NCBI RefSeq assembly: GCF_017876675.1
Contig: NZ_JAGIOI010000001.1
Span: 62,001-126,000, forward strand
Reading direction: 5' to 3'
From: Arthrobacter stackebrandtii
GTDB taxonomy: Bacteria > Actinomycetota > Actinomycetes > Actinomycetales > Micrococcaceae
Length of the DNA stretch: 64,000 nucleotides
Below are positions 1 through 64,000 of this stretch, in pieces. The notes under the pieces are model-generated. The model searched no databases. It worked only from the letters and a program-made list of their open reading frames with translations, and was not told where the DNA came from. Position 1 is the first letter of the stretch. Each line of letters starts with the position of its first letter. A program made the translations under genes and the position numbers.

Positions 1-845
1 CCAAGGTCGCCAATGAGGTCGTTTTCGCGCATGACGGCGACCATGCCGACATTGGTGCCCGAGAGCACCAGGCCGGCACCCAGTGAGGTGCCGAGAATGG
101 CCAGCACGGCCAGGTTCACCCAGCCGAGGCTGTGCCTTGACCGCAGCCACATCCGGGCGACAGCATTCCGGCCGGTGAGGTCCGGGGCGGGGATGGCGTC
201 CTCGGCGGGACCGGCGTCAAGAGTGCCGACGGATTGGCCGACAGCCACGTAGGCACCCTTTTGCCCCGACCTGGTGGGCGGGTTGAAACACATCAGGAAG
301 CCGCCGGCCACGGCCACCGAGACGCCGATGACGACCAGGCCCACCGATGTGTGCGTGGTCGTGGCCAGCATGACACCGGCGGCCGGGCCCACCATGAAGG
401 TCAGCTCGCCCCCCATGGAGTCCAGGGCATAGGCGGTGCGCCGCTGTTCCGCCGGCACCATGACGCTGAGCGCCTGTCGCACCACGGAGAAGATGGGCAC
501 GGCGAAGAGCCCGCCAATAAACGCCGCCACGATCAGGAACTGGAAGTTCAGCAGCGGAGCCGTGCTCCAGACCACGAGTTCTGCCACAACGGAGGGTACG
601 AGGGCCCGGCGCAAACCATAGATGTCCACCATCCGTCCGCGCCACGGAGCACCGAAGGCCATGCCGATGGTGATGGCTGCGGCCACCATTCCGGCGGCGG
701 CATAGCTCAGCCCCATGGTTTCCACCACGTGCAGGGTGAGCAGGACTCCGGCGGCTGCATGGGGGATGCGGGCGACCATGGCGATCAGCAGCAGCCGGCG
801 CACGGGTCCGACCGCTAGAATTTCGCGGTAGGCGGCAAAGTTCAC
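1..845 (-). CDS. MFS transporter (3' end beyond window)
   Basis: About 281 residues of a major facilitator superfamily protein are visible, reading from a GTG at 845 to the window edge; the rest of the gene lies outside. The translation is a run of hydrophobic helices (for example RRLLLIAMVARIPHAAAG near the N-terminus), with small Gly/Ala-rich segments and short basic cytoplasmic loops as in MFS carriers. GTG 845 was chosen because the same frame has a stop about 30 nt upstream and no ATG between. A 14-bp perfect palindrome lies about 20 bp before the start and could be an operator. The substrate cannot be told from sequence; efflux of a small molecule is a guess. Orientation matches the upstream sseB-like gene. 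Confidence 0.8.
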   Translation of the reverse strand, partial: MNFAAYREILAVGPVRRLLLIAMVARIPHAAAGVLLTLHVVETMGLSYAAAGMVAAAITIGMAFGAPWRGRMVDIYGLRRALVPSVVAELVVWSTAPLLNFQFLIVAAFIGGLFAVPIFSVVRQALSVMVPAEQRRTAYALDSMGGELTFMVGPAAGVMLATTTHTSVGLVVIGVSVAVAGGFLMCFNPPTRSGQKGAYVAVGQSVGTLDAGPAEDAIPAPDLTGRNAVARMWLRSRHSLGWVNLAVLAILGTSLGAGLVLSGTNVGMVAVMRENDLIGDL

Positions 846-863
846 TGAGGGAACCGTCTCTCT

Positions 864-877
864 TGTGATGCATCACA
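864..877. promoter_or_regulatory. 14-bp perfect palindrome upstream of the MFS gene
   Basis: TGTGATGCATCACA reads identically on both strands. It lies between the SseB-like gene and the MFS start codon, about 20 bp upstream of that start. The half-sites TGTGA/TCACA resemble CRP/GntR-type operators, but the 4-bp spacer is not the 6 bp of a CRP site. Binding of a GntR-family or other dimeric repressor is an inference. Confidence 0.4.
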
Positions 878-903
878 GGTGAGCGTCGGCTTCCCTGCGG
901 CGT

Positions 904-1788
904 TTAGGTCTGTTGGTGGCGCAGTCGAAGCTGGACGGAGTCGACGCCCTGGGCGAAGACGTCGTCGCGTGCCCAATATTCCTGCAGGTGGGTGATCACA
1001 CCATTCAGAGCGGACTGGTCGAGTCCGGGCAAAAGGGTGAGGGTGACGCACAGTTCCGGTCCGGTTCCGCCGCCCGATACCAACCGTCCAGACGGTTCAA
1101 TATCGGTGTCCCACTGGGATTCTATGCCCTGACCGGCGCTGGCGGAAATGCCGACCACCAGGGGATGTCCCAAGTTCGCCAACGACCGCTCCAATACCTG
1201 CGCAACAGCCGGGTTGCCATAGCTGGGCAGCCAGTCCTGCTGCTGGGCCAGGGCCCACATGGCGGGGCGCCGGACCACGAACGGACGCTGCGAACCCGGA
1301 TCCAGGACCATCAGCTGAGCCTCTTCGGCCACGGCGGACAGCGCAGCCCGTGCGGCATAGACAGCAACGGGCCGCGCCTCCGGATGCCACTTTGCCAGGG
1401 CGTCGGCGTGGGTGAAGGCCGGCAGGGCCCGCCGCCCGTCCGGGCCCTGCAACGTCACCAGCGCCATGTCCGATTCCTTGTCGGACACCAGCCCGTTCTC
1501 ACCCACGGTGGACTCGGCCAGCTGCGCCACGATGGGAATGAACACGCGAGCCTGTGCCAGCGAGGCAACTACGGCCGCCTCCGTCCCGTCACCGGAGGCG
1601 AGCTGCGCGATGGCGGCGGCAAACGCGGCGTCCATGGCGCCGTCGTCCGCGTCAAAGTTGTGGTACTTTTCCTGCGCCGGCAGGTCCCGGCCCGCCCACG
1701 GCTGGCCGGCGGAGTCGGTGGTGCCGCCGGCTCCGGCCAGGGCCGCGGCGATGTGGCCGGGCAGGTGCTTTTTGGGCTGTTCCGTCAT
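904..1788 (-). CDS. SseB family protein
   Basis: A 294-residue soluble protein matching the SseB N-terminal domain family, a poorly characterised group common in actinobacteria. Recognisable features are the hydrophobic stretch VFIPIVAQL around residues 82-90, followed by a DMALVTLQGPDGRRALPAF segment and the PEARPVAV stretch typical of the domain. No signal peptide or membrane helix is seen. It starts 3 nt after the priA stop codon, so it is probably co-transcribed with the his genes. The family name derives from enterobacterial SseB, but the molecular role here is unknown. Confidence 0.75.
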   Translation of the reverse strand: MTEQPKKHLPGHIAAALAGAGGTTDSAGQPWAGRDLPAQEKYHNFDADDGAMDAAFAAAIAQLASGDGTEAAVVASLAQARVFIPIVAQLAESTVGENGLVSDKESDMALVTLQGPDGRRALPAFTHADALAKWHPEARPVAVYAARAALSAVAEEAQLMVLDPGSQRPFVVRRPAMWALAQQQDWLPSYGNPAVAQVLERSLANLGHPLVVGISASAGQGIESQWDTDIEPSGRLVSGGGTGPELCVTLTLLPGLDQSALNGVITHLQEYWARDDVFAQGVDSVQLRLRHQQT

Positions 1789-1791
1789 GGC

Positions 1792-2526
1792 CTAGCGGCG
1801 GCCTGCAACGTCGAGGGCTTCGGGGAGGGTGAACTGGCCGGAGTAGAGCGCCTTGCCGATGATGGCACCTTCAACACCCTCGCCAACGAGTTCGCGCAGC
1901 ACACGCAGGTCCTCGAGGCTGGAGATGCCGCCGGAGGCAACCACGGGCTTGGCTGTGCGTGAGCACATTTCGCGCAGCAGTTCCACGTTGGGGCCGCGCA
2001 GCGTGCCGTCCTTCGTGACGTCGGTGACCACGTACCGCGCGCAGCCGGCGTCCTCGAGGCGGGCCAGGACCTCCCAGATGTCGCCGCCTTCCTTGGTCCA
2101 GCCGCGGCCGGCCAGGGTGGTCCCGCGCACGTCGAGCCCGACGGCGATCTTGTCGCCGAAGCGCTCGATCACCTTGGCGGTCCATTCCGGATTCTCGAGT
2201 GCGGCGGTGCCGAGGTTGACGCGGCCGACGCCGAGTTCCAGGGCGCCTTCCAGGGAGGCGTCGTCGCGGATGCCTCCTGAGAGCTCCACCTTCACAGAGA
2301 GCTCCTGGACCATTTCGCGCAGCAGCTCCACGTTGGAGCCGCGGCCAAACGCTGCGTCAAGGTCAACGAGGTGCACCCACTCGGCGCCGTTGTTCTGCCA
2401 GTTCAGGGCAGCCTCAAGGGGTGAGCCGTAGCTGGTTTCCGAGCCGGCCTCGCCCTGGACGAGGCGCACGGCCTGCCCGTCGGCAACATCCACGGCGGGC
2501 AGCAATTCCAAAATGGGGGTGGTCAT
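1792..2526 (-). CDS. priA: Bifunctional HisA/TrpF isomerase PriA
   Basis: This (beta/alpha)8-barrel enzyme of 244 residues isomerises ProFAR to PRFAR in histidine synthesis. In actinobacteria it also isomerises phosphoribosylanthranilate in tryptophan synthesis, because a separate trpF is usually missing. The catalytic Asp13 lies in the first strand (PAVDVADG). The LDVRG motif is at 131-135, and TDVTKDG at 168-174 with GG 199-200 forms phosphate-binding loops. The length is normal. It follows hisH and a tiny membrane ORF in the histidine operon. The dual function is established for the family; here it is inferred from lineage, since no trpF is visible in the window. Confidence 0.93.
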
Positions 2527-2585
2527 GGGATCCTCAACATCGACTAGAAAACTGTGAAATCTGGCTGCGGCGCGCTTGCCGCGTA

Positions 2586-2735
2586 TTACTGGGTGAACAG
2601 GTATGCCGCCACAAGGGACATGACGGCCAGGAAGGCAAAGCTGTACGGAATCCAGCGTGCGGTCTTTTGCTGGTAGAACGTGTAGGCGCCGCCTATGAGC
2701 AGGCCGGCGAGGGCCATCAACAACAGCGAGTACAT
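2586..2735 (-). CDS. Small hypothetical membrane protein (49 aa) in the his operon
   Basis: Reading from the ATG at 2735 gives a 49-residue protein of two short hydrophobic segments ([17 protein letters not shown] and [17 protein letters not shown]) separated by a basic turn (QQKTARW). The ATG overlaps the hisH stop codon (TGATG), which suggests translational coupling. A longer upstream reading of this frame only shadows hisH. I recognise no family; the size and place suggest a small inner-membrane protein carried between hisH and priA. Function unknown. Confidence 0.65.
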
Positions 2736-3430
2736 CAGCCGGCCGCCGGTGCAGTGGCAGGGGCCGGCGCAGCGGGCCTCAGGGAGGCGACCCAGTTGCG
2801 CAGGAGGCGTGCTCCGGCGTCGCCCGATTTTTCCGGGTGGAACTGGGTGGCGCACAGCGGGCCGTTTTCCACGGCCGCGATGAACGGTGCCCCGTGCTCT
2901 GACCAGGTCACCATCGGCGGGCGCATTTTGGGCTGCAGGACCTCAAAGTCCCATTTCTGCACGCCGTACGAGTGAACAAAGTAGAAGCGCTCGTTCTCCA
3001 CGCCTTCAAACAGTTTGCTGCCTTCGGGCGCCTTGATCGTGTTCCAGCCCATGTGCGGCACCACGTCGGCGGGCAGAAGTTCCACCGTGCCGGGCCACTC
3101 CCCCATGCCTTCGCGGTGGTTGCCGTGTTCAACACTGGCGTCGAACAGGACCTGCATGCCGACGCAGATGCCCAGCACGGCCCGGCCCCCGGCAACGCGG
3201 CGGCCGATCATGCGCAGCGCATCAACGTTTTTGAGTTCGTCCATGACGGAGCCGAATGCTCCGACACCGGGGACCACCAGGCCGTCGGCGTTGAGGACGT
3301 CATCTGCCTTGGCGCTGAGCGTGACGGCGGCACCGGCACGTTCCAGGGCGCGCACTGCGGAGCGGACGTTGCCCGAACCGTAGTCCAGGACGGTGACGGT
3401 GGGTTGTGCTGCTGTGGTTTCAGAACTCAC
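2735..3430 (-). CDS. hisH: Imidazole glycerol phosphate synthase subunit HisH
   Basis: This is the glutamine amidotransferase subunit that supplies ammonia to HisF for making imidazole glycerol phosphate and AICAR. The class I triad is clear: Cys89 in GICVGMQ, with His198 and Glu200 in FHPEK. The oxyanion segment VPGVGAFG is at 53-60. The 231-residue length is slightly longer than usual because of an Ala/Pro-rich tail. The GTG start overlaps the hisB stop (GTGA), so translation is coupled. HisF itself is not in the window. Confidence 0.95.
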
Positions 3431-4047
3431 AAAAGGCCCTTCGTGGAGGGGATCCCGGTGACGCGGGGATCTGGTTCGACGGCTGAACGGAGTGCACGGG
3501 CAAAGGCCTTGAACTGGGCCTCGACAATGTGGTGCGGGTCCCGGCCTGCGATGACTGTCATGTGCAGGCAGATCTGGGCGTGCAGCGTGATGGCTTCAAA
3601 AACGTGGCGGGTCAGCGAACCGGTGAAGTGTCCGCCGATCAGGTGGTACTCCTGGCCCGCGGGTTCTCCGCCGTGCACGAGGTACGGGCGGCCGGAGACA
3701 TCCACAACGGCGTTGGCCAGGGCCTCGTCGAGCGGGATGGTGGCCTCGCCGAAGCGGCGAATGCCAGCCTTGTTGCCCAGCGCCACCCTCAGGACCTCGC
3801 CCAGGGAGATCGCCACATCCTCCACCGTGTGGTGGGCGTCGATGTGGGTGTCGCCGGTGGCCTTGATGTTCATGTCGATCAGCGAGTGCTTGGACAGTGC
3901 CGTGAGCATGTGGTCGTAGAACGGCACGGACGTGTCGATGCTGGACACCCCGGTCCCGTCAAGGTTGATCTCAACCATGACACTCGACTCGCTCGTGGCA
4001 CGCTCCAAACGGGCGGTCCGACCCTGGCCGGGCGTAATCTCAGTCAT
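3427..4047 (-). CDS. hisB: Imidazoleglycerol-phosphate dehydratase
   Basis: This enzyme dehydrates imidazole glycerol phosphate to imidazole acetol phosphate, the sixth step of histidine synthesis. The 206-residue protein has the two duplicated His-rich metal-binding motifs: HHTVED at 72-77 and a second copy, DPHHIVE, near residue 170. It is monofunctional, without the phosphatase domain of the enterobacterial fusion. The ATG at 4047 is chosen because MTEITPG... gives the normal family length; the frame stays open upstream without homology. About 175 bp separate it from hisC, wide for this operon, and no gene is visible in that gap. Confidence 0.95.
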
Positions 4048-4222
4048 TGCAGCAGTCCTTTGGTCCACGTGCGCATCCCTGCCCGGCGGCGCAGGGCAGC
4101 AACGGGCGCACAAACGTCTTTGTGATTGTCTCCAGTTTAGGAGAGAGGGCGAGGTATTGCCCAAACAGTCCACCCGGCGGTCGCCGCTCCGGCCGGGGAC
4201 GACGCCGGAACGCGCCGACGCG

Positions 4223-5320
4223 TCAACCGGCGAGGATGGCGCGCATGCCGTCAAGGAACGCCGTGGTTTCGGCCTCCGTGCCGGCGGTAACGCGCAGGTG
4301 TCCCGGGATTCCGACATCGCGAATGAGGACACCTCGGGCCAGCAGCGCCTCCCATACGGCATTGGGGTCCTCGAGCCCGCCAAAGAAGACAAAATTGGAG
4401 TCAGACGGCGCGGGCGTCAGGCCCAGCTCCACCAGCCCCTCGACGATGCGGTCCCGCTGGACCTTGATGGCCTCAACATTGGCCAGCAGTGACTCGGAGT
4501 TGCGCAGGGCGGCAACGGCGGCCGCCTGGGTGATGGCCGAGAGGTGGTACGGCAGACGGACCAGGCGCAGCGCGTCGGTGACCTCCGGGGCGGCGGCCAG
4601 GTAGCCCAGCCGGGCGCCGGCCATGGCGAAGGCCTTGCTCATGGTGCGCGAGACAACCAGGCGGGGCCGGCCCTCAAGCAGGCCAAGCGCACTGCTTGTT
4701 CCGGTGTGGGAGAACTCGGCGTACGCCTCGTCAACGATCACAATGGTCCTTGAGGCCTCGCCGGCTTCGTAGACAGCCTCGACCACGTCCAGGCCAAGTG
4801 CCGTCCCGGTGGGGTTGTTGGGTGAGCACAGGATGACGATGCTGGGTGCCTGTTCCCGTACCTGCGCTGCGGCCGATTCGGCGCTGAGGCCGTAGTCCCC
4901 GGCACGGACGCCGGCAAGGTAGCTGGTTCCGGTTCCGCTGGCGAGCAGCGGGTACATGGAGTATGTGGGAGGGAAGCCCATGACGGAGCGGCCGGGCCCG
5001 CCGAACGCCTGAAGGAGCTGCTGGAGGACTTCGTTGGAGCCGTTGGCGGCCCAAATGTTCCCTTCAGCCAGGCCGTGGCCCAGGTAGGCGGCAAGTTCCT
5101 GCCGCAGGGTGGTGAATTCCCGGTCCGGGTAGCGGTTGAGGTGGTCCAGTTCGGCGGCAACGGCGGCGAGGATGGCATCCCTGGCATCCTGCGGAACACC
5201 AAAGGTGTTTTCGTTGACGTTGAGCAGGATGGGAACATCCAGCTGCGGTGCACCGTAGGGGTGCTGGCCGCGCAGGTCGTCGCGGAGGGGCAATTGTGCG
5301 AGGCGTTCGAACTGATCCAT
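4223..5320 (-). CDS. hisC: Histidinol-phosphate aminotransferase
   Basis: A PLP-dependent class I/II aminotransferase of 365 residues that converts imidazole acetol phosphate to histidinol phosphate. It carries SPNNPTG (166-172), DEAY (197-200) and the Schiff-base lysine Lys229 in [10 protein letters not shown]. The N-terminal LNVNENTFG motif (33-41) is typical of HisC rather than of other aminotransferases. It is the first his gene in this cluster. The usual upstream partner hisD is not present between hisC and the LysM gene, so hisD must lie elsewhere. Confidence 0.95.
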
Positions 5321-5403
5321 GGCTCCAGCTTATTTGCAGTGACCGGCAAACGGCGAAATCGTTTCGCCGTACGGACGCCGATGACGAAGCCCGGATGCAG
5401 GGG

Positions 5404-5778
5404 CTACTTGGGCAGAGGGACAAACAACTGCTGGCCCGCATGCAGGACTCCGGCCCCAAGCTGGTTCAGGGCCACGATCTCCTGCACGACGTCCCGGACA
5501 TTCCGGTCCGGGTCTACCCCAGCGGCAATGCTCCACAGGCTGTCGCCCTCCAGCACGGTCACGGTGGTGGCGTAGTCGGCCATGTCGACGGTGGAGAACT
5601 GGGTGGCAGCATGGGCCGGGCTGACCATGGAACCGAAAATGATGCCCAGGCATGCGAACACCAGGGCCGCTGCCGAAACGATGGCAGGGATGCCGAAGAA
5701 GACGAGCCGGCCGCGCCGGGTCAGCTGGAGCCCGTGGAGTGCGGGCAGTGATGGTGCCGTTGCAACCATTGCGTTCAT
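5404..5778 (-). CDS. LysM membrane protein beside lexA (YneA/DivS/ChiZ-like position)
   Basis: This 124-residue protein has a basic N-terminus, one membrane helix at about residues 26-52 and a C-terminal LysM domain at about 72-121 (GDSLWSIA, AGQQLFVPLPK). The LysM part is expected outside the membrane, binding peptidoglycan. It is divergent from lexA, with two SOS boxes in the shared intergenic region, one about 85 bp before its ATG. LysM or small membrane proteins in this position are known SOS-induced division inhibitors in other Gram-positives (YneA in Bacillus, DivS in Corynebacterium, ChiZ in Mycobacterium). The same job here is inferred from position and architecture; there is no visible hydrolase domain. 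Confidence 0.85.
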   Translation of the reverse strand: MNAMVATAPSLPALHGLQLTRRGRLVFFGIPAIVSAAALVFACLGIIFGSMVSPAHAATQFSTVDMADYATTVTVLEGDSLWSIAAGVDPDRNVRDVVQEIVALNQLGAGVLHAGQQLFVPLPK

Positions 5779-5860
5779 GACTTCTGGTCCTTTCGCTGTG
5801 GAGTTGGATCCGCGGCCACAAGCACCCCTAGGATCAACTTTCCATGCTTCATATCTTCGA

Positions 5861-5876
5861 TAGAACGTATGTTCTA
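5861..5876. promoter_or_regulatory. SOS box 1 (LexA operator)
   Basis: TAGAACGTATGTTCTA is an inverted repeat containing the Gram-positive LexA core GAAC-N4-GTTC. It lies in the divergent region between the LysM gene (start 5778) and lexA (start 6056), nearer to the LysM gene. Confidence 0.85.
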
Positions 5877-5929
5877 ACTTGCTACTAGTACAGTTTTAGC
5901 ATCTACGGACGACACTTGCCAAGGGCTGA

Positions 5930-5946
5930 TAGAACAAACGTTTGAA
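5930..5946. promoter_or_regulatory. SOS box 2 overlapping the lexA promoter
   Basis: TAGAACAAACGTTTGAA holds GAAC-N4-GTTT, a one-base departure from the LexA core. It overlaps the putative lexA -35 hexamer at 5942-5947, as expected for autorepression. Confidence 0.8.
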
Positions 5947-5970
5947 ATTCACCCCCGCGTGGCTTAAACT
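5942..5970 (+). promoter_or_regulatory. Putative lexA promoter
   Basis: TTGAAA at 5942-5947 and TAAACT at 5965-5970 are separated by 17 bp, a near-ideal sigma-70-type promoter. The lexA ATG is about 85 bp downstream. Its -35 element is covered by the second SOS box. Confidence 0.6.
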
Positions 5971-6055
5971 TGCAGTACAAGGATTGGCCGCTAGAAGCAG
6001 TCCACCAGCAGGCACTGACATTGTTTGGTGCAGCCACGAAAGGACCGATGGAACC

Positions 6056-6799
6056 ATGGAGCTTCCCGACCCACCGCACCGCATCCCCCAGGCACCCAGC
6101 CGCGCCGGCATGAAGGGGCTCACCGTGCGGCAAAAGAAGATCCTTGAGTGCATCCAGCGCTCCATCGCGGACAAGGGCTACCCGCCGTCAATGCGCGAGA
6201 TCGGCGATTCCGTGGGGCTCGCCAGCCTGTCCAGCGTCACGCACCAGCTCACGCAGCTTGAACGCCATGGCTACCTGCGGCGCGACCCCAAGCGCCCCCG
6301 GGCCATGGAGGTCCTCATCCCGCTGGTCCTGGACGACGGCAAGGTGGAAATCGAGGGCGTGAGTTCACCCAAGTCACTGCGCAGCTCCAACGGCCTGAAC
6401 TTTGCCGAACTCAGCAGTTCCTCAGACACCGCGTTCGTGCCGCTTGTTGGCCGCATCGCCGCCGGCGGACCCATCCTGGCCGACCAGGCTGTGGATGACA
6501 TCATGCCGCTGCCACGCCAGATCGTGGGCAGCGGAGAGCTGTTCATGCTGAAGGTGCAGGGAGACTCCATGATCGACGCCGCCATCTGCGACGGCGACTG
6601 GGTGGTGGTGCGCCAGCAGAACACCGCCAACAACGGCGACATTGTTGCGGCACTTCTTGAAGATGAGGCCACCGTCAAGACATTCCGCCAGCGCGACGGC
6701 CACATCTGGCTGCTGCCCCAGAACACCCGCTACGAGCCGATCCTCGGCGACCACGCGACCATCATGGGCAAGGTGGTCTCCGTGCTGCGCAGCCTGTAG
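6056..6799 (+). CDS. lexA: LexA repressor (SOS regulator, S24 peptidase)
   Basis: LexA represses SOS genes and cuts itself when stimulated by RecA filaments. The 247-residue protein has an N-terminal winged helix (about 21-87, with [13 protein letters not shown] and PPSMREIG), the Ala136-Gly137 cleavage site in IAAGG, and the catalytic pair Ser171 (GDSM) and Lys208 (ATVKTF). ATG 6056 is chosen because it follows an AAAGGA ribosome site at 6038-6043 and gives the family length; the frame is open further upstream, but that part lies across the promoter. It is convergent with dinG across a perfect 50-bp palindrome. Confidence 0.95.
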
Positions 6800-6834
6800 G
6801 CGGCACTGCTCCGCGGCACGGCAACAAGGCAACT

Positions 6835-6884
6835 GACGCGAAGGAGGCGCCCCGGACCATGGTCCGGGGCGCCTCCTTCGCGTC
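6835..6884. terminator. 50-bp perfect palindrome, bidirectional terminator between lexA and dinG
   Basis: Two 25-nt arms (6835-6859 and 6860-6884) are exact reverse complements with no spacer; the centre is ACCATGGT. The arms are GC-rich, begin with GACGCGAAGG and meet at GGACCATGGTCC. It sits 35 bp after the lexA stop and 60 bp after the dinG stop, so it can serve both genes. There is no clear T-tract on either side. Its completeness is unusual for a simple terminator. Confidence 0.75.
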
Positions 6885-6944
6885 TGTCCTTCTACGCTGG
6901 ACCGCTGCGGTGTGCAGCAGCACTGCCCTTCCGCCGTACGCCGC

Positions 6945-8979
6945 CTACTTGCCGGAGAGGCGCTTGAGGGCAGACAGTGCCACGGCACGGTCCTTCGTCG
7001 CCCAGAATGGTGGCAGGGCCGCCCGCAGGAATCCGCCGTAGCTGGCGTTCGCCAGCCGAGAGTCAAGAACCGCAACCACGCCGCGGTCCTGGCTGGAGCG
7101 GATCAGCCGCCCCACGCCCTGTGCCAGCCGCACGGCGGCATGGGTGGCGGAAATGGCGATGAATCCGTCGCCACCACTCTGGGCAACGGCCCGTGCGCGG
7201 GCGGTGACGAGAGGGTCGTCGGGACGCGGGAACGGGATCCTGTCGATGACGACCAGGCGGCAGGATGCACCCTGGACATCAACACCCTGCCACAGCGACA
7301 TGGTGCCGAACAGGCAGGTGTCCGGTTCGTCGGCAAACTGCTTGATGAGACCGGACATTGAGGAGTCGCCCTGGCACAGGATCTTCATTTTGAGCTTCTT
7401 GCGCAGCTTTTCGGCAGCGTCTTCCGCCGCCCGCCGGGAGGAGAAGAGTGCAAGGGTCCCGCCTCCGGCCGCGGTGATGAGCTCGGCCAGCTCGTCCAGC
7501 TGTTCCGGAGACGTGCCGAAACCGGGTTTCTGCAGGTGGGCGGCCACGTACAGCATGCCCTGCTTGGGGTAGTCAAAGGGGGAACCGACGTCGGCCCCGC
7601 TCCAGGCAGGCGCGCTGGGGCCCAGCAGGCCCAGCCCACCGGCCGTGGCCTGGAAGGAATCGCCAATGGCCAGGGTGGCCGATGTGAGCACCACCGTACG
7701 GTCCGCAAACAGTCCCTCCCGAAGCTTCATGGCAACGCTCAACGGGGCGATGTTGATGGTGGCGGGTTCATTGGGGTCGGCTTTTTGGTAGCCTTTCCCG
7801 GGTGCGAAGGTGCCGGGGCGGGAGGCCCACACCACTTCGCCGGCATCGGCAGCGGCAAGCAGGCGTTCGCACAGGTCGAAGACCAGGTTCAATCTAGACC
7901 TGGCAATGGACCGCCCGCCGTCAACGGCGGCATTCCCGTCCGGCTTGGAGTCGGAGAGGGCCGCACGCACGGCATCGCGCACCTGCTCGACGGCCTGGGA
8001 CTGGGCCTCGTTGAGCCCGTTGGGCATAAGGCCTTCGGGCACCCCGGCCAGGGCAAAGTCCAGTGCCGTGGCGCCGGCATGCAGCGCGTCCACGGAGACG
8101 CCCGTGTGCTTGCGGGTGCTGGAGGCCGCGGCCTGCACCATCTGCACGGAGAGCTGGCCGGTGACGGCCCCGGTTACCCTGTCCTGCAGTTCGTGGGCCT
8201 CGTCCACCACCACGACGTCGTATTCGGGAAGCACGGCGATGCCCTCGAACGCGCTGATGGCCAGCATGGCGTGATTGGTCACCACGATGTCGGCGTCGGC
8301 ACCGCGTGCCCGGGCCAACTCGGAGAAGCACTCCGTGGCGAGCGGGCATTTTGCGGCACCCAGGCATTCCATGGAAGTGACAGAAACCTGCCGCCAGGCC
8401 TTGTCGGTGACGCCGGGGACCAGTTCGTCACGGTCGCCCGTTTCGGAGTCCTGGGCCCATTCCCGCAGCCGCACCACTTCCTTGCCCAGGGCCGAGGTGG
8501 GTCCCGTGCCGGCCCCCGGCAGGTGGGCGACGCTGTTGTCCTCCCCCAGGCTGAACAGTGCACCCTCGCCTTGGTCCTCGCTGGGGAAGCCGCCGCCAAG
8601 CTTTTGTTTGCAGACGTAGTTGCTGCGTCCCTTGACCAGGGCAACATCGATGGGGCGTGGCAGCAATGGCTCCAGGGCTGCAAGCAGCCGGGGAACATCG
8701 CGGCCCACAATCTGCGCCTGCAGTGCCAGTGTTGCCGTGGCCACCACGGCGGGTTTGTCGCTGGTCAGTGAATTGACGATGAGCGGAATCAGGTAGGCAA
8801 GGGATTTTCCCGTGCCGGTGCCTGCCTGGACGAGCAGGTGCTCATTCTTCTCGATGGCCCCCACCACCCTGCGGACCATTTCGTGCTGGCCGTCGCGGCG
8901 CTGGCCGCCCATGGTTTCCACGGCTCGGTCCAGCAGTTCCAGGGCCTGCACGGAAAGTTCACTCGAAGGCTGGGCACTC

Positions 8980-8987
<8 letters not shown>
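6945..8987 (-). CDS. dinG: DinG-family ATP-dependent DNA helicase
   Basis: A 680-residue superfamily 2 helicase of the XPD/DinG type, expected to unwind DNA 5'-3' at repair intermediates. It has Walker A GTGTGKS at 56-62 and a DEAH box (VVVDEAHELQD). Four cysteines between motifs (YVCKQK, then ECLGAAKCPLATEC) fit the [4Fe-4S] cluster of this family. The C-terminal motif VGRLIRS is the helicase motif VI. ATG 8987 gives MPESAQPS and overlaps the hflX stop by 8 nt; an upstream ATG at 9038 would extend deep into hflX. Position beside lexA fits a DNA-damage role, but no SOS box is seen directly before it. Confidence 0.9.
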
Positions 8988-10608
<1,621 letters not shown>

Positions 10609-10719
10609 GTTCTCCTTATAGTCTCTTACCCCAATCGTAGTCCGGCCCGCCCACACGCACACCTTCGCCCACCCCGTGCTGTGGATAACGGCCACTGCGG
10701 TTAGGTGCGCCTAGATACA

Positions 10720-10733
10720 CAAACCGCGGTTTG
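10720..10733. promoter_or_regulatory. 14-bp palindrome before the methyltransferase gene
   Basis: CAAACCGCGGTTTG is a perfect inverted repeat ending 14 bp before the ATG at 10748, in the 139-bp divergent region with hflX. A TAATCT hexamer at 10739-10744 just before the start and the absence of a ribosome-binding site suggest a leaderless or near-leaderless transcript. An operator role is a guess. Confidence 0.35.
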
Positions 10734-10747
10734 GGCACTAATCTGGC

Positions 10748-11392
10748 ATGACTATGGGTACTCAGGGTGCAGAGCACTATTTCAGTTCACAGCCGGCAAC
10801 GCCGATGAAACGCCGACCCCTCAGCGTGGTCCTGGCCGGGGAGAAGCGCAGCCTGCAGACGGCCGGCGGCATTTTCAGCCCAGACGGAGTGGACAAGGGC
10901 ACCGTCATCCTGCTCAACGAAGCACCGCCGCCGGCAGGGGAAGGGAACCTGCTGGACATTGGCTGCGGCTGGGGCCCCATTGCCCTGACCCTGGCCCTGC
11001 GCTCCCCCGCCGCGACCGTCTACGCCGTCGACGTCAATGAGCGTTCCATCGAACTGACCCGCGACAACGCGTCGGCCCTGGGGCTGGACAACGTGAAGGC
11101 CTCCACGCCCGACGCCGTTGACCCCGCCGTGCGCTTCAACACGATCTGGTCCAACCCGCCGATCCGTGTGGGCAAGTCGGAGCTGCATTCAATCCTGCTG
11201 ATGTGGCTGCCGCGCCTGGCGCAGCACGGCAACGCCTACCTGGTGGTGCAAAAGAACCTGGGCTCCGATTCGCTGCAGCGCTGGCTTGCCGCCGAGCTTG
11301 CCGAACAGTTCCCGGAGGCCGGCTTCAGCGTGAGCCGCGACTCCACCCACAAGGCATTCCGCATCCTGCGCGTGGTTCGCGACCACCCCTAA
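10748..11392 (+). CDS. Class I SAM-dependent methyltransferase (RsmC/RlmG type)
   Basis: A 214-residue methyltransferase of the MTS (methyltransferase small) family, which methylates guanines in rRNA or related substrates. Motif I is DIGCGWGPIA at 70-79, AVDVNERS follows, and the catalytic NPPIRVG lies at 136-142, typical of exocyclic-amine (N2-guanine) methylation. The length fits the single-domain actinobacterial form rather than the two-domain enterobacterial RsmC. The start could be 10748 or the second ATG at 10754; neither has a clear Shine-Dalgarno sequence. The exact substrate is unknown. Confidence 0.85.
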   Translation: MTMGTQGAEHYFSSQPATPMKRRPLSVVLAGEKRSLQTAGGIFSPDGVDKGTVILLNEAPPPAGEGNLLDIGCGWGPIALTLALRSPAATVYAVDVNERSIELTRDNASALGLDNVKASTPDAVDPAVRFNTIWSNPPIRVGKSELHSILLMWLPRLAQHGNAYLVVQKNLGSDSLQRWLAAELAEQFPEAGFSVSRDSTHKAFRILRVVRDHP

Positions 11393-11442
11393 GGCGCTGT
11401 GGCCCGGGCGCTGCCGGAAACCGGGCACTGCTGGATCCCCAT

Positions 11443-11458
11443 GGCTGCCGGAGCAGCC
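11443..11458. terminator. Short hairpin between convergent genes
   Basis: GGCTGC-CGGA-GCAGCC forms a 6-bp stem with a 4-nt loop between the methyltransferase stop (11392) and the dapF stop (11465). No T-tract follows on the plus strand. A weak terminator candidate. Confidence 0.35.
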
Positions 11459-11464
11459 GAAACC

Positions 11465-12406
11465 CTAGAGCTGTTGGAGCAGCCCGTCCGCCAGCACGCC
11501 CTCGGCGACCATGACGGCCGGCCCGCTCAGTTCCACATGCTCGCGCCCATCGGCACCGGGGAAGAACCGCACGCCCACCACGCCGCCGGGGACCGCCACG
11601 GACCAGGCATCGGGCGCGCCGGCACCGGCCCAAAAGCGGGTGGCGGCAGCAGCCGCGCAGGCACCCGTGCCGCAGGACAGGGTCTCCCCCACCCCGCGTT
11701 CGTGGACGCGCATGCTGATGTGTCCGACGTCGTCCGTCACCAGGGGATCCGCCGGCAGCACAAACTCCACATTGGTTCCGGACGGCGGAACCGGGATGAC
11801 GGCCGGCGTGCCGGCCAGGTCCAGCGCAGCCAGGTCCGCGGTCTCCTCGAGGGCCACCACCGTGTGGGGGTTGCCCATGGTGATGGACAGGGCGGGCCGC
11901 GGTTCGGCCAGGCCTGCGGCCTCCACCACGGAGTCGACGCCGCGCTCGGCGGCATGGCTGGGGTGGATGAAGTCCCACGGTCCCATGTCCACCCGGTAGC
12001 CGGCGGCCGTTCGCGCCACCTTTTTGATACCGGCGCGGGTGCCGATGGACAGTTCCCCGCCGTCCTCCAGCGCCACGAGCCCCTGGGTGAGGAGGAAGTG
12101 GATGAAGACGCGCACCCCGTTGCCGCACATCTCCGAGAGTGAGCCGTCGGCGTTGTAGTAGTCCATGAACCATTCGGCATCCGGGTTCTCCGCCAGCGCG
12201 GCGGCGCCTTCCGGGAGCGCCCGCGAGCGGACGGCACGGATGAATCCGTCGCCGCCCAGGCCCCTGTGGCGGTCGCACAGGCGCGCGATCTGCTCTGTGG
12301 ACAGGGGGCGGGCGCCATCGGGGTCGGCCATGAGGACAAAGTCGTTGCCGGTGCCGTGTCCCTTTGAGAAGCGCAAGCCGGTCAGCGGTGAGGTGTCGTC
12401 AGTCAT
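11465..12406 (-). CDS. dapF: Diaminopimelate epimerase
   Basis: Interconverts LL- and meso-diaminopimelate for lysine and peptidoglycan synthesis without a cofactor. The 313-residue protein carries both catalytic cysteines: Cys94 in MCGNGVR and Cys245 in SCGTGAC. The N-terminal [11 protein letters not shown] motif is also typical. Its start overlaps the miaA stop by 8 nt, so it is translationally linked to miaA. Other DAP-pathway genes (dapA, dapB) are further along the window. Confidence 0.95.
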
Positions 12407-13367
12407 TGCTTAAGGGTAAGGCACGGACAAGCTCCGCTGCGGCCGCACCGAGGTCCGGCTGCGCCCAGTCAAGCCAGTGCACGCGGGGGTCGGCACGGAA
12501 CCAGGTGAGCTGGCGGCGGGCGAACTGGCGTGTCGCGACAATGGTTTCCTCGCTGGCCGCCGCCACCGTCGATTCGCCGTCAATGACCCGCAGGAACTGC
12601 TGGTAGCCGAGCGCCTTGTGCGCCGTGCGGCCCTCCCTCAGCCCCTTGGGGATGAGTGCCTCCACTTCGGCGAGCAGGCCGGAATCCACCATCCTGTGCA
12701 CGCGCTGGGCGAGGCGGTCGTGAAGCTCGGCGCGGTCGCCGTTCAGGCCGATTTGGACCGTGGGGGTGACGTACTCGCGCTCGGGCATGAAGGAGCTGAA
12801 CGGGCGGCCGGTCAGGGCATGGACCTCCAGGGCCCGGACCGCGCGCTTGCCGTCATTGATTCGGGCTGCGGAGACCGGATCAACTTCCGCCAGCCGGGCC
12901 AGGAGCGCGGACAACCCGTGCCGTTCCAGGTCTGTCTCCAGCGCCGCCCGCAGTTGCGGATCGGTGCCCGGGAATTCCAGGACATCGATGGCAGCCCTGT
13001 TGTACAGCCCGGATCCGCCCACCAGGATGGGCAGCCTGCCGCGGGAGCGGACGTCCGCGACGGCGGCGCGGGCCATCCGCTGGAAGTCCGCCACCGTGGT
13101 ATCTTCCCGGACGCTGAGGAAATCCATCAGGTGGTGCCGGATGCCGCGGCGTTCCGCCGGCGGCAGCTTGGCCGTACCAATGTCCATGCCGCGATAGAAC
13201 TGCATGGAGTCGGCGTTGATGGCCTCGCCGTTGAAGCGCTCAGCCAATTCCAGGGCCAGCTCGGACTTGCCGGAGCCCGTGGGACCTACCACGGCCACCA
13301 GGGGAAGGGCTGGCGCACCGACTGCTGCAGTGCCTGGCTCCGTTGCCTGCGCAGCCGCAGGGTTCAC
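12399..13367 (-). CDS. miaA: tRNA dimethylallyltransferase MiaA
   Basis: Transfers a dimethylallyl group to A37 of tRNAs reading UNN codons, making the substrate of MiaB. The 322-residue protein has a P-loop GPTGSGKS at 28-35, the [15 protein letters not shown] segment used for tRNA and DMAPP binding, and the GGSGLY motif. Its first codons overlap the end of miaB by 4 nt and its last codons overlap dapF by 8 nt. The grouping of miaB, miaA and dapF is standard in actinobacteria. Confidence 0.95.
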
Positions 13368-14944
13368 GCTGTCCTGACAGGGAGGACGGGCATGCCCAGG
13401 CTGACCTTCGGCCGGGCGCCGTCGGACTGGCCGCTGGCGGCCGGCACCCCGCAGGACTCTGCCTGGGCCAGATCCCAGGCATCGCCCGCGCGGGAGCGGC
13501 GGAGCCGGTACGTCTCCGGTGTGGGGTCCGCGACCAGGTGGAAGGCGGCGGCCTCGGTGATGGTGACGGTGACAAGGTCGCCGGGGCGGGGGGTTTCGGC
13601 GCCTTCGGGGACGCTGAAGTGCACCAGGCGCTGGTCCTGGGCGCGGCCGGAAAGACGGTGGGTCTCGGCTGCCTTGCGGCCCGACTGCGCCGTGACCATG
13701 ACCTCGACTTCGCGTCCAACCTGTTGCGCGTTCTCCTCCGCGGCGATCCGGTCCTGCAAGGCCGTCAGGCGCAGGAAGCGCTCCTGGACGACTTCCTTGG
13801 GCAGTTGGTCCGGCAGGTCCGCGGCGGGTGTGCCGGGCCGCTTGGAGTATTGGAAGGTGAAGGCGGTGGCGAAGCGCGACTTCTCGACGACGTCGAGCGT
13901 TGCCTGGAAGTCTTCCTCGGTTTCGCCGGGGAAGCCGACGATGATGTCGGTGGAAATGGCGGCGTGTGGCATCTGCTCGCGGACCTTGTCCAGGATCCCC
14001 AGGAACTTGGCGGAGCGGTAGGAGCGGCGCATGTCCTTGAGCACCTTGTCGGAGCCGGACTGCAGCGGCATGTGCAGTTGCGGCATGACGTTGGGGGTTT
14101 CGGCCATGGCGGCGATGACGTCGTCTGTGAAGGCTGCCGGGTGCGGGCTGGTGAAACGGACGCGTTCCAGGCCCTCGATCTCGCCGCAGGCGCGCAGCAA
14201 CTTGCCGAACGCGAGGCGGTCGCCGAACTCGACGCCGTAAGAGTTCACGTTCTGGCCCAGCAGCGTCACCTCTATGGCGCCGTCGTCCACGAGCGCCTGG
14301 ATTTCGGCCAGGATTTCTCCGGGCCGGCGGTCGCGTTCCTTGCCGCGGAGTGAGGGCACGATGCAGAAGGTGCAGGTGTTGTTGCAGCCCACGGAGATGG
14401 AGACCCAGCCGGAGTAGACGGAATCACGTTTGGTGGGCAGCGTGGAGGGGAAGACGTCGAGGGATTCCAGGATTTCGATCTGGGCGTCGGCGTTGTGGCG
14501 GGCACGTTCCAGCAGCACGGGCAGGGCGCCGACGTTGTGGGTGCCGAAGACGACGTCCACCCAGGGGGCGCGTTTTTGGATCGTGTCCCGGTCCTTCTGG
14601 GCCAGGCAACCGCCCACGGCGATCTGCATGCCCGGGTTGGATTCCTTGACGTGGGCCAGCATGCCCAGGTTGCCGTAAAGCTTGTTGTCGGCGTTTTCGC
14701 GGACTGCGCAGGTGTTGAAGACGACGACGTCGGGGCTGGGCCCCACGGGCTGGTTGTGGCCGTCCAACTCGCCCGTGGCCCCGGCATCGTCAAAGGCGAC
14801 CAGGCCGGCGGTTTCCAGCAGGCCCGCCATGCGCTCGGAGTCGTGGACGTTCATTTGGCAGCCGTAGGTGCGCACCTGGTAGGTGCGGGGCCGGGTTGCT
14901 GTGGTTGGTGCGGACGAATCGACGCTGTCTTGGATCAGGCTCAC
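13364..14944 (-). CDS. miaB: tRNA-2-methylthio-N6-dimethylallyladenosine synthase MiaB
   Basis: A radical-SAM methylthiotransferase that adds the 2-methylthio group to i6A37. The N-terminal cluster cysteines are Cys29, Cys79 and Cys113, and the radical-SAM CxxxCxxC is Cys187, Cys191, Cys194 (CNNTCTFC). A TRAM domain occupies the C-terminus (about 380-450), followed by a ~70-residue low-complexity tail. The 526-residue length is slightly long for the family because of that tail. It overlaps miaA by 4 nt. Confidence 0.95.
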
Positions 14945-15056
14945 CGTACAAGCTTAAGACCTGCCGCGCCGTTCGGCTAAACCGCCCGCGCCCAACCCCC
15001 AAGACACGACAAGCCCGCCCCGCGCGTGGCCTGCAGGACGGGCGAAAGACGTGGTG

Positions 15057-16445
15057 TCAGTACCAGCCGACGGTTTCGGAATGGTCCCACGCCGCACAAG
15101 GCGAACCGTAGCGGCCGCCGATGTAGCTGAGCCCCCAGTTGACCTGTGTGCGGTAGTTGCTGAGCCAGTCACTGCCGGCGCTGACATACTGGCTCGCGGG
15201 ATACGCCTGGGCGATGCCGTAGGCGCCGCTGTACGGGTTGGTGGCGTTGGTTCGCCAACCCGATTCACGTTCCCAGAGACGGTCCAGGCATTGGAACTGG
15301 TCCTGTCCCCACCCGTGCGATCCCAGCGCACCCGCGGCGTAGGCCTTCGCGCCGGCTGGGTCGTTGACGACCCCGCCGGGGATGTCCGGCACCAGGGGCG
15401 GCTGCGGTTCCACCACCGGAGGGGCGGGATCCGGTTTGGGCGCCGGGGCAGGTGCAGGGTCCGGCTTGGGTGCCGGCACAGGTGCAGGCTTTGGCGCGGG
15501 TGCAGGGTCCGGCCTTGGAACCGGTTTGGGAGAAGGTTGGGGTGCGGGGACGGGCCTCGCCACGGGGGCCGGCGCCGGGAAGGGCTGTTGCTCCGGCACT
15601 GGCGCGGCAGCCTCCGCGTCGTGGAGGCGGGCTGCGTCAACAGCTTGTTGCTTGGCCTGCTGGGCGGCTTCGTAGTCGGCCTGAGCCGCCTGGCCCAGCC
15701 GGTATTCTCGCTCCTGGGCGATCGTGGTGTCCTTGAGAAACGCCAGCTGCGCCACGAGGGTGTCGCTCTGGCCCTGCTGCGCCAGGATCCGCTCGTTAAG
15801 CGACGTTCGCGCTGCGACGGCGGCGTCCTTCTCCCCCGCGGCCTGCTCGGTGAGTTTCCGCTGCTCCTCCAACGCTGCCTGACGCGTTTTCTGCAGCTGT
15901 GTGGCGGCGGCCTGCGACTCGCGGGCCAGCACCGCCTTGGCGGCGGACCGCTCGCCGAGCTTCTGCATCAGGTCCACGCCATTGAGGTTCTTCGCCGATT
16001 CGAGGTCGACGATGGTGGTGATGGTGCCCAGGCTGGTGCTGCCGCTCTTGTAGCCCTGGACCGCGACGGCGACGGCTTCCTTGGTGTATCGCCGGGCCTG
16101 GCCCGCGGCGCGCTCGGCCTGTGCGTTGAGAACCTCGACGTCAGCGCTCACGGCGTCCAGTTTCTGCACGGTCCGGGCATAGTCCGCCCCGGCGGCCACG
16201 GCCGCATCTCCCAGGGCGCCGGCCTGGCTGTCAAGGGAATCCAGGAGCGCGGCGATGGTGCCGAGCTGGCGGGCGGCTGCTGCGGCATCACCCTTGGTCT
16301 TTTCCACCTCGGACCAGCTGGGGTACCCCGACGGCGGCTCGTCCTGCGCGTGGGCCGGCGCTGCCAGCAGGGTGCAGGCAAGGAACACCCCTGCCGCGGC
16401 ACTGGCGGCAAGGGTGCGGCGAAGCCAGGGTGTCCCGCTAGTCAT
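15057..16445 (-). CDS. Secreted coiled-coil protein with C-terminal lysozyme-like domain
   Basis: This 462-residue exported protein has a signal peptide (residues 1-33, cleavage after AHA) and a long Ala/Glu/Gln-rich coiled-coil domain (about 40-310). A Pro/Ala repeat linker (PAPxPKP units, about 315-375) leads to a C-terminal transglycosylase-like domain (about 385-462) with WERESGW and GAYGIAQAYP, where the Glu in ERESGW is the likely catalytic residue. The architecture resembles actinobacterial Rpf/SLT-type muralytic enzymes and NlpC/P60 partners. The ATG at 16445 overlaps the recX stop by 8 nt, so it appears to be translated with recX. Peptidoglycan remodelling is the likely role. Confidence 0.8.
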   Translation of the reverse strand: MTSGTPWLRRTLAASAAAGVFLACTLLAAPAHAQDEPPSGYPSWSEVEKTKGDAAAAARQLGTIAALLDSLDSQAGALGDAAVAAGADYARTVQKLDAVSADVEVLNAQAERAAGQARRYTKEAVAVAVQGYKSGSTSLGTITTIVDLESAKNLNGVDLMQKLGERSAAKAVLARESQAAATQLQKTRQAALEEQRKLTEQAAGEKDAAVAARTSLNERILAQQGQSDTLVAQLAFLKDTTIAQEREYRLGQAAQADYEAAQQAKQQAVDAARLHDAEAAAPVPEQQPFPAPAPVARPVPAPQPSPKPVPRPDPAPAPKPAPVPAPKPDPAPAPAPKPDPAPPVVEPQPPLVPDIPGGVVNDPAGAKAYAAGALGSHGWGQDQFQCLDRLWERESGWRTNATNPYSGAYGIAQAYPASQYVSAGSDWLSNYRTQVNWGLSYIGGRYGSPCAAWDHSETVGWY

Positions 16446-16965
16446 CCTGCCTGCTTTCGTCAATGACTTCTGCCACCATGCCAAAGGCGAGCGAGGGGTT
16501 GAACCCCTTGCGTGCGAGCATGCCCACCCACCGGCGGGTGTATTTGTCACGTTCTGCCCGGTCGGAGAGATCGATGGAGGTGCGCAGCTTGCGCCGGACA
16601 AGGTCCTTGCCCTGTTCCCGTTCGATGTCGTCGTCGATCTGCTCCAGCGCCTGTTCGGCAAGGTCCGGGGCGATCCCCTTCTCTGCAAGCTCACGCCTGA
16701 GCGCCCCCCGTGCCAGTGATTTGTGCATGGAACGGCTGCGCACCCACATGTGGGCGAACTCGGCGTCGTCGATCAGCTTCACCGATTCGAATCGGTCCAG
16801 CACCGCCTCGGCCACATCCTCGGGGATGTTGCGCTCGGCCAGTTTCTGCGCCAGCTGGTGCCGGCTCTTGGCCGAGTTGGTCAGCTGGCGCAGCACGATG
16901 GACCTGGCCACCGACGCGGGGTTCGCGTCGGGGTCCAGTTCCGGTGCCGGGCGGGCCCTGTTCAT
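16438..16965 (-). CDS. recX: Regulatory protein RecX
   Basis: RecX binds RecA filaments and blocks their extension. The 175-residue protein is built of three-helix repeats. Family landmarks are SRHQLAQKL, FAHMWVRSR, GALRRELAEKGI and the C-terminal RKGFNPSLAFGMV. It begins 8 bp after the recA stop, the usual recA-recX operon, and overlaps the secreted coiled-coil gene downstream. Confidence 0.93.
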   Translation of the reverse strand: MNRARPAPELDPDANPASVARSIVLRQLTNSAKSRHQLAQKLAERNIPEDVAEAVLDRFESVKLIDDAEFAHMWVRSRSMHKSLARGALRRELAEKGIAPDLAEQALEQIDDDIEREQGKDLVRRKLRTSIDLSDRAERDKYTRRWVGMLARKGFNPSLAFGMVAEVIDESRQDD

Positions 16966-16973
16966 GACTGTTC

Positions 16974-18026
16974 CTAGAAGCCGTCAACAGCCTTGAGCTT
17001 GGGTGCGGCTTCCGTTTCGGCAGCAGCCGCCGCGCCGACACCCAGTTTTGCCTTGATCAGGCGCTCAAGTTCGTCGGCCAGCTCGGGGTTGTCCTTCAGG
17101 AAGCGGCGGGAATTCTCCATGCCCTGCCCCAGCTGGTCACCGTCGTAGGTGTACCAGGAACCCGACTTGCGGATGATGCCGTGCTCCACGCCCATGTCGA
17201 TGATGCCGCCTTCACGTGAAATGCCAACACCGTAGATGATGTCGAATTCAGCGATCTTGAACGGCGGTGCCATCTTGTTCTTGACGACCTTGGCCTTGGT
17301 CCGGTTGCCCACGGCATCCGCACCTTCCTTCAGCGTCTGGATGCGGCGCACGTCGATGCGCACGGAGGCGTAGAACTTCAGCGCCTTTCCACCTGTGGTG
17401 GTTTCCGGGCTGCCAAAGAACACGCCGATCTTCTCACGCAGCTGGTTGATGAAGATCGCCGTGGTCTTGGTCTGGCTCAGGCGGCCGGTGATCTTTCGCA
17501 GGGCCTGGCTCATGAGCCTGGCCTGCAGGCCGACGTGGCTGTCGCCCATGTCGCCCTCGATCTCGGCGCGCGGCACCAGGGCAGCCACGGAGTCAATGAC
17601 GATGACGTCCAGGGAACCCGATCCGATCAGCATGTCCATGATTTCCAGGGCCTGCTCACCGGTGTCCGGCTGTGACACCAGGAGGGCATCGGTGTCCACG
17701 CCGAGCTTCTGGGCGTAGTCCGGGTCCAGGGCGTGCTCGGCGTCAATGAACGCCGCAATGCCGCCCAGCTTCTGGGCGCTGGCCACGGCGTGCAGTGCCA
17801 GCGTGGTTTTACCGGAGGACTCCGGTCCGTAGATCTCCACGACGCGGCCACGGGGCAGCCCGCCTATGCCCAGGGCCACGTCCAAGGCGATGGACCCTGT
17901 GGGAATTACTTCAATGGGTGCACGGACGTCGTCACCCAGGCGCATGACGGAACCTTTGCCGTACTGCTTGTCAATCTGGGCAAGTGCTGCAGCCAGCGCT
18001 TTTTCACGGTCTGCGGGAGCGGCCAT
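16974..18026 (-). CDS. recA: Recombinase RecA
   Basis: RecA forms filaments on single-stranded DNA for strand exchange and triggers LexA self-cleavage. The 350-residue protein has Walker A GPESSGKT at 67-74, the MAW-type central loops and no intein, unlike some mycobacterial RecA. The C-terminal tail is Ala/Glu-rich, normal for actinobacteria. The leader is 334 bp long and contains a degenerate SOS box far upstream. Confidence 0.98.
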
Positions 18027-18360
18027 GATTCACCTCGGTCTTTCCTATGCGCCGTTTCCGGCTCCGGCAACTGCACTTCTGGCGCAGCCCCGGATGGTGG
18101 TTTGATGCAAACTTTACTGGTTCCTTGCCTGACCGCCGGATGCCCGGCGTGCTGCTGGTGGAACCGTTCAGCAGCTAATTAACTTGTTAGCTAAAACGCT
18201 AGTTCAAGGGTCTGACATTGTCTGCCGCCTGCAAGCCCAAACGCCGAAAATGTGGACAACTATTTTCCCTGTGCACGACTGGGCACTTTCCAATCATAGT
18301 CGCCATCGAATAGATATTCGAACCTTGTTTCGGCGTGTCGGCGGCGGGCGCAGTGTGCGG
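18027..18360. other. Intergenic region, recA leader (no gene seen)
   Basis: The 334 bp between recA and the DUF3046 gene hold no convincing reading frame. On the minus strand there is an SOS-like box (18306-18321), and on the recA-proximal side an AT-rich patch with an AGCTAA/TTAGCT inverted repeat (18174-18193) and TTGAAC (minus strand, near 18203) that could be a -35 element. The transcript would have a leader of roughly 150 nt or more. Confidence 0.5.
18306..18321. promoter_or_regulatory. Degenerate SOS box upstream of recA
   Basis: TCGAATAGATATTCGA has the LexA half-sites CGAA/TTCG with the correct 14-bp span, but both inner bases are symmetrically changed (C to T, G to A). It lies 280 bp before recA and 46 bp after the DUF3046 stop codon. 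LexA binding is an inference. Confidence 0.5.
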
Positions 18361-18582
18361 CTAGTTTTTGGGTGCGATGTCGCGGCCGAGCCAGCGCGAC
18401 GGCGGCACGTCCTGTACGCGGCAGACCTCCAGCCAAATGTCCCTCGGTTCAAACCCGGCACGCAGGGCTTCACTGGCCGTATTGCCGCCAACCCCGGACA
18501 AGACAAGGTCCCTCGCCACCACCCTGGAGTAGGCGGGACTGAACTCATCATCCATCAAACGCCAAAATTCACTGACTCTCAC
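18361..18582 (-). CDS. DUF3046 family protein
   Basis: A 73-residue protein (VSEFWRLMDDEF start, DIWLEVCRVQDVPPSRW near the end) matching DUF3046, a small actinobacterial family almost always found beside recA. The GTG at 18582 is chosen because it places the conserved VSEFWxxMDDEF motif at the N-terminus, as in the family. It could be the first gene of the recA-recX transcript. The function is unknown. Confidence 0.85.
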   Translation of the reverse strand: MRVSEFWRLMDDEFSPAYSRVVARDLVLSGVGGNTASEALRAGFEPRDIWLEVCRVQDVPPSRWLGRDIAPKN

Positions 18583-18639
18583 CCGTCCATTCTTGCATGC
18601 CGGCAGGCCGGGGCCGGGCACGCCGGAACAGGTCCCGCT

Positions 18640-18652
18640 TAGACTTGTACCA
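18640..18652 (+). promoter_or_regulatory. -10 element placing the marR start at +1
   Basis: TAGACT at 18640-18645 lies exactly at -12 to -7 relative to the A of the marR ATG (18652). No Shine-Dalgarno sequence precedes the ATG. This predicts a leaderless mRNA, a common form in actinobacteria. No good -35 hexamer is seen. Confidence 0.5.
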
Positions 18653-19125
18653 TGACAACCCCACTCCGGCCGCCCGAGTCCGCAGGTGACGGGAAAACGG
18701 CCGCCATGGAAGACCTGGACGTGCAGTTGAGCCTGCTGTGGCGCCGCGCCCGTGCCATCAACCGCCAGCTCACCAGCAGCGTCCATCCGGACCTGGAGCC
18801 TGCCGCCTACGGACTTCTGTCCGTGCTGTTGAACGACGGCGAAATGCGCCTGACGGAACTGGCCCGGCACATCGGCGTGGGCAAGCCGTCGATCAGCCGG
18901 CAGATCGCGCTGCTGGCAGGCATCGGCCTGGTGCAGAAAGCGGATGACCCGGTGGACGGCCGGGCCCAGCTGATCACCCTGACTGAGGCCGGCCGCGAGA
19001 AAATGGCAGCCATCCAGTCGGGGCGCCGGAAGGCCTTCCACGAGCGCCTCCGGGGCTGGGACGAGGGAGAACTGTCCACTTTGGCGGCCCTGCTGGCCAA
19101 ACTCAACGGTGAATACACCCACTGA
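18652..19125 (+). CDS. MarR family transcriptional regulator
   Basis: A 157-residue winged-helix regulator. The recognition region LTELARHIGVGKPSISRQI (about 66-84) and wing DPVDGRAQLITLT (about 99-111) match MarR proteins, including the conserved D-x-R-D/G-x-R wing pattern. The N-terminal 20 residues are disordered. It diverges from the DUF3046 gene and is isolated from other plus-strand genes, so its targets cannot be guessed from context. Confidence 0.88.
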   Translation: MTTPLRPPESAGDGKTAAMEDLDVQLSLLWRRARAINRQLTSSVHPDLEPAAYGLLSVLLNDGEMRLTELARHIGVGKPSISRQIALLAGIGLVQKADDPVDGRAQLITLTEAGREKMAAIQSGRRKAFHERLRGWDEGELSTLAALLAKLNGEYTH

Positions 19126-19176
19126 GGTCCGCCGCAACTGGCGGTGGTTCCCCACGCCCTGCGTATTAAATGCTGC

Positions 19177-19201
19177 GGGCCCCTCCTTGGCGGAGGGGCC
19201 C
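19177..19201. terminator. Hairpin terminator between marR and clgR
   Basis: GGGCCCCTCC (19177-19186) pairs perfectly with GGAGGGGCCC (19192-19201) around a 5-nt loop. It lies between the convergent marR and clgR genes and can act in both directions; no T-run follows. Confidence 0.7.
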
Positions 19202-19237
19202 AAACAGCTTGGAGACTGCCCACACCGGGCAGCTTGG

Positions 19238-19585
19238 TTAGAAGGCGTTGGAGACGAGTCCCTTGTTCAGTTCGTCGGAGAGTTCCTCATTCAGGTCCCT
19301 GCCGTAGCGGGCTGAAAATTCCTGGGGAACAGTGTCCGGGATGGCCACGCCTTCGGCGACGGCCAGACGGTCGCTGACTTCACGCAACATCAATGAAAGC
19401 GGAACGTCCAGGGCAGAACAGATTGAGGAAAGCAGTTCCGAGGATGCTTCCTTCTGCCCGCGCTCCACCTCACTGAGGTAGCCCAGCGAGACACGTGCGT
19501 TGTGCGAGACTTCGCGGAGTGTGCGGCCTTGACGTTGCCGCACGTCCCGCAGAACATCACCAATTTCGTGGCGAAGTACCACCAT
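19238..19585 (-). CDS. clgR: ClgR-like XRE-family regulator
   Basis: A 115-residue helix-turn-helix protein very close to actinobacterial ClgR, which activates clp protease and stress genes. The HTH spans about residues 7-62 ([24 protein letters not shown]), followed by [20 protein letters not shown] 19585 is chosen: AAGGAG sits 6 nt upstream, the length fits known ClgR, and codons further upstream (many GTA, TTG, AAA) look unlike coding sequence here. An alternative ATG at 19678 would add 31 residues. The C-terminus is Ala-less (VSNAF), so classical ClpP recognition through an AA tail is not obvious. Confidence 0.85.
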
Positions 19586-19825
19586 TTTGCGCTCCTTCTG
19601 CTGATGCGGTTTTTCGTCTGCCAAACCCACATCCCGCCAGCGCACTACGCCGTTTACGGATACGGGTTGTTTCACCATTGGTATCGCCTTACTCCTTGTT
19701 CGATCACTGCAGTCCATTTCGCTTGGCGCCTTCCGGGAGGTTCCCGTCAGGACGCCTTGTCCGCTTGGTGTTCCCATACTAGAGCCGATGGCAACATTTT
19801 GCGTTCACTAAGACTAACTATCTGG

Positions 19826-20314
19826 TCACAACTTTTGTTCCCCGGCGGCCTTTATGACCTGTTCCAGCAGTGAAATGGCTTCCTGCGTGGCCGCAACCCG
19901 GATCATTTCCCGGTCTCCGGCAAAGTGGTATTCATAGGATTGCGCCTCCCCGTCAAGGGCCACACCTATATATACGTGCCCCACTTCCTTGCCCTGGTGC
20001 GGCTCCGGTCCCGCGACCCCGGTGGTGGAGATGCCCACGCGGGACCCCGCGGCTGCGCAGGCCCCGAGCGCCATGGCGCAGGCGACCTCGGGATCCACCG
20101 CGCCCCTGGCCTCCAGCAGCCAGGCCGGCACGCCGAGCAATGTTTCCTTGAGCGAATTTTGGTAGGCGATGATCCCGCCCTGCAGCATGGCCGAGGAGCC
20201 GGGCACCTGCACGAGTGTGGCGGCGACCATGCCGCCCGTGAGGGATTCCGCGGTGGCCACGGTGATGTTGGCGGCGACGGCGGCGCTGACGAGTTCGGCA
20301 AGTCCGGTGAGCAC
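19826..20314 (-). CDS. CinA C-terminal-type protein (nicotinamide-nucleotide amidase family)
   Basis: This 162-residue protein corresponds to the stand-alone CinA C-terminal domain (PncC), which deamidates nicotinamide mononucleotide in characterised members. Landmarks are ATAESLTGGMVAATL, GGIIAYQNSLKETLLGV and the Gly-rich GISTTGVAGP loop. The GTG at 20314 follows a GGGGG ribosome site and lies just after the pgsA stop codon. The cinA-clgR-recA neighbourhood downstream of pgsA is typical of actinobacteria. A role in competence is not supported here. Confidence 0.88.
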   Translation of the reverse strand: MLTGLAELVSAAVAANITVATAESLTGGMVAATLVQVPGSSAMLQGGIIAYQNSLKETLLGVPAWLLEARGAVDPEVACAMALGACAAAGSRVGISTTGVAGPEPHQGKEVGHVYIGVALDGEAQSYEYHFAGDREMIRVAATQEAISLLEQVIKAAGEQKL

Positions 20315-20316
20315 GG

Positions 20317-20919
20317 CTACCCCCGTGCCGATCCGGCGGACCGGCCGGCGCTGCGCAGCTGCCAGGCCTTGACGACGTAGTCCACGCCGGTGACCACAGT
20401 GACGGCCAGGGCCAGCAGCATGACCACCAGGGCCACGACCGACAGCCACCCCACTGCCGGGGTGACGGGCAGGAGGTAGACAAAGATGGCCACGGTCTGC
20501 AGCACTGTCTTGAGCTTGCCGCCCTTGGAGGCGGCCATGACGCCGTAGCGGATCACCACAAACCTCAGCAAGGTGATGCCGATTTCACGCACCAGCATGA
20601 CGATCGTGACCCACCACCACAGCTCCCCCACGGCAGAGAGCATGATGAGGGCGGAACCGATGAGCAGCTTGTCCGCGATGGGGTCCGCGATCTTGCCAAA
20701 ACTCGTGACGAGCCCGCGTGCCCGGGCGATGTCGCCGTCGAGCTTGTCAGTGTAGATGGCCACCACAAACAGGGCCACGGCCACCCAGCGCTGCCAGCCG
20801 TAGTCGCCGGCGTCGGCCATGAAGGCCCAGATGAAAAAGGGCACCAGCACAATGCGCAAAAGCGTCAGGGCATTGGGCAAATTCCAGTTTGAAGGGCGCG
20901 GCGCCACCTGTTCAGTCAC
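20317..20919 (-). CDS. pgsA: CDP-diacylglycerol-glycerol-3-phosphate 3-phosphatidyltransferase
   Basis: Makes phosphatidylglycerophosphate, the committed step to phosphatidylglycerol and cardiolipin, in the membrane. The CDP-alcohol phosphotransferase signature spans residues 58-83 with the key residues Asp58, Asp61, Gly62, Ala65, Arg66, Gly75, Asp79 and Asp83. Six membrane helices are apparent in the 200 residues. The stop codon lies 2 nt from the start of the cinA-type gene, so they are probably co-transcribed downstream of ftsK. Confidence 0.93.
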   Translation of the reverse strand: MTEQVAPRPSNWNLPNALTLLRIVLVPFFIWAFMADAGDYGWQRWVAVALFVVAIYTDKLDGDIARARGLVTSFGKIADPIADKLLIGSALIMLSAVGELWWWVTIVMLVREIGITLLRFVVIRYGVMAASKGGKLKTVLQTVAIFVYLLPVTPAVGWLSVVALVVMLLALAVTVVTGVDYVVKAWQLRSAGRSAGSARG

Positions 20920-20974
20920 AGTGCAAGGCTACCGGCAAAGTGTGCGGGAGCCGCATTTTTGGCCGCGTCGGCCG

Positions 20975-23857
20975 TCACCGTCCGGTGAGCGACCATGCGT
21001 CCTCGCCGCCCTCTTCGTCGTCACCGTCGTTGTAGTCCACGGCCTGCGGGCGGCTGGCCAGGTCATCCGCCACAAGGTCCCCGCCCCAGCCATGGTTGGC
21101 GTTGGCGTTCTCGGCCAGCGCGGCTGTCATGGGGTCCACGGGCGCAGCGGGTTCACCGCCGGGCACGACGCCGGCCCCTCCCCCCGCGTCCCCGTCGCCG
21201 CGGATGGCGGCAAGGGTTTCGGCGAGGTCGTCCGGCTTGACAAGGACGTCACGGGCCTTGGAACCTTCCGAGGGGCCCACCACGCCGCGGGACTCGAGCA
21301 GGTCCATGAGGCGGCCGGCCTTGGCGAAGCCCACGCGCAGCTTGCGCTGGAGCATGGAAGTGGAGCCGAACTGGGTGGTGACCACCAGTTCGGTGGCCTG
21401 CAGCAGCAGGTCGAGGTCGTCGCCGATGTCGTCCTCGATGACCTTCTTGGGCGCCTCGGCGGCCACGTCTTCGCGGTACGTTGCCTGCAGCTGGCCCTTG
21501 ACGTGGTCCACGACGGCCTTGATCTCGGCCTCCGTGACCCATGCGCCCTGGACGCGGACGGGCTTGGACTTGCCCATGGGCAGGAACAGGGCGTCACCCT
21601 GGCCCAGCAGCTTCTCCGCACCGGGCTGGTCCAGGACCACGCGGGAGTCCGTGACGGAGGAGGTGGCGAAGGCCATCCGGGAGGGCACGTTGGCCTTGAT
21701 CAGGCCGGTGACCACGTCCACGGAGGGGCGCTGGGTGGCCAGCACCAGGTGGATGCCGGCGGCACGGGCCAGCTGGGTGATGCGCACGATGGAGTCTTCC
21801 ACGTCACGCGGGGCCACCATCATGAGGTCGGCGAGCTCGTCCACAATCACCAGCAGGTACGGGTAGGGGCGCATGACCCGCTTGGAGCCTTCCGGCGGGT
21901 GGACGCTGCCGGCCTTGACGGCCTTGTTGAACTCGTCAATGTGCTTGAAGCCGAAGTTGGCGAGGTCGTCGTAGCGGGTGTCCATTTCCCGCACCACCCA
22001 CTGCAGTGCCTCGGCAGCCTTCTTGGGGTTGGTGATGATGGGGGTGATCAGGTGCGGCACGCCCTCGTAGGCGGTCAGTTCCACGCGCTTGGGGTCCACC
22101 ATGACCATGCGCACCTCGTCGGGCGTGGCGCGCATGAGGATGGAGACGATCATCGAGTTCACAAACGAGGACTTGCCCGCACCCGTGGCACCGGCCACGA
22201 GCAGGTGCGGCATCTTGGCCAGGTTGGCCACCACGAAGCCGCCCTCAACGTCCTTGCCGACACCCATGACCATGGGGTGTTCGGTGCGCCTGGCGTTGGC
22301 CGAACGCAGGACGTCGCCCAGGACCACGACCTCCTTGTCCGCGTTCGGGATCTCGATGCCGATCGCGCTCTTGCCGGGGATGGGGCTCAGGATGCGCACG
22401 TCGGAGGAAGCCACCGCGTAGGAGATGTTCTTGCTCAGCGCCGTCACGCGCTCCACCTTGGTGCCCGGCGCCAGCTCGATCTCGTAGCGGGTAACGGTGG
22501 GCCCCCGGCTGAACCCGGTGACCGCGGCGTCCACGTTGAACTGCTGCAGCGTGTCCGTTAGTGCGGCCACCACGGAATCGTTGGCGGCCGTGGCGTCCTT
22601 CCCTGGCGGCCCGGCCGGGAGGTAGTCGGACTCCGGCAGCGTGTAGGTGACGTCACCCGAGAGCTGGAGCTGTTCCGACCGTGCCGGGATGGGCGCGGGC
22701 GGCATGGCAGGCGGTGCCGGCATTGCCTGGGTGGCGGCCGAGTTCCCGTCAAAGAAGGAGGGTTCCGCCGCGGCGACCATGCCGATCGCCTCGGTGACGG
22801 GTTCGGCGTCGTGCGCCTGTACGTCGTAGACCTCGCTTGTGGTGGGCAGGCCCTGGCGTGCCTTGATCTTGTCGGCACGGAGTTCATCGCGCGTGGGCCG
22901 GCGCATCCCGGGCCGGACGGATGGCGCGGCCGACGGCGTTTCCTGGCTTGCGTCGTCGTCCGAGCCGATGAGCGGGGTTGCGAAGGCTTCGGTGAGGGCC
23001 AGGCCCTCATCCTCTGCCGCCTCGAGTGCGGCCTTGGCCTTGGCCCGGGAGCGGCGCGGCTTCTTGGCGGGCTCCTCGTGGTCGTAGAGGTAGCTCTGGT
23101 CGTGGCCGGATGCCGTTTCACGGGACGGGGCGGTGCCCATGAGGGTCTCGTAGATGCCCTGCAGGCGGGCGGGGATGTGCCGCACGGGCGTGTTGGTCAG
23201 CACCAGGATGCTGGCGAAGGCCACGAGCGAGTACACGACGATGGCCAGGACCGGGCTGACACTGGCGACAACGCCGCCGGCCACCACGCCCACCATGCCG
23301 CCGGCGGCACTGATGCCCTCGAAACCGTCGGCGATGTTGGGGTTGCCGCCTGCCACCTGGGCGAGCGCGCAGCCGGCGAGGGTCATGATGGAGAAGCCAA
23401 GGGCGACGCGGTTGTTGGTGGCCATGTTGCCCGGCTGGCGGAACACCAGGACCGAGAACACCAGGAACATGGGCGGCAGCATGACGGAGAACCAGCCGAA
23501 GGTCCCCTCAAACACGCTTTGCACAGCTGTGGCGACAGGTCCGCCCAGGCCCCACCATTCAAAGGTGGCGGTGCCAAAGGCGAGCAGGATGAACAGCAGG
23601 CCGGCACCGTCGCGGCGCTCGTCCAGCGGCATGTCCGACTTGTCGGTGCCCATGCGGCGGATGGCACCGCCGATGAGGTGTCCGAGCCCCTGCCAGATCC
23701 CGACGACGAGGCGCACGGGCCACACCAGTTGGCCCTCCGGCGGGGCTGCGGAATTTTTGCTGCGGGGCACGGGCGTCTTCGTGGTCCTGGGGGTGCGCGA
23801 AGAACCGCCGCCCCTCTGACCGGAGGACGGACGGGCGGGGGAAGAACGAGTCGCCAT
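20975..23857 (-). CDS. ftsK: DNA translocase FtsK
   Basis: FtsK pumps chromosomal DNA across the closing septum and helps chromosome dimer resolution. The 960-residue protein has membrane helices between about 85 and 222, a disordered charged/Pro-rich linker (about 245-400), the alpha/beta motor with Walker A GATGAGKSS at 556-564, and a C-terminal gamma winged-helix domain (about 800-880). A further ~60-residue acidic tail follows. The ribosome site GGGAAGG of the start codon lies inside a 12-bp hairpin arm (23872-23908). It follows rnj in the same direction. Confidence 0.95.
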   Translation of the reverse strand: MATRSSPARPSSGQRGGGSSRTPRTTKTPVPRSKNSAAPPEGQLVWPVRLVVGIWQGLGHLIGGAIRRMGTDKSDMPLDERRDGAGLLFILLAFGTATFEWWGLGGPVATAVQSVFEGTFGWFSVMLPPMFLVFSVLVFRQPGNMATNNRVALGFSIMTLAGCALAQVAGGNPNIADGFEGISAAGGMVGVVAGGVVASVSPVLAIVVYSLVAFASILVLTNTPVRHIPARLQGIYETLMGTAPSRETASGHDQSYLYDHEEPAKKPRRSRAKAKAALEAAEDEGLALTEAFATPLIGSDDDASQETPSAAPSVRPGMRRPTRDELRADKIKARQGLPTTSEVYDVQAHDAEPVTEAIGMVAAAEPSFFDGNSAATQAMPAPPAMPPAPIPARSEQLQLSGDVTYTLPESDYLPAGPPGKDATAANDSVVAALTDTLQQFNVDAAVTGFSRGPTVTRYEIELAPGTKVERVTALSKNISYAVASSDVRILSPIPGKSAIGIEIPNADKEVVVLGDVLRSANARRTEHPMVMGVGKDVEGGFVVANLAKMPHLLVAGATGAGKSSFVNSMIVSILMRATPDEVRMVMVDPKRVELTAYEGVPHLITPIITNPKKAAEALQWVVREMDTRYDDLANFGFKHIDEFNKAVKAGSVHPPEGSKRVMRPYPYLLVIVDELADLMMVAPRDVEDSIVRITQLARAAGIHLVLATQRPSVDVVTGLIKANVPSRMAFATSSVTDSRVVLDQPGAEKLLGQGDALFLPMGKSKPVRVQGAWVTEAEIKAVVDHVKGQLQATYREDVAAEAPKKVIEDDIGDDLDLLLQATELVVTTQFGSTSMLQRKLRVGFAKAGRLMDLLESRGVVGPSEGSKARDVLVKPDDLAETLAAIRGDGDAGGGAGVVPGGEPAAPVDPMTAALAENANANHGWGGDLVADDLASRPQAVDYNDGDDEEGGEDAWSLTGR

Positions 23858-23871
23858 GCTTCAACGGTACC

Positions 23872-23908
23872 TTCCCGGGCCAAGTTTGCGCAGAATTTGG
23901 CCCGGGAA
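23872..23908 (-). terminator. Hairpin between rnj and ftsK
   Basis: TTCCCGGGCCAA (23872-23883) pairs perfectly with TTGGCCCGGGAA (23897-23908) around a 13-nt loop. It lies 78 bp after the rnj stop and 14 bp before the ftsK start. One arm contains the likely ftsK ribosome site, so it may end rnj transcripts or control ftsK translation. Confidence 0.55.
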
Positions 23909-23986
23909 CGGTACGTGGTGAACTGCACATCGGGCAGGTCCGGCTGCCGGCGGGCGGGACTCCCCTCGCAGGCAGCCGGACCGGCG

Positions 23987-25678
23987 TCAGGCTTCCAGGA
24001 CCACCGGGATGATCATGGGGCGGCGGCGCAGCTTGCGGTTGACCCACGTGCCGATGACGCGGCGCACCACCTGCTGGAGCTGGTGCGTTGTGTGCTCGGT
24101 GCTGGCCATGACGGCTTCCTCCAGGGCGGCGGCGATCTTGGGCTTGATCTCGTCGAAGACGGAGTCCTCCTCCGCGACGCCGCGGGCATGGATGTCCGGG
24201 CCGGAGACGATCTTGCCGGTGGCTCGGTTGACCACGGTGATGATGGAGATGAAGCCCTCATCGCCCAGGACGCGGCGGTCCTTGAGGTCGGCGTCGGTGA
24301 TTTCGCCAACGCTGTGGCCGTCCACGTAGACGAAGCCGCACTCGACCTGGCCCACGATGGTCGCGACGCCGTCCTTGAGGTCAATGACGGAGCCGTCGTC
24401 GGTCAGCAGGACGTTGCCGGCGGGCACGCCGGAGGAGATCGCGATGTTGGCGTTGGCGATCAGGTGCCGGGTTTCGCCGTGCACCGGCATGACGTTCTTC
24501 GGCGTGAGGATGTTGTAGCAGTAGAGCAGCTCGCCGGCGGCGGCATGGCCGGAGACGTGCACCTTGGCCGTGCCCTTGTGGATCACGTCGGCGCCCAGCT
24601 TGAGCAGCCCGTTGATGATGCGGAACACCGCATTCTCGTTGCCGGGGATCAGGGAGGAGGCCAGGATGACGGTGTCGCCCTGGCCCACCGTGATCTTGTG
24701 GTCGCCGTTGGCCATGCGCGACAGCGCGGCCATGGGTTCGCCCTGGGACCCGGTGGACATGAGCACCACCTTGTTGTCCGGCAGCTCACCCACGTTCTTC
24801 AGGTCAACGACGACGCCTTCCGGCACATGCAGGTAGCCCAGCTTTTCGGCAATGCCCATGTTGCGCACCATGGAACGGCCAACGAAGGCCACCTTGCGCC
24901 CGTGCAGCACGGCCGCGTTCAGGACCTGCTGGACGCGGTGCACGTGGGAGGAAAAGCTGGCCACGATGATGCGCTTGTCCGCCTTGCCGAACAGTGCCTC
25001 CAGGGTGGGGCCGATCTCGGCCTCGCTGGTGGTGAAGCCGGGGACGTCGGCGTTGGTGGAGTCCACCAGGAACAAATCCACGCCTTCCTCGCCGAGGCGG
25101 GCAAAGTGGCGCAGGTCGGTGATCCGGCCGTCGAGCGGCAGCTGGTCCATCTTGAAGTCGCCGGTGTGCAGCACTGAGCCGCCCGCGGTGCGGATGAAAA
25201 CGGCCAGCGCATCCGGGATGGAGTGGTTGACGGCAACAAACTCGCACTGGAACGGGCCCAGCTGCTCGACCTGCTCCTCCTTGACCGTGAGCGTGTACGG
25301 CTTGATGCGGTGTTCCATGAGCTTGGCCTCAATGAGGGCAAGTGTCAGCTGGGACCCGATCAGGGGGATGTCATGGCGCAGCCGCAGCAGGTACGGAACG
25401 GCGCCGATGTGGTCCTCGTGGCCGTGCGTGAGCACCACGCCCACCACGTCCTCGAGCCGGTCCTCAATGTAGGAGAAGTCCGGGAGGATCACGTCCACGC
25501 CCGGCTGGTCTTCTTCCGGGAACAAGACGCCGCAGTCGACGATGAGCAGCTTGCCGGCCATCTCAAAGACGGTCATGTTGCGGCCAATTTCACCAATGCC
25601 GCCGAGGGGGACGATCCGCAACGTGCCTTCCGGCAGTTCCGGCGGCGTCCGCAGCCCCGGTTCAGTCATTTGGGTCAT
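23987..25678 (-). CDS. rnj: Ribonuclease J
   Basis: RNase J is a beta-CASP metallo-beta-lactamase with endo- and 5'-3' exonuclease activity in mRNA decay and rRNA maturation. The zinc motif HGHEDH is at 85-90, and the beta-CASP motifs (TGSQGEP, HVSGHA) follow in the second half. The 563-residue length is normal for actinobacteria. It begins 2 nt after the dapA stop, so the two genes are co-transcribed. Confidence 0.95.
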   Translation of the reverse strand: MTQMTEPGLRTPPELPEGTLRIVPLGGIGEIGRNMTVFEMAGKLLIVDCGVLFPEEDQPGVDVILPDFSYIEDRLEDVVGVVLTHGHEDHIGAVPYLLRLRHDIPLIGSQLTLALIEAKLMEHRIKPYTLTVKEEQVEQLGPFQCEFVAVNHSIPDALAVFIRTAGGSVLHTGDFKMDQLPLDGRITDLRHFARLGEEGVDLFLVDSTNADVPGFTTSEAEIGPTLEALFGKADKRIIVASFSSHVHRVQQVLNAAVLHGRKVAFVGRSMVRNMGIAEKLGYLHVPEGVVVDLKNVGELPDNKVVLMSTGSQGEPMAALSRMANGDHKITVGQGDTVILASSLIPGNENAVFRIINGLLKLGADVIHKGTAKVHVSGHAAAGELLYCYNILTPKNVMPVHGETRHLIANANIAISSGVPAGNVLLTDDGSVIDLKDGVATIVGQVECGFVYVDGHSVGEITDADLKDRRVLGDEGFISIITVVNRATGKIVSGPDIHARGVAEEDSVFDEIKPKIAAALEEAVMASTEHTTHQLQQVVRRVIGTWVNRKLRRRPMIIPVVLEA

Positions 25679-25680
25679 GG

Positions 25681-26586
25681 TTACACTTCCATTCCAGCTT
25701 CCGCGAGGTCAGCCTTGATCTGGGCGATCTCGGTCTCGCCGGGCTCCACGAGGGGCAGCCGGACCACCGAGTTGGACAGGACACCCTGCCACTTAAGAAT
25801 TTGCTTGACCGCAACGGCACCCTGCACGTGGCCCATGGTGGCGCGGATGACCGGGTCCAGGGCGAAGTGGATGGCGCGGGCCGTGGTGAAATCGCCTTCC
25901 GCGGCGGCGTCGATGAGGGCGCGGAACTGCTGCGGCGCCACGTGGGCGCTGACACTGACCAGACCGACGGCGCCCGCGGCCATGAGCGGCAGCGTCAGCC
26001 CGTCGTCGCCCGAGTACACGTCCAGGTCCGTGTTGGCGAGCACGCGGCTGGTGGCGGTGAAGTCCGCCTTGGCATCCTTGAGCGCAATGATGCGCGGGTG
26101 GTCCGCCAGGCGCAGGATGGTCTCGGTTTCGATCGGGACCCCGGCGCGGCCCGGAATGTCGTAGAGCATGACGGGGACGTCTGTGGCGTCGGCGATGGCC
26201 TCAAAGTGGGCCTGGATGCCAGCCTGGCTGGGCTTGTTGTAGTACGGGGTGACCAGCAGGAGCCCGTCGACGCCGAGCTTCGCGGCGCGCTGCGACAGGC
26301 TGATGGAGTGGCGGGTGTCGTTGGTGCCGGTGCCGGCGATGACGCGGGCGCGTCCGCCCACGGCGTCGAGCACGGCCTGGAACATACCAAGGTTTTCCTC
26401 GTCCGTCAGGGTGGAGGTTTCGCCCGTGGTGCCGGTGACAACCAGGCCGTCGCAGCCGCCGTCGACCAGCTTGTTGGCCAGCTCCCCGGCCGCCTTGTAG
26501 TCCACCTCACCGTCGGCGGTGAAGGGGGTGACCATTGCGGGCACCAGGGTTCCGAAGGGGCGCAGGGAAATATCAGAGACAGACAT
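25681..26586 (-). CDS. dapA: 4-hydroxy-tetrahydrodipicolinate synthase
   Basis: Condenses pyruvate with aspartate semialdehyde, the first committed step of the DAP/lysine branch. The 301-residue TIM barrel has TGTTGE (51-56), YY 115-116 in TPYYNKP, Tyr142 in YDIPGR and the Schiff-base Lys170 in IIALKD. Start and length are normal. It heads a pair with rnj; the pathway partner dapB is 1.4 kb upstream on the same strand, separated by two unrelated genes. Confidence 0.95.
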   Translation of the reverse strand: MSVSDISLRPFGTLVPAMVTPFTADGEVDYKAAGELANKLVDGGCDGLVVTGTTGETSTLTDEENLGMFQAVLDAVGGRARVIAGTGTNDTRHSISLSQRAAKLGVDGLLLVTPYYNKPSQAGIQAHFEAIADATDVPVMLYDIPGRAGVPIETETILRLADHPRIIALKDAKADFTATSRVLANTDLDVYSGDDGLTLPLMAAGAVGLVSVSAHVAPQQFRALIDAAAEGDFTTARAIHFALDPVIRATMGHVQGAVAVKQILKWQGVLSNSVVRLPLVEPGETEIAQIKADLAEAGMEV

Positions 26587-26732
26587 GGGTAAAACGTTAC
26601 CTGCTGTTGGCGGTTTTCACGCAACGCGTCCGCGGGCTGTTGCGGCGGGGTCCCGGCTGTTCCGTGCCCGGCCCTCCTCCGGTGTGGCCGCGGCCGGCCG
26701 GGGCACCCGGCCGAAGGGCGGCGGGGCGGGGT

Positions 26733-27521
26733 TCAGCGGGCAAGCAGGAACGGCAGCCACTCGTCCAGGACGGGGCCGGCGGGGAACAGTGTGGAGCCGT
26801 GGTTTCGGCCGGGCAGCTCCACGAACCGGGCGTCGGGCATCAGCGCGGCGGCGTGCGCGGAATCCCCGGCCCTGCCGTAATCCTCTGTGCCGGCCATGAG
26901 CAGCGAGGGCACCGTGATGGCTGCCAGCGCTTCCTCGGGAACTGGGGCGTCGGCCTGGGTCTGGGCAAAGTAGGCGCGCAGGGCGGCGCCGTCGTTGGCG
27001 AGGAAGGCGGCGCGGGTCTGCGCGTCCAGGGGCCGTCCCATCTGCGCTTCCCAGCCCGCAACAAAGGCGGGCATGCCGCCCTCGCCGAGGGCGCCGTCGT
27101 ACCCGGGAAAGAAGAGCCTGCCAATGCTGCCGGGGGCGATCCGGTAGCTGCCGCCGAGGGAGGTGAAGGAGAGCATGCGCTCCGGCGCCGCGGCGGCGAG
27201 CGAGAAGCCCATGCGGGCGCCCACCGAGTAGCCGCCGTAATGTGCGGCGGGGGCGCCGGCGGCGTCCAGGACGGCGAGGGCGTCGGCGACGAGCGTGTCC
27301 ATGGCGTAGGCCTGTTGCGTGTGCGGCTTGGCGCTGCGGCCGTGCCCGCGCAGGTCCATCGTGATGACACGAAACTGGGCGCGGAAGGCCTTCGTGTAGC
27401 CGAAGCCGCGCCAGATGGCCTTGCTGAGGGCGCTGCCGTGGACCAGGAGCAGGGGCGTGCCCTCCCCCACGGAATCCCAGGCGAGCTCGACGCCGTCGGA
27501 CGGGTTGTGCGTGACCGCCAT
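26733..27521 (-). CDS. Alpha/beta fold hydrolase
   Basis: A 262-residue alpha/beta hydrolase. The core motifs are LLLVHGS (24-30), the nucleophile elbow GYSVG with Ser99 at 97-101, a likely acid Asp in GTEDYGRAG and the catalytic His in GRNHGST near the C-terminus. No signal peptide is seen. ATG 27521 lies 8 bp after the preceding gene's stop. The substrate is unknown; proline iminopeptidase- or esterase-like activity is possible. Confidence 0.85.
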   Translation of the reverse strand: MAVTHNPSDGVELAWDSVGEGTPLLLVHGSALSKAIWRGFGYTKAFRAQFRVITMDLRGHGRSAKPHTQQAYAMDTLVADALAVLDAAGAPAAHYGGYSVGARMGFSLAAAAPERMLSFTSLGGSYRIAPGSIGRLFFPGYDGALGEGGMPAFVAGWEAQMGRPLDAQTRAAFLANDGAALRAYFAQTQADAPVPEEALAAITVPSLLMAGTEDYGRAGDSAHAAALMPDARFVELPGRNHGSTLFPAGPVLDEWLPFLLAR

Positions 27522-27528
27522 GGCCGGC

Positions 27529-28020
27529 CTAGCGCTTGCTGCGGAAGAGGGCGATGGCGTCGCGCATGGACTTGCGGGCGCGCTTGCGGTCCCCGGCGGC
27601 GTCGTAGGCGCAGGAAAGCCGGAACCAGGACCGCCAGTCATCCGGGGCGGCCTCGGCCTCCTCCTTGTACTTTTCAAACTCGGCGTCCGCGGCCGAACGG
27701 ACAATGCGGCCGCCGGGCGTGCGGGGCAGGTTGTCCTCCGGCAGGCCGCCCTCGGCTTCCAGGATCTTGGCCATGGCCTCGGTGCGGGCGCCGAACAGCA
27801 CCTCGCTGACCAGGGCCCAGGCGGCCACGAACGGTATCACGAGGTAGGCGGCGCCCATGAGCTTGGCGATCCAGTCGGGATCGCCCATCAGCAGCACGGC
27901 GCGCTGGAGCATCACCACCATGTAGAACACGAGCAAAAGGGCGATCAGGCCCACCCAGATCTTGGTCTTGGTGATTTTCATTGGTGCAGCTTTCTGTGCG
28001 GGCTCAGCCGGGTTGGCCAC
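27529..28020 (-). CDS. Membrane protein with C-terminal TPR-like segment
   Basis: A 163-residue protein with two membrane helices (WVGLIALLLVFYMVVML at about 22-38; AAYLVIPFVAAWALV at about 57-71) and a soluble acidic C-terminus with a TPR-like helical pair (WRSWFRLSCAYDAAGDRKRA). GTG 28020 is chosen because GGAAGG lies 8 nt upstream and overlaps the end of dapB; a second possible start is the ATG at 27981 (MKITKTK). It is placed between dapB and the hydrolase in one operon. Function unknown. Confidence 0.7.
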   Translation of the reverse strand: MANPAEPAQKAAPMKITKTKIWVGLIALLLVFYMVVMLQRAVLLMGDPDWIAKLMGAAYLVIPFVAAWALVSEVLFGARTEAMAKILEAEGGLPEDNLPRTPGGRIVRSAADAEFEKYKEEAEAAPDDWRSWFRLSCAYDAAGDRKRARKSMRDAIALFRSKR

Positions 28021-28024
28021 GGCC

Positions 28025-28992
<968 letters not shown>

Positions 28993-29034
28993 CTGAGCGC
29001 CATCACCGACCGCGGCGGCGCCGGCAGTGTCGGT

Positions 29035-29502
29035 TTACTGTTGCGGCTCCGGCAGCTCGCCGGCCCCAACCCATTCCACAGTTCCGTCAGAGAAGAACTG
29101 TTCCTTCCAGATCGGCACCTGCGCCTTGATGCGCTCCACCAGTTCGGAGCACAGCTCGAACGCCTCGGCCCGGTGGGAGGAGGCGACGGCGGCGACCAAT
29201 GCCGGCTCGCCGATCTCCAACGGCCCCACCCGGTGCGCCACCCAGACACGGACAGGGTGCCCGTCGGGGTCTTTCACGAGGTTGGCGAGGGAGGCAGCCA
29301 CCTCCGCCAGGACCTTCTTGGCGAGCGGGTGCGCACTGTAGGCCAGCCGCTCCACCGAGGCTCCGCCGTCGTGGTTGCGGACCACGCCGCTGAAGGTGAC
29401 CACAGCCCCGGCCGTGCTGGATTCCACCGCGGCGATGGCGGCGTCGACGGAGATGGGTTCGGCGCTCAGCAGTGCCGCAACGATTTCCACGTTAGTGTCC
29501 AT
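29035..29502 (-). CDS. moaE: Molybdopterin synthase catalytic subunit MoaE
   Basis: MoaE is the large subunit that transfers sulfur from MoaD to precursor Z to form molybdopterin. The 155-residue protein has TFSGVVRNHDGG, the HRVGPLEIGE motif, the SSHRAEAF segment and the active-site Lys in VPIWKEQ. ATG 29502 overlaps the end of the mogA/moaB-type gene by 11 nt. It is the last gene of the minus-strand Moco operon. Confidence 0.93.
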   Translation of the reverse strand: MDTNVEIVAALLSAEPISVDAAIAAVESSTAGAVVTFSGVVRNHDGGASVERLAYSAHPLAKKVLAEVAASLANLVKDPDGHPVRVWVAHRVGPLEIGEPALVAAVASSHRAEAFELCSELVERIKAQVPIWKEQFFSDGTVEWVGAGELPEPQQ

Positions 29503-29992
29503 GGGTTCCTGCCACCTGTTCGCAAAGATGAATGATGAGGGGGTCCAGCACGGCCAGCCCGTCCATGACGCCGGACGGCGAGCCGGGAAGGTTGACAATG
29601 ACGGTGCTGCCGGCGAGCCCCGCGTGTCCGCGGCTGAGCGCGGCCATGGGTGTCTTGGCCAGGCCGGCGGCGCGGATGGCCTCCATGATGCCGGGGATTT
29701 CCCGCTCCAGCAGCGGGCGGGTCATCTCCGGGGTCTGGTCGGTGGGGCTGAGCCCGGTGCCGCCGCTGGTGATGACCACGGCGGGATGCTGCGCCAGCAC
29801 GGCCCGCAGCGCAGCGCCCACGGGTTCGCCGTCGGGCACCACCACGGGGGCGGCGGCGTCAAAGCCGTGTTCGGCCAGCCAGTCCTGGATGATGGGCCCG
29901 CTCCGGTCCGGGTAGACGCCCAGGGCGGCCCGGGTGGAGGCAATCACGACGGCGGCTGCGCCCGGTCCCGCGGTTGGCTCACACGCGCTCAC
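29492..29992 (-). CDS. MogA/MoaB family molybdenum cofactor protein
   Basis: This 166-residue protein adenylates molybdopterin to prepare it for molybdate insertion by MoeA. The signature [11 protein letters not shown] lies near residues 75-85, and NLPGSPSGV near the C-terminus is the second family motif. It could be named mogA or moaB; sequence alone does not settle it. Its start overlaps the moaC stop (ATGA), and its end overlaps moaE. Confidence 0.9.
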
Positions 29993-30558
29993 GGCGTGCC
30001 GCCTTCAGCCGTGGCGGTTCCTGCCGGGCTGCCGGCACCGGGGGCCACGGCGTCGAGAACCCAGTCGCCGCTCTTGCCGCCGGACTTTGCCAGGACCCGG
30101 ATGCCGGAAATCTCGGCGTGCTTGTCCACTGCCTTGATCATGTCGTACACGCTGAGCGCGGCCACGGAGACGGCGGTCAACGCCTCCATTTCAACGCCTG
30201 TCACCCCGCGCGTCTTGACCGTGGCCAGGATGGTGACGGACGAGCCGCCGAGTTCGAAGTCGACCGTGACCTTGGAGATGGGCAGCGGGTGGCACAGCGG
30301 CACGAGGTCCGGCGTTCTCTTGGCTCCGAGGATGCCGGCCACGCGGGCCACGGCCAGGGCGTCACCCTTGGGCAGTCCGCCGGTTCCGAGCAGGGCCATG
30401 ACCTCCGGGGTGGTGTTGACGGTGCCCGTTGCGGTGGCTTCACGCGTGGTGACGGCCTTGGCCGAGACGTCCACCATGGCGGCCGTGCCGTCGTGGCGCA
30501 GGTGGGTCAGTTCGGGCGAATCTGTGGAAGGTGTTTCAGAAGTAGTCACAACAGCCAT
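29989..30558 (-). CDS. moaC: Cyclic pyranopterin monophosphate synthase MoaC
   Basis: Works after MoaA to form cyclic pyranopterin monophosphate. The 189-residue protein contains the family motifs [28 protein letters not shown] and DMIKAVDK, including the catalytic Lys of DMIKAVDK. The C-terminal ~25 residues are a variable Ala/Gly tail. It overlaps moeA by 13 nt upstream and the mogA/moaB gene by 4 nt downstream. Confidence 0.95.
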
Positions 30559-31859
30559 ACTTCCACTTTTGCCCCGGCCTGCAATTCGGTGCTGCCCGCC
30601 GGGATGTGGATCAGCGCATCCGCCTGAGCCAGCGAGCCCAGCAGGTGCGACGACGATCCCCCCACCTCGCGCACGGACGGGGCGGATTCAAACTCCGGGC
30701 CGGAATAGATGCCGCGGCGCACCTGGTGCTTGCCGGCCGGTGAGGACAAGGCGTGTTCCAGCGTGGCCACCACCCGGCGGCGCGGGGCGGGTGCGCCCAG
30801 CAGAACGGTCAGGGCCGGGCGCAGAAAGAGTTCCAGTGACACATAGGAGCTGACGGGATTGCCGGGGAACGCCAGCACCGGCACTCCGCGGAACGTGCCC
30901 AGCCCCTGCGGCCCGCCCGGCTGCAGCGCCACATGCAGGAATTCCATCCGCGACTGCGCCCCGGCGCTGCCCAGCGCCAGCCGCACCACCTCGAAGGCCC
31001 CGGCGCTGATGCCGCCCACGGTCACCACAAGGTCGCAGCTCGGTTCCGGCGGGCCCTCGTGCCCCGGCACCTGGCCCACCTGCGACTCCAGCAGGCGCAG
31101 GAGGGCTGCAGGGTCGTCGCTGACCATGTGGTGGTGGAGAACTTCGACGCCGGATTCCTCCAGTGCCGCTCTCAGCAGAGCACCGTTGGCGTCGAAAATC
31201 TTGCCCGGCGGCAACCCCCCGGCGGCGGCCGGGTCGCCGGGTGCCAACACCTCGTCGCCGGTGGTCAGCAGGAGGACACGGGCGCGGCGACGCACCACCA
31301 GTTCCGTGCAGCCCAGGGCCGCGGCGAGCCCCAGGTGGGCGGCGTTCAGGACGGTTCCGGCGGCGATGGCGAGCGAGCCGCGGGCCACGTCGCTGCCCCG
31401 GTCCCGGACGAACTGCCCGGCAGACGTGGCGGGCAGTTCCACTGTGGCTCCGGGTTCAGCAAAGAGCGCAGGCACGGCCCGCTCCACGGGCACCACGGCG
31501 TTGGCGCCGTCCGGCAACATGGCACCGGTCATGATGGCGGCGGCAGTGCCGGGTGCCAACGTGCCCGGAACGGCTCCGGCCGCGATGGTCTCCCCCACCA
31601 CGTAAACGGTTGATTGACCACTATCAGCTGTTTCCAGTTGATCTTCGCCCACGTTGATGGCGTAGCCGTCCATCTGGGAGTTGGCGAAAGGCGGCAGGTC
31701 CACCCCTGCCGCCAGTGCCCGGGCAAGCACCCGCCCGCGCGCAGCCGACAGCGGGACCGGCGTGCCGCCGTCGTCCATCACCGGCGAAGGAAACGCGGCC
31801 CAGCTCCGGCGCAGCACTTGCTCCACGGCGTCCTGGTGTTCAGCAACTGTCCTGTGCAT
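30546..31859 (-). CDS. moeA: Molybdopterin molybdotransferase MoeA
   Basis: Inserts molybdate into adenylylated molybdopterin. The 437-residue protein has the N-terminal domains with NSQMDGYAI and the [14 protein letters not shown] motif, the central MogA-like domain with LLLTTGDEV and TVGGISAG, and [10 protein letters not shown] before domain IV. ATG 31859 is chosen because GGAAGGA lies 4 nt upstream; the frame is open for 72 more codons without homology. It is the first gene of the minus-strand Moco operon and diverges from moaA. Confidence 0.94.
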
Positions 31860-31978
31860 GGCATCCTTCCCGACGGCGCCGCCCGGCACCTTTTCCCCAA
31901 TCCTAGGTGAACCGTGCCGCGGCAGCTCCCCCGCACCCGGCCCGCGCCGCCTGCCAAGCCGGAACGTCAATAATGGCG

Positions 31979-31992
31979 TAGCGTTAGGGGCA
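31979..31992 (+). promoter_or_regulatory. Possible -10 element of a leaderless moaA transcript
   Basis: TAGCGT at 31979-31984 lies at -13 to -8 from the A of the moaA ATG in the 132-bp moeA/moaA divergent region. The only SD-like AGGGG (31986-31990) is too close to the ATG to work normally. A leaderless transcript is plausible. No molybdenum riboswitch fold was recognised. Confidence 0.35.
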
Positions 31993-33107
31993 TGGAAACT
32001 GCACCCGTCCCCCTCGGCATGCCGGAGCTGCGCCCTGACGCGGCAGGGCCGGCGGCGCCCCGTCCCGGCGGCCATGAGACCGGGCTGCTGGACCAGTTTG
32101 GCCGGGTTGCCACGGACATGCGGCTGTCACTGACGGACAAGTGCAACCTGCGCTGCCAGTACTGCATGCCCGAGGCCGGCCTGGACTGGCTGAAGAAGGA
32201 CAAGCTGCTCACGGCGGAGGAGATCGTGCGGCTCGTGGGGCTGGGCGTGGACCGCCTCGGCGTGCGGGAGCTGCGGCTGACGGGCGGCGAGCCGCTGGTG
32301 CGTGCGGACCTGGTCGACATCATTGCCGCGCTGCGCAGCAACCACCCGGAGCTGCCCATATCACTGACAACCAACGGCGTGGGCCTGGCCGGCAAGGCCC
32401 AGGCGCTGGCCAACGCCGGGCTGACGCGGCTGAACGTCTCCATGGACACGCTGCACCACGACGCCTTCCTGCAGCTGACCCGCCGCCCCTTCCTGGACCA
32501 GGTGCTGGCCGGGATTGAGGCCGCGTCGGCCGCCGGGCTGGCACCCATCAAGATCAACGCCGTCCTGCTCCGCGGCATCAATGACGGCCACGCCGCCGAG
32601 CTGCTGCAGTGGTCCCTGGACCGCGGCTACGAACTGCGCTTCATTGAGCAGATGCCCCTCGACGCCGACCACGGCTGGACCCGCGAGGGCATGATCACGG
32701 CGGAGGAAATCCGCGCGCTGCTGTCCACCAACTTTGATCTCTCCCCCGACCCCCGCGCCCGCGACGGCGCCCCCGCCGAACGCTTCGAGGTCCGGGCCGC
32801 CGGCACCCCCGGGCTGCTGGGCACCGTGGGCATTATTGCCTCGGTGACAGAGCCGTTTTGCGCAGACTGCCGCCGCACCCGCATCACCGCCGAGGGCAAG
32901 GTCATGAGCTGCCTCTTCTCCCTCACCGAGGTGGACCTGCTTCCCCTGCTGCGCACCGGTTCTTCCACGCACGACGACGACGCCGTCGCCTCGCGCTGGC
33001 AGGACGCCATGTGGGCGAAGCCCAAAGCCCACGGCATGGGCCGGCCCGGCCTGGGCGATGCCGGCTTTGTCCAGCCCGACCGCAGCATGAGCGCCATTGG
33101 AGGCTAA
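31992..33107 (+). CDS. moaA: GTP 3',8-cyclase MoaA
   Basis: The radical-SAM enzyme of the first Moco step, turning GTP into 3',8-cyclo-H2GTP. The N-terminal cluster is Cys51, Cys55 and Cys58 in CNLRCQYC. The C-terminal cluster cysteines are in FCADCRRTR plus the later MSCLFS. The last residues, MSAIGG, are the conserved Gly-Gly tail. The 371-residue length is normal, with an Ala/Pro-rich N-terminal ~30 residues. It is followed by moaD after 4 bp. Confidence 0.96.
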   Translation: METAPVPLGMPELRPDAAGPAAPRPGGHETGLLDQFGRVATDMRLSLTDKCNLRCQYCMPEAGLDWLKKDKLLTAEEIVRLVGLGVDRLGVRELRLTGGEPLVRADLVDIIAALRSNHPELPISLTTNGVGLAGKAQALANAGLTRLNVSMDTLHHDAFLQLTRRPFLDQVLAGIEAASAAGLAPIKINAVLLRGINDGHAAELLQWSLDRGYELRFIEQMPLDADHGWTREGMITAEEIRALLSTNFDLSPDPRARDGAPAERFEVRAAGTPGLLGTVGIIASVTEPFCADCRRTRITAEGKVMSCLFSLTEVDLLPLLRTGSSTHDDDAVASRWQDAMWAKPKAHGMGRPGLGDAGFVQPDRSMSAIGG

Positions 33108-33111
33108 AACC

Positions 33112-33393
33112 ATGAACGTACGATTCTTTGCCGCAGCAGCCGCCGCAACCGGTGTTGAGGAGCAGCGGATCGACCTTGCCACCCTGGCCGGTTCGCAGCC
33201 GTTCACGCTCGCAGACCTGTCCGAATTCCTCGTGGCCACCTTTCCGGCGTCGGCCTCAAGCCACACTCCGCCGCTGGCGGACGTGCTGACCCGGTGCAGC
33301 TTCCTGCTCAACGAGGTCTCCACGCGCGACCTCACGCTGGCACTCTCTGCCGGCGACGTCGTGGACGTGCTTCCGCCCTTCGCAGGCGGGTAG
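33112..33393 (+). CDS. moaD: Molybdopterin synthase sulfur carrier MoaD
   Basis: A ubiquitin-like 93-residue protein that carries sulfur as a C-terminal thiocarboxylate for MoaE; it ends in the required Gly-Gly (PPFAGG). The CSFLLNEV and DVVDVLPPFAGG segments match the family. ATG 33112 is chosen over one at 33097 because GGAGG lies 9 nt upstream, just before the moaA stop. Weak hairpins follow the stop codon (GCAGGC/GCCTGC at 33382-33398; GCCGG/CCGGC at 33397-33410). Confidence 0.9.
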   Translation: MNVRFFAAAAAATGVEEQRIDLATLAGSQPFTLADLSEFLVATFPASASSHTPPLADVLTRCSFLLNEVSTRDLTLALSAGDVVDVLPPFAGG

Positions 33394-33420
33394 CCTGCCG
33401 GCCTCCCGGCGGGACTTGGA

Positions 33421-33557
33421 TCCAGCGCGCGGTTTCTGGAACAACCATGCGCAGGTCCAAGAGCTGCGCACGGTTGGGACACAACCACGCGCAGGATTTG
33501 GAGTGCACATTGCGAAGCTGCCAGCCGCGTGCCTGAAACACAGAAATGGCCCCCCAA
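33421..33557. repeat. Structured ~137-bp repeat, copy A
   Basis: About 90% identical by eye to copy B at 35203-35339, in the same orientation. It contains the near-identical 15-mers ACAACCATGCGCAGG (33441-33455) and ACAACCACGCGCAGG (33481-33495), 40 bp apart. Alternating words GCGCAG (33449), CTGCGC (33464) and GCGCAG (33489) can form two mutually exclusive hairpins. The second is extended by GGTTG-GGACA-CAACC. It lies between moaD and the split LuxR gene. No known element was recognised. Confidence 0.8.
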
Positions 33558-33635
33558 ATTCATGGATTCGGGCCGCAACGGCGGTCTGGCGGAGACACTG
33601 CCATGGCGTGGGTGCCCGGCTCGCGTGCACACGTC

Positions 33636-33929
33636 TCACGAACTGCTGGGTGCCAGCGGTCCCAGCGACAGGGCCAGGAGGGCACCCCTGCTTTGCACGC
33701 CGCATTTGGCAAAGAGCGACTTAAAGACATCCTGGATCGTGTACCTGCTGATCCCCATCCTTCGGGCCAGTGCGGCTGTGTCCAGGCCCGCTGCGCACAG
33801 CTCCAACAACTGGCATTCCCGCTGGCTCAGGGCGAAACTGCGCTCGAAAACCTCGATCCGTTCCGAGGGCAGGGCGTCCTGGATCGTGACGGCAATCGGC
33901 GCCATGGCACCGGAGACCCCCGGGGTCAT
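33636..33929 (-). pseudogene. C-terminal HTH part of a split LuxR-type regulator
   Basis: These 97 residues hold a LuxR-type helix-turn-helix domain (LSQRECQLLELCAAGLDTAAL then ISRYTIQDVFKSLFAKCG). The expected sensory half is encoded just upstream in another frame. The ATG at 33929 overlaps the TGA of that upstream frame as ATGA, so it could be translated by coupling. Otherwise the gene carries a one-base deletion: adding one base before GGATGA joins the halves smoothly (SLSAARMT). So this is either a decayed gene, a sequencing error or a genuine two-part regulator. Confidence 0.7.
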
Positions 33930-34723
33930 CCTGCAGCTGAAAGGCTCGCCCAGACCCCGCTTCCCACATGGACGCGCGAACGGGCTGGATGGGCGTCGAC
34001 GCCGCACTCCACAGCCATGAGTTGTGCAGCCACGTTCAAGACCTCGGCCGGCACTCCGTTGTAGGGGCGAGGGGCCCGCTGCAGCAAATCAAGCCACAGG
34101 GCCGCTGATTCGGTTTGGCCCACGATGGACAATTCTTCATCCAGGACCAGCACGGCCTGGCGGTGGCCGGATGTGAACCCGTCGGGGGCGCCTCCTTGAA
34201 ACTCCCGGGCGGAGCAGTTCCGCAGACCCGTGGCAATGGCCGCCGACATGGTTTGCAGGCCCTGCGCCTCGGCGATGGAAAAGTCGGACCGCCCCTGTCC
34301 CCGCCACAGTTCAAGCCAACCCCACAGCCCCCAGCGGTCCGCGAAGGCAATGGACAGGACGTCCACCACCCCGTACCGGGACAAAAACCCCCACAGCGCA
34401 CTGCGGCCGGGCACATCCCCCACTCGCTGCTTCAGGGACACCGCACGCGACGGATTGACGGGCAGCGCGGTCCACCTGTTGACGGCTGTGCGGTACCTGA
34501 GCGAGATCAGTGCGGGCAGCTCCCCCGCGAACGGCCCCTGGGCCATCGGCGCGACACCAACGGTCGTGACCGGGTCCGCCAGCGGCCAGACCCAGGCATC
34601 ATGCCCGACGACGGCGTGCAGCTCGCCCAGCACTCCGGCACGGTAGGCGTGGCTTTCCAGGCCGGCGCCGCCCAGTTCCTCTACCCGGTCCAGGCAGCGT
34701 CGCAAGGCCCATTGGCTGGTCAT
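33926..34723 (-). pseudogene. N-terminal sensory part of a split LuxR-type regulator
   Basis: This 265-residue frame runs from ATG 34723 to the TGA at 33926. It resembles the N-terminal GAF-like region of actinobacterial LuxR-family regulators (GLWGWLELWRGQGRSDFS, then LVLDEELSIVGQTESAALWL) but lacks a DNA-binding domain. The HTH domain follows in the next frame, with ATGA overlap. The reading frame is otherwise clean, without internal stops, suggesting that the split is recent or artefactual. It is part of the accessory region beside the Moco genes. Confidence 0.7.
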
Positions 34724-34734
34724 GTCATCAGTAT

Positions 34735-34751
34735 GCGCGCATTGTGCGCGC
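34735..34751. promoter_or_regulatory. Inverted repeat before the LuxR-type gene
   Basis: GCGCGCA-TTG-TGCGCGC, a 7-bp inverted repeat with a 3-bp spacer, lies 12 bp upstream of the LuxR-type start in the divergent region with the small conserved gene. An operator, possibly for autoregulation, is inferred only from position. Confidence 0.4.
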
Positions 34752-34844
34752 CGCATGGGGTTCCGAATCCCAGATTTAAGGGATGTCGGCCCGCGGCCCG
34801 AGTGCCTAAAGTCAATGCATCGGCTTCCCTGAAAGGACAGTGTG

Positions 34845-35156
34845 ATGCATACCCTGCAGATTGAACACGGCATCAAGGACTTTGGCATGTGGCTGGGAGC
34901 CTATATGTCCGATCCGCTGGGGCGTGCAGCCTCAGGCGTGGTCGCCGAACGCGTGTACCGTCCGGTGGAGGACGAGCACTACGTTGCCCTGGACCTTGAT
35001 TTCGCCACGGCCGCCGAGGCTGAGCAATTCCTGGGACGCCTAAAGTCCCAGGTGTGGGCAACACCAGCCGCTTCCCCGGCCCTGGCAGGCGGACCCAAGA
35101 CCCGCATCGTCGAACAGGTCACCATTCCGGTGGCGCATCCTGACGGCACCGGGTAG
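34845..35156 (+). CDS. Small conserved hypothetical protein (103 aa)
   Basis: A soluble 103-residue protein beginning MHTLQIEHGIKDF, with the segment YVALDLDFATAAEAEQFLGRL in the middle and TRIVEQVTIP near the end. The pattern of alternating strands and helices suggests a ferredoxin-like (ABM/Dabb-type) fold, as in small proteins of many actinobacteria. ATG 34845 is used because AAGGA lies 7 nt upstream; a GTG one codon earlier is possible. It diverges from the split LuxR gene, which might regulate it. Function unknown. Confidence 0.75.
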   Translation: MHTLQIEHGIKDFGMWLGAYMSDPLGRAASGVVAERVYRPVEDEHYVALDLDFATAAEAEQFLGRLKSQVWATPAASPALAGGPKTRIVEQVTIPVAHPDGTG

Positions 35157-35202
35157 TGGCAGTTCCGTGCCGGCAGCCGTCGGCCGGCCGCCCGGACCTT
35201 GC

Positions 35203-35339
35203 TCCAGCGCGTGGCTACGGAACAACCATGCGCAGGCCCAAGAGCTGCGCACAGTTGGGACACAACCACGCGCAGGATTTGGAGTGCACAACGCGAACCC
35301 GCAAGCCACGTGCCTGAAAACACAGAAATGGCCCCCAAA
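35203..35339. repeat. Structured ~137-bp repeat, copy B
   Basis: The second copy of the element at 33421-33557, in the same orientation, with about a dozen mismatches and two single-base gaps. The internal 15-mers are at 35222-35236 and 35262-35276, again 40 bp apart. One mismatch in the inner stem (G to A) weakens one pair but leaves the fold possible. The copy lies between the small conserved gene and the M16 peptidase gene. Both copies also show the same accidental minus-strand reading frame (CTPNPARGCVPTVRSSW), which I do not call a gene. Confidence 0.8.
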
Positions 35340-35376
35340 CATGTCATTTGGGGGCCACCTCCGTGACGCAGAGGGC

Positions 35377-36735
35377 CTAGAGGCCGAAGGTTTCGCTTTC
35401 CTCGAACGGGCCGACCACGGTGATGGTGCGCGGGGCGGCAGCCAGTTCGCGGGCCAGCGCCTGCACCTCCGCGGCCGTGACGGCGCGGATCCGGTCCAGG
35501 GATTCGTCAATGTCCAGGAACTCACCGGTGACGATTTCGGCCCGGCCCAGACGGGACATGCGGGAGCCGCTGTCCTCGAGGGCAAGCACGATGCCGCCGG
35601 ACAGCTGGCCCAGTGCCTTCTTCAATTCTTCGGCGGACACGCCGTGCTCGGCCAGCTTCTCCAGCTCGTCCGTCAGCAGGCCGATGACCTGGCCGACCTT
35701 GGCCGGGGCACAGCCGGCGTACATGCCGAAGTAGCCTGCATCGGCGTACGAGGATGCGAAGGAGTAGGTGGAGTACACGAGCCCGCGCTTCTCGCGGATC
35801 TCCTGGAACAGGCGCGAGGACATGCCGCCGCCGAGAATCGAGTTCAGCACGCTCATGACGTAGCGGCGTTCATCGGTGGCGCGCAGGGAGGGGCAGCCCA
35901 TGATGATGTTGGCCTGTTCCACCTGGCGGTTCACCACGTGCAGCCCGGCTGTCCCGGTGATGGAGACCGGTTCGCTGGAACGCCTGGCCGCGGGCACTGC
36001 GCCCTCGTCAAGGGACCAGCCTGCGGTTTCCAGGGCGTCCTGGACCAGCCGGCACACGGTGTCGTGTTCAAGGCCGCCGGCGGCCGTGATGACCAGCGTC
36101 TCCGGCCGGTAGTGCTTTTGGTAGTGGGCCCACACGGATTCCCGCGGGACGGCCATGATGGCTTCGGGCGTTCCGCCGATGGGGCGGCCAAGTGCATGGT
36201 CTCCCAGCACTGCGGCAACAAACTTTTCGTGGGCGACGTCGGTGGGGTCGTCGCCGTCCATGGCAATTTCTTCCAGGATGACGTCGCGTTCCTGCTCCAG
36301 CTCTGCCGGGTCAATCACGGCTGAGGTGACCATGTCGGCGATGACGTCAATGGCCATGGGCAGGTCGGTGTCCAGCACGCGTGCGTAGTAGCAGGTGCTT
36401 TCCTTGGCCGTCGCGGCGTTGGACTCCCCGCCCACCTCATCAAAGGCGGACGCGATTTCCAGTGCCGTGCGGCGCTTGGTTCCCTTGAACAGCAAGTGTT
36501 CCAGGAAATGGGTTGAGCCGTGTTGGCCCTCGGATTCGTCCCGAGAGCCAACACCAACCCAAAACCCGATTGTCGCGCTGCGCTGGCCGGGCATGGCTTC
36601 CGTCAGGACCCGCACTCCCCCGGGCAGGACCGAGCGGCGCACAACGGCGCCGCCGGCCTGGCCGGAGATGAGCGTGGGGTCGGAACCGTCAGGTCCGTCG
36701 GCGGCACTGAGCAGCGGCAAAAGGGTGATCGCCAT
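35377..36735 (-). CDS. M16 family zinc metallopeptidase
   Basis: A 452-residue pitrilysin-type peptidase with the inverted zinc motif HFLEH at 76-80 and the downstream glutamate in NAATAKESTCYYA. Processing-peptidase-like members of this family sit directly after pnp in many actinobacteria, as here (3 bp from the pnp stop). It probably degrades small peptides in the cytoplasm. No signal peptide is seen. The gene downstream is separated by repeat copy B and the accessory region. Confidence 0.92.
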   Translation of the reverse strand: MAITLLPLLSAADGPDGSDPTLISGQAGGAVVRRSVLPGGVRVLTEAMPGQRSATIGFWVGVGSRDESEGQHGSTHFLEHLLFKGTKRRTALEIASAFDEVGGESNAATAKESTCYYARVLDTDLPMAIDVIADMVTSAVIDPAELEQERDVILEEIAMDGDDPTDVAHEKFVAAVLGDHALGRPIGGTPEAIMAVPRESVWAHYQKHYRPETLVITAAGGLEHDTVCRLVQDALETAGWSLDEGAVPAARRSSEPVSITGTAGLHVVNRQVEQANIIMGCPSLRATDERRYVMSVLNSILGGGMSSRLFQEIREKRGLVYSTYSFASSYADAGYFGMYAGCAPAKVGQVIGLLTDELEKLAEHGVSAEELKKALGQLSGGIVLALEDSGSRMSRLGRAEIVTGEFLDIDESLDRIRAVTAAEVQALARELAAAPRTITVVGPFEESETFGL

Positions 36736-36738
36736 GAA

Positions 36739-38979
36739 TTATTCAGCAGCACCTTCGGTAGCTGCTTCTTCAGTGGCGTCATCTTCACCGGCGATGACCG
36801 GTGAGAGGGACAGCTTGCCGCGGTCGTCGATCTTGGTGATTTCCACCTGGATCTTCTGGCCAACGGACACCACGTCATCAACGTTGTCCACGCGCTTGCC
36901 GTCGGCGAGCTTGCGGAGTTCGGAGATGTGCAGCAGACCATCCTTGCCGGGGGTCAGGGAGATGAACGCACCGAAGGTGGTGGTCTTGACGACCGTGCCC
37001 AGGTAGCGTTCGCCGATCTCGGGGACCTGCGGGTTGGCGATGGCGTTGATCGCCGAGCGGGCAGCGTCAGCCGAGGGGCCGTTCGTTGCACCGATGTAGA
37101 CCGTGCCGTCATCTTCAATCGAGATGTCCGCGCCCGTGTCTTCCTGGATCTGGTTGATCATCTTGCCCTTGGGCCCAATGACCTCGCCGATCTTGTCAAC
37201 GGGGATCTTGACCGCAATGACGCGGGGCGCGAACTCGGAGAGCTCGTCCGGGACGTCGATGGCGCTGGTCAGGACAGACAGGATGTGCAGGCGTGCTTCG
37301 CGTGCCTGCTTCAGGGCGGCGGCCAGGACGGAGGCCGGGATGCCGTCGAGCTTGGTGTCCAGCTGGATGGCCGTGACGAACTCGGAGGTGCCGGCAACCT
37401 TGAAATCCATGTCGCCGAAGGCATCTTCGGCGCCGAGGATGTCGGTCAGGGCAGCGTAGCGGGTCTGGCCGTCAACCTGGTCGGAGACCAGGCCCATGGC
37501 GATGCCTGCAACGGGTGCCTTCAGGGGCACACCGGCGTTGAGCAGCGACAGGGTCGATGCACAGACGGAGCCCATGGAGGTTGAGCCGTTGGAGCTCAGC
37601 GCCTCGGATACCTGGCGGATGGCGTAGGGGAACTCCTCACGCGATGGCAGAACAGGCATGATGGCACGCTCGGCCAGGGCGCCGTGGCCGATTTCGCGGC
37701 GCTTGGGCGAGCCCACGCGGCCGGTTTCACCGGTGGAGTACGGCGGGAAGTTGTAGTTGTGCATGTAGCGCTTGCGCGTGACGGGGCTCAGCGAGTCAAT
37801 CTGCTGTTCCATCTTCAGCATGTTCAGCGTGGTGACACCCAGGATCTGGGTCTCGCCGCGTTCGAAGATGGCCGAACCGTGCACGCGGGGCAGAACCTCG
37901 ACCTCGGCGGTGAGCTGGCGGATGTCCGTCAGGCCGCGGCCGTCGATGCGGACCTGCTCGGTGAGGATGCGCTGGCGGATGACGTGCTTCGTGACGGCGC
38001 GGAAGGCTGCGGAGAGCTCCTTCTCGCGGCCTTCGAAGTCGCCGGCCAGGGCGGCAATGGTCTCGTCCTTCAGTGCGTCCGAGGCGTTGTCGCGCTCCTG
38101 CTTGTCAGCAATGGAGAACACGTCGGTCAGCTTGGAGGTGGCTGCGACTGCAACGGCGTCGTAGACGTCATCCTCGAAGTCAAGGAAGACGGGGAACTCA
38201 ACCGTGGGCTTGGCGGCGCGTGCTGCCAGGTCCGCCTGTGCCTCGCACAGGGCCTTGATGAACGGCTTTGCCGCTTCGAGGCCTTGGGAAACGATCTCTT
38301 CGGTGGGGGCCTGGTGGCCCTGTTCCTTGATGAGGTTCCAGGAGTTGTCGGTTGCTTCGGCTTCCACCATCATGATGGCGACGTCGTCACCGGCAATCTT
38401 GCCGGCAACCACCATGTTGAACACGGCGTTTTCCAGCTCGGAGTGCTTCGGGAAGGCAACCCACTGCGGGCCCTGGCCGTCGTCGATGAGCGCAACGCGC
38501 ACGCCGCCGATGGGGCCGGAGAACGGCAGGCCGGAAAGCTGCGTGGACATGGAGGAGGCGTTAATGGCCACCACGTCGTAGAGCACGTCCGGGTTGATCG
38601 CCAGAACCGTGACAACAACCTGGACTTCGTTGCGCAGGCCCTTGACGAATGCCGGGCGCAGCGGGCGGTCCATCAGGCGGCAGGCCAGGATGGCCTCCGT
38701 TGAGGGGCGGCCTTCGCGGCGGAAGAAGCTGCCCGGGATGCGGCCGGCTGCGTACATGCGCTCTTCCACGTCAACCGTCAGCGGGAAGAAGTCGAAGCCT
38801 TCGCGGGGGTGCTTGCCGGCCGTGGTGGCGGAGAGCAGGACGGTGTCTTCGTCGATGTAGACCATGGCAGCACCTGCTGCCTGCTGGGCAAGGCGTCCGG
38901 TTTCAAACCGGATGGTGCGCGTGCCGTAGCGGCCGTTGTCGATAACGGCCTCTGAGTACTGAATCTCGGGACCCTCCAT
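36739..38979 (-). CDS. pnp: Polyribonucleotide nucleotidyltransferase / guanosine pentaphosphate synthetase
   Basis: PNPase degrades RNA 3'-5' with phosphate and can add tails; in actinobacteria it is also called GpsI. The 746-residue protein has two RNase PH domains, a KH domain ([17 protein letters not shown]) and a C-terminal S1 domain ([18 protein letters not shown]). ATG 38979 is chosen for its GGAGGTG ribosome site. The 355-bp gap before it contains a large hairpin that probably attenuates rpsO-pnp read-through. Confidence 0.96.
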
Positions 38980-39334
38980 GAGAGAGTCACCTCCATTTCG
39001 TGGTAGATGTTCTTCGTTGAACCCCGCATCGGCGCCGGTGCGGCATTCTTTCCAGGTACCACCGGATGGTGCTGTGGTCCTGATGTACGACACCCGGTCT
39101 TCGATCGAGGCCCACGGGCCTGGGCATTCTCATGCCCTTTCCCGGAAGCCACTACCGAGGACCGCGAATGCGTGAATGCCTTGCGGTGTGTGGTGAGGCG
39201 GGGTGGTGGTGCGTGTGCGGGGCGGTGCCCGCACTGTTTCACAGCATAGCGTTCCTACACTGTGAAAGGCGGCCCTCCCACGGCCACAACACAAGTGTCG
39301 TGGCACCGGGAAGGCCGCCTTTCAAATCACGCAA
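38980..39334. other. rpsO-pnp intergenic region (no gene seen)
   Basis: 355 bp with no credible reading frame. The rpsO-proximal end holds a large imperfect hairpin (39264-39323). The rest, toward pnp, is the pnp leader, GC-rich with several small inverted repeats. Autogenous control of pnp through RNase processing of its leader is known in other bacteria, but no specific site can be named here. Confidence 0.55.
39264..39323 (-). terminator. Large hairpin downstream of rpsO
   Basis: GAAAGGCGGCC (39264-39274) pairs with GGCCGCCTTTC (39313-39323). Inside the loop, GCCAC-a-ACAC and GTGT-c-GTGGC form a second stem. It begins 12 bp after the rpsO stop. A terminator or processing site between rpsO and pnp. 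Confidence 0.75.
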
Positions 39335-39604
39335 CTAGCGGCGCAGGCCGAGGCGCTCGATGAGCGTACGGTAGCGGGCGATGTCGGTGTCCTTGAGGTA
39401 CGCAAGCAGGCGGCGACGGCGACCAACCAGGGCCATGAGGCCGCGGCGGGTGTGGTGGTCGTGCTTGTGCATCTTCAGGTGTTCCGTCAGGTCGGAGATG
39501 CGACGTGAAAGCATCGCGATCTGGACCTCAGGTGAACCGGTGTCGCCTTCGCTGGTTGCGAAAGCCTGCATGATTTCCTGCTTTACAGCGGCGTCAAGTG
39601 CCAC
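39335..39604 (-). CDS. rpsO: 30S ribosomal protein S15
   Basis: An 89-residue protein identical in layout to bacterial S15, which binds the central domain of 16S rRNA. The family motifs [29 protein letters not shown] and [12 protein letters not shown] are all present. It precedes pnp, the usual order. Confidence 0.97.
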
Positions 39605-39714
39605 AAGTAACTCCTATATATGTGCCGTGAACATGTGTCCTGCAGTGACCGCCATTGCTGGGGCCGCCACGGGAGAATCCAGCCACCACGGACTGCAGCC
39701 GGATTCCATCTTTC

Positions 39715-39742
39715 AGTTTAGTGCAGAAAGGCAGTGGATGTC
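39715..39742 (-). promoter_or_regulatory. Candidate rpsO promoter
   Basis: On the minus strand TAAACT (39720-39715) is preceded by an 18-bp spacer and a TCGACA hexamer. The predicted leader to rpsO is about 100 nt, long enough for S15 autoregulation. The surrounding 189-bp gap has no gene. Confidence 0.4.
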
Positions 39743-39793
39743 GAAGCGGGTGGGCCATGACACACCCGCCGGATGCCCCGCAATGTCACGGAC

Positions 39794-40735
39794 TCAGTCC
39801 AGGATGGCCCGGGCCTGGTCCACATCCAGGTGCATCTGCTCAATCAGGGCCTCGGGCCCGGTGTAGGCCACCATGCCCCGCAGCCGCTGCACAAATTCCA
39901 CCACCACGTGCTGGCCGTAGAGGTTGAACGCCTCCACGGGCTCTTCGGGCCGGTCGATCACATACGCTTCAACCTGCCGGCTGACGCCCACAAACGTGGG
40001 GTTCGAGCCCACGGAAATCGCGGCCGGCCAGCGGTGGCCGTGCGTGTCGGTGAGCCAGCCGGCATAGACGCCATCGGCCGGGATGATCCCGCAGGCGTCC
40101 CCGGAAAGGTTGGCGGTGGGGAAGCCGAGCTCACGCCCCCGGGCGGCCCCGTGCACCACTTCCCCGCTCATGGTGTGGTGGCGGCCCAGCACGGCCGAGG
40201 CGGTGTCGACGTCGCCCTTGCGCAGTGCCTCGCGCACCCAGGTGGAGGACCAGCGCCGGTCGTGCCCCTCGTCATTGACCACCACGACGTCGAACCCGAG
40301 TTCGCCGCCCAGCTCCACCATGGTGGACAGGTCCCCCGAGTTGCCCTTGCCGAAGCGGACATCCTGGCCAACGACGACGGTGCACGCACCCAGGGTTTCG
40401 ACAAAGACGCTGCGGACGAACTCTTCCGGTGTCTGTGCAGCAAATTCCAGTGTGTACGGCACCACCAGGACACCGTCCAGGCCGAGCTCGGCCATGGCGG
40501 CCAGCTTGTCGGCCAGGCCCATGATCTGTCCGGGTGCCGATTCGGGGCGGTGGATGAGTGCGGGGTGCGGATCGAAGGTCAGCGCCACGGCGGCGGCCCC
40601 GCGGGTGTCGGCCTCCGCACGGACCTGGGCGAGGACTTCCTGGTGGCCCCGGTGAAGCCCGTCAAAGTTGCCCAGGGTGACCACGGAGGGCCCAAAGTCC
40701 CGGGGAACCTCAGCCAGGGAGTTCCAAATCTGCAC
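39794..40735 (-). CDS. ribF: Bifunctional riboflavin kinase/FAD synthetase
   Basis: Makes FMN and FAD from riboflavin. The 313-residue protein has the N-terminal nucleotidyltransferase motif GNFDGLHRGH (22-31) with the HxGH signature and a C-terminal flavokinase domain starting near GRELGFPTANL, with GVYAGW following. It follows truB at a distance, with unrelated genes between, and precedes rpsO; truB-ribF-rpsO-pnp is a common bacterial order. Confidence 0.95.
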   Translation of the reverse strand: MQIWNSLAEVPRDFGPSVVTLGNFDGLHRGHQEVLAQVRAEADTRGAAAVALTFDPHPALIHRPESAPGQIMGLADKLAAMAELGLDGVLVVPYTLEFAAQTPEEFVRSVFVETLGACTVVVGQDVRFGKGNSGDLSTMVELGGELGFDVVVVNDEGHDRRWSSTWVREALRKGDVDTASAVLGRHHTMSGEVVHGAARGRELGFPTANLSGDACGIIPADGVYAGWLTDTHGHRWPAAISVGSNPTFVGVSRQVEAYVIDRPEEPVEAFNLYGQHVVVEFVQRLRGMVAYTGPEALIEQMHLDVDQARAILD

Positions 40736-40829
40736 TACGTTTCCTCATCCAGTCAGTGGTGTGCCGGTGGATTGTGCCGGCACGGTGTGCGGCAGCCCCG
40801 CTGCCGCGTCCAAGATTACCTGTCCAAGA

Positions 40830-42035
40830 TTACCCGCTGCGGGGCACCGGCCCCGTCCAGGGCTGGACCGGGGTCCGCGGCTCCCCGGCGGCCAGCGACA
40901 GCAGCCACCGGTCGGCCGGCTTGCCGCGGTCGTCGTAATCCCCGCGGCCGTGCCCGTCATAGTGGAAGCCCAGCTTCCAGGCCAGTTTCCGGCTGGCCCA
41001 GTTCGGCACCATGGCGATCCAATGGACCCACGCGAGGTTTAGCTGGTCGAACGCATAGTCAAGGAGCAGCCGCACGGCCTCTTCGGCGGCCCCGGTGCCG
41101 CGGGCGTGCGGGCCGAAGTTGATGCCGACGGCGGCGGCACCCGGCGCCTTGCACTGCAGGTCGATCGTGCCAAGGAGTTCGTCCGTGTCCGCGCGGGCCG
41201 CGGCGAAAATCAGGGTCCGGCCGGTCCGCCAGCCTTCCACCGTGAGTTTGTTGATGAAGAAGTCGGCGTCGGCCATGGAGTAGTCCAGCGGCACGGCGGT
41301 CCAGCGGACGGCCTCGGGGTTGCGGCAGTTTTCCACCAGGGCCGGCGCATCCGCCATGGACAGCGCACGCAACACCACCCGGTCGCCGGCAAGGACAGGC
41401 ACGGCGGGAGTGAGGTCCAGGGCGCCGGATCCGGCAGGCAGGCCGTCGAACAGGTGGTAGCCGTCCCGCGTCAGTGTGAACATGAGGCCGTCCGCCACTG
41501 TCCCGTCCACGTGTCCGTAGCCGGGGATTTCGGCGGCCAGCACAAAGCCGCAGCGCCGGGCCAGGGACGCGCTGGCTTCGTTGCCGGCGGTGGTGCGCCA
41601 GTGCAGGATTTCCAGGCCAAGGTTGCCAAACGCGTAGCCGCACAACAGGGCAATGGCCCGCTGTGCGGCGCCGGTGCCGCGCCCGGCCGGGAGCATTTTG
41701 ATGCCAACGCCGGCAGATCCCCCGCCGGCGGTGGAAAACACATCCTGCAAACTGAGCGTGCCCACAATGGCGGGGACGCCGTCGAGCATGTCAGTGATGG
41801 CGAAGCGGAGGTAGCGCCCATCTTCCCAGCCGCGGGCGATGGAGCCCGCAATGAGCTCCCCTGCCTCCCGCACGGTCATGGCGGGGTCGGACGCGGTCCA
41901 TGTGATGTTCAGCGGATCCGTGTGGATGGAGGCAAAGGCGGACGCGTCAGCGGCGGTGAAGCGGCGCAGCGTGGTTTGGCCGTCGCTGAGCACCGGATGG
42001 CTGCGGGAGGGGCCCGTCCCGCTCACCTGGCGCAC
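40830..42035 (-). CDS. GNAT family N-acetyltransferase with two tandem domains
   Basis: A 401-residue protein of two GNAT domains of the RimJ/RimL type. The first is at about 10-190 (TLRRFTAADASAF, then GVGIKMLPAGRGTGAAQRA), the second at about 210-385 (VVLRALSMADAPALV, then HARGTGAAEEA). Both keep the acetyl-CoA loop RGTGAA. The two halves are diverged, so an old duplication is likely. Substrates are unknown. It lies between ribF and two membrane genes. Confidence 0.85.
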   Translation of the reverse strand: MRQVSGTGPSRSHPVLSDGQTTLRRFTAADASAFASIHTDPLNITWTASDPAMTVREAGELIAGSIARGWEDGRYLRFAITDMLDGVPAIVGTLSLQDVFSTAGGGSAGVGIKMLPAGRGTGAAQRAIALLCGYAFGNLGLEILHWRTTAGNEASASLARRCGFVLAAEIPGYGHVDGTVADGLMFTLTRDGYHLFDGLPAGSGALDLTPAVPVLAGDRVVLRALSMADAPALVENCRNPEAVRWTAVPLDYSMADADFFINKLTVEGWRTGRTLIFAAARADTDELLGTIDLQCKAPGAAAVGINFGPHARGTGAAEEAVRLLLDYAFDQLNLAWVHWIAMVPNWASRKLAWKLGFHYDGHGRGDYDDRGKPADRWLLSLAAGEPRTPVQPWTGPVPRSG

Positions 42036-42039
42036 CCGC

Positions 42040-42489
42040 TCACTTGGCTTCGCGGTGCCGGTACAGCCAGATCAGCCCGATGACCGGCAGCAGCAGCGGG
42101 ATGAAGCCGTAGCCCTTGCCGAACATGCTCCACACGGTGGCGTGCGGGAATGCCTCGGCGTCCAGCAGGCTCAGCAGGCCCACGACCAGCACACCCGCCA
42201 GCTCCACGCAGATCGCGATGGTGGCCGTCAGCGCCCACTTCGCACCCGGCTTGGCAAGCGCCACGGTGGCCACGATGTAGACGACGGCGGCGAAGGCGGA
42301 CAGCAGGTAGGCCACGGGGGCGTCGGCGAAGTGTGTGGCGATCTGGTAGCCGGCGCGGGCGGTGGCCGAGATGGCGAAGACCGCATACACGGTGATCAGC
42401 AGCCGCCCGGCCCCCGTGGTGCGTCCGTGGGGCGCGTCCGCGCCTGCTGCGGCGGCGGCGTCACTTTTCGGGGCCTTGCTCGTTTTCAT
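42040..42489 (-). CDS. Hypothetical membrane protein (149 aa)
   Basis: A 149-residue protein with four predicted helices: LLITVYAVFAISATARA, AYLLSAFAAVVYIVATVAL, ALTATIAICVELAGVLVVGLL and a last one around GFIPLLLPVIGLIWLY. The N-terminal ~28 residues are charged and disordered. ATG 42489 overlaps the stop of the preceding membrane gene as ATGA, so the two are probably made together. No family recognised. Confidence 0.75.
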   Translation of the reverse strand: MKTSKAPKSDAAAAAGADAPHGRTTGAGRLLITVYAVFAISATARAGYQIATHFADAPVAYLLSAFAAVVYIVATVALAKPGAKWALTATIAICVELAGVLVVGLLSLLDAEAFPHATVWSMFGKGYGFIPLLLPVIGLIWLYRHREAK

Positions 42490-42890
42490 AGTCCCATTCC
42501 TTGTTGCAGTGCGGCCGCGGGCAGCCCGGTGCCGTACCAAATCTGTGCCATGCGTGCGAGCATGACCATGACTGTCACGCCCACGGCGCCCATGACGTAG
42601 TTCGACCAGTGCGTGCGCTCCATCATGGCCCAGTAGAACCCGGCCACGGGCAGCATGGCGGCGGTGAACATGTAGCCCCAGAACTCCCAGGCCTCCCCCG
42701 CCAGGGACTCCGGACCCAGCAGCCTGACGGCTGAACCTGCGGCGTAGACCAGGATGAAAAGTTCGACGGCGGCCAGGCTGAGGATGGTGACATCGTTGGG
42801 TTTCTTCTTCATCACCGCGGCAACGACGCAAATCAGGGTGGAGGCGATGCCGACGATGGCGCCGGTGATGAACCAGGGGTCGATTGTCAC
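42486..42890 (-). CDS. Hypothetical membrane protein (134 aa)
   Basis: A 134-residue protein with about four helices (FITGAIVGIASTLICVVAAVM; LSLAAVELFILVYAAG; FWGYMFTAAMLPVAGFYW; VMGAVGVTVMVMLARM). It overlaps truB upstream by 4 nt and the next membrane gene by 4 nt, so the three appear to be one transcription unit. It may form a complex with its neighbour; no known family identified. Confidence 0.75.
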   Translation of the reverse strand: MTIDPWFITGAIVGIASTLICVVAAVMKKKPNDVTILSLAAVELFILVYAAGSAVRLLGPESLAGEAWEFWGYMFTAAMLPVAGFYWAMMERTHWSNYVMGAVGVTVMVMLARMAQIWYGTGLPAAALQQGMGL

Positions 42891-43864
42891 CGGGCGCCCT
42901 CCCCAGGCACGTCTGAGGATGCCCCGGCTGCCGGTTCCGGCCGGTCAGTCTTTGCGGCGGCGGCCACCGGGTCCGGCGGGAACACCAGGACCGGCTTGGC
43001 CCACTTGCCGGCATCGGCCAGCAGTGCCACGAGCGTGCCGTCCGGGGCAAAGGCAGCGGCGGGGTCTTCCTTCGTGTGGCCGCCGCCGGCGCTGGCGGGT
43101 ATGCGCCGGCCGAAGGAGAGTTCAACGGCCTCTTCGGCGCTGAGTTCGCGCACGGGCATGAGCGCACGTGCGGCATCGGCGATGTCCAGGACCTGCAGGT
43201 CCTCGGCCAGCTCCTCCAGGGTGCGGGCCTGCTCCAGGAGGTACGGTCCCACGGCGCTGCGGCGCAGCGCGGTCAGGTGCCCGCCCACCTCCAGGCCGCC
43301 GCCGAGGTCGCGAGCCAGGGCGCGGATGTATGTTCCCGAGGAACAGCGAACGGTGGCGTCCACGTCAACGTACGCAACGCCGTCGTTCTGGCCGCGGCGA
43401 ATGTCCAGGACGTCAAAGGAGTGGATGGTGACGGGGCGGGCGGCGAGCTTGACATCCTCGCCGGAGCGGACCCGGGCGTAGGCGCGTTCGCCGTTGACCT
43501 TGATGGCGCTGACACTGCTGGGCACCTGTTGGATGGGCCCGCGCAGGGCCGCGATGCCCGCCTCAATGGCCTCGTCCGTGACCGCGCCGGCGTCGGTGGT
43601 GGCGGTGGTCTCGCCCTCGGCATCGTCAGTGATGGTGGTGGCGCCGAGGCGGATGGTGGCCTCATAGGTCTTGGAGGTGCCCACAATGTACGTCAGCAGG
43701 CGGGTGGCCTTGTTGATTCCCACCACCAGGACGCCGGTTGCCATGGGGTCAAGAGTGCCGGCGTGGCCCACTTTTCGGGTCCCTGCCAGCCTTCGCATCC
43801 GTCCGACCACATCGTGGCTGGTCCATCCCTGCGGTTTGTCTACAATTACCAGTCCAGAAAGCAC
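42887..43864 (-). CDS. truB: tRNA pseudouridine(55) synthase TruB
   Basis: Makes pseudouridine 55 in the tRNA T-loop. The 325-residue protein begins with GLVIVDKPQGWTSHDVV and has the catalytic Asp39 in GHAGTLDPMATG. The RCSSGTYIRALARDLG motif is also present. The C-terminal ~30 residues form a disordered Pro/Ala tail. The GTG at 43864 is the best start; the frame stays open for 67 codons upstream without homology. Confidence 0.94.
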   Translation of the reverse strand: MLSGLVIVDKPQGWTSHDVVGRMRRLAGTRKVGHAGTLDPMATGVLVVGINKATRLLTYIVGTSKTYEATIRLGATTITDDAEGETTATTDAGAVTDEAIEAGIAALRGPIQQVPSSVSAIKVNGERAYARVRSGEDVKLAARPVTIHSFDVLDIRRGQNDGVAYVDVDATVRCSSGTYIRALARDLGGGLEVGGHLTALRRSAVGPYLLEQARTLEELAEDLQVLDIADAARALMPVRELSAEEAVELSFGRRIPASAGGGHTKEDPAAAFAPDGTLVALLADAGKWAKPVLVFPPDPVAAAAKTDRPEPAAGASSDVPGEGAR

Positions 43865-44179
43865 GCTTTGAAGTATATCCGCACCCGGGCCAACCGCATG
43901 GTTCCGCCGTTCCCGGCAGGCTGTCGGGAGAGCAACATCACCGGCCGGTGCGGTGCGGGACAAATACTTGTTGACCCGGCAGGGGCGCCGCCCTACGCTG
44001 AAGCCACGTGCTGCACCCGGTTCTGGTGCGGCGTCGTGTGACGGACTGCGGCTTCTGGGGGACAAAGCTCCGCTTCACCCGTTGTTTGGGTAGGCCGTCC
44101 GGCTGGATCTAAAGGGTCGCAGCCGGCATCGACACCTCCTCCGCCCGACCATCACCGGGCCCGCCCCATAGGGGAAATT
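43865..44179. other. Divergent intergenic region truB/scyD-like (no gene seen)
   Basis: 315 bp between the divergent truB and ScyD-like genes. No reading frame in it is convincing. Near the plus-strand gene, TTGTTT (44081) and GATCTA (44106) could be a weak promoter, and AGGGG at 44170-44174 is its ribosome site. No riboswitch was recognised. Confidence 0.45.
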
Positions 44180-45295
44180 ATGAAGTCACGTATCGCGGCC
44201 ATTGCGGCCGCCTGTTCGCTTGCCATGATTCTTGGCACCGGCACTGCCATGGCCGCTCCCGGCGGCCACGGCAACAACAACGGCCACGGAAACCACCAGC
44301 CGTCCCCCGTCACCGAGGTGGCGTCCCAGCTCATCAGCCCCCTGAAGGTGTCCTTCGGGCCCAACGGCAGCTACCTGGTGGCCGAGTCCTTCGCCGGAAC
44401 TTTGAGCTCCATTTCAGCCAAGGGCGTGAAGACCACGGTGGTCAGTGCGCCCGGGCAGGAAATTGCAGGTGTCTCCTACTCGAACGGAGCCACCTACTAC
44501 TTCAACAACGACCAGGGCACCGGCCCCGAGCCCGGCGGCGTGCTGTTGCCGGCCCGGCTGATGCAGATCGACAGGCATGGCACCACCCGCCAGATCACCG
44601 ACCTGGCCGACTTTGAGGCCGCCAACAACCCGGACGGAAACACCGTCTACGGTGTCCGCGACGCCTCCCCCGAATGCCTGGCCCAGGCCCCCTACCTGCA
44701 GCAGATGGGCGAGGTGTTCTCACATCCGTATTCCTCGGCGCCCGTGCGCAATGGCGTGTACGTCGGTGACGCCGGCGCCAACGCGCTGCTCTACGTGAGC
44801 GACCGCGGCAAGGTGAAGCTGGTCAAGGCGCTGCCTGCCGAGGCCGTCACGATCGATGCTGCGGTGGTCGCGGCCGCCGCTGAAATGGGCATGGTCGTGC
44901 CCGATTGCATGCTGGGCCTGAAGTACTACGCCCAGCCTGTGCCCACCGACGTCGAGGTCAGCGGGCAGTGGCTGTACTACACGGTGCTGCCCGGCGTCCC
45001 CGGGGAGTCACTCGGTGTTGGCAAGGCCTACCGGATGAACCTGCACAGCGGCAAGACCCAGCTTCTCGCGCAGGGCCTGTCCGCGCCAACGGGCATCGCC
45101 GTGGACCGCAACAACAACGTCTACGTGGCGCAGCTCATGGGTGACGGTGTCAGCCGGCTCAAGAACGGACGCGCGAGCAACGTGCTGCCTGCCATGATGG
45201 CCTCGGATGTTGAAGTCAGCGGACACACCATGGCGGCGCTGACAAACGCCCTGGCTGAAACGGGCGGCAGCCTCTTCACCATGCGTCTGCGCTAA
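44180..45295 (+). CDS. Secreted ScyD/ScyE-family beta-propeller protein
   Basis: A 371-residue exported protein with a signal peptide (residues 1-26, MAA at the cleavage site) and a Gly/His/Asn-rich mature N-terminus (PGGHGNNNGHGNH) that may bind metal. The remainder is an NHL/SMP-30-like propeller (SPLKVSFGPNGSYLVAES, GIAVDRNNNVYVAQL). It matches the ScyD/ScyE family, named after cyanobacterial scytonemin genes; that pathway is not implied here. Its role is unknown. A strong hairpin terminator follows. Confidence 0.82.
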   Translation: MKSRIAAIAAACSLAMILGTGTAMAAPGGHGNNNGHGNHQPSPVTEVASQLISPLKVSFGPNGSYLVAESFAGTLSSISAKGVKTTVVSAPGQEIAGVSYSNGATYYFNNDQGTGPEPGGVLLPARLMQIDRHGTTRQITDLADFEAANNPDGNTVYGVRDASPECLAQAPYLQQMGEVFSHPYSSAPVRNGVYVGDAGANALLYVSDRGKVKLVKALPAEAVTIDAAVVAAAAEMGMVVPDCMLGLKYYAQPVPTDVEVSGQWLYYTVLPGVPGESLGVGKAYRMNLHSGKTQLLAQGLSAPTGIAVDRNNNVYVAQLMGDGVSRLKNGRASNVLPAMMASDVEVSGHTMAALTNALAETGGSLFTMRLR

Positions 45296-45310
45296 CCCCG
45301 CTGCCTGACG

Positions 45311-45347
45311 ACGGCGGCACCCTCCCGTTGCGGGCGGGTGCCGCCGT
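45311..45347. terminator. Hairpin terminator between scyD-like gene and gcdH-type gene
   Basis: ACGGCGGCACCC pairs with GGGTGCCGCCGT, and an inner CCCG/CGGG extends the stem to 16 pairs around a TTG loop. GTGTGTTT follows on the plus strand. It lies 15 bp after the plus-strand stop and serves the convergent pair. Confidence 0.8.
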
Positions 45348-45464
45348 GTGTTTCCACCCCCTGCAGCGGATGGCGCCGCGCGTCTGGCCGGCAATCCCCC
45401 GGCCTCAAGATCCATGCTGCAGTTGTTGGACGTGGGCGTGTGAATTGTTGGATGCCCGGCAGTG

Positions 45465-46664
45465 TCAGTTGAAGGCACTGACCCCCGTCAGCTTATGGCC
45501 GAGGATGAGGGTGTGGACTTCATCGGTCCCCTCATAGGTGCGCACGGATTCAAGATTGTTGGCGTGGCGCAGCGGAGAGTGCTCGAGGGTGATGCCGTTG
45601 CCGCCCAGAATGGTCCGGGCGGTGCGGCAGATCTCGATGGCCTCCCGGCAGTTGTTGAGCTTTCCCACGCTGATCTGGTGTGGCGCCAGCGCACCCGCAT
45701 CCTTGAGCCTGCCCAGGTGCAGGGCCAGCAGGAAACCCTTGTTGATTTCCAGGGCCATGTCCACAAGTTTCTGCTGGGTCAGCTGGTACCCGGCCAATGG
45801 CCGGCCGAACTGCAGCCGCCCCTTGGCATACGCCAGCGCCTCCTCGAAGGCGTCGCGGGCGGCACCCATGGCACCCCACGCAATGCCGTAGCGCGCCTCG
45901 TTGAGGCACTGCAGCGGCCCCTTCAGCCCGATGGCACCGGGCAGCACCGCGTCTGCTGGCAGGCGTACCCCGTCCAGGGTGACCTCACATTGGATCGATG
46001 CGCGCATGGAGAGCTTTGGCCCAATCACGTCCGCGGAGTAGCCGGGGGCATCGGTGGGGACCAGAAAGCCCCGCACACCTCCGTCCGTCTGCGCCCAGAC
46101 CACGGCCACCTGCGCCACATTGGCCAGCCCGATCCAGCGCTTGGTGCCGTCGAGCACCCAGTCGCTGCCGTCGCGCCGGGCAAAGGTGGCCATGGATGCC
46201 GGATCGGATCCGGCTGTGGGTTCGGTCAGGCCAAAGCAGCCAATGGCCTCGCCCGATGCCAGCTGCGGCAGCCACTGCTGCTTCTGCTCCTCCGAGCCGT
46301 GCCTGTGGATGGCCGTCATGGCCAGCGATCCCTGCACCGAGACGAAGGTGCGGATGCCCGAGTCCCCGGCCTCAAGCTCTGCGGCGGCCAGCCCGTACTC
46401 CACGGCGCTGGAACCGGCGCAGCCGTAGCCGTCCAGGTGCATGCCCAGCAGCCCCAGCCGGCCCAGCTTCGGCACGATCTCCAGCGGAAAGTGCGCCCGT
46501 TCAAACCAGTCGGCGATGTGCGGCTTGATCTCCTGCTGCACAAACGCCCGCACCCTGTCCCGGACGGCAACTTCCCGGGCAGCCAGCATCGAGTCGAGGG
46601 ATATCAGGTCTGTTGGTTCCACGGCGTACGTCCAATCACGAGGCAGGCAGGTGCTACCTGCCAT
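45465..46664 (-). CDS. Acyl-CoA dehydrogenase, glutaryl-CoA dehydrogenase type
   Basis: A 399-residue FAD enzyme of the acyl-CoA dehydrogenase family. The flavin loop GCFGLTEPTAGSDP lies near residue 140, and the catalytic base is Glu378 in TYEGTDEVH; this C-terminal placement of the glutamate and the LILGHKLTG ending are typical of glutaryl-CoA dehydrogenases, which oxidise and decarboxylate glutaryl-CoA in lysine/tryptophan breakdown. Substrate is inferred. The gene stands alone between two terminators. Confidence 0.85.
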   Translation of the reverse strand: MAGSTCLPRDWTYAVEPTDLISLDSMLAAREVAVRDRVRAFVQQEIKPHIADWFERAHFPLEIVPKLGRLGLLGMHLDGYGCAGSSAVEYGLAAAELEAGDSGIRTFVSVQGSLAMTAIHRHGSEEQKQQWLPQLASGEAIGCFGLTEPTAGSDPASMATFARRDGSDWVLDGTKRWIGLANVAQVAVVWAQTDGGVRGFLVPTDAPGYSADVIGPKLSMRASIQCEVTLDGVRLPADAVLPGAIGLKGPLQCLNEARYGIAWGAMGAARDAFEEALAYAKGRLQFGRPLAGYQLTQQKLVDMALEINKGFLLALHLGRLKDAGALAPHQISVGKLNNCREAIEICRTARTILGGNGITLEHSPLRHANNLESVRTYEGTDEVHTLILGHKLTGVSAFN

Positions 46665-46729
46665 TCAACACCACCGGCAGGCGGCTGCGGCCCCGCTGCG
46701 TGTTTGCGGGCCGCAGATGCCCGGGACGG

Positions 46730-46778
46730 ACGACGGCGGGAGCCCGCCTTCCGCTGGAAGGTGGGCTCCCGCCGTCGT
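46730..46778. terminator. Long hairpin downstream of rbfA
   Basis: A 23-bp stem with a single G-T position: the left arm starts ACGACGGCGG (46730) and the right arm ends CCGCCGTCGT (46778), around the loop GCT. It lies 22 bp after the rbfA stop and likely ends the nusA-infB-rbfA transcript. No T-tract follows on the minus strand. Confidence 0.8.
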
Positions 46779-46800
46779 ACTTCTTGAAAAAGGGAAGCGG

Positions 46801-47235
46801 CTATGCCTCTTCGTCTTCCTCAGGCTTCTTGTAGGGGTCCGCTTCGCCTGCGAACTCGGCGTTCGCGGAGAGCTCGGCCAGCTTGGCGTCGCGCTCCTTG
46901 GCAACGCGGAGCAGCGCTTCCAGGTTGGAGGCGTTCTCGGGGATTTCATCTGCGATGAACTCGAGCGTGGGAGTCAGGCGGACGGTGATGTTCTTGCCGA
47001 CCTCGGCACGGAGCACGCCCTTGGCGCGCTCCAGGCCGATCTTGGCCTCGGAGCTGGCGGTCTCGTCGCCGAAGACCGTGTAGTAGATGGTGGCGTGCTG
47101 GAGGTCGTTGGTGACGCGGGCGTCGGTGACGGTGATGCCCTCGACGCGGGGATCCTTGACGCGTGAGCGAAGGCCTTCAGCCACCACAACCTTGATGCGC
47201 TGCGCCAGCTTGGACGCGCGGGCTGAATCAGCCAT
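46801..47235 (-). CDS. rbfA: Ribosome-binding factor A
   Basis: RbfA helps 16S rRNA 5'-end maturation and cold adaptation. The 144-residue protein has the KH-like core (RIKVVVAEGLRSRVKDPR, GITVTDARVTNDL, LTPTLEFIAD). The acidic C-terminal ~25 residues are variable. It follows infB after 107 bp. Confidence 0.93.
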   Translation of the reverse strand: MADSARASKLAQRIKVVVAEGLRSRVKDPRVEGITVTDARVTNDLQHATIYYTVFGDETASSEAKIGLERAKGVLRAEVGKNITVRLTPTLEFIADEIPENASNLEALLRVAKERDAKLAELSANAEFAGEADPYKKPEEDEEA

Positions 47236-47297
47236 GATGTTCTCCTTCAGGTTGGAAAGACTTATGGATGGTCTGCAACCATCCTAGGGAACGGCGC

Positions 47298-47327
47298 GGG
47301 GCGCCCCCAAAATATTGGAGGCGCCCC
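47298..47327 (-). terminator. Hairpin between infB and rbfA
   Basis: GGGGCGCC pairs with GGCGCCCC around a 14-nt loop that can pair two more G-C pairs. The AT-rich centre AAAATATT makes a clean loop. It follows the infB stop by 15 bp and may be a partial terminator or processing point before rbfA. Confidence 0.6.
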
Positions 47328-47342
47328 ACACTGTGGTGACTG

Positions 47343-50198
47343 CTATACGCGGGGCTTCTCGCGCATTTCGAACGTCTCGATGATGTCCTCGGTCTGCAGG
47401 TCGTTGAACGAACCCAGGCCGATGCCACACTCGAAGTCCGTGCGGACTTCGGTTGCGTCATCCTTGAAGCGCTTGAGCGAGTCAACCGTGAGGTTGTCGC
47501 CGATGAGCTTGCCGCCACGCAGCACGCGGGCCTTCGTGTTTCGGCGGATGATGCCGGAACGGACGATGGAGCCTGCAATGTTGCCGTGCTTGGAGGAGCG
47601 GAACACTTCGCGGATTTCCGCGGTGCCCAGCTGGACCTCTTCGTACTCGGGCTTGAGCATGCCCTTCAGTGCCAGTTCGATGTCATCGATGGCGCCGTAG
47701 ATGACCGAGTAGAAGCGCATGTCCACGCCCTCGCGGTCGGCCAGTTCGGCAACACGCTCGGCCGGCTTGACGTTGAAGCCGATGATGATGGCGTTGTCGA
47801 CCGTGGCCAGGTTGACGTCGTTCTGCGTGATGGCACCGACACCGCGGTGGATGACGCGCAGCTGCACGCCTTCGCCGACGTCGATCTTCAGCAGCGAGTC
47901 TTCCAGTGCTTCAACGGCACCGGAAACGTCACCCTTGAGGATGAGGTTGAGCGTGTCAACCTTGCCGTCTGCAACGGCCTGGTCGAAGTCTTCCAGGCTG
48001 ATGCGCTTGCGGCGCTTGGCAAGAGCTGCGTTGCGGTCCGCTGCTTCACGCTTCTCAGCGATCTGGCGGGCGGTGCGCTCGTCGCCTGTGGCGAAGAAGG
48101 TGTCACCTGCACGCGGCACGTTCGACAGGCCCAAGACCTGGACCGGACGTGACGGGCCTGCCTCAGAGATGGCGTCGCCATTCTCGTCGAACATGGCACG
48201 GACACGGCCGTGGGCGGTGCCGGCAACGATGATGTCACCGACGTGCAGGGTGCCGGACTGGACCAGGACGGTGGCCACGGAACCGCGGCCCTTGTCCAGG
48301 TTCGCTTCGATGGCAATGCCTCGGGCGTCCTTGTTCGGGTTGGCGCGCATGTCCAGGGCAGCATCGGCGGTCAACAGGACGGCTTCGAGAAGCTCTTCAA
48401 TGTTGATGCCGTTGCGTGCTGAAACGTCGACGAACATGGTGTCACCACCGTATTCCTCGGGAACCAGGCCGTACTCGGTCAGCTGGCCGCGGATCTTCTC
48501 CGGGTTGGCCGTGTCCTTGTCGATCTTGTTCACAGCCACCACGATAGGCACATTGGCCGCTTGTGCGTGGTTGAGCGCTTCAACCGTCTGGGGCATGACG
48601 CCGTCGTCGGCCGCAACCACCAGGATGGCGATGTCGGTGACCTTGGCACCACGGGCACGCATGGCGGTGAACGCCTCGTGGCCGGGGGTGTCAATGAAGG
48701 TGATCTTGCGATCGGTGCCTTCGTGCTCGTGGACAACCTGGTAGGCACCGATGTGCTGGGTGATGCCGCCGTGCTCGTCGGCAACAACGTCCGACTTGCG
48801 GATGGCGTCCAACAGGCGCGTCTTACCGTGGTCGACGTGGCCCATGACGGTGACAACCGGCGGACGGACCTCGAGGTCTTCGTCGCCTTCTGCTTCAAGC
48901 TCGGCGTCGAAGTCGATGTCGAAGCTGCTGAGCAACTCGCGCTCTTCGTCCTCGGGGGAAACGACCTGGACCTTGTAGCCCAGCTCGGCACCCAGCAGGG
49001 CGAAGGTGTCTTCGTCCAGTGACTGGGTGGCGGTTGCCATTTCACCGAGGTGGAACAGCACCGTCACCAGTGCTGCCGGGTTGGCTTCGATCTTGTCGGC
49101 GAAGTCGGTGATGGAGGAGCCGCGGCGCAGACGCACCACGGTGTCTCCGTTGCCGCGGGGTACGGTCACGCCACCAAGTGAAGGAGCACTCATCTGCTCC
49201 AGCTCTTGGCGCTTGGCACGCTTCGACTTGCGCTGCTTGCCGCGGCCTGCGCCGCCCTTGCCGAAGGCACCCTGGGTGCCGCCGCGTCCGCGGCCGCCCT
49301 TGCCAAAGCCACCACCGGCGGGAGCACCACCCGGTGCACCACCCGGCGTAGCGCCGGGAGCACCGGGACGACCGCGGCCCGGAGCACCGGGACGGTCAGT
49401 TCCGCGACCGGGCGCAGCAGGGCGCTCGGTGCGGTTGGGCATCATGCCGGGTGTGGGGCGGGGACCACCGGGGCGCGGGGCACCCGGACGGGGGCCGCCT
49501 GCACCGGGGGCGCCTGCCGGGCGGGGTGCGCCCGGACGGGGTGCACCTGCCGGCGGACGTGGGCCGCCGGGGCGGGGGCCAGCAGCGCCGGCTTCAGCAC
49601 TGCGCGGGGCGCCCGGACGGGGCATGCCCTGCGACGTTGCGAAGGGGTTGTTGCCCGGGCGGGGTGCACCGGCGCCTGCTCCTGCGGGACGCGGTGCACG
49701 GCTGTCGCCGCCACGGTTGTCGCTGCGTTCGCTGCGGGCACCTGAACGGGGCATGCCCTGCGAGGTGGCAAAGGGGTTGTTGCCGGGACGCGGGGCCCCT
49801 GGCGTTGCAGCCTTCGGCGCAGCAGCTTCTGCTGCAGGGGCAGCCGGTGCAGCAGCAGCCGGTGCGGCTTCAGGGGCTGCCGGTGCGGCAGGTCCTGGAA
49901 CAGCCTTGGCGCCGGGCTTGGCAGCCGGTGTCGGAGCCTTCGGGCCAGGAACAGCACCTGGAGTTGCCGTCGTTGCGGCAGCCTTCGGTGCAGTTGTCTT
50001 GGGTGCGGCTGCCGGGGCAGCCGGTTCGGCAGTCTTTGCTGCTGCCGGGAATGCGTCGCGAAGTTTCCTTACGACGGGGGCCTCAATGGTTGAGGAGGCA
50101 GAGCGAACGAATTCGCCCATTTCCTGCAACTTGCTCAATGCTTCTTTTGAGGTGATACCGAGCTCTTTTGCAAGCTCGTGGACGCGGGCCTTGGCCAC
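47343..50198 (-). CDS. infB: Translation initiation factor IF-2
   Basis: IF-2 brings initiator tRNA to the 30S subunit and drives subunit joining. The 951-residue protein has the N-terminal helix domain ([16 protein letters not shown]), a very long Ala/Pro/Gly-rich linker (about 60-310), and the GTPase core with GHVDHGKT at about 453-460 and DTPGHEAF. The linker holds a near-exact duplicate of [15 protein letters not shown] and many GAPRPG units. Domains III and IV follow normally. Long linkers of this kind are typical of actinobacterial IF-2. Confidence 0.96.
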
Positions 50199-50254
50199 AT
50201 TTCTCCTGTCTCGGCCCGCACCGGACAGGTACGAACCGCTTAATTCTTACTGCA

Positions 50255-50273
50255 CCATTCCATGCCGGAATGG
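50255..50273 (-). other. Small hairpin in the ylxR-infB gap
   Basis: CCATTCC-ATGCC-GGAATGG forms a 7-bp stem in the 190-bp gap between ylxR and infB. The gap is AT-richer than its neighbours and has no gene. It could be part of the infB leader. Confidence 0.35.
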
Positions 50274-50388
50274 GCGGCGTGAGAGCACATGAAATTGCTC
50301 ATTTTTGGGCACTCATCGCTGGGTACTCATCGGGTTTCCATCGGTTTTCTGACCCGCTTTCGCAAAAGGGACAATTGGGTTCGTATTT

Positions 50389-50721
50389 TCAGGCCTGCTT
50401 GCGCAGGTCCTGTTCGGCTAACAATTCAACGTCGCGCACATCGGTGACCCCGGGAAGGGCCCGCCCAATGGCTCGTCGTTTGATGGCCAGCCGCCAACAT
50501 TCCAGTCCGGGATGCAGCCATGCTCCCCGGCCAGGCATACGGGCGTGCACATCGACCAGCGCCACTGTTGTTCCAGAGTTGTTGGTTGACCTGACCAGCC
50601 GTATGAGTTGGTCCCGGGCATCTGCCTTCCTGCATCCAATGCACGTCCGCACGGCTGAGGTGGAAATATCAAGCCCGGCGTGCCCGGATGATTCCTGCGC
50701 CGCCAATGCTTTCTTCGCCAC
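50389..50721 (-). CDS. ylxR: YlxR family RNA-binding protein (DUF448)
   Basis: A 110-residue small basic protein of the YlxR family, with the signature RTCIGCRK near residues 25-32 and GRGAWLHP near 64-71. The family binds RNA and, in some species, is a partner of RNase P (RnpM). It lies between nusA and infB, the usual place. The N-terminal 20 residues are less conserved, so a later start is possible. Confidence 0.88.
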   Translation of the reverse strand: MAKKALAAQESSGHAGLDISTSAVRTCIGCRKADARDQLIRLVRSTNNSGTTVALVDVHARMPGRGAWLHPGLECWRLAIKRRAIGRALPGVTDVRDVELLAEQDLRKQA

Positions 50722-50805
50722 TATTTGCTGTACTTTCGGATTTTGGGTGTCAGGGCGGTTTTGGGCCCGGTTCTTCTTATTCTACCGCGCGGGCGCGCCG
50801 CAGAC

Positions 50806-51777
50806 CTAAACCGCCGCGGCGTCCGAGACGATGTCGATGCGCCAGCCAGTGAGCTTCGCAGCCAGGCGGGCGTTCTGCCCTTCCTTGCCAATGGCCAAAG
50901 ACAGCTGATAATCGGGGACAACCACCCGGGCCGAGCGCGCCGCCCCATCGACGATGGTGACGGAAATCACCTTGGACGGTGAGAGTGAATTGGCAATAAA
51001 GACTGCCGGATCTTCGCTGAAGTCGACAATATCGATCTTTTCGTCGTTCAGTTCGGTCATGACCGCACGCACGCGCGATCCCATTTCACCGATGCAGGAA
51101 CCCTTGGCATTGACACCGGGCTTGTTCGCCTGGACGGCCATCTTGCTGCGGTGTCCGGCTTCGCGGGCCAGGGCCACGATCTCCACCGTGTGGTCGGCAA
51201 TCTCGGGGACTTCCATTTCGAACAGCTTTCGAACCAGGCCGGGGTGAGACCGCGAGAGCGTAATGGAGGGGCCCTTCAGGCCGCGGTGCACCTCAACAAC
51301 AAAGGTGCGGATGCGGTTGCCGTGCCGGTAGTCCTCACCCGGGACCTGCTCGTTGGGTGGCAGCACACCCTCAACAGCACCCAGGTTCACCTGGATCATG
51401 TTCGGGTTGTTGCCCTGCTGGATCTGGCCGGAGACCAGCTCCCCTTCCTTGCCGCGGAACTCGCCGACCACGGCGTCGTCTTCGGCGTCGCGCAGACGCT
51501 GCAGAATGATCTGGCGTGCGGTGCTGGCAGCGATGCGGCCAAAGCCCTGGGGCGTGTCGTCGAATTCGCCGATCTTGGCGCCGTCGTCGTCAATCTCAGC
51601 TGCCCAGATGGTGACGTGTCCGCTCTTGCGGTCAAGCTCGGCACGGGCTTCCTCATGGGCGCCGGGAGACTTGTAGTACGCCATCAGCAATGCCTGCTCG
51701 ATGGTGGGGATGAGCATGTCCAGGGGAATTTCCCTCTGACGCTCCAATTCGCGCAATGCGCTCATATCAATGTCCAT
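50806..51777 (-). CDS. nusA: Transcription termination/antitermination factor NusA
   Basis: NusA binds RNA polymerase and nascent RNA and modulates pausing, termination and antitermination. The 323-residue protein has the N-terminal RNAP-binding domain, an S1 domain (about 115-190) and two KH domains ([17 protein letters not shown] and [20 protein letters not shown]). The acidic C-terminal repeats of enterobacterial NusA are absent, as in other actinobacteria. It begins 2 nt after rimP. Confidence 0.95.
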
Positions 51778-51779
51778 GG

Positions 51780-52409
51780 TCAGCTTCCCTCTCCAGCGGC
51801 CGCGTCGCGGCCCGTTGGTTCAAATTCCAAATCAAGCTCGGCCTCGTCGAGGCGGGCAAATTCCAACTCCACAACACCACGGCGGATGGCGGTGAACAAG
51901 ACTTTTTCAGGTTCACCCTGCTTGGGCTTCATGCCCTTCTTGACGGGCAGTTCGGGCTTGAACAGTACACCGTCGTCATCCACGGCCAGAATCCGGCCCA
52001 TGAAGTTTTCACGGTCGGCGGCGTTGACTTTCACCATGCGCCCCAGTGCCCGGCGCCAGTGGCGCGGCTCCGTCAGCGGGCGGGTCGCACCCGGGGAGGA
52101 AATTTCCAGGTCGTAGGCGCTGCCGTCATCGTTGGGGTCGGAATCCATGACATCGGAGAGTTGCCGGGCGATGGTTGAAATGGCATCAAGGCCCACTCCC
52201 CCCTCCTGGTCCTCCGGAAGGTCAACAATCACTGAAACAGTGCGGTGGTTGCCGGCGAAGTGAACCTTCACTTCCTCCAGAAACAACTCTGCCGCAGCCA
52301 CCGTGGGCTCAAGAAGGGCGTGGACCCGCTGCGCCTCAGCTGTGGAGTCCAAAGCTGAGGGGGAATTCCCTGAGCGTGCGGCCTTGCCTGGCCTGTCTGG
52401 CTTGGTCAT
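51780..52409 (-). CDS. rimP: Ribosome maturation factor RimP
   Basis: RimP assists 30S assembly. The 209-residue protein has the N-terminal domain with [15 protein letters not shown] and the C-terminal domain with [22 protein letters not shown] at about 101-122, a strong family motif. About 25 N-terminal residues and a short C-terminal acidic tail are variable. It heads the rimP-nusA-ylxR-infB cluster and diverges from the giant acidic gene. Confidence 0.94.
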
Positions 52410-52568
52410 AAAAACGCACGCCTCCCTATTGATGTTGTTGTAGTTATACAGACTACCGAGTTTCCACCCATGGCGCAGGACGAATTGGGTGTGAGTATTA
52501 CCGCATCTTGGGCCTATGCTAAGCCGCAGTGTGCGCTGGCAAGGGCACTCGTGAGAGTATCAACCCTT
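52410..52568. promoter_or_regulatory. Divergent promoter region rimP / acidic DUF4439 gene
   Basis: 159 bp between two divergent starts. It is AT-richer than surroundings, with GTTGTTGTAGTTATACAG near 52433-52450 (minus-strand -10 candidates such as TATAAC) and TATGCT at 52515-52520 on the plus strand. No palindromic operator was found. Confidence 0.4.
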
Positions 52569-55500
52569 GTGACCAAACCACTGCCCGTGTCCGGGACCGA
52601 CGATTCCCTCCCCGCCAAATCAACTGCCAGCACGCAGGAACCCTCCGCGCCGCCGCGCCGCAAGGCACCCCGCCGGGCAACCTCGCCTGCCGGCACACCT
52701 GTCAAGAAGGCTCCCCAGCCCCTGATTATGGTTGGTTCCACCCCCGCCGCCCCTGACACGGACGACGCCGGCTCCGCGCCGACGCTGGCACCTGCACCTT
52801 CCGCCGGGAATGGGACGGGCGAGACCCTCCCGCCGGCCAACTCTGCAGACGATGCCGCAACCGGGCCAGTAGATGCCGAAGCCGCTGCTGAGCCCGGTAT
52901 TTTGCCCACTGACGCCGAAGCCGCACCTGGGGTGGAGGCGTCTTCGCCGGCCATGGATCCACAAGCTGATGAATCAGTGCCGGACAACCGGGAGGACACC
53001 GGCTCCAGCATTGCAGAAGAGACTACCGCCACGGGCGGGTCTGACACAATTTCAGTCCAGGAGGCTGCAACCGGCGTCCCCAGCTCCGCAGAAAATGACG
53101 GCACCCCGGACAACCACCCGGGGAGCGAAGCGCTGGCGGCGGAAGAACAGCCTGCCCTGATCGACAGCGCCGACGTACCCATGGCCAAGAGCGCACACGC
53201 TGCGGGAACCGCGCCGCAGAAGACCGGGCCCGTCGCGGACCCGGAAACCGCAGACGAAGCACCGGCGGCCGGGGAAATTTTCGCCGCGGCGGCTTCGGAC
53301 AACGCCGAAGAAATCGTGTCCGCGTCCGTGGAAACTCCTGACACAATTTCAGCTCAGCCCTCCCCGCTTGCACGAGCCGAAGAAGAGACAGATTCCGCCG
53401 CGGCAGATTCTGAAGCCGAAGTGCCCGAGGAAGGCGAAGGGCCCACCGAGACGGAAGCCGCACCCGATGCCCCCGAGCCTGTGGACGTCCCTGAGGAAGT
53501 CCTGGCAGCCGTCGAACCTGACGCTGCGGACGTCCCCGAGCCCGTCGAACCGGCCCCTGTGGCAGAGGCTGCACAGCCCGCCGAGTCTGAAGTGCCCACC
53601 GACTCACCGGCGCCTGCTGAAGCGGCCCTGGATTCCGAGTCCGCCGAGACCGCCCAGCCTTTCGACACGGACAACGCCCCCGAAGCACTCGAGGCGGACA
53701 ACGTCCCAGAAGATGACACGACTGCAGTCGAAGCTGAGCCGGCCGAGGATGCAAAGGCCGCCCAGCCCGACGACGACTTCGAAGGTGCCTCCTCATCCGA
53801 CGATTCCGGCCCGGCCGAGCCCGCCGTTGTCATCGAAGCTGCCGAGCCGGCCGAAACAGACAACGTCCCCGACGCTCCCGAACCCGAAGACGCCCCGGCG
53901 GACGCCACATCGGCTATCGAACCCGAGCTTGCCAGCACCGCCGAGGCTGCCGACTCACTGGAGTCTGCCGGCGGACCACAGGAATTCGAATCGGCCGTTG
54001 CGGTACAGCCCTCAGACACGGGCAACGTCGCCGAAGCGTTCGAGCTTGAAGGTGTCTCCGAGGATGCCACGGCCGTTGTCGAAGCTGGGCTTGGCGACAC
54101 CGCCGGGACGGTCGAGCTGGCCGACGCCGTCGAGGCTGCCGAGCCCGTCGCTGCCGCAGCTCTCCAGCCCGCGGACGTCCCTGGGCATGCCGCCCCGGCC
54201 GTCGACGCCGTGCGGGCCGATGACGCTGAAGCAGGGTACGGCGACGCTGCAGGTGACCACGAAGGCTTTGACCTGTCCGGCGACGCCTTTGACGATGAGC
54301 CTCCGTTTAACTTTGACCTGTTGACCAGGCCGGAACCGGAAGCGCCGGCCCCGGCACCCAACGACGCGGATGAAGCAGTCACAGGGGCAGCGGCTGCAAA
54401 GTTCGATGTTTCCGCTTTCCTGAAGCCGGATGCCGCCGATGCCGCCAGCCCGGACACCACCGCGGACGGTGTGGCTGGTGCCGTACGTGAATCTGACACC
54501 TTCGTCTGGCCCTCGCCTGACCTGGACACGGCCACCAACGCCCTCCCCATCTCCCCCGCCAAGGAGCCAGGTGACTGGGAAGATCCGGAGGCAGCAGCGC
54601 CAGCTCCAAAGACCGCCCAGTCAAACGTGGCCCGGGCCCTCGCCGCGTGGACGGCGGAGTCCGAGGCGGAATCTGCCGCGGAGCACACGGTAGATCCCGT
54701 GGAATCCGGCGGCGAGGCAGCCAAGTCCTCACGCCGCAGCCGGCGCAGGGCCCAGGGCAAGGAAAGCGCCGTCGCTGCTCCCGAAGAGGTCGACGCTGAC
54801 ATGCAGGACGTGGAACCGGAGGCAGTGGCAGACGAAGAGCCTGCCCCCGCCAAGAAGCAAAAGAAGGACAAAAAGGAAAAGCAGGAACGCGAGCCCCGCA
54901 AGAAGAAGCGGACACTGCTGATTCTTGCCGCAATCGTGGTTGTGGTCCTTGCCTTGGGCGCCGTCCTTTACACGATCAGCAACGACAACGCGGCGACCGA
55001 GCAAACCGAGAAGGACCGGCAGGCGGCATGGGCTGCTACCAACGCCCTGCTGGACCAGGTCAACGAGTTGAGTGCGGTCAGCCAGGATCCGGCAGTCATG
55101 GACCAGCTGTCGCAGACAGCCATTGACCTGTCAGCCCAGAGCAAGGCACTGGACGACGGCATGCCGAAGGGAACCTTCTCCGCCATATCGTCGGGGGCAA
55201 CCTCTGCGGCACCAACCCTGTCACCGGCCACGCTTCCGGGTGTTGTGGCCGCCTTGCAAAAGAATGGTGATGCAATGCTCGGGGACGCCTACTACGCCAG
55301 CAAGGCCATGGGCCGCGTCTTTGCCTCCGCCGGGACGAGCCAGTTGATGCGCAGCCAGTCGCTGGCCGCGGCTGCCAACATCCAGCTGCCTGCCTCCGAC
55401 ATGCTGGCCGAAACCGCCGGTTTCCAGCTTGCGACCGGCCCCGAATGCAAGTCCACCAAGACCCCGCGCGAGGGCGTCACCCTGGACGGGGCACTGCGGG

Positions 55501-55991
55501 CTGCCGCAGAAGGCGAACAGAAAGCCATCTACGCCTACCAGGTGGCATCCGCCCACCTTGGCGGCGACGAGGGGCTGCGCGGACGGACGCTGACCGCCAA
55601 GCACCAGGACAAGCTGGTCGCGCTCAACGCCGAATTGGCCGCGCGCTGCCTGCCAACTGTGACGCTTATCCCGGCCTATGCGCTCAGTCCTGAATTCACC
55701 TCCGCGCCGGGCGCTGCCTTGGCCGGTCTGGAAAACGAGCTTGCAGCCACCTATGCCGACCTGGCAGCCCTGAGCGAGGCCATGCCTGCACCGGTTGTCG
55801 CAACCACGGCACCGGCCGAACCTGGCGCCACCTCCAATGGGGAGACCACCAGCCCGACACCCACCTCGAAGGCCGGCGTCACCTCAGAGCTGCGCGAAAT
55901 CTCGGTGGCCTGGCTGCTGGACACCACCCGCACCCACGCCAGCTGGGGCGGGACCGTCGCAGCCCTGCCCGGCATCACGGCCGCGCAGTAG
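52569..55991 (+). CDS. Giant acidic membrane protein with C-terminal DUF4439 ferritin-like domain
   Basis: About 1140 residues. The first ~720 are extremely rich in Ala, Glu, Asp and Pro with imperfect repeats (AEPAE, PEPVE, DNVPEA), predicted disordered and acidic. A Lys-rich stretch (KKQKKDKKEK, about 758-775) precedes one membrane helix (TLLILAAIVVVVLALG, about 782-804), so the acidic part is cytoplasmic and the ~335-residue C-terminus outside. That end contains the DUF4439 ferritin-like helices (AAAEGEQKAIYAYQVA). The start is uncertain: GTG 52569 is taken; GTG 52551 (better SD, AAGGG) and ATG 52470 are alternatives. A hairpin terminator follows. Confidence 0.75.
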   Translation: MTKPLPVSGTDDSLPAKSTASTQEPSAPPRRKAPRRATSPAGTPVKKAPQPLIMVGSTPAAPDTDDAGSAPTLAPAPSAGNGTGETLPPANSADDAATGPVDAEAAAEPGILPTDAEAAPGVEASSPAMDPQADESVPDNREDTGSSIAEETTATGGSDTISVQEAATGVPSSAENDGTPDNHPGSEALAAEEQPALIDSADVPMAKSAHAAGTAPQKTGPVADPETADEAPAAGEIFAAAASDNAEEIVSASVETPDTISAQPSPLARAEEETDSAAADSEAEVPEEGEGPTETEAAPDAPEPVDVPEEVLAAVEPDAADVPEPVEPAPVAEAAQPAESEVPTDSPAPAEAALDSESAETAQPFDTDNAPEALEADNVPEDDTTAVEAEPAEDAKAAQPDDDFEGASSSDDSGPAEPAVVIEAAEPAETDNVPDAPEPEDAPADATSAIEPELASTAEAADSLESAGGPQEFESAVAVQPSDTGNVAEAFELEGVSEDATAVVEAGLGDTAGTVELADAVEAAEPVAAAALQPADVPGHAAPAVDAVRADDAEAGYGDAAGDHEGFDLSGDAFDDEPPFNFDLLTRPEPEAPAPAPNDADEAVTGAAAAKFDVSAFLKPDAADAASPDTTADGVAGAVRESDTFVWPSPDLDTATNALPISPAKEPGDWEDPEAAAPAPKTAQSNVARALAAWTAESEAESAAEHTVDPVESGGEAAKSSRRSRRRAQGKESAVAAPEEVDADMQDVEPEAVADEEPAPAKKQKKDKKEKQEREPRKKKRTLLILAAIVVVVLALGAVLYTISNDNAATEQTEKDRQAAWAATNALLDQVNELSAVSQDPAVMDQLSQTAIDLSAQSKALDDGMPKGTFSAISSGATSAAPTLSPATLPGVVAALQKNGDAMLGDAYYASKAMGRVFASAGTSQLMRSQSLAAAANIQLPASDMLAETAGFQLATGPECKSTKTPREGVTLDGALRAAAEGEQKAIYAYQVASAHLGGDEGLRGRTLTAKHQDKLVALNAELAARCLPTVTLIPAYALSPEFTSAPGAALAGLENELAATYADLAALSEAMPAPVVATTAPAEPGATSNGETTSPTPTSKAGVTSELREISVAWLLDTTRTHASWGGTVAALPGITAAQ

Positions 55992-55992
55992 C

Positions 55993-56035
55993 CTTCCCGG
56001 TTGCCCGGCGAAAGCACCGCAGGGCAACCCGGAAG
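55993..56035 (+). terminator. Terminator after the DUF4439 gene
   Basis: CTTCCCGGTTGCCC pairs with GGGCAACCCGGAAG in 13 of 14 positions around a 15-nt loop, starting 2 bp after the stop codon. GC-rich with no T-tract. Confidence 0.75.
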
Positions 56036-56165
56036 GGCAGCAGGACAAGGCAGTCCGCAACGGCATTCCGGCAGCCTGGCAGGGCCGGATTGAGGATAGC
56101 CAAACCTTCGCGAGGGCATCCTTTCCTTGCTGGCGGCACGCCGGGCGAGGTGGTCAGATGGAATC

Positions 56166-56897
56166 ATGAAGCAATCACAAGATGTGGCACGGCCGCGCGA
56201 GCTGTCCCACACGGGAGAAATTGCACAGCGCCTGAACTGGCTGCGGGCAGGGGTCCTGGGCGCCAACGACGGCATTGTCTCCGTGGCCGCCGTCGTGGTT
56301 GGTGTTGCCGGGGCAACAAGCGGCACCGGCCCCCTCCTCACCGCCGGCATGTCTGCCCTGGTTGGCGGGGCCATTTCCATGGCCCTGGGCGAATACGTCT
56401 CCGTCAGCAGCCAAAGCGACAGCCAAAAGCACATGATCGCGGCCAAGCAGGCAGAACTTGAGAGTGCACCGCAGGAGAGCCTGGCGCGGCTGACACGGGT
56501 GTACGAAGAGAAGGGCCTCTCCCCCGCAACGGCGGCACAGGTTGCCTCCGAGCTGACAGGGCATGACGCGCTTGGCGCCCACCTCCAGGCCGAACTAAAC
56601 CTTGACGAGGACGAGGTTGTCAGCCCCTGGCACGCCGCATTTGCCTCGGCCATCGCCTTCACGACCGGTGCCATACTTCCCCTGCTTGCCATTCTGCTGC
56701 CGCCGGACAGCATCCGCGTCCCCGTCACTTTCGTTGCGGTTCTGCTGGCACTGGCGGTGACCGGCTGGATCGGGGCAACCATTGGCGGAGGCTCGCGGCT
56801 GAAGGCTGCGGCCCGGGTGGTTGCGGGCGGCGCACTTGCACTCGTGGCCACGTTCCTGGTGGGCAGCCTGCTGGGCTCCAGCGGACTGATCGGCTGA
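56166..56897 (+). CDS. VIT1/CCC1 family transporter
   Basis: A 243-residue membrane protein of the vacuolar iron transporter family, expected to export Fe2+/Mn2+. The first two helices carry LRAGVLGANDGIVSVAAVVVGVAGA and ALVGGAISMALGEYVSVSSQ, the family signature with the conserved Asp and Glu. A cytoplasmic helical hairpin (about 85-145) and three further helices follow. ATG 56166 has only a weak ribosome site. The APH-like gene begins 8 bp after its stop. Confidence 0.9.
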   Translation: MKQSQDVARPRELSHTGEIAQRLNWLRAGVLGANDGIVSVAAVVVGVAGATSGTGPLLTAGMSALVGGAISMALGEYVSVSSQSDSQKHMIAAKQAELESAPQESLARLTRVYEEKGLSPATAAQVASELTGHDALGAHLQAELNLDEDEVVSPWHAAFASAIAFTTGAILPLLAILLPPDSIRVPVTFVAVLLALAVTGWIGATIGGGSRLKAAARVVAGGALALVATFLVGSLLGSSGLIG

Positions 56898-56905
56898 CCC
56901 GTCCC

Positions 56906-57898
56906 GTGACCCCACGCATTGAAGTTCCTGAAGCCCTGCGGCGCCGGCACCGCCAGAGCGCGGAGGGCCGGCACTGGCTCGGCAAGGTACCCGGCTATAT
57001 TGACCAGGCCCTGGACCAGTGGGCGCTTCGCCTGGACCTGCCGCCCGGTGGCGGGCCGTGGCACGGGCATACGGGCGTTGTGGTGCCGGTGCTCACCGCC
57101 GACGGCCTGCCGGCCGCCCTGAAGGTGGCGTTTCCCCACGACGAGGCGCTGCTGGAACCGCTGGCGCTTGAGCTGTGGGGCGGTTCGGGTGCGGTGCGCC
57201 TGCTGGCCAGCGACGCCGTCATCGGGGCCATTCTGCTGGAACGGCTCGATGAACGGCGTTCCCTCCTGCAACTTCCCATGGAGGAGGCCATACCGGTCTG
57301 GGGCGCTGTGATGAAAGAGCTTCAGATCCACCCCGATGCCAGGGCCGAATGGCGGGAGCTGCCACACATCGCCGCCACGGCCGAACGGTACAGCGACGAA
57401 CTGCCCCAGGCGTGGACGGAACTGGGCGAGCCTTTTCCCCGCTGGCTGCTGGAAGCCGCGCTGGAGGTCTGCCACACGCGCGGCGCCGTGGGCCGGCGCA
57501 GCAGCAACGACGTGCTGGTCCACACGGACCTGCACTATGAAAATGTGCTGGCCAGGCGCGACGGCGGATCCGGCTACCTTGCCATCGATCCGCAGGTCCA
57601 GGTGGGTGATGCTGAATTCGCGGTGGCCCCCTGCCTCTGGAACCGGATCCAGGACCTTCCGGCGCTGGACACCGAAGCTGCGCTGCGCCGTCGGGCATCC
57701 GCACTGTCACTGGCAGCCGGGCTCGATGAAGACCTTGCTGCTGCCTGGGCCGTGCTCCGCGAGGTGGAAAATGCGCTGGCCTACTTGTCGGAGTCCCTGA
57801 CGCACGACGCCCAGCGTTCGCTGTGGGTGGCCAGCACCTTGGCCGGGCGGACCCTTCCCGGCCTGCCGTCCGCGCACGAATTGCACCGTCTGTACTAA
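56906..57898 (+). CDS. APH(6)/hydroxyurea-type phosphotransferase-like kinase
   Basis: A 330-residue protein kinase-like fold of the aminoglycoside/hydroxyurea resistance kinase family. It has ALKV (Lys73, ATP-binding), the catalytic loop HTDLHYENV (206-214, with Asp208) and IDPQ (227-230, metal-binding Asp). Family members phosphorylate streptomycin, but many chromosomal members act on unknown sugars or metabolites, so resistance is not assumed. GTG 56906 has no clear ribosome site and may depend on coupling to the VIT1 gene. Its stop overlaps that of the convergent TauE/SafE gene by 4 nt. Confidence 0.85.
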   Translation: MTPRIEVPEALRRRHRQSAEGRHWLGKVPGYIDQALDQWALRLDLPPGGGPWHGHTGVVVPVLTADGLPAALKVAFPHDEALLEPLALELWGGSGAVRLLASDAVIGAILLERLDERRSLLQLPMEEAIPVWGAVMKELQIHPDARAEWRELPHIAATAERYSDELPQAWTELGEPFPRWLLEAALEVCHTRGAVGRRSSNDVLVHTDLHYENVLARRDGGSGYLAIDPQVQVGDAEFAVAPCLWNRIQDLPALDTEAALRRRASALSLAAGLDEDLAAAWAVLREVENALAYLSESLTHDAQRSLWVASTLAGRTLPGLPSAHELHRLY

Positions 57899-58695
57899 TT
57901 GCCGGAGATGTTCTCGTGCCACACGTCGATGCCCAGTTTGATGATGAGTGCCGTGACAACCACGAGGAACACGATCCGGATGAACCGGCTGCCCTGCTTC
58001 ACGGCGGTCCGCGCACCAAGGTAGCCGCCGGCCATGTTGGCGCCGCCCAGGATCAGGCCCACGCCCCACAGCAGGGAGCCGTGCGGCAGGAAGAACATGA
58101 GGGCGCCGGCATTGGTGGCGAGGTTGACGATTTTCGCCTTGGCGCTGGCTTCGAGGAACGCGTAGCCCATCAGACTGACCATGGCGATCACCAGGAATGA
58201 GCCGGTGCCGGGTCCGATCAGGCCGTCGTAGAATCCGATCACACCGCCAATGCAGGCAGCCACCACATGGTGGGTGCGCCCCGCATGGCGCAGCGCCGTG
58301 TGCGCTCCCATGCCCGGCCGGAACGCTGTGAAGAGCAGCACCGCAACCAGGGCAGCCACGATGATGGGCTTGAACACCTCACCCGGCAGGCTGGCGGCCA
58401 CCACGGCCCCGCCCACACTGCCCACCAGTGCGACGGCGGCCATGGGCAGCGCCGTGCGCATGTCCGGTTTCACGCGCCGGTAGTACGTCACCGAACTCGT
58501 GGCGGTGCCAAAGATGGAGCCCATCTTGTTCGTGGCCAGGGCCTGGACCGGGGAAATGCCGGGGATCATCAACATCACCGGCAGCTGGATCAGCCCGCCG
58601 CCGCCCACGACGGCGTCGATCCAGCCCGCGGCAAACCCCGCCACAATGACCAGCAGGATCGTGGCGGTGGTGATGTCTTCGAGTCCGGAGACCAT
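57895..58695 (-). CDS. TauE/SafE (TSUP) family permease
   Basis: A 266-residue membrane protein of about eight helices matching the sulfite exporter TauE/SafE family. The duplicated motif is visible as GWIDAVVGGGGLIQLP near residue 25 and FYDGLIGPGTGSF near residue 154. Substrates in the family range from sulfite to sulfoacetate and other organic anions; none can be named here. It is convergent with the APH-like gene and upstream of the proS terminator. Confidence 0.9.
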   Translation of the reverse strand: MVSGLEDITTATILLVIVAGFAAGWIDAVVGGGGLIQLPVMLMIPGISPVQALATNKMGSIFGTATSSVTYYRRVKPDMRTALPMAAVALVGSVGGAVVAASLPGEVFKPIIVAALVAVLLFTAFRPGMGAHTALRHAGRTHHVVAACIGGVIGFYDGLIGPGTGSFLVIAMVSLMGYAFLEASAKAKIVNLATNAGALMFFLPHGSLLWGVGLILGGANMAGGYLGARTAVKQGSRFIRIVFLVVVTALIIKLGIDVWHENISGN

Positions 58696-58766
58696 GGCGT
58701 CCTATCCGTGGCGCCGGACCCAGCCGGCATCCCCTCGCGGGCAGTAAGATTATTCGCCCGTTTCTC

Positions 58767-58804
58767 GCTCCGGGGACGCCGGCATGCGCCGGCGTCCCCG
58801 GAGC
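58767..58804. terminator. Perfect 17-bp hairpin after proS
   Basis: GCTCCGGGGACGCCGGC (58767-58783) and its exact complement (58788-58804) surround the loop ATGC. It begins 7 bp after the proS stop codon. No T-tract. Confidence 0.8.
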
Positions 58805-58810
58805 CTGTGC

Positions 58811-60604
58811 CTACCGGTTGGCGAGAATGTACTTCACTGCGTCGGCAACTGCAATGTTCTCGGCAACACCGGTGGCCCGGTTCTTGATCTCGACGACGCC
58901 GTCAGCCAGTCCGCGGCCCACGGCCAGGATGGTCGGGACGCCGATGAGCTCGGCATCGCCGAACTTCACGCCGGGGGAAACCTTGGGGCGGTCGTCGTAG
59001 ATGACCTCCAGGCCGGCAGTCTCCAGTTCGGCGGTCAGCTGTGCTGCCGTTGCGAAGATGTCCTCGCCGCGGCCCACGGCCACGACGTGCACGTCGGCGG
59101 GGGCCACATTGGCGGGCCAGATCAGCCCCTTGTCGTCGTGGTTGGATTCGGCCAGGGCGGCGACCGCGCGGGTGACGCCGATACCGTAGGAACCCATGGT
59201 GACCACGGCGAGCTTGCCGTTCTGGTCCAGGACCTTCAGGTCCAGGGCTTCGGCGTACTTGCGGCCCAACGCGAAGATGTGGCCCATTTCGATGCCGCGT
59301 GCCGCTTCCAGCGGTCCGGAGCCGTCCGGTGCGGGGTCTCCCTCGCGGACCTGGGCGGCCTCGATCGTGCCGTCCCAGGTGAAGTCGCGGCCTGCGACGA
59401 GGCCGAAGACGTGCTTGCCCTCTTCGTTGGCGCCGGTGATCCAGGTGGATCCGGAGACAACACGGGGGTCAACCAGGTACAGCAGTTTGGAGGCTGCTTC
59501 AGCACCGAGCACTGCGGCGTCCAGGGCCAGGCCGGGCCCAATGTAGCCCTTGACCAGCAGCGGGTTCTTCTTCAGGTCTGCCTCGTTGGCGGCCTCCACG
59601 CCGACTTCGCCGCCCACCTCAAGGTGCACGCCAATGTTGGCTTCGATGCGCTTGAGGTCCACGTCGCGGTCGCCCGGCAGGGCGACGATGACGATCTGGC
59701 GTTCGCCGGTGGGAAGGTCGATGGCCAGGACCACGTTCTTCAGGGTGTCCGCTGCCGTCCACTCGCCTTCGGCCCGCGGGGCCAGCTGGTTTGCGGCCGC
59801 AACGAGCGTGTCGATCGTCGGCGTCTCCGGGGTGTCGCGGACAACCGCTGCCGGTGCGTTGCTGAAGTCAATGTCGTCGGGCACCACGGTGGTGACGGCC
59901 TCAACGTTGGCTGCGTAGCCACCGGCGGAACGGACATAGGTGTCCTCGCCGATGGCCATGGGGTGCAGGAATTCTTCACTCTTGGACCCGCCCATGGCGC
60001 CGGCCGTGGCGGCCACCGGGACGACCTCAAGGCCGAGGCGCTCGAAGATGCGCAGGTACGCGCCGCGGTGGGCCATGTAGCTGGCGTCCAGGCCGGCGTC
60101 GTCGATGTCGAAGGAGTAGGAATCCTTCATGATGAACTCGCGCCCGCGCAGCAGCCCGGCGCGGGGGCGTGCCTCGTCGCGGTACTTGTTCTGGATCTGG
60201 TACAGGCTCAGCGGCAGGTCCTTGTACGAGGAGTACAGGTCCTTGACCAGCAGCGTGAACATTTCCTCGTGCGTGGGGGCCAGCAGGTAGTCTGCGCCCT
60301 TGCGGTCCTGGAGGCGGAAAATGCCGTCGCCGTATTCGAGCCAGCGGTTGGTGGCCTCGTAGGGTTCCTTGGGCAGCAGGGCCGGGAAGTGGACTTCCTG
60401 GGCGCCGATGGCGTCCATCTCTTCGCGGACAATGGCTTCAACCTTGCGCAGCACCCGCAGGCCCAGCGGCAGCCAGGTGTAGATGCCCGGGGCCGCGCGG
60501 CGGATGTAGCCGGCACGGAGCAGCAACTTGTGGCTGTCCACTTCAGCATCGACGGGATCTTCACGCAGGGTGCGGAGAAAGAGTGTGGAAAGGCGAAGTG
60601 CCAC
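58811..60604 (-). CDS. proS: Prolyl-tRNA synthetase (bacterial type)
   Basis: A class II aminoacyl-tRNA synthetase of 597 residues that charges tRNAPro. It has the motif 2 region ([21 protein letters not shown] spans it), an editing insertion domain between motifs 2 and 3 (about 225-400) and a C-terminal anticodon-binding domain ([11 protein letters not shown] onward). The bacterial-type insertion and length separate it from the shorter archaeal type. The GTG at 60604 gives the family start ([12 protein letters not shown]) and has GGAAA 7 nt upstream. Confidence 0.95.
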
Positions 60605-60676
60605 GCGGGATTTTCCATTTCTAGACGTTGGGTGCCGCCGCCATGGGTTTGGACGGCCAGGTACCAATCTACCGGT

Positions 60677-60881
60677 TCAAGCCGCGGCATGGCACACCGG
60701 CACCCGTGATCGGGCGCGCCAAGACTCCACGATGGCGAAGCCGCTGGCTGGGCCCCTGTCCCCGATGGGCCCCAAGGACAGACGCGCCAGTGCCGCCGGG
60801 GACGCGTCAAGGATCTCCCCCCAGGCTCCTGTCCTCGAAGTCCTTGTCGAGCGCCTTCTCCAAATCAACTGAAACTGCCAT
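60677..60881 (-). pseudogene. Probable decayed small conserved gene
   Basis: From ATG 60881 a 24-residue frame reads MAVSVDLEKALDKDFEDRSLG and then stops at 60807. If one G is removed from the six-G run (plus-strand C6 at 60817-60822) the frame continues as EILDASPAALARLSLG, which resembles a small ~70-residue actinobacterial hypothetical family. After that the similarity fades. A frameshifted remnant or a sequencing miscount in the homopolymer are both possible. Confidence 0.4.
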
Positions 60882-61029
60882 GGCCCGAGACCCTGTCGGC
60901 AATGCCTGTCTCCACTTCGGCGCGGATGGCGCACCCGGCCGGTGCGGCACGCGCGGCGGTGCTGGACAGTCCCCTGCCCCGGGTCTAGTTTGAAGGCAGA
61001 GCATCCGAACCGGCAGTCCAGGAGGCACC

Positions 61030-61860
61030 ATGTCCCACCGAGCGGCCGCACCACCCTTTGCCCCCGTCCCGGCCGATCCTTCCGGCGCCAGCGGACCAAT
61101 CAGTGTCAGTGTGGACGCATTGCGGGTGCGCCGCGGCAAGTCCACCGTCCTGGCCAACATCACGGCCAGCATCCCCAACGGGCGCATCACCGGCCTGCTG
61201 GGCCCCTCCGGCAGCGGCAAGACCACGCTCATGCGGGCCCTGGTGGGAGTGCAGAAGATCACGGCCGGAACCGTCACGGTGCTGGGCCGGCCCGCCGGGG
61301 ACCCCCGCAACAGGCACGACGTCGGATATGTCACCCAGGCGCCGAGCGTCTACCGTGACCTCACTGTCCTGGACAACGTCCGGTACTTTGGTGCTGTCCA
61401 CGGCGCGGGCAGGGACGACGCCCAGGCGGTGCTGGCCGCCGTCGGACTTGCAGGGCTGGCCAAGCGCAAGGCGTCGGACCTCTCAGGCGGGCAGTTCAGC
61501 CGGGTCTCGCTGGCATGCGCCCTGGTGGGCAAGCCGAAGCTGCTGGTGCTCGACGAACCCACAGTCGGGCTGGACCCCGTGCTGCGGGCGGACCTGTGGG
61601 AGCAGTTCCGCGGCATGGCGGAGGAGGGGACCACACTCATCATCTCCAGCCACGTCATGGAAGAGGCCGGGCACTGCGACACGCTGCTGTTGCTGCGCGA
61701 CGGCATGCTTCTGGAGCAGCTGACCCCTGCACAGCTGCGCAAACGCGGCGAAACCGAGGACCTTGAGCTGGCGTTCCTGCGGCTGATCAAGGCTGCCGAA
61801 TCGGCGGCGCCGGGCACCGGCGCGGGCACCGCCGCCACCGGCGGAAAGGCCGACTCATGA
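61030..61860 (+). CDS. ABC transporter ATP-binding protein
   Basis: A 276-residue ATPase of the drug/ABC-2 export type. It has Walker A GPSGSGKTT (58-66), the signature LSGGQFSRVSLA, Walker B LLVLDEPTVGLDP and the switch His in IISSHVMEEA. The first ~25 residues and the Ala/Gly-rich C-terminus are disordered. AGGAGG lies 7 nt before the ATG. Its stop overlaps the permease start (ATGA), so the two make one exporter. The substrate is unknown. Confidence 0.93.
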   Translation: MSHRAAAPPFAPVPADPSGASGPISVSVDALRVRRGKSTVLANITASIPNGRITGLLGPSGSGKTTLMRALVGVQKITAGTVTVLGRPAGDPRNRHDVGYVTQAPSVYRDLTVLDNVRYFGAVHGAGRDDAQAVLAAVGLAGLAKRKASDLSGGQFSRVSLACALVGKPKLLVLDEPTVGLDPVLRADLWEQFRGMAEEGTTLIISSHVMEEAGHCDTLLLLRDGMLLEQLTPAQLRKRGETEDLELAFLRLIKAAESAAPGTGAGTAATGGKADS

Positions 61861-62612
61861 ACGGCACGATGATGTGGGCCACCAGCACCCGCGTGCTGCG
61901 CCAGTTGAAGGGCGACCCACGCAGCATCGCCATGATCCTGGTGGTGCCGGCCGTGCTGCTGGCGCTGGTCTATTGGTTGTACCAGAACGAGACCCTTGCA
62001 CCCGGGCAGCCGCGCACCTTTGACCGGGTGGGGCTCATGATGCTGGGCATTTTCCCGTTCGTCGTAATGTTCCTGGTCACCTCGATCACCATGCTGCGCG
62101 AACGCACCTCCGGAACGTTGGAGCGGCTGCTGACCACACCCATCCACAAGGCCGACCTCCTTTTTGGCTATGCGCTGGCCTTTTCCATCATGGCCGCCGC
62201 CCAGGCGCTGGTGGCAACGGGCACCGCGTACTGGATCTTCGGATTGGAGATTGCCGGGAACGCGGGCTGGGTCGTGTTGATTTCGGTGCTGACGGCGGTG
62301 TTGGGCGTGGCCCTGGGGCTGTTGTGTTCCGCCTTCGCCACCACGGAGTTCCAGGCCGTGCAATTCATGCCCGTGGTGGTTATCCCGCAGATCCTGCTCT
62401 GCGGGTTGTTTGTGGCGCGTGACCAGATGAACGGGGTGCTGGAGGCCGTTTCCAACGTGCTGCCTCTCAGCTACGCCGTGGACGGGCTGCAGGAGGTGGC
62501 CGCCCATGCAGACCCCACCTCCGCCCTTGTGGTTGATCTGGTGGTGGTTGCCGCATTTGTGGTGGCGGGCCTGCTGTTCTCCTCCCTGACGCTGCGCCGG
62601 CAGACGGCCTGA
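61857..62612 (+). CDS. ABC-2 type transporter permease
   Basis: A 251-residue membrane protein with six helices, of the ABC-2 export family. The characteristic segment ERTSGTLERLLTTPIHKADLLFGY lies after the second helix. It is the partner of the ATPase encoded immediately upstream with a 4-nt overlap. Possible cargos include antibiotics, lipids or peptides. The divergent/convergent neighbour padR may control it, but no operator is seen. Confidence 0.92.
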   Translation: MNGTMMWATSTRVLRQLKGDPRSIAMILVVPAVLLALVYWLYQNETLAPGQPRTFDRVGLMMLGIFPFVVMFLVTSITMLRERTSGTLERLLTTPIHKADLLFGYALAFSIMAAAQALVATGTAYWIFGLEIAGNAGWVVLISVLTAVLGVALGLLCSAFATTEFQAVQFMPVVVIPQILLCGLFVARDQMNGVLEAVSNVLPLSYAVDGLQEVAAHADPTSALVVDLVVVAAFVVAGLLFSSLTLRRQTA

Positions 62613-62682
62613 GCCCGCGGCCCGCGGCACTGCTGCGCCGGGGCCTACGGCGCCCGCGTCTCAGCCAGCCCTGCCCGGCCGT

Positions 62683-63234
62683 CTAGCCCTGCGGCCCGGC
62701 GCCGCGGGCCCCCAGCTCCGCCAGGGCGTCGTCGCACCAGGCCAGCCAGGCCTGCTCAAAGGCGACCCCTGCCAGCAGGACCGCCCGCTGCAGCTCATCC
62801 GGGCGGCTGCGTGCCGCCCCGGCGGGGAAGTCGGCGGCCTCGATGGCCAGGTAGCGGGCCAGCGTGGCCTCGTGCAGGCCTCGGTGGCGGCGCATTTCCA
62901 CCGTCACGTCGACTGTTCCGAGCACGGCCGCCGCCCGCATCCGCACCAGAAGTTCGTCGCGGATGGGCCGCGGATCAGCCTCCCGGACGCACCATCCCTC
63001 CAGCTCGCTCCGGCCGGCCCCGAGCACCGTGAACAGGCGCTGCTGGCCCCGGGTGGTGGGCAGTTCCTGAGGCTCGACCAGGGCAGCGGCCTCCAGCTTG
63101 CCCAGTTCCCGGTAGATCTGTTGGTGGGTGGCCTGCCAAAAATGGCCCAGGGACTTATCGAAGCGCCGTGCGAGCTCGGCCCCCGTGCAGGGTTTTTCCA
63201 GTAGTGAGGTCAGGATGGCGTGGCTGAGCGACAT
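62683..63234 (-). CDS. PadR family transcriptional regulator
   Basis: A 183-residue regulator with the PadR winged helix (about 1-75: LSHAILTSLLEKPCTGAELARRF, then QIYRELGKLEAAALVEPQ) and a C-terminal dimerisation helix region of the Vir/PadR type. Its ATG directly follows the stop codon of the fadH-type gene (TAGATG), so it is probably translated from the same message. Genes of this family often control efflux pumps or aromatic acid metabolism; the ABC pair is next door but on the opposite strand. Confidence 0.9.
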   Translation of the reverse strand: MSLSHAILTSLLEKPCTGAELARRFDKSLGHFWQATHQQIYRELGKLEAAALVEPQELPTTRGQQRLFTVLGAGRSELEGWCVREADPRPIRDELLVRMRAAAVLGTVDVTVEMRRHRGLHEATLARYLAIEAADFPAGAARSRPDELQRAVLLAGVAFEQAWLAWCDDALAELGARGAGPQG

Positions 63235-64000
63235 CTAGATCCGTGCCGCCAGCCGGGTGCCCTGGTCGATGGCGCGCTTGGCGTCCAGCTCGGCCGCCAC
63301 GTCAGCCCCGCCAATCAGGTGCACGACGGCGCCTCCGGCTTCGAGCCCCGCCTGCAGCTCCCGCCGCGGCTCCTGCCCGGTGCACAGGATGACGTTGTCC
63401 ACGGCGACCACCGTGTCGGTGCCGTTGACGCCCAGGTGGAGTCCGTCGTCGTCAATCCGCCGGTACTCAACCCCCGGAACCATGGTGACACCCTTGGCCT
63501 TGAGGGCGTTGCGGTGGATCCAGCCGGTGGTCTTGCCAAGGCCGGCACCGACCTTGGTCTCCTTGCGCTGGAACAGGCTGACGCGACGGGCGGGGCGCTC
63601 GGGGGCGGGTGCGGTGATGCCGCCGGGGTGGGCGTAGTCCGGGTCGATGCCCCATTCACGGAAGAACTTTTCCGGCACCAGGGTGGCGCTGGACCCGGCG
63701 GCCGTCAGGTATTCGGCCACGTCAAAGCCGATGCCGCCGGCACCGAGGATGGCGACGCGGGCGCCCACTTCCTTTTTGTCGCGCAGTACGTCGAGGTAGC
63801 TGAGCACGCTGGGATGCCCGACGCCGGTGATCTCCGGCAGGCGCGGGGTGACGCCGGTGGCGAGGACTATTTGGTCATAGCCGCCCGCCAACAGGGCCTC
63901 CGCTGTGGCCGGCGTGTTGAGCCGCAGCTCGATGCCCAGCAGTTGGACCTGCCGGTTGAAGTAGCGGATGGTCTCGTGGAACTCCTCCTTGCCGGGGATC
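63235..64000 (-). CDS. 2,4-dienoyl-CoA reductase type oxidoreductase (C-terminal part)
   Basis: The last ~254 residues of an NADPH/flavin oxidoreductase of the FadH type, cut by the window edge. Visible are a GKEEFHETIRYF motif, the VLATGVTPR flavin/NAD segment, a second Rossmann loop AILGAGGIGFD, and the C-terminal VILCTGQEPR and IGGADVAAELDAKRAI. The order matches the C-terminal half of 2,4-dienoyl-CoA reductase, which removes double bonds in unsaturated fatty-acid breakdown. It runs directly into padR (TAGATG). Confidence 0.88.
   Translation of the reverse strand, partial: IPGKEEFHETIRYFNRQVQLLGIELRLNTPATAEALLAGGYDQIVLATGVTPRLPEITGVGHPSVLSYLDVLRDKKEVGARVAILGAGGIGFDVAEYLTAAGSSATLVPEKFFREWGIDPDYAHPGGITAPAPERPARRVSLFQRKETKVGAGLGKTTGWIHRNALKAKGVTMVPGVEYRRIDDDGLHLGVNGTDTVVAVDNVILCTGQEPRRELQAGLEAGGAVVHLIGGADVAAELDAKRAIDQGTRLAARI

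Follow-up and report, generated by a model that had tools for sequence, protein, structure and literature searches.

Two closely similar noncoding sequences flank a split LuxR-like gene and a small gene within the 64,000-nucleotide window (the whole stretch of Arthrobacter stackebrandtii DNA that was analysed), which raises the question of what these sequences are and how they came to stand there twice. An earlier note, made from the letters alone, had proposed an undescribed 137-bp repeat of attenuator or REP/MITE type, whose two copies suggested mobility or duplication. A DNA search confirmed the pair: copy A (33421-33557) and copy B (35203-35339) shared 90% identity over 137 bp in the same orientation (E 7.9e-46). 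The 15-bp direct repeat reported in that note, 40 bp apart, was likewise present in copy A (33441-33455 and 33481-33495, one mismatch) when read from the sequence, and was not listed by a repeat search that needed a longer exact seed. The alternating GCGCAG and CTGCGC words were also present in the copies.

The 137-bp unit itself is composite. With copy A as the query, the DNA search returned 11 rows, namely A, B and nine shorter matches to the hairpin part (two of these nine rows being one place on both strands). The left ~70-89 nt recurs elsewhere, and the right ~55 bp is confined to A and B, since the query 33495-33560 found two copies in the genome at 88% identity. The two copies proposed earlier are real, and the 137-bp boundary does not hold for the family. 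Specifically, copy A consists of a 90-nt hairpin element on the plus strand (33414..33503; 64.3 bits on the plus and 50.6 bits on the minus strand with the covariance model R2 described below) and a plus-strand tail common only to copy B (33504..33557). Copy B consists of an 89-nt element on the plus strand (35196..35284; 59.7 and 48.5 bits, respectively) and a plus-strand tail that the DNA search found only in A (35285..35339). A hairpin search placed a short terminator-like hairpin of 11 bp beside copy B, overlapping the end of its tail (35329..35357).

Both copies lie in convergent gaps. Copy A stands between a moaD-like gene (33112..33393, plus strand, named by eye) and the LuxR-like gene (33636..34723, minus strand), which carries the name given in the earlier note and is split by a frameshift into ORFs 33636-33929 and 33926-34723; in relatives it is a single ORF (363 aa in G016, 359 aa in G006). 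Copy B stands between the small gene of 103 aa (34845..35156, plus strand) and a peptidase gene (35377..36735, minus strand, M16-like by eye); the moaD-like, small and peptidase genes were predicted with a codon-usage gene finder. Some relatives have moaD and the peptidase gene as predicted direct neighbours; the two are convergent there, with one R2 hairpin between them in G005 and two in G019. The LuxR-like and small genes lie within the moaD/peptidase gap in the A. stackebrandtii genome and in G016, G006, G014 and G010. The moaD/LuxR gap is at most 17 bp in G016, G006 and G014, and 242 bp, holding copy A, in A. stackebrandtii. Given the extra tail common to A and B, the pair probably arose when a hairpin and its tail were duplicated locally, perhaps together with the LuxR module, and A and B would be gene-less ("solo") copies of a hairpin between moaD and the peptidase gene. 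Local duplication was rejected as the whole story, since the hairpin occupies at least 39 places in the chromosome. A reading of the A/B tail as a remnant of a nuclease unit was also rejected, with three short matches only (E 0.018-0.042).

A family of long, covarying hairpins

Two covariance models were used to follow the hairpin part. R1, built from ten sequences and carrying the nested fold described below, matched 19 places (38 two-strand rows). R2, built from 39 gapless 89-mers aligned with MAFFT, gave 74 rows at E<=0.001 in the 4.43-Mb chromosome, which correspond to at least 39 places, including A and B; this count is a lower bound, in that 150 of 2312 candidates were scored and a further place, L198, is not among the 39. 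Match length was exactly 89 nt in 35 of the 39 places listed. The case set out in the earlier note against its own reading, with no further copies and no conservation, did not arise: copies were found in these many places and in 23/23 genomes of the genus. Its comparison with REP/MITE-type elements was right in spirit, as the element is dispersed, intergenic, hairpin-forming, multi-copy and genus-wide. An integron attC-like reading was dropped since the copies are scattered singly.

Each copy can fold as one nested hairpin: the outer stem (up to 21 bp, containing an invariant GCG) is followed inwards by a 7x7 internal loop, an inner stem of 11 bp with a conserved GCGC and a small apical stem. 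The earlier note had missed the pairing of the outer arms with each other, which makes this single long hairpin the favoured fold. As single strands, the minus strands of A and B folded more stably than 200/200 dinucleotide shuffles (z -3.99 and -3.91, respectively), and the plus strands were less stable (z -2.15 and -2.57, equalled by 5/200 and 2/200 shuffles). Across the 39 aligned sequences, 82.9% of cells pair in the nested fold compared with 70.7% after shuffling, and 197 cells compared with 86 carry changes on both sides of a pair (0/500 shuffles as high). The covariation score was 0.375 vs. 0.176 shuffled (0/500 as high), and slid partners reached at most 0.111. The first ten sequences were not convincing, with 33/500 shuffles reaching their score. 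The sequences added to those ten were found with R1, which has the nested fold built in, and this leans the larger set towards that fold; the MAFFT alignment itself is gapless.

The stem covariation called for in the earlier note was thus strong for the long hairpin and did not extend to the two mutually exclusive hairpins on which its attenuator-like switch depended. The complementary words of such a switch are present, and the alternative fold would allow pairing in 76.6% of cells. The exclusive side hairpins covary at the level of shuffled sequences (0.149 vs. 0.140, 90/500 as high, 39 sequences), and the elements lie mostly downstream of genes; we therefore consider an attenuator very improbable. 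The 7x7 bubble stays mostly unpaired, and its complementarity was 44% vs. 33% shuffled, so homogenisation of the arms by template switching may contribute to these hairpins. According to PMC8794818, hairpins bearing paired changes can arise and persist through template switching.

Neither a run of T after the hairpin (columns 80-89) nor GTAG or CGTC as a conserved tetranucleotide tag at either end was present in the 39-row consensus; the length of the element and its GCGC boxes are conserved from species to species. Rfam gave no family at gathering score on the element in the window, where Actino-pnp matched elsewhere. At ten loci, the only Rfam rows were for a SAM-IV riboswitch, located outside the element, and for mir-9198 below threshold (L068 828-891), where it overlaps an additional weak R1 match.

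A gene between two hairpins

In several genomes, two hairpins stood ~1 kb apart with a gene of ~280 aa between them, and the units that were read contain one gene. A four-row protein profile found this gene in 22/23 genomes of the genus, with three copies in A. stackebrandtii, one of which carries a stop. Thirty gene loci were fetched from the profile search, among which the sibling pairs L241/L242 and L261/L262 are near copies. An R2 hairpin (E<=0.01) stood beside the gene in 24 of the 30 loci and on both sides in 15, and six loci had none at that threshold. In 16/18 cases the downstream hairpin overlaps the gene, beginning 21-28 nt ahead of the last base of the stop codon; the distance from the end of the nearest upstream hairpin (21 loci) to the profile match is 95-172 nt. 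Sixteen further places (15 with the gene by tblastn) had a match at E<=0.01 in eight cases, in looser positions and once just 42 nt long, and had no hairpin at this threshold in the other eight. As a control, 753 predicted genes of A. stackebrandtii were searched; none was bracketed by hairpins at a distance of up to 200 nt, and in one a hairpin began between -35 and +15 relative to the stop codon.

Other partners were considered. RAYT was rejected, as Pfam PF01797 (Y1/HUH transposase) had no match in the A. stackebrandtii genome, with 5/14 control genomes positive. Two DUF559 (PF04480) genes in the same genome were set aside, as an R2 match was found in neither locus. At the thresholds used, no relative of the protein was encoded in plasmids, phages or viral contigs, and viral contigs held no match for the exact hairpin pattern; a phage or plasmid origin was rejected on these grounds.

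The protein is predicted to join an AbiEi-like winged-helix N-terminus to a Vsr/EDxHD-fold endonuclease C-terminus. Pfam gave REase_MTES_1575 below its cut-off and, in one member scanned, AbiEi_4 below its cut-off. MTES_1575 is described as a Vsr-fold domain in PMC3710099. No NCBIfam model matched the four members scanned, no PDB chain matched the four-row profile by sequence, and the AbiEi model of PADLOC matched the protein with values down to 3.5e-7. A first structure model from four sequences was poor (pLDDT 68.1); an AlphaFold model on 35 sequences reached pLDDT 89.3 and pTM 0.83. Foldseek aligned this model with the AbiEi antitoxin 6y8q (E 1.3e-4) and Rv2827c 1zel (2.3e-4), and its C-terminal part with 3hrl (TMt 0.69) and the I-Bth0305I domain 3r3p (TMt 0.60-0.61), with weak E-values of 0.17-0.65. 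Residues D207, E217, D219, H224 and D233 are invariant in 35/35 sequences. The gene is under purifying selection, with dN/dS of about 0.10-0.43 in 10/12 pairs tried (two pairs were not computable).

AbiEi antitoxins bind sites of their own operon and are autoregulatory. The hairpins could by analogy be an operator family, bound as hairpin DNA by the AbiEi-like domain both for autoregulation and across a regulon, with solo copies as regulatory sites. The AbiEi-like N-terminus and the limited distance of the hairpin before the gene fit this proposal. It is at odds with the position of solo copies, mostly downstream of genes, and with the compensatory changes, which imply paired strands rather than duplex boxes alone; a hairpin over the stop codon would be an odd operator, and the nuclease domain would be superfluous. 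We find this explanation improbable. The selection on the gene, which keeps its hairpins at several sites, also argues against a reading in which the hairpins are inert palindromes, with arms that stay similar through template switching during replication, and in which their link with the gene is old hitch-hiking. The published precedent and the complementarity of the bubble speak for such a history; a mostly unpaired bubble, with length and GCGC boxes conserved across species, does not, and we regard it as distinctly improbable.

The 30 gene loci represent six sites, and further loci join other sites, which places the gene at six or more sites. One of these, S1, accounts for 20/30 loci and is flanked by an ABC-F-like gene and glmU, with a likely tRNA gene alongside (names by eye). 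With so many loci at one conserved site, movement of the gene is rare at best. On the protein tree, in which four rows had no assigned site, S2, S5 and S6 were single groups, and S1 required at least four changes on starred (well-supported) branches.

At two sites, occupied and hairpin-only alleles were compared between species. The sulfite-reductase site (named by eye) held hairpin-gene-hairpin in two of 23 genomes. Eight were hairpin-only, namely A. stackebrandtii with two hairpins without the gene and seven genomes with one hairpin (E<=0.001), and 13/23 had no hairpin in the gap (one having a weak match at E 0.57 and one a match elsewhere in the stretch). A. stackebrandtii and G012 differ there by 423 bp, which could be a loss in G012. 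At a DUF488/valS-like site, G012 carried hairpin-gene-hairpin, and Arthrobacter sp. H35-MC1 and A. psychrochitiniphilus GP3 carried a solo hairpin. At any of the sites, the gene may have been gained or lost. The earlier note had pointed to target-site duplications as a check; by eye, none was recognised at the three sites compared, where the flanks are divergent. The mobility or duplication that it proposed divides into two parts, as the A/B pair points to local duplication through its shared tail, and the case for a mobile family is made by the nuclease-gene units found elsewhere.

Spread, placement and subtypes of the hairpins

The hairpin family is largely confined to one Arthrobacter genus. 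R2 matched 23/23 genus genomes at E<=0.001, with 1 to 74 two-strand rows each. In a family-wide sample it matched 9/148 genomes from 3/32 genera, under stricter filters that missed the genus genome G015. R1 matched 21/58 relatives, all of them within the genus (21/23), and none of the 35 relatives outside it. An exact pattern, which fits 23/39 aligned copies, found 23 stretches in GTDB species genomes, of which 15 lie in records named Arthrobacter and eight in a record labelled Sporosarcina beigongshangi REN13, a label that looks wrong for what appears to be a genome of the same genus.

Within 864 kb (the window and two 400-kb blocks), R2 matched 21 places at E<=0.05. By the codon-usage gene finder, seven of these elements were in convergent gaps, 13 in co-directional gaps, one in a divergent gap and none in coding sequence, which corresponds to densities of 3.3, 2.1, 0.3 and 0 per 10 kb, respectively. 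When 32 gaps of A. stackebrandtii were read singly, 14 were convergent, 14 co-directional and four divergent, and no predicted gene was overlapped. Hairpins of any sequence scoring >=13 (n=123) were distributed as 41 convergent, 68 co-directional, eight divergent and six coding, and thus share the placement preference of the R2 elements. In the gap 3' of the peptidase gene (22 loci searched), an R2 hairpin was found in A. stackebrandtii, G001, G004, G005, G019 and G022, and a weak R2 remnant in G012; other species had unrelated strong hairpins, or none.

Hairpins of A. stackebrandtii fell into subtypes. Type I (n=18) includes A and B and flanks no gene copy in this genome. Type II (n=17) includes two hairpins beside gene copy 455692, and type III comprises three hairpins plus one ~260 nt upstream of gene copy 747566. 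The remainder were a pair beside the third gene copy and two singles. Hairpins of gene units had their best solo match in the same genome in 11/14 cases across five genomes: 4/4 in A. stackebrandtii, 2/2 in G012, 2/2 in G011, 3/4 in G022 and 0/2 in G019, when compared with solo sets of 36, 11, 14, 5 and 3, respectively. Orthologous gaps can differ between species in the subtype present.

These observations bear on a reading in which the hairpins are bidirectional terminators or mRNA 3'-end protectors used by the host, which the nuclease gene shares as its own terminators. The density in convergent and co-directional gaps supports it, as does the gap downstream of the peptidase gene, where six genomes have R2 hairpins and others have strong hairpins of unrelated sequence, as if the two were interchangeable. 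The consensus, however, lacks a T-run, and termination would require neither the near-constant length of 89 nt nor the conserved GCGC boxes. The reading also leaves unexplained the upstream hairpin of 21/30 gene loci and the genome-specific subtypes, and four of the 32 gaps read singly are divergent. We consider this explanation unlikely, if well worth keeping in view.

Proposed mechanism and known systems

The explanation that we prefer, with a probability of about one half, is a REPIN/RAYT-like system built around a homing-type nuclease, of which A and B are solo copies of the ~89-nt hairpin. The same hairpins at both ends of a likely nuclease gene in related species suggest an undescribed kind of self-spreading DNA, in which the hairpin element behaves like a REPIN, that is, a non-autonomous palindromic unit in intergenic gaps, mostly at gene 3' ends. 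The putative nuclease would recognise hairpins that extrude from DNA in single-stranded or supercoiled form, possibly through the GCGC boxes on two paired stems around the 7x7 bubble, and would nick or cut there, acting also in trans. Repair from another copy could then move the gene into hairpin sites (homing) or spread hairpins, and loss of the gene would leave solo hairpins behind. Counting against this explanation are the six of 30 gene loci and eight of 16 further places without a hairpin at E<=0.01, the 20/30 loci at one site, the 0/2 result in G019 (from three solos), the lack of a gene copy for type I in its own genome and the lack of a recognised target-site duplication. The fit of hairpin placement to a terminator role and the weak E-values of the C-terminal fold match count against it as well.

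A broader proposal, which we put forward tentatively, is that this represents a new class of mobile element. Here a nuclease of the homing type (Vsr/EDxHD-fold), equipped with an AbiEi-like domain for reading DNA and taking the place of a transposase, would recognise long covarying hairpins, carry its gene between two of them, home into solo hairpins and seed the genomes of the genus with dozens of non-autonomous hairpins, one subtype per nuclease lineage. If true, the REP/RAYT lifestyle of an enzyme with a cloud of hairpin satellites arose a second time around an unrelated enzyme, with hairpin recognition, not HUH chemistry, as the common factor. It would also account for a repeat family scattered through the genomes of a widespread soil genus and yield candidate nucleases specific for hairpins, together with their matched targets. 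A literature search, covering few subscription papers and no preprints, found no paper describing the system.

Compared with known systems, the elements resemble bidirectional intrinsic terminators in occupying convergent and downstream gaps, and differ in their lack of a T-run, near-constant length, conserved boxes and additional position upstream of the nuclease gene. They share with MITEs a short, non-coding, palindromic, multi-copy and intergenic character; by eye, no target-site duplication was recognised at three sites with divergent flanks. The protein has an AbiEi-like winged-helix part in common with AbiE (type IV) toxin-antitoxin systems, whereas here the predicted nuclease is fused in one protein and the units read hold one gene. 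Free-standing homing endonuclease genes of the EDxHD class (I-Bth0305I) may be similar in predicted fold (3r3p, by the weak match above) and in having sites with and without the gene, compared here at two sites between species. No intron or intein was seen in this case, and the Arthrobacter gene encodes an AbiEi-like N-terminus and is bounded by hairpins that are also found alone in dozens. REP elements carry a GTAG or CGTC tag at one end, as stated in PMC3733652. The Arthrobacter consensus lacks this tag and has 89 nt with a fixed 7x7 bubble, and its own genome lacks a Y1/HUH transposase. As in REP/REPIN-RAYT systems (REPtrons), the elements are short, palindromic, extragenic and multi-copy (at least 39 places; 0/21 in coding sequence), and an enzyme gene is flanked by the same hairpins with subtypes matched within the genome; the enzyme here is a different one, a predicted Vsr/EDxHD-fold nuclease with an AbiEi-like domain.

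Features around the window copies

The LuxR-like gene located between copies A and B of the R2 hairpin, a dispersed element of ~89 nt, lies on the minus strand (window 33636-34723), where a frameshift breaks it into a pair of overlapping ORFs. Comparison of the locus across relatives identified single ORFs at this position, of 363 aa in genome G016 and 359 aa in G006. The window also contained an Actino-pnp RNA leader at 39093-39166 on the minus strand, which matched at the Rfam threshold.

Hairpins in intergenic gaps

Some gaps contained two identical or near-identical hairpins separated by 150-250 bp (loci L127 and L176), such as the pair at 3001-3089 and 3247-3335 of L127. Such pairs point to local tandem duplication. 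In several species, the gap downstream of the M16-like peptidase gene (window 35377-36735, minus strand) held an R2 hairpin, whereas in G016, G011, and G013 the same gap (L168, L173, L181) held hairpins unrelated to R2, which scored 27, 32, and 30, respectively.

Further long-hairpin sequences were repeated across intergenic gaps of the strain's own genome (two 400-kb blocks, B1 and B2; L196-L235; window 28840-28952). Examples include hairpins with arms GGGGGCAGATA...GGCGGAT, hairpins with arms ATGCGCCCGTTCCCC, and hairpins carrying TGATCCCG boxes.

Relatives beyond the genus and the nuclease-gene leader

Two further genera within the family contained diverged relatives of the hairpin (L133 and L136 in G154, L134 in G138, L135 in G153). 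A tblastn search of these four short stretches with the nuclease protein did not find the nuclease gene. The record named Sporosarcina beigongshangi REN13 (L144, L148, L153, L156, L157, L161, L163, L166) looks mislabelled and is apparently G012, a genome of the same genus as the strain.

Between the upstream hairpin and the start of the nuclease gene, which encodes an AbiEi-like winged helix and a predicted Vsr/EDxHD-type endonuclease, we observed a CTCCACAG...TTGTTCACA/TTGTCCACA pair (e.g., L238, L240, L262). Most of the ten leaders compared contained this pair, which resembles DnaA boxes.
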